Part shown: one piece after another, positions 1 through 42,846 of the stretch
Layout of the letters: every line of letters begins with the position of its first letter
Position numbering within the stretch: position 1 is the stretch's first letter
DNA from: Chloroflexota bacterium
GTDB taxonomy: Bacteria; Chloroflexota; Dehalococcoidia; SHYD01; JACQUQ01
Direction of reading: 5' to 3'
DNA length: 42,846 nt
Assembly (NCBI GenBank): GCA_016210175.1
Contig: JACQUQ010000214.1
Span: 1 to 42,846, forward strand
Program-made: the position numbers and the translations under genes
Notes under the pieces: model-generated
Told to the model about the DNA's origin: nothing
Seen by the model: the letters and a program-made list of their open reading frames with translations, nothing else
The model's database searches: none

Positions 1-126
1 CCGCCGAGACAAAGGAGGTGAGTCAGTAATTTCGTCCGTCAGGTGTCTCATTCCTATTGACAGGTTCCGGCCTGCTAAGGCCCACGCCGCACGAGAACGC
101 GAACTCGATGGGCGCCAATGGCACGA

Positions 127-144
127 AATCTAATCAATTAGATT
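127..144. promoter_or_regulatory. Perfect inverted repeat (AATCTAAT-CA-ATTAGATT), candidate operator
   Basis: 8-bp perfect arms with 2-nt spacer in an AT-rich stretch about 80 bp upstream of the ATPase start. Confidence 0.35.
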
Positions 145-226
145 CTACTGAAGGACGTGTTAATCTTGATATTGAAGCGTCTTATAGCACTGGGAATGAT
201 GAATAGCGAGAATAGGATGAGAGGGT

Positions 227-1954
227 ATGGCTAACCTCTTCCGCAACTCTGACTCCTTCGGCCCATCGGAATTGGACGCCGCCCCACGCCTGGGCATGGT
301 GGTGAAGGGCTCCCTCAAGAGCGGGGTGGATGTGAAGCTCGACCCCGCCGTGTCCGTGGAGGACCCGGAGGTGCAGGTGGGCCGCTACGTGGTCATCGAG
401 GGGCGGCGCCAGCGCTTTTTCGGCCTCATCACCGACGTGGCCCTGGAGGCCATTGACCCCCAGTTCGCGGTCACGCCCCCGGACACCGGCGATGACTTCA
501 TCGCCGAGGTGCTCCAGGGCACCGCTACCTACGGCACCCTCCACGTGCTGCCCAGCCTCACCGTCCCCCGCACGGCGGTGCGCGGGCTGGAGGGCGCCGC
601 GCCGCAGCCTGTCAAGACGGTCCCCAGCCACTACGCCGCCGTCCATGAGGCGTCCGAGGCCGACATTGCCCTGATCTTCGGGGAGGAGGGCGCCACCAAC
701 TTCTTCGTGGGCTCGCCCCCCGACATGGAGAGCAAGGTCTGCCTGGACCTCAAGACCTTCATTACCCGCTCCAACGGCGTCTTCGGCAAGAGTGGCACCG
801 GCAAGACCTTCCTCACCCGCCTGCTCCTGCTGGGGCTGGTCCAGGCCGGGAGCCAGTCTGACGCCCGCAACGTCAACCTGGTCTTCGACATGCACAGCGA
901 GTACGGCTGGAAGGGCTACAGCGAGTCGGCCCCCGGCCGGGAGGTCAAGGGCCTCAAGCAGATCCCCGGCTTCGGCCCGCGGGTGGCCATCTTCAGCCTG
1001 GACGAGGAGAGCAGCCGCCGCCGGGGGGCCAGCCCGGACCACGTGGTGCGCATCGGCTACGATGAAGTGACCCCCGAGGACCTGCTGCTGCTGCGGGAGC
1101 CACTGAACCTCCATGAGCGCGGCCTGGACGCCGCCCACGAGATGCATGACCTGTTCGGCAAGGGCTGGCTCTCCTCCTTCCTGGAGACGCCCACCAGGGA
1201 GATCAAGGAGGCGTTGGAGGCAAAGGGCGGCTCGGAGTTCCATCCCGGCAGCCTGTCGGCCCTCAAGACCAGCCTCCAGCGGCTGAGGCGCTTCCGCTTC
1301 ATGGTCGAGCCGGGCGCGGTGGAGCAGGCGGTCCGGAAGGGGTCGGTGCAGGCCATCCTGGACTACCTGGAGAGCGGCCGCCACGTGATCCTGGAGTTCG
1401 GGCGCTACGGGAGCGACCCCACGGCCTACGTGCTGGTCGCCAACCTGCTGACCCGCCGCATCCACGAGCGCTGGGTCGAGCTTACCGAGAAGGCGCTGGG
1501 CGACCCGGTGCAGATGCCCCCGACCCTGGTCATCACCATCGAGGAGGCCCACAAGTTCCTGAGCCGGGAGGTGGCCCCACAGACCATCTTCGGCAACATC
1601 GCCCGCGAAATGCGCAAGTACAACGTGACCCTGCGGGTGGTGGACCAGCGCCCCAGCGGCATCGACGACGAGATCCTGTCCCAACTGGGGACCAAGCTGT
1701 GCTGCCTGCTGGACAACGAGCGGGACGTGGACAGCGTGCTGGCAGGGGTGGCCGGGCGCAGCGAGCTACGGGAGGTGCTGGCCCACCTGGAGAGCAAGCA
1801 GCAGGCCCTCATCTTCGGCCACGCGGTGCCCATGCCCGTGGTGGTCAGGGTGCGCGACTACGGCACCGAGCAGTCCTATGCGGCCTTCGGCGAGGGCAGC
1901 CGGGGCGGGCTGGACCGGGAGGCCCTGCGCCGGGCCATGTGGGAGGACACCTAA
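227..1954 (+). CDS. ATP-binding protein, HerA/DUF87-like P-loop ATPase
   Basis: Walker A GVFGKSGTGKTFLTRLLLLGL, Walker B TLVITIEEAHKFLS; HerA/DUF87-like organisation. Confidence 0.85.
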   Translation: MANLFRNSDSFGPSELDAAPRLGMVVKGSLKSGVDVKLDPAVSVEDPEVQVGRYVVIEGRRQRFFGLITDVALEAIDPQFAVTPPDTGDDFIAEVLQGTATYGTLHVLPSLTVPRTAVRGLEGAAPQPVKTVPSHYAAVHEASEADIALIFGEEGATNFFVGSPPDMESKVCLDLKTFITRSNGVFGKSGTGKTFLTRLLLLGLVQAGSQSDARNVNLVFDMHSEYGWKGYSESAPGREVKGLKQIPGFGPRVAIFSLDEESSRRRGASPDHVVRIGYDEVTPEDLLLLREPLNLHERGLDAAHEMHDLFGKGWLSSFLETPTREIKEALEAKGGSEFHPGSLSALKTSLQRLRRFRFMVEPGAVEQAVRKGSVQAILDYLESGRHVILEFGRYGSDPTAYVLVANLLTRRIHERWVELTEKALGDPVQMPPTLVITIEEAHKFLSREVAPQTIFGNIAREMRKYNVTLRVVDQRPSGIDDEILSQLGTKLCCLLDNERDVDSVLAGVAGRSELREVLAHLESKQQALIFGHAVPMPVVVRVRDYGTEQSYAAFGEGSRGGLDREALRRAMWEDT

Positions 1955-1969
1955 CGGGAGTTACCATCT

Positions 1970-2051
1970 CACCACAGAGAACACCGAGCACACAGAGAGG
2001 GGGAAAAGAAAGAAGACAAGTATCTCTGTGCGCTCTGTGTGCTCCGTGGTG
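1970..2051. repeat. Intergenic inverted repeat (CACCACAGAG... / ...CTCCGTGGTG)
   Basis: 29-nt arms 1970-1998 and 2023-2051 complementary at 25/29 positions; related single arm at 22060-22081. Confidence 0.8.
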
Positions 2052-2070
2052 AATTGCGAAGGAGGGAAGA

Positions 2071-3285
2071 ATGGGCGCGCCCCTGGCGGGCATTCGGGTG
2101 CTGGAAGTAGCCAACTGGTTGGCGGTGCCGGCGGCCGGGGCGCTGCTGGCCGACCTGGGCGCCGAGGTGGTGAAGGTCGAGCCGCCCGGCGGCGACCCCT
2201 GGCGGGCCTTCCAGTGGCGGTCGCAGGGCCTGGCGACGGAGTTCCCTGGCAACCCCGCCTTTGAGGTGGACAACCGCGGCAAGCGCAGCGTCGCCATCAA
2301 CCTGGACCGGCCCGAGGGCCGGGAGGCGGTGCTACGCCTGGCGGAGCGGGCCGATATCTTCCTCACCAACCTGGTCCCGGCTCGGCGCGAACGCTACGGC
2401 CTGACCTACACCGACCTGGCACCCCGCAACCCGCGCCTTATCTCCCTGGGCTTCAGCGGCTACGGCACAACCGGCCCCGACCGGGACCGGCTAGGCTTCG
2501 ACTACGCCGCCTTCTGGGCGCGCTCCGGCATCATGTCCCTGGTGGGCGAGCCCGGTGGCCCGCCCGCGCTCCAGCGCACCGGTATGGGCGACCACAGCAC
2601 CGCGCCCCTGCTGCTGGCGGGGGTGCTGGCCGCCCTCTACGAGCGAGAGCGATCGGGCCAGGGCCAGGAGGTCAGCGGCTCGCTGCTGAACACCGGGCTG
2701 TGGGTGCTGGCCTCGGATCTCCAGGCCGCGCTGGTGGCCCGCCAGGAACCGCGCCGCACGCCCCGCACCGCCGCGCCCAACCCTATCTGGAACACCTACC
2801 AGGCGGGCGACGGCAAGTGGTTCCTGCTGGTGATGCCCACGCCCGACCCCTACTGGCCGCGGGTCTGCGCGGCCATCGGGCGGCCCGACCTGGCCGAGGA
2901 CCCCCGGTACGCCACCCTGGAGGGGCGCATGGCCCACTGCCGGGATCTGGTCGCCATCCTGGACGCGGCCTTTGCCACCGCATCCCGTGAGGAATGGGGG
3001 CGGCGGCTGGACGCCCACGGGGCCATCTGGGCGCCGGCGCAGGGGCTGAGCGAGGTCATGGAGGACCCCCAGGTGCGGGCCAACGCCTACCTGACGACGG
3101 TAGAGCACCCGGCCTACGGGCCGTATGAGACCATCGACACGCCCCTGAAGTTCGGGCGCAGCGAGGTGGGTGCACGGGGAGCCGCCCCGGAGCCCGGCCA
3201 GCACACCGAAGAGGTCCTGCGGGAGGCTGGCTACACCTGGGAGGACCTGGCCCGCCTGCGGGACGCGGGCGCCATCGGGCCGTAA
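2071..3285 (+). CDS. CaiB/BaiF family (type III) CoA-transferase
   Basis: GAPLAGIRVLEVANWLAVPAAGALLADLGAEVVKVEPPGGDP N-terminus; DNRGKRSVAINL and GMGDHSTA motifs; SD GGAGGG upstream. Confidence 0.9.
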   Translation: MGAPLAGIRVLEVANWLAVPAAGALLADLGAEVVKVEPPGGDPWRAFQWRSQGLATEFPGNPAFEVDNRGKRSVAINLDRPEGREAVLRLAERADIFLTNLVPARRERYGLTYTDLAPRNPRLISLGFSGYGTTGPDRDRLGFDYAAFWARSGIMSLVGEPGGPPALQRTGMGDHSTAPLLLAGVLAALYERERSGQGQEVSGSLLNTGLWVLASDLQAALVARQEPRRTPRTAAPNPIWNTYQAGDGKWFLLVMPTPDPYWPRVCAAIGRPDLAEDPRYATLEGRMAHCRDLVAILDAAFATASREEWGRRLDAHGAIWAPAQGLSEVMEDPQVRANAYLTTVEHPAYGPYETIDTPLKFGRSEVGARGAAPEPGQHTEEVLREAGYTWEDLARLRDAGAIGP

Positions 3286-3316
3286 TCGGTCCGTAACCGG
3301 GACGGAAGGTGCCCCC

Positions 3317-4480
3317 ATGCGATGGGTACGTCTCTGGCACCTGGTCATTGTCCTCCTGCTGGCGCTCACGCCGACGCCGGCGCGTGCGGCAGAACCCCGT
3401 TTCGATGGCGAGGTCATCGTCGGGCCGGGGGAGATCATCGAAGACGATCTCTACGCGTTCGGCGGAACCGTGACGATCCAGGGCACGGTGATGGGTGACG
3501 TTATCGCTTTTGGCGGCAGCGTTTCTGTGGCTGGCCCAGTCACCGGTGACGTCATCATTGCCGGCGGGAATACGACGATTTCCGGTGAGGTTGGCGGCAG
3601 TGTCCGCGCGGCCGGTGGGGATCTGGTCATTACCGGACCGGTGGGGGAAGATGTGCTGGTGGGCGCAGGCACCCTGAGCATCGGCCCGGATGCCCGGATC
3701 GGGCGTGACCTGCTGGTAGGGTCCGGCTCGGCGACGGTCGCCGGGCAGGTGGGACGGAACGTCCTGGCTGGGGCCGGCGATCTTACCCTGGCGGGAACGG
3801 TGGACGGCAACGTCCGGGCCGCGGTGGAGACGCTCCGGGTCATGCCGAGCGCGGTCATCGGGGGCAACCTCGCCTATACCAGCGAGCGGGAGGCCGAGAT
3901 CGCGCCGGGGGCAACGGTCCGGGGAACCGTCGAGCGGCAGGAGCCGGAGCGAGCGCCGGCGGAACGCGACCCGCTGGCCCGCGCCCGCGACCAGGCGCTC
4001 GGCTGGCTGCGGACCCTCGTCGGGATGTTTGCCCTGGGCGCGCTGTTTGTCCTGCTGGTGCCCGGCTTCAGCCGCCGCACGGCGGACACCCTGGGCAGGT
4101 CGCCGTGGGCGAGCCTTGGCCTGGGGGTGGCGTTGCTCCTCACCGTCCCGCTCGCGGCCCTCCTCCTGTTCCTCATCGGGCTGGTGGTTGGCGGCTGGTG
4201 GCTCGGCATCATCACCCTCGCCCTCTATGGGATCGGCCTCGCCTTGAGCTATGCCATGACCGGGCTCTTCGTCGGTCGCTGGCTCCTGGTGCGGGCGGGA
4301 CGGACCGGGGTACACCTCGTCTGGGCGCTGCTGCTGGGGCTGATCCTCCTCACGCTGGCCGGTCTGCTACCGTTCGTCGGTGGCGTCATCGTCCTCCTCG
4401 CCGTGCTTTTCGGGCTGGGCGCCCTGGTCCTGGCCGGAGCCCGCGCTCGGCAGATGGCCGCGCCCGCCGCCAGCGTGTGA
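3317..4480 (+). CDS. Secreted/membrane bactofilin-like (polymer-forming) repeat protein with C-terminal TM segments
   Basis: Start refined to MRWVRLWHLV signal peptide; beta-helix-like repeats GTVTIQGTVMGDVIAFGGSVSVAGPVTGDVIIAGG; hydrophobic C-terminal segments. Confidence 0.75.
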   Translation: MRWVRLWHLVIVLLLALTPTPARAAEPRFDGEVIVGPGEIIEDDLYAFGGTVTIQGTVMGDVIAFGGSVSVAGPVTGDVIIAGGNTTISGEVGGSVRAAGGDLVITGPVGEDVLVGAGTLSIGPDARIGRDLLVGSGSATVAGQVGRNVLAGAGDLTLAGTVDGNVRAAVETLRVMPSAVIGGNLAYTSEREAEIAPGATVRGTVERQEPERAPAERDPLARARDQALGWLRTLVGMFALGALFVLLVPGFSRRTADTLGRSPWASLGLGVALLLTVPLAALLLFLIGLVVGGWWLGIITLALYGIGLALSYAMTGLFVGRWLLVRAGRTGVHLVWALLLGLILLTLAGLLPFVGGVIVLLAVLFGLGALVLAGARARQMAAPAASV

Positions 4481-4552
4481 CCCGCGCTGAGGAAATGGAG
4501 CGCTACGGCGTCGCCGGACCGCGCAGATCCAGCGTCGTCCAGGACCCCATCC

Positions 4553-4664
4553 CTAGTGCTCTGTCAATCCTGTTTTGATGGGTTCCATCCCGCCGCCCTG
4601 AAGGGCGGGCCCGCCGTTCACGGCGGCAGTCGCACCCATCAGTTTATGCCTGACAGAGCACTAG
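4553..4664. mobile_element. MITE-like palindromic element, copy A (112 bp)
   Basis: Terminal inverted repeats CTAGTGCTCTGTCA plus GATGGGT; internal hairpins CCGCCC-TGAA-GGGCGG and CCGCCG-TTCA-CGGCGG; 108/112 identical to 42735-42846. Confidence 0.8.
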
Positions 4665-4768
4665 TGCAGGATTAGGAAACGTTTTCGGCATGGGCAACCG
4701 GTAGGGGCGCATGGCCTTGCGCCCCTACCACCGCACGATTCCCAATGACCTCCCCTGATCCTGCACTA
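4662..4768. mobile_element. Second MITE-like element with TIR TAGTGCAGGATTAGG and central hairpin
   Basis: Ends TAGTGCAGGATTAGG / CCTGATCCTGCACTA match 14/15; central 12-bp perfect hairpin GGTAGGGGCGCA-TGGCCT-TGCGCCCCTACC (4700-4729); single copy in window. Confidence 0.6.
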
Positions 4769-4818
4769 TGGCGTAGGGTCTGGCCTGCGGGGCGGGGACG
4801 CCACGGGCCGCAGGGGGC

Positions 4819-4867
4819 GGAACGCGGGGAGGGACGGCTTTGCGCGTCCGTCCCTCCCCGCCGTTCC
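4819..4867. repeat. Long hairpin, possible terminator for the minus-strand gene ending at 4884
   Basis: GCGGGGAGGGACGG-CTTTGCGCGT-CCGTCCCTCCCCGC, 14-bp perfect stem extended by GGAAC/CGTTCC with a 1-nt bulge. Confidence 0.6.
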
Positions 4868-4883
4868 TGCGTCGTGCCGGCAG

Positions 4884-5165
4884 TTAGCTGCCGGTCGCCC
4901 GCCACGGCTCGGTGGCGCCGGGCTGCATTTCCCGCGAAGGTCGCAGCAGCTTGTTGAACATCCCGAAGCTGATGAGGGTAGGCGCCCACAGGCCCACGAA
5001 CACCGACTCCCAGCGTCGGCCCATGAGGAAGAGCCAGGCAGAGGTCAGGACCGAGGCAGCCATCGCCCAGAAATAGACGTTGGTAGGGACCTCCTCCAGT
5101 TGCTGCATGGCCTGCCGGCCCTGCTCCATCGCCTGCCTACCCATCTGGCCGGGTTGCGTGGTCAT
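4884..5165 (-). CDS. Small conserved-type membrane protein (93 aa)
   Basis: Two hydrophobic segments (VYFWAMAASVLTSAWLFLM; WESVFVGLWAPTLISFGMF); good RBS context (aaggaggata upstream). Confidence 0.7.
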   Translation of the reverse strand: MTTQPGQMGRQAMEQGRQAMQQLEEVPTNVYFWAMAASVLTSAWLFLMGRRWESVFVGLWAPTLISFGMFNKLLRPSREMQPGATEPWRATGS

Positions 5166-5301
5166 GGGGGAATATCCTCCTTGAGCGATCGCGCGACGCT
5201 CGAAAGGAGCGTCCTCCCAGGATCAAACGTTCCCCGCCTTCCGTCCGGCTAAGCCCACGCAGCCTTCCGCCCGGCGGCTGACGGCGGGGCGCTGTCCCCC
5301 G

Positions 5302-6798
5302 CTACAGCGCAGCCAGTCCCTTCAGCTCCAGGGTGGTCACCGCTCCCGTCGCCAGGTCGGCCACCCGGATGGCGTGGTTGTTGGTGTCGGCGATGTAGAC
5401 CTTGCCCGCGGCGATGGACAGGCCACCCGGCTCGTAGAAGAGCGCCGCCGCGCCCGGCCCGTCCCGGTGGCCCGGCTCGCCCTGCCCCAGCCAGGTCGTC
5501 ACGGCACGCGTCTGGGGGTCGGCCCGCTTGATCTTGTTATTGTAGCTGTCGGCCACGTAGAGCACGCCCTCGTGGGAGCACACGCCCAGGGGGTGCTGGA
5601 GCCGCACCGCCTCGCCCACGCCATCCACGTCCCCGAACTCAAAGAGGCCCTGCCCCACGATGGTCTGCACCCGACGGGGCGCGCCCGTAAGGTCGGCGGT
5701 GCGCAGGGCGCTGGTCTCACTGTCGGCGACGTAGAGCCGGGTCCCATCACTGGTGAGGCCGCTGGGCTGGGCCAGCCACGCCTGGCTCAGGGGGCCGTCC
5801 CGCAGCCCCTCGTGGCCGCTCCCGGCGTAGGGCTGCGCCACCCCGGTCCGCGGGTCCAGGCTCCAGAGCTGATGGCAGCCCGCCATCGCAATCAGCAGGA
5901 TACCCTCGTGCAGCACCAGGTCCCAGGGAGAGTTGAGGGCCGTCTCCCGGTCCGGTCCTCCCTGGGGTACCCCCATCGCCTGTTCGCCGGTCCCGGCCAG
6001 GGTAGCCACTGTCCCGTCCCGCAGGTCCACACGGCGGATGGCGTGGTTCTCGGTGTCGGCCACATAGAGGAGATCCCCGTCCAGGGCCACCCCCTGGGGC
6101 CGGTTGAACTGGGCCTCCGCCGGAGGGCCGTCCCGCAGCCCGATCTGGCCGCTCCCGATCACCCGGCGTATGGTCCCGTCCAGCCCGGCCACCAGGATGC
6201 GGTCGTGGTTGGAGTCCACGATGAACAGCCGGTCCGAGGCGGCGTCGGCCAGCACCTTGCCGGGGAAGGACAGGTCCGTGGGGCGCTCCTGCTCGGGCCG
6301 GAAGCGGAGGGGCGTGCGGTCCAGCAGCCCCATCGCATCGAACTGCGCCACCATCTCCCCAACGAGTTGCTCCAGGGTCTCGTACGGGACTTCCCCTTCC
6401 AGCTTCCCGATGACCTTCCCTTGGGGGTCAATGAACATCAGCGTCGGCCAGGCCCGCACCGCGTACTCCTGCCAGATGCGGAAATCGCGATCGTTGACCA
6501 CGGGGTGGTCCACCTGGTAGCGCAGGACCGCCTTGCGCACGTTCTGGGTGGCGTGCTCCGACGGGAACTTGGCCGAGTGGACGCCCACCACCACCAGCTC
6601 CTGGTGGTAGCGCCGTTCCAGCTTCCGCAACTGCGGAAGGAGGTGCATGCAGTTGATTCAGCAGTAGGTCCAGAAGTCGAGCGCGACCGCTTTGCCTCGG
6701 AGCTCTTTGATGCTGAGCGGATGGTCGGTGTTCAGCCAGTCCAGCCCCGGCGGAAAGTCCGGGGCGTTGACGGTGCCGAGGTAGGAACGGTTGGGCAT
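5302..6798 (-). CDS. Candidate selenoprotein: thioredoxin-like domain + NHL repeats (NHLRC2-like), Sec encoded by in-frame UGA at 6658-6660
   Basis: Two abutting same-frame ORFs (6661-6798 MPNRSY...ALDFWTYC and 5302-6657 [14 protein letters not shown]...) separated only by TGA; family motif expected as WTYCCINCMH; SD AAGGGAG upstream of ATG at 6798; hairpin just downstream of the TGA. Confidence 0.75.
6622..6639 (-). promoter_or_regulatory. Candidate bacterial SECIS stem-loop
   Basis: Minus-strand CTTCCGC-AGTT-GCGGAAG, 7-bp perfect stem (8 if A-T closes), loop 26-29 nt after the UGA, G at loop position 2. Confidence 0.55.
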
Positions 6799-7072
6799 GC
6801 GGGTCTCCCTTTCCGGCGCGGCCCCGCACGCTGGCCGGGCGCCGACCACTGCCGCGGGCGCACTGACGCTCTCTCTGGATTGTGCCGCCTTTTGCCCTGG
6901 ATGTCCAACGGTATCCAGGCCCAGAAACCGATCAGGACGGCGAGGCTCCCGCTGATCCATTCATAGACAAATATTGGAAGAGGCCGTACACTACCTGATA
7001 ATGGACGGGACGTAGTCCTGGACTCCGTATGAATTGCACGAGGGGAATGGGCGTGCTGGCGCGCCATACTAC

Positions 7073-7744
7073 ATGAACGAGCGCATGATAACCCGTATTG
7101 GCATTATTTCGGATACCCACATCCCGGAGGCGGGCGCGGCGCTGCCGGATCCCCTATGGGAGGCCTTCGCCGGAGTCGATCTGATCCTCCATGCCGGGGA
7201 TATCCACGACCTGAAGGTGCTGGACTGGCTGGAGCGCGTGGCGCCGGTGCGGGGCGTGCGCGGCAACGGCGAGGACGGCAGCGGCGGGCGCGCCCGGCAG
7301 CCCGACGATCACCGCCTCAAGCGCGCCGACGTGCTCACCATCAACGGCATCCGCATCGGCGTGGTCCACGATGTGCCCCTGCCAGAGGTCCCGCCCGACT
7401 GGACGCTGGAGTGCACGGTGCAGCGGGAGTTTGGCGGGCCGGTGGACGTCATCGTGTGCGGCCACACCCATATCGAAGGGATCGCCACGGTCAAGGGCAT
7501 CATGATCGTGAACCCCGGCAGTCCTACCCTGCCCCACAACCTGGCGCCCCGCTACGGCACCGTCGGCATCCTGGACATCGCAGGCGGGAACGTCACGGCC
7601 CGCATCGTCCCGCTGTGGGACTTGGGCTACGATGGGTACGCCTCCGGGAGCACGCCGGTCCCCCCCGGCCTCACCGCGCAGGTGTGGCGTGGCAGCGGCC
7701 CCTGGTGGGGCCAGTGGTCCCGCAAGCTGAGTGCTGAGTGCTGA
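7073..7744 (+). CDS. Metallophosphoesterase (YfcE/MJ0936-type phosphodiesterase)
   Basis: IGIISDTHIP, LILHAGDI, VRGNGED, HDVPLP, VIVCGHTH motifs; start at 7073 or 7085. Confidence 0.85.
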   Translation: MNERMITRIGIISDTHIPEAGAALPDPLWEAFAGVDLILHAGDIHDLKVLDWLERVAPVRGVRGNGEDGSGGRARQPDDHRLKRADVLTINGIRIGVVHDVPLPEVPPDWTLECTVQREFGGPVDVIVCGHTHIEGIATVKGIMIVNPGSPTLPHNLAPRYGTVGILDIAGGNVTARIVPLWDLGYDGYASGSTPVPPGLTAQVWRGSGPWWGQWSRKLSAEC

Positions 7745-7750
7745 GTATCC

Positions 7751-8683
7751 TCAGGCTTGGTGGTAGCGGAGGACCGCCGCGCGCACGGCATCGTAGTCCC
7801 GCGTGCCCTCCTGGCCCAGGGCAGTGAGGTACGCGCTGCGGGCCTCCCGCTCCCGGCGCAGGCGGGCCACCGGCAGCCGCAGGCGCGCCGCAAGGGCGAC
7901 CCACACGGCCTGCTGGTCCGTAAAGTCATAGGTGTCGGTGGCAGCATCCCAGGTGCTGAGGGGGTCGGCGTGGACGGCGGCCGCATCCTCCCCCGGTCGC
8001 AGCAGCAGCACGCTGGTCACCCGCCGTACCAGACGGCGCTCCTGGTACCCCGCGGCCAGCAGGACGGTCAGGGGAACCCGTTGTGCGAAGGTGCGCCGGG
8101 GCACTCCCACCGGAGGCGGCTCCAGCTGTCCTACCAGCTCGTCGAGGCTTGCCGCGTGCATGGTTGCGGCCAGCGCGTAGCCGCGCCCGGCCAGGTCGAA
8201 CACGGTGGCGGCCTGACGCCCCCAGAGGTACCCCGGCAAGTGGTCGCTGATCTCGTTCACCAGAATGCGGGTGCGGGCCGGGTCGGTACGCTCCACAAAG
8301 GCGAAGGTCTCCCGCTGCCCGGCGGTAAACACGGGAGTGGCCTCGGGCGCCAGGAAGGCCAGGAGCGCGGTGAGGAGCGTCGTCTTGCCGACGCCAGGAG
8401 CGTGCCCGCCCACCACCACCAGGGAGGCATGGCGCTCGATGGCGAGCCAGAGCAGGGCAGCCAGGGGCGCGTCGAGCGTGCCCTCGTCCATCAGGTCGAG
8501 GACCGAGCGGAACTCCCGGCCCCACCAGAAGCCGCCGCCCCACCAGTCATCGGGGAAGTCGAAGCTCTGCACCGTCGTTGCCCCAAACCGCGTCGCCCAC
8601 CACCACATCGTCCCCACCGCCTGCCAGGAAGGTCGCGGCCAAACCGCCTTGCCCTCCCGCTGAGACACGGCTGCGTTTGGCAC
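7751..8683 (-). CDS. P-loop ATPase resembling VirB11/PilT-type secretion ATPases
   Basis: GGHAPGVGKTTLLTALLAFL Walker A; RILVNEISDHLPG; ALAATMHAASLDELVGQL resembles the GH..ATxHA region of type II/IV secretion ATPases. Confidence 0.6.
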   Translation of the reverse strand: MPNAAVSQREGKAVWPRPSWQAVGTMWWWATRFGATTVQSFDFPDDWWGGGFWWGREFRSVLDLMDEGTLDAPLAALLWLAIERHASLVVVGGHAPGVGKTTLLTALLAFLAPEATPVFTAGQRETFAFVERTDPARTRILVNEISDHLPGYLWGRQAATVFDLAGRGYALAATMHAASLDELVGQLEPPPVGVPRRTFAQRVPLTVLLAAGYQERRLVRRVTSVLLLRPGEDAAAVHADPLSTWDAATDTYDFTDQQAVWVALAARLRLPVARLRREREARSAYLTALGQEGTRDYDAVRAAVLRYHQA

Positions 8684-8883
8684 CGATCATAACGCACCGA
8701 TGCGGCAGTGCCAAGGGGGAATACAGGAAGCTGCGCTGCCCGGCGACCCGGCCGCTTTTCCAGGCGATCACCTGGCCAAACGGCGGATGTGCTCCTGCGG
8801 CGCCAGGTGTACTGTAGGAAGTGCGAGACCACATGGCACGTTGGGGTACGGCAGTGCCCGCAGTGGCCGGGCAGGAGGGGAAC

Positions 8884-9807
8884 ATGGCGCAACCGGAGCA
8901 GGCAGGGGCGACCGGCGTGTTGGCCGGGCTATCGGATGAACTGGCAGGGGCAGTCGAGCGGGCGGCAGCCGCGGTAGTCCGGGTGGACGCCCGGCGTCGG
9001 CTGAGCGCCAGCGGGATCATCTGGGAGGCAACGGGCCTGGTGGTCACCGCCGACCATGTGCTGGAACGGGAGGAAGATATCACGGTCGGCCTGGCCGATG
9101 GGCGGGACCTGGCAGCGACCATCGTGGGCCGCGATCCGGGCACCGACCTGGCGCTGCTGCGGGTGGAGGCCCAGGGCCTGGCCGCGGCGGCGCCCGGTCC
9201 GGCCCCCCGCGTCGGGCACCTCGTACTGGCCCTGGGACGCCCCGGCCCGGGCGGGCCGATGGCGACGGCCGGCATCGTGAGCGCGCTGGGCGGCCCGGCC
9301 CGGACCTGGCGCGGCAGCCGGCTGGAGGGGTTCATCCGCACCGATGCGGTCCTGTACCCCGGCTTTTCCGGTGGGCCGCTGGTGGATGTGACCGGGCGGG
9401 TGCTGGGCCTCAATAGCTCCCACCTGGCCCAGGGGATGAGCCTCGCCATCCCGGTGGAGAGCGTTGCCCGCATCGTGGCGGCGCTGCTGCAAACCGGCCG
9501 AGTGCGGCGCGGCTTCCTGGGTATCACCAGCCAGCCGGTCCTGCTCCCCATCGGGCTGCGGCGCCGCCTGGATCTGGACCAGGAGACCGGCCTGCTGGTC
9601 GTGGGAGTAGAGCCGGACGGCCCCGCCGACCGCGGCGGCATGCTGCTGGGTGATGTGCTGGTGGGCCTTGCCGGAGCGCCGGTGCGGGATACCGATGACC
9701 TGCAACGCCTGCTGACCGGCGAGCGGATAGGGCAGCCGACACCCGTGCGGGTCATTCGGGGCGGCGAGGTGCGTGACCTGACCATAACGGTCGGTGAGCG
9801 GCGCTGA
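8884..9807 (+). CDS. HtrA/DegP-like S1C serine protease with PDZ domain
   Basis: His (VVTADHVLE), Asp (GTDLALLRV), Ser (PGFSGGPLVDV); C-terminal PDZ-like GLLVVGVEPDGPADRGGMLLGDVLVGLAGAPV; start refined to ATG 8884; no obvious signal peptide. Confidence 0.85.
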   Translation: MAQPEQAGATGVLAGLSDELAGAVERAAAAVVRVDARRRLSASGIIWEATGLVVTADHVLEREEDITVGLADGRDLAATIVGRDPGTDLALLRVEAQGLAAAAPGPAPRVGHLVLALGRPGPGGPMATAGIVSALGGPARTWRGSRLEGFIRTDAVLYPGFSGGPLVDVTGRVLGLNSSHLAQGMSLAIPVESVARIVAALLQTGRVRRGFLGITSQPVLLPIGLRRRLDLDQETGLLVVGVEPDGPADRGGMLLGDVLVGLAGAPVRDTDDLQRLLTGERIGQPTPVRVIRGGEVRDLTITVGERR

Positions 9808-9831
9808 GTCACGGGTACGGGGAGGTGTCCC

Positions 9832-10719
9832 ATGGCGATCGTAGCAACGCCCCTCCTGGAGCAAGCCTCCGCGGAGGTGGCTGCCCTGGCGGCGCAGGTG
9901 CAGCCGAGCCTGGTGCTGGTGCAGACGCCGGGCGGTGGCAGCGGTTCCGGCATTATCTGGAGCGCCGATGGGCTGATCGTGACCAACCATCACGTCGTTC
10001 CCCATGGGCAGGCTGAGGTAGTGCTCCAGGAGGGCCGCCGGCTCCCGGCAGCCGTGGCCTTCCGCGATCCACGGCGGGACCTGGCAGCCCTGCGGGTACC
10101 GGCCCAAGGGTTGGCCCCGGCCACGTTCGGCGATTCCACCCGGCTGCGGGTGGGGGAGCTGGTGCTGGCCGTGGGCAATCCCCTGGGGCTGCGCGGCGCG
10201 GCAACCGTGGGGGTCGTCAGTGGCCTGGGGCGGCGCTTCGGGCTACCGGGACGCCGGGGACAGGAGGTGATTCAGGCGGACGTTGCGCTGGCGCCGGGGA
10301 ACTCCGGCGGCCCCTTGCTGGACGTGCAGGGCCGAGTCGTGGGGATCAACGCGCTGATCCTCTCGCCCGGCATGGCCCTGGCTGTGCCCAGCCATGTCGC
10401 CCAGGCTTTCGTGTCAAACGAGGACGGCGGCGTCCGGTTGGGGATCAGCGTCCAGGATGTGGCGCTGTCGCCCGCGCTCCAGGCGCGCACCGGCAGGGCG
10501 CGGGCGCTGCTGGTGGCAGATGTGGTCACCGGAGGCCCGGCGGACCTGGGCGGACTGTTGCCGGGCGACCTGCTGCTGGCCCTGGAGGGGCAGCCCGTCG
10601 CGACCACCGACGACCTGCTGGACCGTCTGGCAGAGCAGCGTCCGGGCGTGGCGCTACGGGTTGCCACCCTGCGGGGCGGGCGATTACGCACGGTCGTGGT
10701 GCTGCCCGTGCGCGCCTGA
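9832..10719 (+). CDS. Second HtrA/DegP-like S1C serine protease with PDZ domain
   Basis: IVTNHHVVPHG, RRDLAALRV, APGNSGGPLLDVQG; PDZ-like ALLVADVVTGGPADLGGLLPGDLLLALEGQPV; no obvious signal peptide. Confidence 0.88.
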   Translation: MAIVATPLLEQASAEVAALAAQVQPSLVLVQTPGGGSGSGIIWSADGLIVTNHHVVPHGQAEVVLQEGRRLPAAVAFRDPRRDLAALRVPAQGLAPATFGDSTRLRVGELVLAVGNPLGLRGAATVGVVSGLGRRFGLPGRRGQEVIQADVALAPGNSGGPLLDVQGRVVGINALILSPGMALAVPSHVAQAFVSNEDGGVRLGISVQDVALSPALQARTGRARALLVADVVTGGPADLGGLLPGDLLLALEGQPVATTDDLLDRLAEQRPGVALRVATLRGGRLRTVVVLPVRA

Positions 10720-10732
10720 AAGGAGCCTGACG

Positions 10733-11371
10733 GTGGCACGGGTCCTTGTCATCTCGCCGCTGCCCGCGGTGCGTGCGGGCCTGGCGATGCTCCTCCAGGT
10801 GGAGGCCGGGCACGAGGTCGTGGGGCAGGAGGCGTCGCTAGCGGCCCTGGACCAGCTGCCTCCGGACCGCGCGCCCGAGGTCGTGGTGGTTGCCCCGGAG
10901 TCCGCCGACGAGATGGATGCCCTGCTGGAGCACGCCGCGACGGACCCTGCCCTGCGGGTCGTGGTCCTGGGGCCGGTGGCCGGTGATGAGCGGCTGGGGG
11001 AGGTCTTTGCCGCCCGTCCCTGGGCCTACGTGCCCCGCGACGCCAGCGGCGAAGAGCTGGGGGCAGCGGTCGCGGCGGTGGCCCGCGGGCTGATCGCGCT
11101 GCACCCCGGCCTGGCGCTGCGCCTGGCGGAGGCCGGGAGCGCTCCCCTGCCCGGAGGCCCGGCCACGCCGGGCGCCGATCTGACGCCCCGCGAGCGGGAG
11201 GTACTGCACCTGGTGGCGCAGGGGCTTCCGAACAAGGCCATCGCTGCGCACCTGGGGATCAGCGAGCACACGGTCAAGTTCCACGTGGCCTCGGTCCTGG
11301 CGAAGCTGGGGGCTGCCAGCCGGGCCGAGGCCGTGCGCCTGGGCGCGCGCCGGGGGCTTATCGTGCTGTAA
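10733..11371 (+). CDS. NarL/LuxR-type response-regulator-like transcription factor with degenerate receiver
   Basis: GTG start at 10733 after SD AAAGGAG; C-terminal HTH LTPREREVLHLVAQGLPNKAIAAHLGISEHTVKFHVASVLAKLGAASRAEAV. Confidence 0.85.
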   Translation: MARVLVISPLPAVRAGLAMLLQVEAGHEVVGQEASLAALDQLPPDRAPEVVVVAPESADEMDALLEHAATDPALRVVVLGPVAGDERLGEVFAARPWAYVPRDASGEELGAAVAAVARGLIALHPGLALRLAEAGSAPLPGGPATPGADLTPREREVLHLVAQGLPNKAIAAHLGISEHTVKFHVASVLAKLGAASRAEAVRLGARRGLIVL

Positions 11372-12755
11372 GCCCGTCGGGGTTATGATGCCCTGTGAGG
11401 GCTAATTCGCCGGTGAGGTGGTCGATGAACTGGCGGGCGGTGCGCCCAGAGCGGCCGTTCTGCCACTGCGCCCAGGCGATAGCCCGCCGCCGTACCTCCT
11501 CACGCGGGACCGCCAGGCCCCGCTTCTGGGCCAGGGACTCCACAATCGCCAGGAAGCGTTCCTGACTGGGAGCCATGAAGGTCACACGCAGGCCGAAGCG
11601 GGCCGCCAGGGAGAGTTTCTCCTCCATCGTGTCCTGCACGTGGAGTTCATCATCGCCGGGGGCAACGCGGTCGCCGAAGTGTTCCTTCACCAGGTGCCGC
11701 CGGTTGGAGGTGGCGTACAGCAGCACATTGTCGGGCCGGGCCTCCAGCCCGCCCTCCAGGATGGCTTTCAGCGCTTTGTAGTGGGTCTCCTGCTCCTCGA
11801 AGGACAGATCATCGACGAACAGGATGAAGCGCTCCGGGCGTCCCCGCAACAGCGCCAGGATGCGGGGGAAGTCGGCCAGGTCTTCCTTGGCGACTTCAAT
11901 CAGGCGCAGGCCGCGGTCGGCGTAGGCGTGGAGCAGGGCCTTCACCGTCGAGGACTTGCCGGTGCCCTGGTCGCCGTAGAGCAGCACGTTGTTGGCCGGG
12001 GATCCCGCCACAAACTGGAGCGTGTTGCGGACGACCGGCTCCCGCTCCCGCTCGTAGCCCACCAGGTCTTCCAGGCGGATAGGGTCTGGCGTCGCCACCC
12101 CCTCCAGTCGCCCCTCGCCCCCGCGGCGGGTCCAGCGGAAGGCCCGATAGCGTCCGAAGTCGCCGGCCCCCGCGGCGCGGTAGTAGTCGGCCAGGGACTC
12201 CACCATCGCGCCCCAGTGCGGTGCGGCGGCCAGGTCGTGCTTGGTACGCTGCCGTGCGGAATGCTCGACCGCGGAGCCGTCTTCCAGGGGCCGGAAGCCG
12301 ATCCATGGCACCCACGACGTGTCGCCGGTTGCGGCCGCCAGGGCCGTGCAGACCTGGGTGGCGTCTACGACGAACAGCGCCTGGAGGGCCCGCAGGTCGC
12401 GGCTCGCCTGGGCAATGAGGGCCGGGCCAATGGCCTCGATAGCGACGCGCTCTGCCTTGCGGCTGAAGGGGTTGGCGCTGTCCAGGAGCCGGTTCAAGAG
12501 GTGGTTCTGCCAGGCGTCGCCCACCGGCGGCTCGGCGCTCAGTTCCTCCGCTTCCGCCAGCAAGCAGAAGACCCGGCCGTACTGGGCTGCCAGGACCGTC
12601 GCGTTGGCCCCCTCGCAGAGCGCCTCCAGCAGCCCCAGCCACTCCCGTCCGATCGCATCCTCCACCACGTCATGGAACAGCGCGAGGGTAGCGGTGCGCT
12701 CTCGGGCCGTCCGCAGGGCGTCAAACTCATGGCTGGCCGACCACACTCCGGCCAT
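11358..12755 (-). CDS. DUF815-family AAA ATPase
   Basis: LLYGDQGTGKSSTVKALLHAYADRGLRLIEVAKEDLADFP; RFILFVDDLSFEEQETHYKALKAILEGG; start refined to MAGVWSASHE at 12755. Confidence 0.85.
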   Translation of the reverse strand: MAGVWSASHEFDALRTARERTATLALFHDVVEDAIGREWLGLLEALCEGANATVLAAQYGRVFCLLAEAEELSAEPPVGDAWQNHLLNRLLDSANPFSRKAERVAIEAIGPALIAQASRDLRALQALFVVDATQVCTALAAATGDTSWVPWIGFRPLEDGSAVEHSARQRTKHDLAAAPHWGAMVESLADYYRAAGAGDFGRYRAFRWTRRGGEGRLEGVATPDPIRLEDLVGYEREREPVVRNTLQFVAGSPANNVLLYGDQGTGKSSTVKALLHAYADRGLRLIEVAKEDLADFPRILALLRGRPERFILFVDDLSFEEQETHYKALKAILEGGLEARPDNVLLYATSNRRHLVKEHFGDRVAPGDDELHVQDTMEEKLSLAARFGLRVTFMAPSQERFLAIVESLAQKRGLAVPREEVRRRAIAWAQWQNGRSGRTARQFIDHLTGELALTGHHNPDGLTAR

Positions 12756-12789
12756 AGTGTCCTCCTTCGCTGCGTGGTGGCCCCCTGGT

Positions 12790-13830
12790 CTAGCGTTTTG
12801 CCCGCAGGTATTGCCAGGGCCAGGCAACCTCGCGGCCCAGGACCGACGCGGCGTGCAGGGGCCAGTAGGGGTGTCGCAGGAGCTCCCGGCCGAGCACCAC
12901 GAGATCGGCCCGGCCGTTGCGGATAATCTCATCGGCCATCTCGGGAGCCGTGATAAGGCCCACGGCTCCGGTAGGGACGGCGGCCTCCCGGCGGATACGC
13001 TCGGCGAAGGGGACCTGGTAGCCGGGGCCAAGCGCGATCTGCTGGGTGGGCACCAGGCCGCCGGAGGAGCAGTCGATGAGGTCCACGCCGCGCTCCCCCA
13101 GGGTCTTCGCCAGCGCCACCGACTGGTCGAGGTCCCAGCCACCGGGGGACCAGTCGGTGGCGGAGATACGGACGAACAGCGGGCGGTCCTCCGGCCAGAC
13201 CGTCCGAATGGCGTCCACCACCTGGTGGAGCAGCCGGAAGCGGTGCGGCAGGGGGCCGCCGTACTCGTCCTCCCGCTCGTTACTCAGGGGAGAGAGGAAC
13301 TCATGGATGAGGTAGCCGTGCGCGGCATGGACCTCCAGCACCTCGAACCCGGCGTCCAGCGCGCGGCACGCTGCCTGACGAAAGGCGACCACCACGCCCG
13401 CGATCTCCTCCCGGCTGAGCGCCTGGGGGACGCGCCAGCCCTCCCCATAGGGGAGCGGGCTGGGGGCGACGGGCGTCTCCGGACCGTGACCTTGCTGGTC
13501 GGTCCAGGCCTTGCGCCCGGCGTGGGCCAATTGGATCCCCATGCGCGCACCCTGGCTCTGGCAAAAGCGCACAATGCGGGCCAGGGGCTCCACCTGGTCG
13601 TCGCTCCAGAGCCCCAGGTCGCCCAGGCTCAGGCGACCGTGGCTCTCCACGGCAGTCGCCTCCACGCAGACGAGGCCCGCCCCGCCCACCGCCCGGCTGC
13701 CCAGGTGTACCAGGTGCCAGTCGGTAGCGCAGCCATCCACAGGCCCGGAGTACTGGCACATGGGGCTGACCATAATGCGGTTGCGGAACGTGGTGCCACG
13801 CAGTGTCAGCGGTTCAAAGAGATGCGGCAT
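12790..13830 (-). CDS. namA: NADH:flavin oxidoreductase / Old Yellow Enzyme family (YqjM/NamA-like)
   Basis: LFEPLTLRGTTFRNRIMVSPMCQYS; QLAHAGRKA; VHAAHGYLIHEFLSPLSNER. Confidence 0.88.
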   Translation of the reverse strand: MPHLFEPLTLRGTTFRNRIMVSPMCQYSGPVDGCATDWHLVHLGSRAVGGAGLVCVEATAVESHGRLSLGDLGLWSDDQVEPLARIVRFCQSQGARMGIQLAHAGRKAWTDQQGHGPETPVAPSPLPYGEGWRVPQALSREEIAGVVVAFRQAACRALDAGFEVLEVHAAHGYLIHEFLSPLSNEREDEYGGPLPHRFRLLHQVVDAIRTVWPEDRPLFVRISATDWSPGGWDLDQSVALAKTLGERGVDLIDCSSGGLVPTQQIALGPGYQVPFAERIRREAAVPTGAVGLITAPEMADEIIRNGRADLVVLGRELLRHPYWPLHAASVLGREVAWPWQYLRAKR

Positions 13831-13983
13831 GGGTATCCTTCCCTGTGTCCTTGGCCCGCTGGGGGCCGCTCAGCGCGCCGTACGGGCGCGGCCATCCAGT
13901 CCAGGCTGTCCAAGGCGGCACAGCACCTTAAGAGCATACACGAAAACGCCGGGAGAAGGTAAGGGGATGCGGCCGCCAACGCG

Positions 13984-15214
13984 CCGGGCGGTGTCAAAGT
14001 CGGGCGGGCAGGGCACCGATAAGGCTCAAGGTGTGGAGTGGATGGGCATCGTCGTGCCGCAGCGCAGCAGCGATGTTCTTCCAGCCCGTCTGCCGCAGCA
14101 GACCGATACAGGCATTACGCAACGCGGCCAGCGCCTGCGGTGCACTGCCTTGGTGCGTCTGCCCGGCATCCTCGCCCATGGTCACATCCCGCACGTAGTA
14201 CAGCCGGTTCTCGATCCCCCAATGCCCGCGCCAGGAGCGTTGCAGATGGTCGGCACTGGCCTGCTCGTGGGTCAGGCTGGTCACCGCAGACGTGGTCTCC
14301 TGCGCCACCTCCCCGGTGGTGATGGTCACGCGCTCGCAGGTGCGGCGCAGGACGTGGCCGCCCCCTGGCCAGTTGCGCCACCCGTTCAGGGCCGTGCTGG
14401 CCTCCAGCGTTCTGGTCTCCAGCCGGCCATGCCCCTGCTCGCAGCTCCGGTAGGTCCAGTATGCGGCAGCCTTGGCGTCTGCCAGCCACGGGGGCGTAGC
14501 GAACAACTAGCGATGGCGGCGCGGGTTTCCGGCTGATGGTCCTTGACGACCATGAGGGAGTGCCCGACCCGGTCCAAAATCCGCGGCGCCAGGTCCCGCT
14601 GGGCCAGAGCGCAGCTACCGTGGTGACCGTGCCCCGCAAGTCGCGGTCATCGTGCCGGTGCGGGGCGGCGGTCATCTCGTTGGATTGCTCCTCGGCCTGG
14701 GTCTGGCCCAGCACCAGCGTGCTCGTGTGCCGCATCAGCGACACCAGAGGACACGGCGCTCCGTGTGCGCTGGCGCCCTGCACCTGCTTGCCGTCTCTCG
14801 CCTGCCCCAGCAGCCCAGCGTGGGCAGAGGTTGCCTCCTGTTCCCGTGCGGCGGCGTAGCGGCCCAGCCGCGCTTCCACCACACGCACGTCGACCGTCCG
14901 TAGCGTCCGCCGCAGGGTGGCCTCATTGGGGAGCCGAGTGGGCTGCGGGCCGAGCGCCGCGTGCAGCGTCTCGGCAGGTTCCCGCACCCATTGGGCTATG
15001 GCCCGTCCGTGCCGCTGGCCGCGCACCAGCGCGGCCCCGATGCGGATCAACCGCAGGCTCCATGGGTGCCGTACCCCGCGCCGCTTCCTGGGGTCGGGCA
15101 CCTCCCGCAGCGCCGCCGCCCATGTCGTATCCTGATCCTCGTCCATCGTGTTTCCTCTTCCCGTCTCTCACCTGGGGGAGTTTCCGCGATGGACACGACT
15201 TTGAAATAACCCTG
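13984..15214 (-). mobile_element. Degenerate ISAs1-family-like insertion sequence
   Basis: Transposase remnant flanked by imperfect IRs CCGGGCGGTGTCAAAGTCG (13984) and CGACTTTGAAATAACCCTG (ending 15214), about 14/19 matched; no clear target duplication. Confidence 0.6.
13994..15146 (-). pseudogene. ISAs1-family transposase with at least two frameshifts
   Basis: N-terminus MDEDQDTTWAAALREVPDPRKRRGVRHPWSLRLI; middle ILDRVGHSLMVVKDHQPETRAAIAS in another frame (14386-14577); C-terminus LFATPPWLADAKAAAYWTYRSCEQGHGRLETRTLEAS...WGIENRLYYVRDVTMGEDA in a third segment. Confidence 0.8.
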
Positions 15215-15383
15215 AAGGACGCACAGCCACTCGCTGCATTCTTTCCGACTTCGCGGTATCATGGGAGAGGAGAGCAGGCGATCTGGGAAGCCTGGCAGGT
15301 ATCTGTTCCGGGCGCGGGGCGGAGACTGCTCATCCAGCGCACCCGCTCGTTTCCACAACCCACCACGGTAAGGGGGGACCATC

Positions 15384-15797
15384 ATGCAACCTCGGACCTC
15401 CCGGCGGCACCAGCGCCTTAATGACCTCTTGCGCGACGAGCTCGGCAACCTCTTGTTGCACCATACGCGCGACCCGCGCCTGGCGACCCTGGTGAGTATC
15501 ACCGGCGTCGAACTCTCCCCGGATATGCGCTACGCGAAGGTCTACACCAGCATCCTGGGAGTGGACGAAGAGAAGCGTGCGGCCCTCCAGGCCTTGCGGG
15601 GCGCCGAGCGCTACCTGCGCCGTGAGCTGGGGGAGCGCATCACCATGCGCCGCATCCCGGAGCTTCAGTTCCAGTTGGACGAGTCGATCGAGCGCGGCGT
15701 GCGCATCTCACAACTGCTCAAACAGGTCTCCGAAGCCGAGCAAGAGCAGCATCCCCACGACGAAGCCGCGGAGCAGCCGCGGCCTCAGGAGCCGTGA
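15384..15797 (+). CDS. rbfA: 30S ribosome-binding factor A
   Basis: RRHQRLNDLLRDELGNLLLHHTRDPRLATLVSITGVELSPDMRYAKVYTSILG. Confidence 0.92.
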   Translation: MQPRTSRRHQRLNDLLRDELGNLLLHHTRDPRLATLVSITGVELSPDMRYAKVYTSILGVDEEKRAALQALRGAERYLRRELGERITMRRIPELQFQLDESIERGVRISQLLKQVSEAEQEQHPHDEAAEQPRPQEP

Positions 15798-16720
15798 GTA
15801 CTGACGGCCTGCTGAACCTTTTGAAGCCGGTGGGGATGACGTCCTTCGCCGTAGTCGCCCGGGTCCGGCGCGTGACGCACGTGCGCCGGGTGGGCCACGG
15901 CGGTACTTTGGACCCGGACGCGTCCGGCGTGCTGCCCATTGGCCTGGGCCAAGGCACCCGCGTATTCGAATACTTCGCCGAGGCGACCAAAGTCTACCAG
16001 GCCGAGGTCGTCCTTGGCGTCGCCACCGATACCTACGATGCCGCGGGAACGGTCGTGGCCCGGCACGATCCCGCTCCTATCACCCGGCAGCAGGTCGTGG
16101 CGGCCCTTGTGGAGTTTCGGGGCCACATCCTGCAACGGCCGCCCATGTTCAGCGCGCTCAAACGCGCCGGGCAGCGGCTCTACGACCTGGCGCGCCGCGG
16201 CCAGCAGGTCGAGTTGGAGCCGCGCCCGGTGCACATCCTGCGGCTGGAGCTCCTCGACTGGCGGCCGCCGGTCTTCACCCTGGAGGTGGAGTGCGGCCGC
16301 GGCACCTATATCCGCTCCCTGGCCCACGACGTGGGGCAAAAGCTGGGCTGCGGCGCGCACCTCCAGGCCCTGGTGCGGACGCGGGATGGCCCCTTCACCC
16401 TGGACGAGGCCGTGACGCTGGAGGATCTGGAGCGCGCCGTCCAGGAGGGTACCTGGTGCGATCTGCGCTATCCCCTGGATAGCGGCCTGCTGGCCTGGCG
16501 CGCCGCCATCCTCGGCCCGGAGCAGGTCCGCCGCCTGCGGGTGGGGCAGGCCCTCGCCCTGGACCGCGCCACGGCGGACCCGGCGCTCCAGTTTCCCGAC
16601 GGGGAGCCCTGCCGTGCCTACTCCACCGCGGGTGATTTCCTGGCGGTCCTGCGCTATCGCGCTGCCGACGGCCTCTGGCGCCCCGAAAAAGTCTTCGCGA
16701 CGGAGCATGAGCACAACTAG
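15794..16720 (+). CDS. truB: tRNA pseudouridine(55) synthase TruB
   Basis: GLLNLLKPVGMTSFAVVARVRR...GHGGTLDPDASGVLPIGLGQGTR; GTG start overlaps rbfA stop. Confidence 0.93.
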   Translation: MSTDGLLNLLKPVGMTSFAVVARVRRVTHVRRVGHGGTLDPDASGVLPIGLGQGTRVFEYFAEATKVYQAEVVLGVATDTYDAAGTVVARHDPAPITRQQVVAALVEFRGHILQRPPMFSALKRAGQRLYDLARRGQQVELEPRPVHILRLELLDWRPPVFTLEVECGRGTYIRSLAHDVGQKLGCGAHLQALVRTRDGPFTLDEAVTLEDLERAVQEGTWCDLRYPLDSGLLAWRAAILGPEQVRRLRVGQALALDRATADPALQFPDGEPCRAYSTAGDFLAVLRYRAADGLWRPEKVFATEHEHN

Positions 16721-16827
16721 CTTCGGTGTGGTCCCCTGGCGTGGAGCAAGCAACGGGCGTATGGTGGAGATGGGACGAAGAGGTTGGGGCGGCTTCCACA
16801 GGCACCCAGACCCCCGCGCCATGGAGA

Positions 16828-17457
16828 TCAATCGGGCACGAAAGGATCGGGCCAGCCGCGCACCAGGTGTTCCCGCGCGTGGGCGGCGGCCTGGGCCCGG
16901 TGGCTCACCCGGTTTTTGACCCCGGGGGACAACTCTGCCATGGTCTGGCCCAGGTCGGGGAGGAAAAAGATGGGGTCGTAGCCGAAGCCCTGGCTGCCGT
17001 GCGGCTCAAAGGCGATACGGCCTTTGCAGTTACCCTCACAGCTAACCCAGCGGGGCGTGGCCTCCGGGGTAGCCAGCACGATGACGCAGCGGAAGCGGGC
17101 CGCACGCTTCTCCGGCGGCACACCCTCCAGGTGCGCGAGCAAGAAGGCCACCCGTTGCGCATCGGTCAGGCCTGGCCCACCGAAGCGCGCGGCGAAGGGG
17201 CCGGGCGCGCCGCCCAGGGCTTCCACTTCCAGCCCGGAGTCATCGGCCAGGGTCAGCAGGCCGCCTGCCTGGGCGTAGGCGATGGCCTTCAGGCGGGCAT
17301 TCTCCTCATAGGTGGTGCCGGTCTCGTCCACCTGGAGATCGATGCCCTCCTGGTCCGGGGTGGTCAACTGGTAGGGCACGCCCGCCAGGAGATCCTGGAA
17401 CTCCCGGAGTTTCCCCCGGTTGGTCGTCGCGATCAAGAGCTTTCTCAGGGCCGCCAC
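16828..17457 (-). CDS. rdgB: Non-canonical purine NTP pyrophosphatase, RdgB/HAM1 family
   Basis: KLLIATTNRGKLREFQDLL; LADDSGLEVEALGGAPG; GFGYDPIFFLPDLGQTMAEL. Confidence 0.92.
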   Translation of the reverse strand: MAALRKLLIATTNRGKLREFQDLLAGVPYQLTTPDQEGIDLQVDETGTTYEENARLKAIAYAQAGGLLTLADDSGLEVEALGGAPGPFAARFGGPGLTDAQRVAFLLAHLEGVPPEKRAARFRCVIVLATPEATPRWVSCEGNCKGRIAFEPHGSQGFGYDPIFFLPDLGQTMAELSPGVKNRVSHRAQAAAHAREHLVRGWPDPFVPD

Positions 17458-17544
17458 GGGTTCTCCACGATCTCCATCTCCGTATGCTGCGCTCCACGTG
17501 ACGAGACTGGGCAGGGGAGCGTGCGCCGTCCGGTGGTGGGCCAG

Positions 17545-17589
17545 GCGGCGCAGTGCGGAGCGACCGCTCGGCCCTCCGCACTGCGCCGC
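17545..17589. terminator. Hairpin between fbp and rdgB, candidate terminator or processing element
   Basis: 15-bp perfect stem GCGGCGCAGTGCGGA...TCCGCACTGCGCCGC; no T-tract. Confidence 0.45.
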
Positions 17590-17653
17590 TTCGCTTTCCG
17601 GCGTTACCGTGATGTCACCGCGGCGGGGGAGTTCTACCCCCGGCGCCGGGCGC

Positions 17654-18778
17654 TTAGCGGCTCACGAACTCCGCATCCAGTTTCTTCAACGTATCGACCA
17701 GGCCCGTGTAGGCGATCTCCGCCTGGGAAGCCATCGCTACGCCGAAGAACCCCTGGCGCCGGATCTCAATCGCCTTCCGCTGGATGTGCAGGCGCGTGGC
17801 ATCCCAGGAAGCATCGGCGAAGAAATCGTTACTCCGACTGGCGAAACGGCCCTGGGGATCCATGGAGAACCCGAGGCAGGAGACGATGGGCAGGCAGTAG
17901 GCCCCGGACACCGCGCTATTGATCGGGACCGGCATGATCGGCATGGTATGGGACCCCCGGGCGTCGCCGGTGACGTAATGCCCAATGAAATAGGGCTCAA
18001 TCAATTCTTCCGGCGCCGGGAAGATCCCCTGATTGCGGACGATGGCGACCGGGTCATCCTTGCCGGTGTAGCGGCCGGCAATGTTGTGGAGGCGGGTCGC
18101 CGAGACCGAAACCACCTGCTCATCGGGGAAGGCGCGGGAATGGATGGCCTCAATGGCAAACCGATCCATATCCCGCAGGAGCGCACAGACATCCCAGATG
18201 CGCTCCGGGACATCGAGTTTGATGATACGGTCGCCCTCTTTCGCGTCCATATCAATGATAGTGAGCGTAAAGCCTTCATGCAGTCGAGGACTCAACAACA
18301 AGCCACCGTTGTGCATCGGGTCGCAAAAGGCCAGGTAGAGCGGGAGGTTGTATGCCCCAGGGGCACACTTGTCCGCCGCGAAGACCATGAAGGACTCGGC
18401 CGGCCGGCGGGAAGGCAGCAAGTCAAATTCAATCTCGGCGACGGCCGGGCCGGCCCCGCGCACGTTGCCGGAGGGTGCGTCGACCAGCAAGTCCTGGCCG
18501 GCGCCGTAATTCCCCTGCTCCTGGGCGATCCGGGTGGCGGCCAGGAACGCTTGCCAGGCGAGGTCCACGTGGATCTGAGAGTTGCCGGGGCCCTTGTCGT
18601 GGGACAGGATGATCGCGATGTCGTCGCCGGTGTGCGTTACCAGTCCGTCAATCGCCACCCCGCTCCGAATCGCATCGGCAAGCTGCTGGCGCACCGCGTC
18701 CAGCATCTCGACGCTGGGCTTGGTATGTCCACCGATAGACCCAACGTCTGCCTTGATCACACTCAGGGTCACGCGCAC
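17654..18778 (-). CDS. Fructose-1,6-bisphosphate aldolase/phosphatase (bifunctional, archaeal/class V type)
   Basis: VTLSVIKADVGSIGGHTKPS; THTGDDIAIILSHDKG; SNDFFADASWDATR. Confidence 0.9.
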   Translation of the reverse strand: MRVTLSVIKADVGSIGGHTKPSVEMLDAVRQQLADAIRSGVAIDGLVTHTGDDIAIILSHDKGPGNSQIHVDLAWQAFLAATRIAQEQGNYGAGQDLLVDAPSGNVRGAGPAVAEIEFDLLPSRRPAESFMVFAADKCAPGAYNLPLYLAFCDPMHNGGLLLSPRLHEGFTLTIIDMDAKEGDRIIKLDVPERIWDVCALLRDMDRFAIEAIHSRAFPDEQVVSVSATRLHNIAGRYTGKDDPVAIVRNQGIFPAPEELIEPYFIGHYVTGDARGSHTMPIMPVPINSAVSGAYCLPIVSCLGFSMDPQGRFASRSNDFFADASWDATRLHIQRKAIEIRRQGFFGVAMASQAEIAYTGLVDTLKKLDAEFVSR

Positions 18779-18804
18779 GTTGTACCTCCTTCATTTACGG
18801 TACG

Positions 18805-20508
18805 CTAGAAGGAGCGATCCCCGGCGTATTCGCCGAAGACGTCCCGCAATACGTCACACACCTCCCCCAGGGTAGCGTACTCCGTCACCGCATCCAGGAT
18901 CGCCGGCATCACCTGCTCCGTGCTGCGGGCTACCGCCGCCAGGTCCCGCAACCGCTGCGCCACCGCCCGATTGTCTCGCGTGCGACGTACCTGCGCCAGA
19001 CGCGCCAGCTGTCGCTGGAGCCCGGCCGCGGCATCCAGTTCCAGCAAGGGCACCGGCAGCGGTTCCGGCTCAGCTTCAACGTGCGCGTTCACGCCCACGA
19101 TGAGCCGCGCCTGGTCTTCGACCGCTTGCTGGAAGCGGAAGGCGGCCTCAGCGATCTCCCGGTGGAAGAAGCCGTTTTCCATGGCCGGGATCACGCCGCC
19201 AAGGCTCGCGATACGGTGCAGATAGCCTTGCGCTGCCTCCTCCATCTGGTTGGTGAGGGTTTCGACCAGGTAGCTGCCGCCCAAGGGGTCCACGCTGTTC
19301 GCCACGCCCGTTTCGTAGGCCAGAATCTGTTGGGTGCGCAGGGCCAGCCGCGCGGCGGCCTCCGAGGGAAGGGCCAGGGCTTCGTCCAGGGCGTTGGTAT
19401 GGAGCGATTGGGTCCCGCCCAGCACTGCAGCCAGGGCCTGGAACGCGACCCGCACCACGTTATTCCAGGGTTGCTGCGCCATCAGGCTGCACCCGGCGGT
19501 CTGGGTGTGGAAGCGCAGCCAGCAGGAGCGCTCCTGGCGGGCCCCGTAGCGCTCGCGCATGATACGCGCCCACAGGCGCCGGGCGGCGCGGAACTTGGCG
19601 ATTTCCTCAAAGAAATCAAGATGGCAATTGAAAAAGAAGCTCAACCTGGGGGCAAAGTCATCGATCGCTAGGCCCCGGTCCCGGCAGGCCTCCACGTAGG
19701 CCGTGCCATTGGCGAGGGTGAACGCCAGTTCCTGCACGGCGGTAGCCCCGGCCTCCCGGATGTGATAGCCGCTGACACTGATGGGGTTCCAGCGGGGCAG
19801 GTGCGCGATGCTGAACGCCACCGTGTCCACGACCAGCCGCAGCGAGGGCTCGGGCGGGAAGATATATTCGTTTTGTGCCATGTACTCTTTCAGAATGTCG
19901 TTCTGGAGGGTGCCGCCCAGGGAAGCCAACGGGATGCCCCGCCGTGCGGCCGCCGCCAGATACATCGCCCAGATCACCGCCGCCGGACTGTTAATGGTCA
20001 TGGAGGTGGTGACCTGGTCCAGCGGAATGCCGTCGAACAGCACCTCCATATCCGCCAGGGACGACACCGCTACCCCACAGCGGCCAAACTCTCCCGCGGC
20101 CGCGGGATGGTCGGTGTCGTACCCCATCAGGGTGGGCAGGTCGAAGGCCACCGAAAGGCCCGTCTCCCCATGCGCCAGCAGAGAGCGATACCGGGCGTTG
20201 GACTCCACGGCGGTGCCGAACCCGGCGAACATGCGCATGGTCCAGAGCCGCCCCCGGTAGCCCGTCGGGTGCAGCCCCCGCAGGTACGGGTACTCCCCCG
20301 GCAGGCCCACATCCCGGAGGTAGTCAGTCCCGGCCAGGGCCGTGGGGGTAGCCACCCGGTCCACGGGGATCCCTGATAAGGTGCGAAATGCTTCCTGACG
20401 CTCTTGGACGTTCTGGAGCCGCGCTGCTGCCTGGGCTTCGCGCTCCTGTAAGGCTGCCAGCAACTCCCGTTCGAACACCGCGTCCCCCTCCCTGGGGGCG
20501 GCGCCCAT
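18805..20508 (-). CDS. Acyl-CoA mutase large subunit (methylmalonyl-CoA mutase family, possibly isobutyryl-CoA mutase type)
   Basis: [57 protein letters not shown]; no C-terminal B12-binding domain; start refined to ATG 20508. Confidence 0.88.
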
Positions 20509-20966
20509 GCCGCCCCACGCCCAGCACACCCGTGGAGAGCCACGCTGCACGGCATCCGCAGTCGGAAAGCTCCCTATGAACAGAACGCATCCGTCACCAA
20601 AAGGGCAGCGCGCCCTGCCAGGGGGAGCTTGGGTCCGGGAGAGCAAAACGAGGTTCGCGAGTGGGAACGATTGGTAGCCATTCACGCCCTGCGGTCGGCC
20701 TGCGCCGCCGCTCCACCGGGCGCGCGTCCCCATCTAAGGAAAGAGTGTAGCAAGGCAACCCTTCGCCTGTCAAGAAATCCCAAAACTGCCGGGGACCTGG
20801 CATCGTGCCACGCGGCGGAGCAGACCCGCGCAGCGTCGGCGGCAGGCGATCTGCGCGAGGCGTTTCCAGCGATCGGGACCGCGCGCCCGCGTGTTTCCGC
20901 CCTGGGGCAAAGGTGTTATAATGCGGCACGGAATACCATGGGCTTGGGGGTCTCGCAGGAGCAGAC

Positions 20967-21887
20967 ATGGGGGATGCACAGGGGACTGCACGGGTCACGG
21001 TGCGGGTCCCGGCCACCACGGCGAACCTGGGTCCGGGCTTCGATTGCCTGGGCCTAGCCCTGGACCTCAGCGACCGCGTCACCCTCTCGGTCCGGCCGGA
21101 TGGGGGCGGACCGCCACTCGCCGGGGAGGGGCCGCAGCGCGGCCATAACGCGCTGATCCTGAGCGCGGCGCGCACCCTCTACGACCGCGCCGGGCTGTCC
21201 GCGCCGGACCTCTCCCTGGAGCGGCACGCGGGTATCCCCGTCGGCAAGGGACTGGGCAGCAGCGCCGCCGCTATCGTGGCGGGGCTGGTTGCGGCGAACG
21301 AACTGGTCGGGCGGCCGTTTGATCAGGACGGCCTGCTGCACCTGGCCTGCGAGGTGGAGGGCCACCCCGATAACGCCGCGCCCGCGCTCCTGGGCGGCCT
21401 GCGGGTGGCGGTGCTGGAGGAGGGCCGGGTGACCCAGACGCGGGTGCCGCTGCCGGCGGACCTCCAGGCCGTGCTCTTCATCCCCGACTTCGTGATGCCG
21501 ACCCACGAGACCCGCAAGCTCCTGCCCACCGCGCTGAGCCGCCCCGATGTGGTCTTCCAGATCGGGCGGGCGGCGCTGCTGGTGGCCGCGCTGGCGACGG
21601 GCGACCTGGGCAAGCTCCATCTAGGCACCCAGGACCGCCTGCACCAGCCCGCACGGGGGCAGGTGTTCCCGGCCATGTTCGCCATCTTCGCGGCGGCGCG
21701 GGAGGCCGGCGCCCTGGCCGCCTACCTGTCCGGCGGTGGCCCCACCATCTGCGTCTTCACCGCGGGACGGGAGCCGGAGGTGGCCGCGGCAATGGCCCAG
21801 GCCGCGGCCGCGCACGGCGTCGCCGGGGAGACCCGGGTGACCCGGCCCAGCGAGCAGGGCGCGATGATCGTGGGGGGCGACGGATAA
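20967..21887 (+). CDS. thrB: Homoserine kinase (GHMP kinase family)
   Basis: VRVPATTANLGPGFDCLGLALDL; GIPVGKGLGSSAAAIVAGL; AYLSGGGPTICVF; upstream TATAAT at 20917. Confidence 0.92.
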   Translation: MGDAQGTARVTVRVPATTANLGPGFDCLGLALDLSDRVTLSVRPDGGGPPLAGEGPQRGHNALILSAARTLYDRAGLSAPDLSLERHAGIPVGKGLGSSAAAIVAGLVAANELVGRPFDQDGLLHLACEVEGHPDNAAPALLGGLRVAVLEEGRVTQTRVPLPADLQAVLFIPDFVMPTHETRKLLPTALSRPDVVFQIGRAALLVAALATGDLGKLHLGTQDRLHQPARGQVFPAMFAIFAAAREAGALAAYLSGGGPTICVFTAGREPEVAAAMAQAAAAHGVAGETRVTRPSEQGAMIVGGDG

Positions 21888-21944
21888 GCTCTCACCGCGA
21901 CCATAGTTGTCATGCTCTGGCGGGCACCACCGAGCATGAACGAA

Positions 21945-22011
21945 CCGCTCGTGGCGAGCTTGTCGAACCAGGAGCGACCCGCTCGCGCTTCGACCGGCTC
22001 AGGGTGAGCGG
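21945..22011. repeat. Imperfect inverted repeat of the CTTCGAC..GCTCAGGGTGAGCGG type
   Basis: CCGCTCGTGGCGAGCTTGTCGAA...TTCGACCGGCTCAGGGTGAGCGG arms pair imperfectly. Confidence 0.55.
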
Positions 22012-22059
22012 GCTATTTCGAGGCCAGCACCGCAGATCAGCGAAAAGGGTGCCTCGGTG

Positions 22060-22081
22060 CATTCTGTGTGCTCTGTGGTGA
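22060..22081. repeat. Single arm related to the 1970-2051 inverted repeat
   Basis: CATTCTGTGTGCTCTGTGGTGA versus CGCTCTGTGTGCTCCGTGGTGA, 19/22; 22 bp upstream of lysC start. Confidence 0.6.
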
Positions 22082-22103
22082 GTACGTACCTACGAGGTAG
22101 GGC

Positions 22104-23330
22104 ATGGCACGCATTGTCCAGAAGTACGGCGGCAGCTCCGTCGCTGACGCGGAGCGCATCAAGAACGTCGCCCGCCGCATCGCCCGCGCCCGCGACCAGG
22201 GCAACGAGGTGGTGGTGGTGGTTTCGGCCATGGGCAAGACCCCCGACCAGCTTATCGCCCTGGCCCGCCAGGTCAACCCGTCGCCGAAAGAGCGGGAGCT
22301 GGACCTGCTGCTGTCCACCGGCGAGATGGTCTCCATCGCCCTGGTGGCCATGGCCCTGGACGCCCTGGGCTACCAGGCCATCAGCCTGACCGGCGCCCAG
22401 GCGGGCATCCGCACCGACTCCCTCTACAGCCGCGCCCGCATCCTCGACATCGGCCCGGAGCGGGTGCTCCAGGAGTTGCGGGACGGCAAGATCGTCATCG
22501 TGGCCGGATTCCAGGGCATCAGCGAGGAGATGGACATCACCACCCTGGGCCGCGGAGGCTCCGATACCACCGCGGTGGCCCTGGCTGCGGCACTGCGCGC
22601 CGACCGCTGCGAGATCTACACGGACGTGGAGGGGATCTATACCGCGGATCCCCGTCTCGTGCCTGAGGCCCGGAAGTTGCCGGAGATCCACTACGAAGAG
22701 ATGCTGGAGCTGGCGAGCTGGGGCGCCAAGGTCATGCACAACCGCTCGGTCGAACTGGGCGCGGTGTACGAGGTGCCCATTTGGGTGGCCTCCAGCTTCA
22801 CCGACGCGCCGGGGACCCTGATCCACGGAGGAGCCTCCATCATGGAAGTACGGAATAAAGTGCGGGGCATTGCCCACGACCGGAATGTTGCCAAGATCAC
22901 CGTGGTGGGGGTGCCCGACCGTCCCGGTATCGCCGCAACCCTGTTCGAGCCCCTGGCCGAGGCCGGGGTCAGCGTGGACTGCATCGTCCAGAACGCCAGC
23001 CTGAACAATATCACCGACCTCACCTTCACCGTCGCCAGGGCCGACCTGGAGCGGGCGATGCACCTGGTCGAGCCGGTCGTGCAGCGTATCAACGCGGTGC
23101 GCTGTGCGGCTGACCCCAATTTCGCCAAGGTAAGTATCGTCGGGACCGGCATCCAGAACGCCCCCGGCTACGCGGCCCGTATGTTCCGGGCGCTGTTCGA
23201 GGCCGGCATCAACATCGAATTGATTACCACCTCGGAGATCCGCATTACCTGCCTCATTCGTGACGACGCGGTCGACCAGGCCGTGCAAGCCCTGCACCGG
23301 GCCTTCGAACTGGAGCGCCCCGAAGAGTAG
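22104..23330 (+). CDS. lysC: Aspartate kinase
   Basis: [48 protein letters not shown]; two C-terminal ACT domains. Confidence 0.94.
22842..23330 (+). CDS. Putative internally initiated LysC beta subunit (both ACT domains, 162 aa)
   Basis: GGAGGAG (22827-22833) lies 8 nt before in-frame ATG at 22842 ([29 protein letters not shown]). Confidence 0.5.
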
Positions 23331-23352
23331 CCGACAGAGGGAGGGAGAGGTC

Positions 23353-23877
23353 ATGGCCCTGGACCCCTTCCTGGCGGAAACGCTGGCGGTGCTGCGGGAG
23401 CAGCACGCGGAGATGGCGAAGCAGATCACTGGCCTTCCGGCAGCAGCCCTGGAGTGGAAGCCGGGGCCAGGCACGAACTCTTTGGCCGTGCTGGTGCTCC
23501 ACTGCCTGGGGACCGAGCGCTCCTGGCTCTCCCTGGCTGCCGCGGCCGCGCCCCTACCCCGGCGTAACCGGGAAGCGGAGTTCCGAGCCTCAGGCCACGA
23601 CGCCGCCACCTTGCTCGGCATGCTCCAGGCTGCCGACAGCGCAGTGGAGCCCCTGCTCGGTCAGGTAGATCCCGCCAAACTGGGAACACCTCTTGACCTG
23701 GGGTACACCACCGTGACGGGCCAGCGGACCGTGACGCCCGCGTGGGCCATCCAGCACACGGTCGATCACCTGGGTCAGCATGTGGGCCACATGCAGCTCA
23801 CGCGCCAGCTCTGGGACCAGGGCTGGGGCGCGCGGGGCAGCGCGGCATGTGGGGAAGATCATCAGCCCGGCGCGTAG
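23353..23877 (+). CDS. DinB-family protein
   Basis: LAETLAVLREQHAEMAKQITGLPAAALEWKPGPGTNSLAVLVLHCLGTERSWL; HTVDHLGQHVGHMQLTRQL. Confidence 0.8.
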   Translation: MALDPFLAETLAVLREQHAEMAKQITGLPAAALEWKPGPGTNSLAVLVLHCLGTERSWLSLAAAAAPLPRRNREAEFRASGHDAATLLGMLQAADSAVEPLLGQVDPAKLGTPLDLGYTTVTGQRTVTPAWAIQHTVDHLGQHVGHMQLTRQLWDQGWGARGSAACGEDHQPGA

Positions 23878-23921
23878 GCTTCCCTGGTGTGGGTGCTCGG
23901 TGGAGTAGTGGAGGGAAGGTC

Positions 23922-24287
23922 ATGCTTCAGGTATGCCAGGACTGCCGCTCGGCGTATCATTGGGAGTTCCCGCGGTTTGGGTGCGCCTGTGGCCGCTACG
24001 ATCCATCCCTGGCCGGCGTGGCTGGTGCGCTGACTGACGAACGCACGGCGGTGGCGAACGTTCCGCCCACCCGAACCGGAGCGCGGGCACTGTGGAGCGA
24101 CACCGGTCCCCGCCCGGCTGCGGCGCCCGGCGACCGGCAGCCGCGGCAGGCGCGCCCGCTGCGTTCCCCGTCCCGGTCGCGCCTGCGGGAGCGCTTCGAC
24201 CTGGACGACGACGTGGAAGACCTCCCCTGGCAGCACCGGTCCCGGGACTTCCGCTCTGGCAACCTGCGGTCCCGTCCCGCGGACTGA
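23922..24287 (+). CDS. Small Cys-rich N-terminal zinc-ribbon-like protein with basic/disordered tail
   Basis: MLQVCQDCRSAYHWEFPRFGCACGRYDPS; SD GGGAAGG upstream; low-complexity R/P-rich remainder. Confidence 0.55.
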   Translation: MLQVCQDCRSAYHWEFPRFGCACGRYDPSLAGVAGALTDERTAVANVPPTRTGARALWSDTGPRPAAAPGDRQPRQARPLRSPSRSRLRERFDLDDDVEDLPWQHRSRDFRSGNLRSRPAD

Positions 24288-24304
24288 GGAGGAGGTGGTG
24301 GCTG

Positions 24305-25900
24305 ATGGCAACGCGCAAGCCCTCACGCGGCAAGCCCTCTGAGCCGGCCCGGACGCCGCCAGGTGCAGCCGCCCTCGCGCACCTGCTGGACCGCATGGAT
24401 GAGGCGGTCCTGGCCGCGGACCAGGCGCAGGTCATGGATCTGATGGAGCAACTCTGGCCGAGCCGACGGCAGGTGCCCGGCGTGCTGGCGCAGCGCCTCA
24501 GCAGCGGACAGGCGCGCGTCCCCGCCTTCGCCTTCGAGCTCCTGGAAGGCTTTGCCGGGCTGCGGGCGAAGACCCACCTCCGGCGGATTGCCCAGGACCA
24601 GAGCGCGCCCGACCTGGTGCGGTTTGGCGCGCAGCGCCGCAGCGGGTGGCCGGAGCGGGGCGAAGCCAAGCGCCGCCTGGCGTTCCTCGCATCCTTCCGG
24701 GATGCGGACGGCACGCTGGTCGCCGCGGTTAAGGACGGGGCAGCCATGTGGCCGCCGGATGGCGACGTCTTCCAGGAAGTCCTGGGCTACCTGGTGGTCC
24801 TGCCGGTTGAGCGACAACAGGCGCTCGTCACGCGTTTCGCCCGCGAGGTGGAGATCGGGGCGGGCTGGCTGCTCCATGCGATAGTGCACCTCGACGCCCC
24901 CGCGGTCCAGCGGGCTGCCCTGGACGAGTTGGTGCGGATGCGCGAGCCGGGCGCTGCCGGGGCCATCGCCCGGCTGGAGAGCACCACGCGGGATGCCGGC
25001 CTGCGGGCTGATACCGCGGCTGCCCTCCAGCGCCTGCGCATCCAGGTGGTCGACCCCAGCCAACGGGTGGAGTTTCCCCCGTTTCCCCCCGTCGAGCGCG
25101 CGTTGCTGAGCATCATCGACGGTGGTGGCAGTCAGGCCATCGTGGTCGTGCGGCGCTGGGGAGACGGCGTCTTCCTGCTGGCCGACTTCTGGTGCCGGGA
25201 TGACTGGGGCATCCGCGATACCATTGGGCTGAGCCGGGTCGTGGCAGACCAGTTGCAGGAGGTCCTGGAGGAGTTCGAGGCGGAGGGTGTCGATCTGGTC
25301 GAGGTGGACCTCGCCGCGGTCCGCGGGGCGCTGGCCGGCGCGGTCGCCCTGAACGCGGCGACGGGCCACCGCCTGCCGCCGGTCTTCGAGTGCTGGGAGC
25401 CGCTGGTCCACGAGGCGTACCCGCCGCCGGAGGGCGAACCGGTGGTGGCGCCTGAGCTGGAGGATGCTCCGTATGCCGCCCGGCAGGACCTTGTCCGTTC
25501 CAGTGGCCGGTTACTCGATCATGCCTTCTTTGCGTCCTGGGGCTTCGACCCGGGGGAGACCTCCCAGGCCATGGCTGGGGTACCGCCCCCGCGTGGCGGC
25601 CGGTGGACGGACCGGCAGTACCGACCGCTGGTTGAGCGTCTGGTTGACCCACAGACCTGCGCCCGGCTCCGACAGCGCCTGCGCCGCCAGGCCTGGCTGC
25701 TGGAGCGGAGCGGCGACACCCCCCAGCGTGACCTCGCTCTGGCGACGGCAGCCTCGTTGTCCGGGGCCGGCCCGGCCGACCTGGTCAAGCACCCCTTCGT
25801 GCGCACGCTGGTCCAGCGCAGCGTGGAGGATGTCCTTGCAGAAGCGCTCGCCGTCCTCCCCTTCCCGCCCCTGGGGCCGGAGGAAGAGACATCGGATTGA
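24305..25900 (+). CDS. Hypothetical protein, possible HEAT-like helical repeats
   Basis: Long ORF with SD GGAGGAGG; helical N-terminal half; no family recognised. Confidence 0.7.
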   Translation: MATRKPSRGKPSEPARTPPGAAALAHLLDRMDEAVLAADQAQVMDLMEQLWPSRRQVPGVLAQRLSSGQARVPAFAFELLEGFAGLRAKTHLRRIAQDQSAPDLVRFGAQRRSGWPERGEAKRRLAFLASFRDADGTLVAAVKDGAAMWPPDGDVFQEVLGYLVVLPVERQQALVTRFAREVEIGAGWLLHAIVHLDAPAVQRAALDELVRMREPGAAGAIARLESTTRDAGLRADTAAALQRLRIQVVDPSQRVEFPPFPPVERALLSIIDGGGSQAIVVVRRWGDGVFLLADFWCRDDWGIRDTIGLSRVVADQLQEVLEEFEAEGVDLVEVDLAAVRGALAGAVALNAATGHRLPPVFECWEPLVHEAYPPPEGEPVVAPELEDAPYAARQDLVRSSGRLLDHAFFASWGFDPGETSQAMAGVPPPRGGRWTDRQYRPLVERLVDPQTCARLRQRLRRQAWLLERSGDTPQRDLALATAASLSGAGPADLVKHPFVRTLVQRSVEDVLAEALAVLPFPPLGPEEETSD

Positions 25901-25976
25901 CAGGCGCAGGAGAGCGTGCTAGCGTGGAAAGAGAGGTGTGGTGGGGAAAGGAACGGGGTGATGCGCGTGCGAACGC

Positions 25977-26011
25977 AGGACCGGTCAACGGGAAGGGGAC
26001 CGGTCCTTTTT
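25977..26011 (+). terminator. Intrinsic terminator
   Basis: GGACCGGT-N13-ACCGGTCC followed by TTTTT. Confidence 0.75.
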
Positions 26012-26104
26012 GCGTCCGGCGCAGGGCGACGGCCCTGGCCCCACTGCGTCTCCGTGGGAAGCGCTGTGTAGGAAGGACGAGGGAGGACGAGGAAGGAGCG
26101 CACC

Positions 26105-27604
26105 ATGGCGACCCAGGTCGAAGCGCGGACCTACAAGAACTACATCGACGGCCAGTGGGTGGACTCGACCACCGGCGAGACCTTCCCGAACATCAACCCG
26201 GCCACCGGCGAGGTGCTGGGGTACTTCCCCAAGTCGGGCAAGGCGGACATTGACCGGGCCGTGGCGGCGGCACAGCGGGCCTTTGCGCGCTGGCGTGCGG
26301 TCCCGGCGCCCCGGCGGGCGGAGATCCTCTTCCGGGCGGGCGAGCTGCTGGTGCAACGCAAGGAAGAGTACGCCCGCGGCATGAGCCTGGAGATGGGCAA
26401 GGTCCTGAAAGAGGCCCGGGGCGATGTCCAGGAAGCCATCGACATGACCTACTTCATGGCGGGGGAGGGCCGCCGCCTGTACGGTCACACCACCCCGTCG
26501 GAGCTGCCGGACAAGCTGTGCCTGACCTTCCGGATGCCCATCGGCGTGGTGGCCGCCATTACGCCGTGGAACTTCCCCATGGCTATCCCGTCCTGGAAGC
26601 TGATGCCCGCGCTCATCGCCGGGAACACCGTGGTCTTCAAGCCGTCCACCTGGACGCCGCAGTCGGCCTACAACCTCATCGCGGTCCTGGAAGAGGCCGG
26701 ACTGCCCCCCGGCGTGGTGAACCTGGTCTTTGAGCGGGAGGTGGGGGTGTCCCAGTATCTGGTGGAGCACCCCGGCGTGAGCCTGGTGTCCTTCACCGGC
26801 TCCACTGCCACCGGCACCGCCATCGCCACCATCTGCGCGCGCCAGAACAAGCGCTACTCCCTGGAGTTGGGCGGCAAGAACGCGGTCATCGTGCTGGCCG
26901 ATGCCGACCTGGACTTGGCGATGGACGGCATCGTGTGGAGCGCCTTCGGCACCACCGGGCAGCGCTGCACCGCGGCCAGCCGCATCATCGTGGAGCGTCC
27001 CCTGGTGGAGGAGGTGCAGCGCCGCCTGGTCGAGCGGGCCCGTGCCCTGCGCCTGGGCAGCGGCGTGGACCCCCAGACCGACGTTGGCCCGGTCATCAAC
27101 GAGGAGCAACTGAAGAAGATCCGGGGCTACATGGACATCGGCCGCGCCGAGGGCGCCCGTCTCCTGTGCGGCGGTGAGATCGCGCGGGACGGCGACCTGG
27201 GCAGGGGCTACTTCTTCCAGCCCACCGTCTTCGCTGACGTGCGCCCCGACATGCGGATTGCCCAGGAGGAGATCTTCGGGCCGGTCACCGATATCATTCC
27301 GGTGGACTCCCCGGAGGAGGCCGTGCGGGTGAACAACGCGACCCCCTACGGCCTGGTGACGTCGGTCTTCACTCGCGACGTCACCAAGGCGATGCGGGCA
27401 GTCGAAGGGATTACCACTGGCCTGGTCTACGTCAACGCCGGGACCATCGGCGCGGAGGTCCACCTGCCTTTCGGCGGCACCCGCAACACGGGCAACGGCC
27501 ACCGGGAGGGCGGCATCGGTGCCCTGGACGTCTTCACCGAGTGGAAGACGGTGTACATCGACTACTCGGGCCGGCTGCAAAAGGCGCAAATCGACGTCGC
27601 GTAA
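26105..27604 (+). CDS. Aldehyde dehydrogenase family protein
   Basis: [66 protein letters not shown] catalytic Cys. Confidence 0.92.
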
Positions 27605-27634
27605 CGCCGGGGCGCCGGTAGGATGGGAGGAGAG

Positions 27635-27657
27635 GGGGCGGGTTGCAGACCCGCCCC
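27635..27657. repeat. GGGGCGGGTTGCAGACCCGCCCC hairpin repeat, copy 1
   Basis: Near-identical to 40585-40607 (GGGGCGGGTTGCAAGCCCGCCCC). Confidence 0.6.
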
Positions 27658-27756
27658 GCCCGCGTGCCTCGCCGTGACGACGGTACGACGGTACGAAAAT
27701 CACCCATCATCGCCCTATGCAGATAAGGATGAGACAGGACTGATACGGCAACCCGC

Positions 27757-27785
27757 TTGACAGCGGGCCGGAACGCGGGTATGCT
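27757..27785 (+). promoter_or_regulatory. Sigma-70-type promoter for the riboswitch leader
   Basis: TTGACA (27757-27762), 17-nt spacer, TATGCT (27780-27785). Confidence 0.75.
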
Positions 27786-27789
27786 GCGG

Positions 27790-27945
27790 GGCAAGTGCAG
27801 AGACGGCCGAGTCCCATTGCGGGAGCGGGGGATCCAAGGTTACAGCGTTCTCGCTGTAGGGGTGAATCGCGCAGCCGCGCGTAGGGTAGGACTCTTTCGG
27901 CCCGAACCCGTCAGCTAACCCCGTAGGCACGCGAAAGAGGCCAGG
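27790..27945 (+). promoter_or_regulatory. c-di-AMP riboswitch (ydaO/yuaA leader class); approximate boundaries
   Basis: Conserved blocks CGGCCGAGTCC, GGGAGCGGGGGATCCA, GGGGTGAATC, GTAGGG, TCTTTCGGCCCGAACCCGTCAGCTAACCCCGTAGGC in the expected order. Confidence 0.92.
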
Positions 27946-27948
27946 TGT

Positions 27949-27983
27949 ACGACCAGGGCTTGCCTCTGGTCGTCTTCTTTTCT
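27949..27983 (+). terminator. Intrinsic terminator after the riboswitch aptamer (expression platform)
   Basis: ACGACCAG-N9-CTGGTCGT followed by CTTCTTTTCT. Confidence 0.75.
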
Positions 27984-28034
27984 GGGCCCTGGCGTTTGCT
28001 CGGCCGCTTCCCAATCCAGCTTGGGAGGCGACCT

Positions 28035-29246
28035 ATGAAGATCCCCAGGTGGATGGCAAGTCCGCGCTGGCGCGCGGCGTGGGGGCGTGACGATCTGCGG
28101 CGTCACCGGCTGACCCTGCTGGGCGCGCGGTCTGGGCCGCGCCGTCCGTCACGCCGCTTCTCCTTGGTCCTGGCCCTCACCTCGGCGGCCCTGCTCCTGC
28201 TGCTGGCCCGCAACCACCCCGCGCTGGGCCAGGTGATGCAGGTGACGCCGACTGAGCCGCCCAACGTCGGCCTCACCTTTAGCAAGCGCCAGGCCGAGTA
28301 CCTTGGTCTGCCCTGGCGTGAGACCTTCCAGATGGCTCTGAACCTCTCGCCCCAGCTCGTCCGCTTGGGGGCCTACTGGGACGAGATAGAGTCCCAACCA
28401 GGCCACTACGATTTCTCGACGCTGGACTGGCAGCTCGACCAGGCCGCGGCCCAGGACCGCCAGGTCATGCTCACGGTAGGCATGAAAGCCCCGCGCTGGC
28501 CCGAATACTACCTGCCGACCTGGCTCATGTCGCGCCTGACCCTGCCCCAGGGCGCCCAGGTGTCGGACAGCGCCCGCCTGCGCACCCATGCCCTCGCCTT
28601 CGTGCGCACCGTCGTCCAGCGGTACCGTAGCCACGAGGTCATTGCCTACTGGCAGGTAGAGAACGAGCCACTGGACCCGTCCGGCCCTCACCGGTGGCGG
28701 ATTGGCGCCGATTTCCTCCGGCAAGAAGTCGAACTGGTGCGCGCGCTGGACGAGCAGCGCCGTCCGGTCATCGTCAACATGTTCGTCGCCACCCATCCCC
28801 TGAACGCCGCTCCGCCGTTGCGCACGGAGGTCAGGAAACGGGCCCGTACCATCCTGGAGACGGCCGATATCCTGGGGTTGGACCTCTATCCCAGCATGGG
28901 GACGCGGATCTTGGGCTTCGACGTGTATTTCAACTGGCTGCAATGGCCGTGGGAGCGGCCGGCGCTTGACCTCCAGCGGCTGGCCCGCCAGCACGGCAAA
29001 GAGACGTGGATCATCGAAGCGCAAGCCGAGCCGTGGGAGCCGTCGAGCGTGGTCTACACTGCTGCCCGGCAGAGCCGGAGCGTCCAGCCCAGCACTGCAG
29101 TGAGCATCTTTGGGCGGCTCCAGGCCGCAGGCTTCCAGCACATTCTGCTGTGGGGGGTGGAGCACTGGTATATGCGCTTGCAGCGCTACCGCGATGGCAC
29201 GTGGTGGGAAGCGATGGAGCCCCACTTTCCCCAGGGCGCGGGTTAG
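28035..29246 (+). CDS. Secreted glycoside-hydrolase-like protein (TIM-barrel GH superfamily)
   Basis: N-terminal hydrophobic segment FSLVLALTSAALLLLLARNHPALG; VRLGAYWDEIESQPGHYDFSTLDWQLDQAAAQD; WQVENEPLDPSG (putative acid/base Glu) and WIIEAQAEPW (putative nucleophile Glu). Confidence 0.75.
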   Translation: MKIPRWMASPRWRAAWGRDDLRRHRLTLLGARSGPRRPSRRFSLVLALTSAALLLLLARNHPALGQVMQVTPTEPPNVGLTFSKRQAEYLGLPWRETFQMALNLSPQLVRLGAYWDEIESQPGHYDFSTLDWQLDQAAAQDRQVMLTVGMKAPRWPEYYLPTWLMSRLTLPQGAQVSDSARLRTHALAFVRTVVQRYRSHEVIAYWQVENEPLDPSGPHRWRIGADFLRQEVELVRALDEQRRPVIVNMFVATHPLNAAPPLRTEVRKRARTILETADILGLDLYPSMGTRILGFDVYFNWLQWPWERPALDLQRLARQHGKETWIIEAQAEPWEPSSVVYTAARQSRSVQPSTAVSIFGRLQAAGFQHILLWGVEHWYMRLQRYRDGTWWEAMEPHFPQGAG

Positions 29247-30529
29247 GCGCTCGCCTGCGACGATGGCACCAGCAACGCCAGGGGAGCAGCGGCGAGGGTG
29301 AGCACGGCAAAGAAGAAGTTCGCCGGGGCGTAGGTGCCGGTCAGGTCAAAGGCCAGCCCCATGATCAGCGGCCCCAGGACCCCGGTCGCCACCGCCGCGC
29401 CTTGGACCAGCCCCTGGAGCGCGCCGAACGCCCGCTGGCCGAAAATGCGTCCCATGAGAATGGGCCGGGCGGGAATGGTGCTACCAAAGGCGATGCCGAA
29501 CAGCAGGGCAAAGGGGATCACCTGCCACCACTCCGTCAGGTAGGCCAGCAGGAGGAAGGAAAGCGCCTGCGCCACCAGTGCGCCGGTCAGCACCAGCCGC
29601 TGGTCTATGAGGTCCATGAGCACCCCCGCGCTGAGCCGCCCGATGCCACTCAGGAAAAACACCAGGCCCAGGCCGATGGATGCCTCGCGGGGGCTGAACC
29701 CCACGCTCTGGAACAGGGGCACCTGGTGGACCATCACCCCGCTGACGCCCAGGCCGTGGATGCCGAAGACGGCGACCAGCGCCCAGAAGGCCCGGGTCCG
29801 TACCGCCTCTGCCACGGTAAGGCCGGGGAGGTCCTGGCGGTCCCGGCGCTCCTCGTGGGCCTTGCCCTGAACGGGAGGTTTGGCCGCTGCGACGGGCTCG
29901 CCATCGGCAAGCAGCCCGTAGACTTCCGGGTGCGGCCGGGCCAGGAGCGCCAGCGGGATGCCCAGCACCCAGAGCCCCACGCCCAGGACGAAGATAGCCA
30001 GGCGCCAGCCCAGGGCCTCTTCCAACAACTGTACCAGGATGAGGAAGGGGCCGGCCACGACGGGACCCAGCATCGCCAGGCCCAGGGCACGCCCGCGCAT
30101 CCGGTGAAACCACTTGACGATGACCGCGGGCCAGGCGATACCGTGCGACGCGCCGCTCACCCCGAACGAGATAATGGCGAAGGCCAGGTAGAACATCCAC
30201 GCGGACGAAATGGCGCTGAGCAGCAGCATCCCGGTGCCGCCGACGATCACCCCGCCGAGGATGATGGTGCGCGGCCCCCAGCGGTCAACCAGGAACCCGA
30301 CGGCCGGCGCCATCACGCCCGTCTCCAGTTGGCGCAGGGCAAATGCGCCGGAGGTGAGGGTCCGACTCCAGCCGAACTCATTGACGATGGGCAGGAAGAA
30401 GATCTGGAAACCCTGGAAGAAGGCGAGGGAGAGGTAGAAGTTCATGCCGACACTAGCGGCAACGATGTACCAGCCGAAGAAGATCTTTGGCCGACGTTGT
30501 GGCAGTGTGAGGAACAGCTTGGCAAGCAC
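29243..30529 (-). CDS. MFS transporter (oxalate/formate antiporter-like)
   Basis: Multiple TM segments; GFLVDRWGPRTIILGGVIVGGTGMLL; start refined to GTG 30529. Confidence 0.85.
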   Translation of the reverse strand: MLAKLFLTLPQRRPKIFFGWYIVAASVGMNFYLSLAFFQGFQIFFLPIVNEFGWSRTLTSGAFALRQLETGVMAPAVGFLVDRWGPRTIILGGVIVGGTGMLLLSAISSAWMFYLAFAIISFGVSGASHGIAWPAVIVKWFHRMRGRALGLAMLGPVVAGPFLILVQLLEEALGWRLAIFVLGVGLWVLGIPLALLARPHPEVYGLLADGEPVAAAKPPVQGKAHEERRDRQDLPGLTVAEAVRTRAFWALVAVFGIHGLGVSGVMVHQVPLFQSVGFSPREASIGLGLVFFLSGIGRLSAGVLMDLIDQRLVLTGALVAQALSFLLLAYLTEWWQVIPFALLFGIAFGSTIPARPILMGRIFGQRAFGALQGLVQGAAVATGVLGPLIMGLAFDLTGTYAPANFFFAVLTLAAAPLALLVPSSQASA

Positions 30530-30759
30530 CCCCTGAGTATACACCCTTCGCCGTCGGATGCCAACCCTCGCGCGCCGGGCCAGCAGGGAGGGACCGACGC
30601 TCCTGGACACACCCGGCAACCCAGCGGTTTTGACAGTGCTGCGACGCGTCTGCTACGCTATCCGCAGGGGATCAGCGCGCGTCGCGGGTCCACCGCGGGC
30701 ATCGGTTGCGGTAAGGCGCAACCAGTTGGAGCAATGCCGCGTCATTGTTGCCATACGAC

Positions 30760-30834
30760 GCCCGAGTGGCGCAACGGTAGCGCAACCGACTTGTAATCGG
30801 TAGGTTGGCGGTTCAAATCCGCTCTCGGGCTCCA
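30760..30834 (+). tRNA. tRNA-Thr (anticodon TGT), CCA encoded
   Basis: GCCCGAG acceptor pairs with CTCGGGC; ACCGA-CTTGTAA-TCGGT anticodon arm; GGCGGTTCAAATCCGCT T-arm; TCCA 3' end. Confidence 0.95.
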
Positions 30835-31045
30835 CGCTTTCCCTGGGGTTGCTGCCTCCTAGCTACGTGTTCCCCTGCTCCTTCGCCCGCTTTCCTCGCG
30901 GTCCTCCCCCTGGTGACCTGCGTATGGCGGGGACTACCGCCGTTGTCGGTGCCAGACCGTCCGCACCTGGTCCCGGCCGTCCCAGACCGCGCGTCGCCGA
31001 GCCGCACCGTCACTCCCAGGCGCTTTTCCGGGACGGTGGCGGTGA

Positions 31046-33658
31046 TCAGGGCGCGGCGCCGCTCCCGGAGAACCACGCCGCGAGACTCGCCCGGTTGCGC
31101 TCCAGCCAGGCAGCGTTCAAGCGGATACGCTCCAGGGATTGTTCGACGGTCCGGCGCGCGGCCGGCACGGGATGGGTACGGAAGAACTCCTCGACCTCCC
31201 GCGCCCGCTCCAGCGTGGTAAACCCGCCCGTGAGGGCGACGAGGCTGGTGATGCTGGCGCCGCCCCGCCCGTAGCGACGGTCGAACTCCGGCCAGTTGGC
31301 CTGGACGAACTCCCACGCCAGCGCCCGCCCGTCACGGCGGTTGGCGGCGACGGACACCACGATGGTGATGGTATCCTGGCTACGCACGTCGGGGGAAAGG
31401 GAGCGCTCCAGGGTGGTCTGCAAGAGGTCGCGCTGGGGAAAACGGGTGAGGGCGCGCAAGAAGCGCAGCTTCTCCTCCTGAAACTCGGTCTGCCGTGCCC
31501 GCTCCCACATGGCCTCGTACAGGTCCCGGTCGCCCTGCTGGGCGGCCAGCGCGACCACCACGCCCCGCAGATCGGGGTGCAGCGAGGCCGGATGCTGGAG
31601 GTAGCGCGCAAAACGGGCCTGTGCCTCCTGGAGGACCGCGGGATCGCCAAAGGCCCCAGCCTGGGCCAGGACGGTGCTCCGCAACAGGGTATCCAGGTGA
31701 CCCTCACCGGGCCGGGCCTCCCAGCCGACTTGCTGCACAATCTTCTGGTAGAGCCTCCGGGCGAAGGCGTCGAAGGCCGGCAGGAACGGCTCGTGCAGGA
31801 CGAGCACTTCCAAGCCATTGAGGTTCGCCGAGAGGTCGCCCCACACGATAGCGTCCTGCTCGTTCTCGTACGCTTCTGCTAAGGATAGAAAGCGGGTAGC
31901 TGGCGCGTAGCCGGCACGCGCCAGCGCGTAAGCGTCGTTCTGGAGGCCCAGGCGGTCCACGGCGGGGAGGTCCAGGCGGCGAACAGCCTCCCGCAGGCGG
32001 TCCCAGCCGGTATCCCCATACTGCACTCGGTAGAAGCCCGTCTGCCCCCCGTTGACCTTGACCCAGCCCTGCGCCCCGGCGGCATTCCCTCCCAGGTTGA
32101 CCTCGTGCTCGCGCTCCTCCATCAGGAAGGCGAGCTTCTCGGCCAGCCCCTGCCGCGTCACACTGACGGGGATCTTCCACAGGGTCGGGTCGTCCTGGCG
32201 CTCGTCTAGCAGGTGGTCGTACAGGAACCGGCGCTGCGCCAGGTGCAGCCACAGTTGGCCGTCATGGCGGTCCACCCGCGCCTGCACGAAGGGGTAGCCG
32301 ACCTGCTTGATCCAGGTGCCCATGACCTCGGAGACCGGCTCCCCCGACGCCGCCGCCAGCGCCGTCCACAGGTCTTCCGTCCGGGCGTTGCCGTACTGGT
32401 GCGCCGTCAGATAGGCCTGAAGCCCGCGGCAGAAGGTCTCGGCGCCCAGGTACTCTTCGAGCATCCGCAGCACCGACCCGCCTTTGCTGTAGCTGATGGC
32501 GTCGAAGATCTCCCGGATCTGGGCGGGGTTCGCGACGGGGACCTCCACGGGGTGGGAGTTGCGCAGCCCGTCCAGGCCCAGGCCGGCGTTGGTATCGTGG
32601 GAGACGAACTGGGTCCACATATGCCACTCCGGATACAGGGCATCCACGCACTTGTCCCCGATCCACGAGGCGAAGCTCTCATTGAGCCAGAGATCGTCCC
32701 ACCACTCCATGGTGACCAGGTCGCCGAACCACATATGGGCCGTCTCGTGGGCGACCACCTCAAGGATGCGCTGCCGCGTGGCCGCGGCGGAGTGCTCCGG
32801 GTCGTACAGCAGGGCGGTCTCCCGGTAGGTAACGGCGCCCCAGTTCTCCATAGCGCCGGCGGCAAAGTCGGGTATCGCGATGTGGTCGAGCTTGGGCAGC
32901 GGGTACGGGATGCCGAAGTAGTTGTTGAAGTAGGAGAGCACCCGCACGGCGTTCTCCAGGGCAAAGCGTCCCTGCGCCTCTTTCCCGCGCGTCGTCCAGA
33001 CCCGCACCAGCGTCCCGCCGGGAGCCGTCGCCGCGCTGCTGACCATGTCTCCCACGATGAAGGCCAGGAGGTAGGTGGACATCCGGGGCGTCTCGGCGAA
33101 CCGCACGGCCTTGCGCCCCGGTCCGACCGGCGTCTCGCTCTCGACGGGCATATTCGAGATAGCCGTAAGGTCCGTGGGAACCACCAGCGTCACCTGGAAG
33201 GTGGCTTTCACCGCCGGCTCGTCCCAGCAGGGGAAGGCGCGGCGGGCGTCGGTCGCCTCAAACTGGGTGGCGGCGAGGTAGCGCGTGGCCCCGTCCGGGC
33301 TGGTATAACGGCTACGGTAGAACCCCCGCAGCTGGTCATTCAGCGTCCCGGCAAAGCGCAGGTGGAGGGTAACGGACCCGGCGGGGATCGGCTGGCCGAA
33401 GGAGAAGCGGGCGGTCTCCGCATCCGCGTCCAGGTGGATGTCGGCGGCGGGCAGCGCGGTGCCATCCGCAAGCGTCACCTCGCAGGAGGCGATGTCGAGC
33501 TCGCTGGCATGGAGGGTGATGTGGGTGGTCGCCTCGGCGACCTCAAGCGCAATGGCCTCCTCACCCTGAAAGGTGAAATCAGTGAGGTCCGGTGTGAGGG
33601 TGAGGGCGTAGCGTCGCGGCCGGATGGAGGCGGGCAAACGGATCCCATTGGTCGTCAT
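31046..33658 (-). CDS. pepN: M1 family aminopeptidase (aminopeptidase N-like)
   Basis: GAMENWG; HETAH-18-E zinc motif (VVAHETAHMWFGDLVTMEWWDDLWLNESFASW); start refined to MTTNGIRLPASI at 33658. Confidence 0.93.
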   Translation of the reverse strand: MTTNGIRLPASIRPRRYALTLTPDLTDFTFQGEEAIALEVAEATTHITLHASELDIASCEVTLADGTALPAADIHLDADAETARFSFGQPIPAGSVTLHLRFAGTLNDQLRGFYRSRYTSPDGATRYLAATQFEATDARRAFPCWDEPAVKATFQVTLVVPTDLTAISNMPVESETPVGPGRKAVRFAETPRMSTYLLAFIVGDMVSSAATAPGGTLVRVWTTRGKEAQGRFALENAVRVLSYFNNYFGIPYPLPKLDHIAIPDFAAGAMENWGAVTYRETALLYDPEHSAAATRQRILEVVAHETAHMWFGDLVTMEWWDDLWLNESFASWIGDKCVDALYPEWHMWTQFVSHDTNAGLGLDGLRNSHPVEVPVANPAQIREIFDAISYSKGGSVLRMLEEYLGAETFCRGLQAYLTAHQYGNARTEDLWTALAAASGEPVSEVMGTWIKQVGYPFVQARVDRHDGQLWLHLAQRRFLYDHLLDERQDDPTLWKIPVSVTRQGLAEKLAFLMEEREHEVNLGGNAAGAQGWVKVNGGQTGFYRVQYGDTGWDRLREAVRRLDLPAVDRLGLQNDAYALARAGYAPATRFLSLAEAYENEQDAIVWGDLSANLNGLEVLVLHEPFLPAFDAFARRLYQKIVQQVGWEARPGEGHLDTLLRSTVLAQAGAFGDPAVLQEAQARFARYLQHPASLHPDLRGVVVALAAQQGDRDLYEAMWERARQTEFQEEKLRFLRALTRFPQRDLLQTTLERSLSPDVRSQDTITIVVSVAANRRDGRALAWEFVQANWPEFDRRYGRGGASITSLVALTGGFTTLERAREVEEFFRTHPVPAARRTVEQSLERIRLNAAWLERNRASLAAWFSGSGAAP

Positions 33659-34006
33659 AGCATGTCCCTTATGGTTAATAGTAGCGCCATGCTGCTGGTC
33701 ATCGGAGAGGGAGGGCGGCCCGGCTGAGCAGTCAACGAGCCTTTCCGGTTGTCCCTGATACCACGGTGCCGCCTTCTTTACGTTAGCACAGATGCCCCAG
33801 GCCGTACAGGTAGTAATCGTGGGTCCCAATGGGACACACCGGCGTGGGAGTGGAGGGCACCCCGCACCGGGGCAGGTCCCCGTGCCGCGTGCCCGCGTTT
33901 TCCGAGCGCCTGCCGGGTAGCCTATAATGAGCCGTGAGGGAGCAGCAGTGGACCGCGCCCGGCGGGGCGCCGGCGGCCTCGGTGGAAGCGATCGGAGTGG
34001 ACAGCG

Positions 34007-34609
34007 GTGAACAGGTCGCGCGCGGACTCCTATTCTGCCTTTGAGCGGAAGTTCATCGGCCCCTTCCGGCAGATGCTGCTGCGGGTGGCCCGGCCCCTGG
34101 TCGTGGTGCTGGCCCGCCTGGGGGTGCATCCCCATGTGCTCTCCGGCAGCCAGATCCCGGCGGGCTTTGCGGTCCTGGCCCTCGTGCCAGAGCACCCCCG
34201 CCTGGCCTTCCTCCTGTTCCTGGGCACGCTCTTCCTCGATGGCATCGATGGCGCGCTGGCCCGCGCCACCGGCAAAGCGTCGGCCTTCGGCGCGCTGGTG
34301 GACCAGTACTGCGACCACATCCGGGAGATCACGGTCGTGGGGGGGATGGCCGTGTTCGGGGCGCTGGCTGTCCTGCCCGCGGTGCTCTACGGCCTCATCT
34401 ACACCGGCCTGAATCTGACCCTCTACCTCGCCAACGCCTACGGGGCGCCGGCTCCCTGGGCTATCAAGTCCTACCTGGTGGTGTACCCGGCGCTGTTCCT
34501 CTACCTGTGGCTTGGCCTGAACCTGCTGACCCCGGCGGTGGTGCTCTCCGAAGCCCTGATGCTGGTAGCGGTCGGTCTGGGCCTCCGCAACCTGTGGCGG
34601 GTCATGTGA
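34007..34609 (+). CDS. CDP-alcohol phosphatidyltransferase family protein
   Basis: DGIDGALARATGKASAFGALVDQYCDH matches DxxDGxxARx8GxxxDxxxD. Confidence 0.9.
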   Translation: MNRSRADSYSAFERKFIGPFRQMLLRVARPLVVVLARLGVHPHVLSGSQIPAGFAVLALVPEHPRLAFLLFLGTLFLDGIDGALARATGKASAFGALVDQYCDHIREITVVGGMAVFGALAVLPAVLYGLIYTGLNLTLYLANAYGAPAPWAIKSYLVVYPALFLYLWLGLNLLTPAVVLSEALMLVAVGLGLRNLWRVM

Positions 34610-35796
34610 GGCGCACAATCCTCCTTCCGCCGTCCACGCCGCGGTGGCTGCGGCCCTGGCACGTCGTCGGGGCCGTTGCCCTGCTCTACCTCGGCATCGC
34701 GCTGGCGCGCACTGGGGGCGACCCACTCACGTTCGTGATGCGCTGTCCGAACCCGGAGCAGATCCCCACCGGCACCTGCGGCTACGATGGCCAGTTCGCC
34801 TACGCCATTGCCATGGACCCGGCCGGCGCCGCGCCCTTCATGGACGTTCCGGCCTACCGGTACCAGCGCATCCTCTACCCCTTGCTGGCACGCGTGCTGG
34901 GCGCGGGGCAGCCCGACCTGGTCCCGTGGACGCTGGTGCTCATCAACTGGGTGGCGCTGGCCGCGGGCACCGCGGTACTGGAAGCGGTCCTCTGCGCGTA
35001 CGGCGTCAGCCGCTGGTACGCCCTGGCCTACGGGCTGTTTGCCGGGGTGCTGATGCCGGTCCGGCTGGACCTGACGGAGCCGCTGGCCTACGCGCTGGCG
35101 CTGGGTGGGGTCCTGGCCGCCATGCGCGGTCGAGGCGCCCTGTCCGGGGTGCTGCTGGCTCTGGCGGCGCTGACCAAAGAGACCACGTTGCTGTTCGCTG
35201 CGGGGGTGGTGGCCGGGTATGCGCTGCGCGGCGCCGGGGCGTGGCGCTCCGGCCCGGCCGGCGGGGGAGCGGTCCCTGCCAAGGGGCCGGAAGCCCGTGC
35301 TCCCCATGCCTTCCGGGATGCGGCGACGCTGGGGGTGATGGCGGTTGCGCCGTTCGTCCTGTGGCAGGTGGCGCTGCGGGCGCAGTTCGGGCAGTTCGGG
35401 ATCGGATCGGGCGGGGCGCTGGCGACGCCCTTCGAGTGGGTACCGCTGCGCGGGTGGTGGTCCCTGGTGTCGGCTCGTCCGGGCGCGTTCCTGCTTCTCA
35501 GCCTCATTATGGTGCCGATGGCGGTCATGCCGGCGCTGGTGGGGTTGTGGCTGGCGCTGCGCGACGTGGCCCAGCGCCGGTACGACGTGCCGGCGCTGCT
35601 CCTCCTCTTCCATGCGGCCGTCGTGCTGTTCACGCCGCAGTCCACTTTCCGGGAGCCGCTGGGTATGGTGCGGTTCATCGTCGGGCTGGTCGCGGCGACG
35701 GTGATCTATGCGGCCGCGCGCCGGTCGCGGCGCGGGCTGAACTACGCCCTGCTGTGGGTCTTTACCCTGGGGCTGGCGCTGAATGAGTTCGCCTGA
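34606..35796 (+). CDS. Multi-pass integral membrane protein, possible GT-C-like glycosyltransferase
   Basis: GTG start overlapping the previous stop; many TM segments; CPNPEQIPTGTCGYDGQFAYAIAMDPAGAAPFMDVPAYRYQRILYPLLARVL. Confidence 0.7.
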   Translation: MRRTILLPPSTPRWLRPWHVVGAVALLYLGIALARTGGDPLTFVMRCPNPEQIPTGTCGYDGQFAYAIAMDPAGAAPFMDVPAYRYQRILYPLLARVLGAGQPDLVPWTLVLINWVALAAGTAVLEAVLCAYGVSRWYALAYGLFAGVLMPVRLDLTEPLAYALALGGVLAAMRGRGALSGVLLALAALTKETTLLFAAGVVAGYALRGAGAWRSGPAGGGAVPAKGPEARAPHAFRDAATLGVMAVAPFVLWQVALRAQFGQFGIGSGGALATPFEWVPLRGWWSLVSARPGAFLLLSLIMVPMAVMPALVGLWLALRDVAQRRYDVPALLLLFHAAVVLFTPQSTFREPLGMVRFIVGLVAATVIYAAARRSRRGLNYALLWVFTLGLALNEFA

Positions 35797-35838
35797 CAGG
35801 GGTGTGTGCGCAGATCTCGCCCCGCGCCCCTCCTCCGG

Positions 35839-37500
35839 TTACCGCCGCCCGGCGCGCCAGGTGGCGAGCAGCAGGTACAGGCCCATGAGCGCGATCAGCA
35901 GGAGGCCCAATCCCAGCAGCCAGTTCCCCACCGCCCCCAGCCCCGCGGGCGGCGACAGTTGCAGCAGCAGGGCCAGGCTGATGATGACGCTTGCCGCCAG
36001 CAGGCTGAGGGACAGGCGGTTGACCATGCGGTTGATCTCCCGCAGTTCGTGTTCCCACTCGTCGTGGTGGGTCGAGACCAGCAGTTGGCCCCGTTCGACC
36101 GTGCGGAGGAGCCGGTGCAGGCGGATGGGCAGGTCGGTCGGCAGGTAGGAAATATCCAGGGCGGTGCGTCCCAGGCGCTCGCCCCAGAACCACGGGCTGT
36201 AGCGCTGCAAGGTGGCCTTGCGGACGTATGGTGCGGCCTCCTCGACCATGTTGAAGCTGGGGTCCAACTGGCGGCCGATCCCCTCGTTCATGGTGATGGT
36301 CTTCAGCAGTAGGGAGAGCTCCGGCGGTAGCACCAGGCGGTGCCGCCGGATCAGGGCGAAGAGATCGCCGATGACCATGGCCGCGTTGATCTCCCGGAAG
36401 GTCAGCCCGTAGTAGCGGTCCAGCAGGTGGGCCAGGTTCCGCCGCAGGGCCGCGCGCTGGACACGCCGGCCTGCGATGCCCAGTTCCTCCAGGGCATCCA
36501 CCGCCCGGCTGGCGTCCTGGCGCACGATGGCGGTCATCAGGAGCAGCAGGTTGTCCCGGATGTCCTCCTCCAGGCGGCCCACCATCCCGAAGTCCATCGC
36601 GCCGATAGCTCCGCTGGGCAGGACGGAGAAGTTCCCCGGATGGGGATCGGCGTGGAAGAACCCGTGCTCGAAGACCTCCTTGAGGATAATGCGGGCGCTG
36701 CGCCGGGCGATGGTGTGGCGGTCGAAGCCGGCCGCCTCCAGGGCGGCCACCTGGTCCAGTTTGATCCCGGCGATGCGCTCCAGGACGATCACCCGCCGCG
36801 TGGTAGCGTCCCAGAAGACGTCGGGCACGTAGAGGTTGGGGTCGCCGCGGAAGTTGCGGCGGAAGACGTCGGCGTTGCGCCCCTCCCGTGCGTAGTCCAG
36901 TTCGTTGCGCAGGGTCCAGGCGAACTCCTCGGCCAGCGCGGGCAGGTTATACAGCTCGCCCAGGGCCGTGCGCCGGGCGGCCAGGGTCGCCAGGTCGGCC
37001 AGGATCTCCAGATCGGTTGCCACCTGTTCCTCGACCCCCGGCTTCTGCACCTTCACTACCACGGCCTCCCCGGTGGGCAAGACCGCCCCATGCACCTGGC
37101 CGATGGAGGCGGAGGCGATGGGGACCGGATCGAAGCGCCGGAAGAGCGCCGCCAGCGGCTTCCCCAGTTCGGCTTCCACGACGGAGCGGATGGCCTCCAC
37201 CGGTACCGGGGGCACCGTTTCCCGCAGCTTGGCAAGCTCGGCAACGTAGTCCGCCGGCAGCAGGTCGGGGCGGGTGCTCAGGATCTGGCCCAGCTTGATG
37301 AAGGTGGTCCCCAGCTCCTCCAGGGCCATGCGCAGGTGCTCAGGCTGGGTGGCGCGCACCCGCGTGGGTTGCAGCCAGTGGAAGGGGGCCAGGTACGACA
37401 GGCCCAGTTGGTCCACCAGCGCGCCGAACCCGTGCCGCGCCAGGACCAGCACGACCTGCCGGTAGCGCCGCAAGTGGCGGTACGGCCAGCGCGGGATCAT
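35839..37500 (-). CDS. ubiB: ABC1/AarF/UbiB-family protein kinase-like
   Basis: LGTTFIKLGQILSTRPDLLPADYVAELAKLRETVPPVP; VVVKVQKPGVEEQVATDL; FHADPHPGNFSVLPSGAIGAMDFGMVGRL; C-terminal TM segments. Confidence 0.92.
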   Translation of the reverse strand: MIPRWPYRHLRRYRQVVLVLARHGFGALVDQLGLSYLAPFHWLQPTRVRATQPEHLRMALEELGTTFIKLGQILSTRPDLLPADYVAELAKLRETVPPVPVEAIRSVVEAELGKPLAALFRRFDPVPIASASIGQVHGAVLPTGEAVVVKVQKPGVEEQVATDLEILADLATLAARRTALGELYNLPALAEEFAWTLRNELDYAREGRNADVFRRNFRGDPNLYVPDVFWDATTRRVIVLERIAGIKLDQVAALEAAGFDRHTIARRSARIILKEVFEHGFFHADPHPGNFSVLPSGAIGAMDFGMVGRLEEDIRDNLLLLMTAIVRQDASRAVDALEELGIAGRRVQRAALRRNLAHLLDRYYGLTFREINAAMVIGDLFALIRRHRLVLPPELSLLLKTITMNEGIGRQLDPSFNMVEEAAPYVRKATLQRYSPWFWGERLGRTALDISYLPTDLPIRLHRLLRTVERGQLLVSTHHDEWEHELREINRMVNRLSLSLLAASVIISLALLLQLSPPAGLGAVGNWLLGLGLLLIALMGLYLLLATWRAGRR

Positions 37501-37815
37501 GGTGCCCACCTGCGATTGCGATCGCGGGAGCGTTGGGCCGGGGAGCGGCAGGGGAGCGGGGAAACCTTCACGAGCACAGGGCCCCACGCGGCAGAGTCTG
37601 GGTCGGGTGCAGCGGCGCGACGCGCGGCGGAGCAGGGAGCGCCGCAGATGCCGCTGCTATCTCATGCAATACCGGACTAGGCGTGCTGTGTCAAGGCCGA
37701 GTTTGTCCCGGTAGCGGGGTGGTGTGCTGCCGCAAGGGCGGGAAGCGAGGAGAGACGAAACGATTGCGCAAGACGCTATCCTGTATGGTGTTATTGAGTA
37801 TTATAATGTGATATA

Positions 37816-37902
37816 ATGACTAAGAGTGTTTTTGAGCGCATTCAAAAGCTGATCCCTGGGGTATCCTCTGGTACACTCTCGCTGCGAAAACGGATAGAAT
37901 AG
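37816..37902 (+). CDS. Small ORF (28 aa) MTKSVFERIQKLIPGVSSGTLSLRKRIE
   Basis: ATG just after TATAAT-containing AT-rich tract; stop 1 nt before next ATG at 37904; below the ORF-track size cutoff. Confidence 0.3.
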   Translation: MTKSVFERIQKLIPGVSSGTLSLRKRIE

Positions 37903-37903
37903 C

Positions 37904-38371
37904 ATGGTTATCAACCATACGGGTGCGCACAAAGGAGGAACCTTGGAGGCACGGGTCAGTCTTGTAACCCTGGGGGTGCAGGATCTTCAGCGGGCGCTCC
38001 GCTTTTACCGAGACGGCCTGGGCTGGCCGCTCTCCAGCGCCAGCAGTGACGAGATTGCATTCTTGCGTACGGGTGGCGTGGTGCTTGCGCTATTTCCGCG
38101 GGAAGCGCTCGCAGCAGACGCGCATGTGGCCGCCGCTGGGTCTGGCTTTGGCGGGATGACGCTCGCCCACAACGTCAGGAGCAAAGAGGTGGTGGATACC
38201 GTCCTCGCCGAGGCCGTCGCCGCTGGGGGAACCCTGCTCAAGCCGGCAGAGGAAGCCTCATGGGGTGGCTACGCGGGCTACTTCGCAGACCCCGACGGGT
38301 TCCCTTGGGAAGTGGCGTGGAACCCGCATTTCCCCCTGGCACCGGACGGCAGCTTGAGACTCCCAGAGTAG
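37904..38371 (+). CDS. VOC (glyoxalase/bleomycin-resistance) family protein
   Basis: RVSLVTLGVQDLQRALRFYRDGLGWPL; GYAGYFADPDGFPWEVAWNP; start may instead be TTG 37943 after AAAGGAGG. Confidence 0.88.
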   Translation: MVINHTGAHKGGTLEARVSLVTLGVQDLQRALRFYRDGLGWPLSSASSDEIAFLRTGGVVLALFPREALAADAHVAAAGSGFGGMTLAHNVRSKEVVDTVLAEAVAAGGTLLKPAEEASWGGYAGYFADPDGFPWEVAWNPHFPLAPDGSLRLPE

Positions 38372-38375
38372 CCAT

Positions 38376-38411
38376 GCCTCCATGAAGCAGTTCCTTGCTC
38401 CTCATGGAGGC
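38376..38411. terminator. Hairpin in convergent intergenic region
   Basis: GCCTCCATGA...TCATGGAGGC 10-bp perfect stem directly after VOC stop. Confidence 0.5.
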
Positions 38412-38444
38412 GAGAGCGCTCTCTCTACTGAATCGGGAGCACCA

Positions 38445-38470
38445 CAGGGACGGCGCACGAGCCGTCCCTG
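38445..38470. terminator. Second hairpin in convergent intergenic region
   Basis: CAGGGACGGC-GCACGA-GCCGTCCCTG 10-bp perfect stem. Confidence 0.5.
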
Positions 38471-38505
38471 TCGCACCATGCAGAACTTCTGGGAGGGGTG
38501 GAACC

Positions 38506-39138
38506 TCACACCCGCGGCTCCAGGACCACGACCTGGGTTTCGCTGGGCAGGCTGGTGCGCGTCACGGTCAGCCGGGCCTGGGGCGCCGCCTCCGTAACGC
38601 CGATCTCCTTCAGGAAGTGCTCCAGCGGGGCCAGGTGCGGGGTACGCTCTGAGCGGTAGTGCATGGGGATGACGATCTTCGGCTCCAGCAGCCGCACGGT
38701 CTCAGCCGCCTCCGCTGCACCGATAGTCGAGCCACCCCCGACGGGCACCATCAACACTTCCACGCTGCCCAGTTCCCCGACCTGCGCCGTGCTGAGCACG
38801 TGGCCCAGGTCCCCCAGGTGGCAGAGGACCACGTCCTCAAGCCCGATGAGATAGACCGTGTTGGCGCCCCGCTCCTTCCCCCTGGCCCGGTCGTGGTAGG
38901 TGCGCAGCCCGGTAAGGAAGACCCCGGCGATCTCGTACTCACCGGGGCCTTCGACGAACTTGGGCGCGCCGCCGACGGCCTGGCGGTGGTTGTGGCCGGG
39001 GTGCTCGTGGCTGATGGTCACGATATCCGCGGTCACGCGTCCCAGGTTGCCCAGGCTGCGGTCATAGGGATCGGCCAGGATGGTGACCTCTCGCCCCCGG
39101 ATGCGGAAGCAGGAGTGCCCGAACCAGGTGATTTCCAC
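38506..39138 (-). CDS. MBL-fold metal-dependent hydrolase (UPF0173/UlaG-like)
   Basis: MEITWFGHSCFRIRGREVTILADPY; TISHEHPGHNH; LCHLGDLGH; IPMHYRSE. Confidence 0.85.
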   Translation of the reverse strand: MEITWFGHSCFRIRGREVTILADPYDRSLGNLGRVTADIVTISHEHPGHNHRQAVGGAPKFVEGPGEYEIAGVFLTGLRTYHDRARGKERGANTVYLIGLEDVVLCHLGDLGHVLSTAQVGELGSVEVLMVPVGGGSTIGAAEAAETVRLLEPKIVIPMHYRSERTPHLAPLEHFLKEIGVTEAAPQARLTVTRTSLPSETQVVVLEPRV

Positions 39139-39205
39139 AGTGATCGTGCGTCCCTTCTGAAGGTGGGTTCCTCTCCTCAGCGTCCGGTGCGGTCGTGGTG
39201 GCCGG

Positions 39206-39670
39206 TCAGGCCACGGGGGTAGCCGATGGTACCACGAGGACGGCGTCTCCCACGCGGATCCGCCCGGCGCGAAGGATACGGGCGCGCAACCCTCCCCGGA
39301 ACGCCAGCGCTTTCAGAATGCCCGGCCGCGTGAGGGATTCGAGATAGCGGCACGGGTCGCACGGGCGGACACCGGCAAGGGTCGCACCACCGATCTGAAA
39401 GGTCGTGCCGATGAGGTCGTTGAGTCGGATGCCGCGGGTCACGATGTTGCGGCGCAACTGGCCCGCATCCAGGTCCAACGCCTCTGCCACTTCGGCCTCG
39501 ACCAGGGTGAGTTCCTGATCGGGCCACTTGGGATCGCTCCAGTGGCCCAGCCCCAGCGCGTAGCGGTCACCGATGATGCCCACGCCCGGCACGACCTCGA
39601 CCCAGGCGCGGGCCTCCACCGGCGCTCCCGCACGCGGGGCCGTATACAAGCCAATGACCAAAGCCGACAT
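39206..39670 (-). CDS. MOSC-domain-containing protein
   Basis: VEVVPGVGIIGDRYALGLGHWS; RRNIVTRGIRLNDLIGTTFQIGGATLAGVRPCDPCRYLE; start refined to 39670. Confidence 0.85.
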   Translation of the reverse strand: MSALVIGLYTAPRAGAPVEARAWVEVVPGVGIIGDRYALGLGHWSDPKWPDQELTLVEAEVAEALDLDAGQLRRNIVTRGIRLNDLIGTTFQIGGATLAGVRPCDPCRYLESLTRPGILKALAFRGGLRARILRAGRIRVGDAVLVVPSATPVA

Positions 39671-39793
39671 CAAGGCCCCCTGCTCGCTGAACTGACAATA
39701 GGTGGGCCGGAGCACCAGCGCCCGTTCCTTTGAGGGCGTGCGCTCATCCGCCGGAGGGACCATCGCCGGCTGCGATGCACGTACCCGAGACGG

Positions 39794-40462
39794 CTACCCT
39801 TCCTGGCGCTGGCCCTTGCTGCGGCTCCGCACCAGAGCCCAGGCGCCCGGCAGCGCCGCTGCCGCCAGCACCAGTTTGATCAGGTCGCCGGGGATGAAGG
39901 GGAGCAGCCCACCGGTCAGCGTCTTTTCGAGCAGGGTTGCTCCCGGAATGAGGGTTTGTAGCACACTGCTCCAGGCAATGGAGATGGCGAGCCAGGGGAG
40001 GCCAATGGCATAGATAATGACTTCGCCGATCAGCATGGCGATGCCCGCCCGCAGGACGGAGCGGTCCCATCCGTGCTCTGCCAGATACCCCACCACAAAC
40101 GCCGCGAGCGGGTAAGCGTAGAGGTAGCCCGCCGATGACCCGACGATGGCCGGGAGGCCGGTCACCGGGCTGATGGTCCAAGCGCTGGCGCCATTCGCAA
40201 ACACCGGGAGCCCGGCGAGACCTTCCGCCAGGTACGCCAGCAGCGCGAGCGAGCCGAGGCGGCTCCCCAGCACCGCGCCGGTCAAGAGCACCGCCAGGGT
40301 CTGGCCCGTAATGGGCACGGACGTGAAGGGCAGCGGAATCGAGATGCGGGCGCTCAGCGCAGTAAACAGGCTGAACCCGACCACGAGCGCCACATCCCGC
40401 AGGATACCCTGGCCGGGCACCACTACCCGGCTGAGCGTGAGCGGACGCGCCGATAGCTGCAT
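39794..40462 (-). CDS. bioY: Biotin transporter BioY
   Basis: RISIPLPFTSVPITGQTLAVLLTGAVLGSRLG; PVTGLPAIVGSSAGYLYAYPLAAFVVGYLAE; FIPGDLIKLVLAA. Confidence 0.92.
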   Translation of the reverse strand: MQLSARPLTLSRVVVPGQGILRDVALVVGFSLFTALSARISIPLPFTSVPITGQTLAVLLTGAVLGSRLGSLALLAYLAEGLAGLPVFANGASAWTISPVTGLPAIVGSSAGYLYAYPLAAFVVGYLAEHGWDRSVLRAGIAMLIGEVIIYAIGLPWLAISIAWSSVLQTLIPGATLLEKTLTGGLLPFIPGDLIKLVLAAAALPGAWALVRSRSKGQRQEG

Positions 40463-40584
40463 CCTTTTCCCTCCTCAATGAGTGGACCTGCGCCTCCCCT
40501 GAAGGGGGCGCCGCCCGCTAGCATGCTTCCGCATGGCTCCACCATGGCGCGGTCAGCCGCGGTTTGACGGACACCGCTCCGTCG

Positions 40585-40607
40585 GGGGCGGGTTGCAAGC
40601 CCGCCCC
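40585..40607. repeat. GGGGCGGGTTGCAAGCCCGCCCC hairpin repeat, copy 2
   Basis: See 27635-27657. Confidence 0.6.
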
Positions 40608-40717
40608 TGCCAGCCTACAACGCTCCTGTGACAGGCCACTACCGTATGCGTACCTCGCTGACCGTCCCGCCCACGCCGGGCGTGGGCCGACCGAGCGCCG
40701 TCCGCTGCGTGCTCCGG

Positions 40718-41050
40718 CTACCCACTGCGCGCCGGCAGGAAGGACCCCAGGCTCGCGGTATGGGGGCGGGTCTTCCAGAACAGCCAGGCGGCCCCGGCGC
40801 CGGCCCCGGCCAACGAGAGCGCAGCGGCCACGCCAAACACCAGCACGCGGGGGACCAGGGGCTTGTGGGGCTGCGCGGCCAGGTCTGCGGCGGCCTGCGC
40901 CAGACGGTCTCGCAGGTGCTCCTCGAACTCGTGGGAGGGCTGGAGGAGGACGAGCGAGGCCTGGAGCAGCGCCACGAACGCCTCCAGATCGGCATCCCAG
41001 CCTTCGTGCGGGTGCGCCGCCACGTCACGCTTCTCCGGCATGGTGTCCAT
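40718..41050 (-). CDS. Small single-TM protein, putative anti-sigma factor
   Basis: Overlaps end of the ECF sigma gene; soluble N-terminus, one TM (VLVFGVAAALSLAGAGAGAAWLFW); no Cys zinc motif; start 41050 or 41041. Confidence 0.55.
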   Translation of the reverse strand: MDTMPEKRDVAAHPHEGWDADLEAFVALLQASLVLLQPSHEFEEHLRDRLAQAAADLAAQPHKPLVPRVLVFGVAAALSLAGAGAGAAWLFWKTRPHTASLGSFLPARSG

Positions 41051-41582
41051 CCTTTCTGGCGGTGATCTCGTCCCGCAGGCTCCTGATGGTCCGGTGCAAG
41101 AGCGCTTTAATCGCGCCTTCGCTTCGCCCCAGGGCGCGACCGATCTCCGCGTTCGATAACCCTTCCACAAACTTCAGCAACAGCAGGTGTTGCCGCTCTG
41201 GCGGCAGGTCCGCAACCGCCCGGCGCACCAGGGCAATGTCCTCGACCTGTTCCAGGCCGTCGGTGTCGTGAGTCATACTGTCCGTTTCCTCCAGCGGCAG
41301 GAGGCGGTGCCGCTGGCGGTCGCGGTGCCAATTGGCTACGACGTTGTGGGCGATGCGGTACAGCCACACCGAGAAGGGCAGCCCACGATACGCATAGCTC
41401 GACAGGTGGCTGAGGGCCTGGAAAAAGACCTTCTCGGTGAGATCCTCCGCCTCACTGACGTTTCTGGTCCGATAATAGCAGTAGCTATAGATCCGGGCCA
41501 GATAGCGCTCGTAGAGTGCGCCGAACGCCTGTGGGTCGGCCTTGGCCTGCTCGACCAGCACTTCGTCGGACTGCGTGTCCAC
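41025..41582 (-). CDS. ECF-type RNA polymerase sigma factor
   Basis: DEVLVEQAKADPQAFGALYERYLARIYSYCYYRTRNVSEAEDLTEKVFFQAL; region 4 LPPERQHLLLLKFVEGLSNAEIGRALGRSEGAIKALLHRTIRSLR; GTG start 41582. Confidence 0.92.
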   Translation of the reverse strand: MDTQSDEVLVEQAKADPQAFGALYERYLARIYSYCYYRTRNVSEAEDLTEKVFFQALSHLSSYAYRGLPFSVWLYRIAHNVVANWHRDRQRHRLLPLEETDSMTHDTDGLEQVEDIALVRRAVADLPPERQHLLLLKFVEGLSNAEIGRALGRSEGAIKALLHRTIRSLRDEITARKDGHHAGEA

Positions 41583-41837
41583 ACCGTCCTCTTTTCCGCG
41601 GTGGCGCGCCTGATAAGACCAACACCGCACTCGCCCCAAAGGTACGGGAAAGCGTGCAGCCCTCGACAGGGGTGGGGGTGCGCCGACCTCATCCGCGGTC
41701 TCCTTCCCGAGCCGAACACAAGAACGTGGGGGGCATCGGCATGGCTCCGCTCCGCTCCGGTGTGGAGAGGGGGAAGGAAGGGCTGGGGACTGCGCACCGC
41801 TGCGCTCAGGAGGAGGGATCCCGCCGCAGGCGTTCCG

Positions 41838-42011
41838 CTACCTGCCCGCGACCCGTTGCACCTGAAGGAAGCGGCGGTTGCTGCGCCACTCGATGACGAC
41901 GTGTACCCCCTGCTCCGGGTCCAGCAGGCGGTTGACTTCGGTCACGAAGCGGTGAATGTCCTCGGCGCGATTGGAGGATGGCAATTCCATCTGGGCCAGG
42001 ATATGCTGCAC
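41838..42011 (-). CDS. Small ORF (57 aa) VQHILAQMELPSSNRAEDIHRFVTEVNRLLDPEQGVHVVIEWRSNRRFLQVQRVAGR
   Basis: GTG start with AGGAG about 6 nt upstream; globular-looking composition; missed by the ATG/60-aa ORF track. Confidence 0.5.
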   Translation of the reverse strand: MQHILAQMELPSSNRAEDIHRFVTEVNRLLDPEQGVHVVIEWRSNRRFLQVQRVAGR

Positions 42012-42202
42012 CGGAAGCTCCTGTTATCCCCATCTGCCCCGTCGGTACGTGGGCTGGCCCTGATCAGCCGGATCAGATGGATGAGTATGCCCTATTATTC
42101 CACGTCGGCGGCTGCGGTGCAACGGCAGCCTGGGGTCTTCGTCTTGTAGGGAGGAAGCGCCGGACGGAGTGACGTTGGGGAGAACGCGAGGGAGGGTGAG
42201 CG

Positions 42203-42685
42203 ATGCCAGGACAGGCGCGGCGTGGGGGAGTAGTGTGGCTGGCGATCCTGCTGGCGGTGGTGGGGAGCTTGGGCGGGGTGCAGGCGGGGCTTGGCCCGCC
42301 GTTGCCCCAGGAGCAGCCTGCGGTCCGGGTCAGGATGGAGGCCCGCCGCGCGGCCGCGACCATCACCTCTACCTTTACCATCGTGAATGGCACCGACGCC
42401 GAGGTGCGCGAGGTCTATATTGCCGGGAAGGTGCCAGCAGGAACAGACTTCGCGGGCGTCGTCGCTACCCCTGAGGGGAGCGGGTTCCGTGGGTTCGAGG
42501 CCGCGGGCACGTCCCTCCAGGCGGCGGTGTGGCTGGCCGAGCGCATCCCGGCCCACAGCAGCCTGGGGCCGTTCACTTACCGCGTCACCCTCACCGGGGA
42601 CGCCGTCACGGCCGCGTCGCAGGTCTGGGTGCGCTGGCAGGCACCCAGCGAGGGCACGGTGGTCTCGCCGCTGGTGGCTCCGTAG
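42203..42685 (+). CDS. Secreted protein with DUF11-like beta-sandwich domain
   Basis: Signal peptide VVWLAILLAVVGSLGGVQA; TITSTFTIVNGTDAEVREVYIAGKVPAGTDF. Confidence 0.65.
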   Translation: MPGQARRGGVVWLAILLAVVGSLGGVQAGLGPPLPQEQPAVRVRMEARRAAATITSTFTIVNGTDAEVREVYIAGKVPAGTDFAGVVATPEGSGFRGFEAAGTSLQAAVWLAERIPAHSSLGPFTYRVTLTGDAVTAASQVWVRWQAPSEGTVVSPLVAP

Positions 42686-42734
42686 AGCGTATGGGCAAAC
42701 CAGCTCTCGTGGGGCATCTGGTCAGGAAGTTGCC

Positions 42735-42846
42735 CTAGTGTTTTGTCAATCCTGTTTTGATGGGTTCCATCCCGCCGCCCTGAAGGGCGGGCCCGCCCTT
42801 CACGGCGGCAGTCGCACCCATCAGTTTATGCCTGACAGAACACTAG
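42735..42846. mobile_element. MITE-like palindromic element, copy B (112 bp), ends at the window edge
   Basis: 108/112 identical to 4553-4664; TIRs CTAGTGTTTTGTCA / TGACAGAACACTAG. Confidence 0.8.

Follow-up and report, generated by a model that had tools for sequence, protein, structure and literature searches.

The interrupted frame and its encoded protein

The window, a stretch of 42,846 nucleotides from a Chloroflexota genome bin (contig JACQUQ010000214.1), bears on its minus strand a frame that starts with an ATG at 6798 and ends with a TAG at 5304–5302. The frame is interrupted by a single TGA, but otherwise is open across 498 codons. The features assigned to the gene are as follows.

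5302–6798, minus strand: gene for a predicted NHLRC2/SOQ1-type selenoprotein with thioredoxin and NHL β-propeller domains, 498 aa with the TGA read as Sec
6805–6810, minus strand: Shine-Dalgarno-like AGGGAG in the sequence, ~6 nt upstream of the ATG
6343–6774, minus strand: thioredoxin-like (TlpA/DipZ-like) domain, ~residues 9–152 (Pfam Thioredoxin_8, 58 bits; model)
6658–6660, minus strand: in-frame TGA, codon 47, predicted Sec in C-U-I-N-C (UxxC), from the TGA/Cys alternation in 150 homologous loci
6649–6651, minus strand: codon 50 (TGC), putative resolving Cys of UxxC, Cys in 150 of 150 homologues
6622–6639, minus strand: predicted bacterial SECIS, CUUCCGC-AGUU-GCGGAAG, loop starting 25 nt after the UGA, G at loop position 2
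5308–6267, minus strand: six-bladed NHL β-propeller, ~residues 178–497 (Pfam NHL, 97 bits; model; Foldseek to 6g7w/7djm)

Codon 47 lies in the context ALDFWTYC-[TGA]-INCMHLL. Standard ORF calling yields two pieces of the gene, a stub of 100 aa and an ORF of 448 aa that begins with an ATG at 6648, in agreement with the first-pass annotation which had held that the gene was split at the Sec codon. The frame described there, from the ATG at 6798 with its upstream Shine-Dalgarno sequence, through the TGA at 6660–6658 and across 498 codons to 5302, was confirmed in the sequence. A TGA flanked by open frame is nothing unusual in this GC-rich window, in which 31 TGA codons are preceded by >45 open codons and followed by >150. 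The case for a selenoprotein therefore rests on homology and RNA structure: the full-length match across the TGA, the TGA/Cys pattern at codon 47 and the hairpin that is tied to the TGA each exceed chance.

Almost all of the read-through product aligned with the lumenal domains of Arabidopsis SOQ1 (7djj, 438 bits) and with human NHLRC2 (6gc1, 397 bits), and both halves of the frame formed one continuous match that spans the TGA. The CC(I/V)NC motif of NHLRC2 and SOQ1 appears in the window protein as C-U-I-N-C, with Sec in the place of one Cys. The earlier assignment of Sec to the first Cys of CxxC stands with a refinement, as the residue aligned with the TGA is also the latter of the two adjacent Cys in CCINC. 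The best thioredoxin match of the protein in Pfam was Thioredoxin_8. An AlphaFold2 model built on 23 sequences from the window and related loci had a pLDDT of 94.2, and Foldseek matched it to 7djk (SOQ1) with a TM of 0.94 and to 6gc1 (NHLRC2) with a TM of 0.91. Helix α1 begins at residue 47 in the model, and it is at the start of this helix that thioredoxin folds usually carry their redox residue. Trp-117 and Pro-118, which are invariant in the 23 sequences, occupy the predicted cis-proline position, WP(T), that faces the motif. In the NHLRC2 structure, the CCINC motif is located in a cleft between the thioredoxin-like and NHL domains (PMC6107167). The C-terminal β-stranded domain of animal NHLRC2 is absent from the sequence and model of the window protein, which stops at residue 498 directly after the propeller. 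The window selenoprotein probably is cytosolic.

Codon 47 and the downstream hairpin in homologues

The first-pass annotation had envisaged either Cys or a further TGA at residue 47 in homologues, and only these states were found among 150 related loci: TGA at 78 (71 distinct proteins), TGC at 46 and TGT at 26, with no other codon. All 78 TGA genes are from Chloroflexota, an assignment made partly by kinship to the window genome. The Cys forms derive from Acidobacteriota, Armatimonadota, Planctomycetota, Verrucomicrobiota and others, and from a minority of Chloroflexota. Cys50 was invariant. Residue 46 is mostly Cys, which is kept in 73 of the 78 Sec forms and replaced by Ala or Gly in five; in seven Cys forms it is Gly. 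In a sample of 399 genomes from the phylum, the gene was present in 82 and an in-frame TGA was recorded in 59 of these, a value that is slightly too high as the TGA of genome G391 is its terminal stop and its codon 47 is TGC (L164). The TAG and TAA codons listed beside TGA in several genomes of this sample fell outside the aligned gene in those that were retrieved. Scattered stops, which the first-pass annotation had named as grounds for refutation, were absent from the checked homologues apart from one extra in-frame TAG each in L024 (residue 92) and L077 (residue 81) that may reflect sequencing error, decay or recoding.

Were the UGA a true stop, the locus would be a pseudogene, a product of sequencing error, or a gene that yields only the 448-aa protein from the ATG at 6648. 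That ORF does exist, and the bin to which the window belongs is fragmented. However, the same lone TGA occupies the same codon in the 71 distinct Chloroflexota proteins with the frame intact, and the hairpin described below tracks the TGA state. Moreover, a product starting at Met51 would lack both the redox motif and a strand that is conserved. Termination at codon 47 is very improbable on these grounds.

The bacterial SECIS is a stem-loop immediately 3′ of the UGA whose small apical loop includes a G (PMC1088965). The window hairpin corresponds to this definition, being placed directly 3′ of the UGA with a G in its small apical loop. A hairpin was found downstream of the UGA in all 78 TGA genes with the consensus (C/U)UUCCGC-AGUU-GCGGAA(A/G), together with compensated variants. 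Pairing in the same register was complete (7/7) in 66 of the 78 Sec forms and reached 6/7 in a further nine, giving 75 in total. In the remaining three (L151, L153, and L157) the stem is shifted by one base and encloses a three-base GUU loop. Among the 72 Cys forms, four reached six pairs and none reached seven. Two-sided changes were observed at pairs 24/31 (GC-CG), 22/33 (CG-GC-UA), 21/34 (UA-CG-GC), and 19/36 (UA-CG), and compensated stems included CUGGCGC-AGUU-GCGCCGG (L140), CUCUCCC-AGUU-GGGGGAG (L147 and L149), CUUCCCC-AGUU-GGGGAAG (L166), and UUGCCGC-AGUU-GCGGCAA (L175). Paired cells numbered 130 of 140 compared to 85.5 ± 4.5 with random synonymous codons (maximum 100 in 5000 trials). 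A SECIS search had been proposed at the outset, and a bacterial-type hairpin with compensatory changes does follow the UGA. No meaningful match to the hairpin was obtained in Rfam, as expected because the SECIS is a variable, coding-region element. Overall the hairpin appears to be a typical bacterial SECIS that is missing from most Cys homologues.

Codons 55–58 in the Sec forms are nearly fixed as CCG CAG TTG CGG, and the Leu57 codon is TTG in all 78 Sec forms versus 14 of 72 Cys forms. Residues 54–59 mostly read (F/L)PQLRK in the Sec forms and (I/L)PDLK(K/R) in most Cys homologues. These patterns are read as a hairpin that dictates codon choice, such that the RNA may have shaped the protein at residues 54–59.

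Selenium machinery and changes between Sec and Cys

The window genome (3.47 Mb in 274 contigs, 91% complete, 6.6% estimated contamination) encodes SelA (458 bits), SelB (356 bits), and SelD (382 bits), as well as a tRNA-Sec with the anticodon UCA that scored 70 bits against an Rfam cut-off of 47. Thus, selA, selB, selC, and selD, whose absence would have told against the earlier proposal, all were located in the host genome. The genome is fragmented and its contamination means that a sel gene could be misbinned, but many relatives share the association. Full-length SelA was detected in 27 of 28 Sec-form genomes versus 13 of 20 Cys-form genomes that were chosen by hand (p = 0.006), and in the phylum sample in 56 of 57 versus 20 of 24 (p = 0.025), both p values being uncorrected for relatedness. 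One TGA-form genome in each test was without full SelA, namely that of L021 and G418 (77% complete), and these probably are assembly gaps. The SelD of the window genome (L018, G000:C109:2242-3171) is itself a predicted selenoprotein with one in-frame TGA in an LASCAG-U-AAK loop.

That a suppressor tRNA or a changed code lets the UGA be read as Cys or Trp, with no part played by selenium, would accord with the Cys at position 47 of other homologues. Against this, TGA terminates 14 of the 33 candidate genes in the window, which indicates that the genetic code is standard and TGA an ordinary stop; the tRNA-Sec carries the anticodon UCA; and the SECIS hairpin would be purposeless. Decoding as a standard residue consequently has only a slight probability. 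The homologues, hairpin, and Sec machinery instead support the UxxC selenoprotein proposed in the first-pass annotation, and the gene product almost certainly is of this type, with thioredoxin and NHL-propeller domains.

Phylogenetic trees require six to eight changes between Sec and Cys, of which three are forced by strongly supported branches, although rooting is uncertain and the Cys clade from outside Chloroflexota is poorly placed. There may have been one origin of Sec followed by losses. Several Chloroflexota Cys forms retain Gln56 and Arg58. In one family, f76, the Cys forms L155, L156, L158, L177, and L190 possess a “fossil” hairpin with one or two pairs broken, and their relatives L159 and L165 still carry TGA. 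The Cys forms of this group are probable reversions from Sec, with which the decayed hairpins are consistent.

Proposed catalytic role and relation to known proteins

The entire proposal, a selenoprotein of NHLRC2/SOQ1 architecture in which Sec47 is directed by a SECIS and participates in thiol-disulfide chemistry, is very probably the best explanation of the data. Sequence, RNA, and genome evidence support the predicted Sec coding, SECIS, machinery, and fold. SelB and Sec-tRNA-Sec would bind the hairpin just 3′ of the UGA and Sec would be inserted at codon 47, the position held in homologues by the first Cys of CxxC. This would place Sec47 at the N-terminus of helix α1, within the cleft that separates the thioredoxin-like domain from the NHL propeller. 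The Sec47 selenolate would attack an oxidized substrate docked in the cleft, most likely by thiol-disulfide chemistry, and Cys50 would resolve the mixed selenenylsulfide. The resulting U47-C50 bond may be reduced by a cellular thiol system, the reductive direction, the substrate, and the recycling partner all being conjectural.

A disulfide reductase role is somewhat favored. A selenoprotein with another activity, such as reduction of peroxide or methionine sulfoxide, redox sensing, or chemistry at a vicinal Cys46-Sec47 pair, is possible but has the lesser probability. The CCINC motif of NHLRC2 is an unusual one (PMC6107167). Insulin was not reduced by the human protein or by its thioredoxin domain (PMC6107167), and a classical disulfide-reducing activity thus cannot be taken for granted. 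The status of SOQ1 as a true reductase is debated (PMC8614926, PMC10173003), and DTT failed to reverse the altered mobility of the SOQ1 target (PMC10173003), yet SOQ1 supplies reducing power to its target according to a later study as cited in the same article. The retention of Cys46 in most Sec forms is compatible with a vicinal pair; its replacement by Ala or Gly in the others, set against the invariance of Cys50, favors the UxxC pair. No conserved neighboring genes that point to a substrate were found around the homologue copies, and bacterial NHLRC2 homologues likewise were reported to have no conserved neighbors (PMC6107167). A 93-aa protein with hydrophobic segments is encoded at 4884–5165 on the minus strand, just 3′ of the selenoprotein gene; Pfam gave no match for it, and no homologue of it was found beside other copies of the selenoprotein gene.

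Among proteins of known structure, human NHLRC2 (6gc1) shares the thioredoxin-like domain and six-bladed NHL propeller (~43% identity in the fold match) and the conserved cleft with its CCINC motif (PMC6107167), but has Cys in place of Sec at the first CxxC position and a C-terminal β domain that the window protein lacks. The lumenal region of SOQ1 (7djj/7djk) is the best match by both sequence and fold, although SOQ1 has an additional HAD domain and transmembrane helix, is active in the thylakoid lumen, and has Cys rather than Sec. The C-terminal domain of Mycobacterium tuberculosis DipZ (2hyx) has the TlpA/DipZ-like thioredoxin fold and an SCINC motif (PMC6107167), but is a Cys form without an NHL propeller. 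Sec-containing thioredoxins have UxxC in a thioredoxin fold in common with the window protein (PMC13188914), but not the propeller fusion.

No family of the NHL-propeller or NHLRC2 type is listed in a 119-family inventory of prokaryotic selenoproteins (PMC13188914, May 2026). The window protein passes the cut-off of none of the selenoprotein models in NCBIfam, and no description that links selenium with NHL, NHLRC2, SOQ1, SAR202, Chloroflexota, or β-propellers was found in the open-access literature. Two entries are predicted UxxC thioredoxin-like selenoproteins: the “Thiol-disulfide isomerase-like protein”, with four Sargasso Sea sequences (PMC1088965, PMC13188914), which is filed under Thioredoxin_8 (PMC9312934), and the “Redoxin family protein” (PMC13188914). 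Both entries take their names from the thioredoxin part alone, and no NHL propeller appears in the inventory names and domain codes on which the comparison was based. These loosely named entries could include fragments of the window family or of the single-domain relatives L112 and L221 described below. Computational support therefore extends to an apparently new Sec form of the known NHLRC2/SOQ1 architecture. More tentatively, the Cys46-Sec47 pair and Cys50 might constitute an active site unlike that of ordinary UxxC thioredoxins in an undescribed Chloroflexota-wide family, and the whole NHLRC2/SOQ1 family might perform a redox reaction that selenium accelerates in Chloroflexota.

In mammals NHLRC2 is an essential protein, and FINCA disease results from its mutation; SOQ1 is the plant counterpart of NHLRC2 and controls photoprotection. 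Sec at the first CxxC position, kept across Chloroflexota and sometimes reverted to Cys, would furnish independent evolutionary evidence for a catalytic redox nucleophile, and its occurrence in a cousin of NHLRC2 points to real redox chemistry in the NHLRC2/SOQ1 family. Natural Sec enzymes of this family may be usable for substrate trapping. In many genomes, the annotated ORF for the selenoprotein gene probably is split or truncated.

Two single-domain TlpA/DipZ-like ORFs of 282 and 212 codons (L112 in G026 and L221 in G414, respectively) read FWT(Y/F)G-[TGA]-INC, with the hairpins CCCGC-AGUU-GCGGG and UUCCCUC-GGU-GAGGGAA after the TGA. They apparently represent a second, propeller-free group of UxxC selenoproteins in Chloroflexota.

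Elsewhere in the window, a transposase (DDE_Tnp_1_assoc) at 13994–15146 on the minus strand has a frame that apparently is broken into two overlapping ORFs. Two tandem HtrA-like (Trypsin_2 and PDZ) proteases are encoded in the same frame at 8821–10719 on the plus strand with a normal TGA stop between them.
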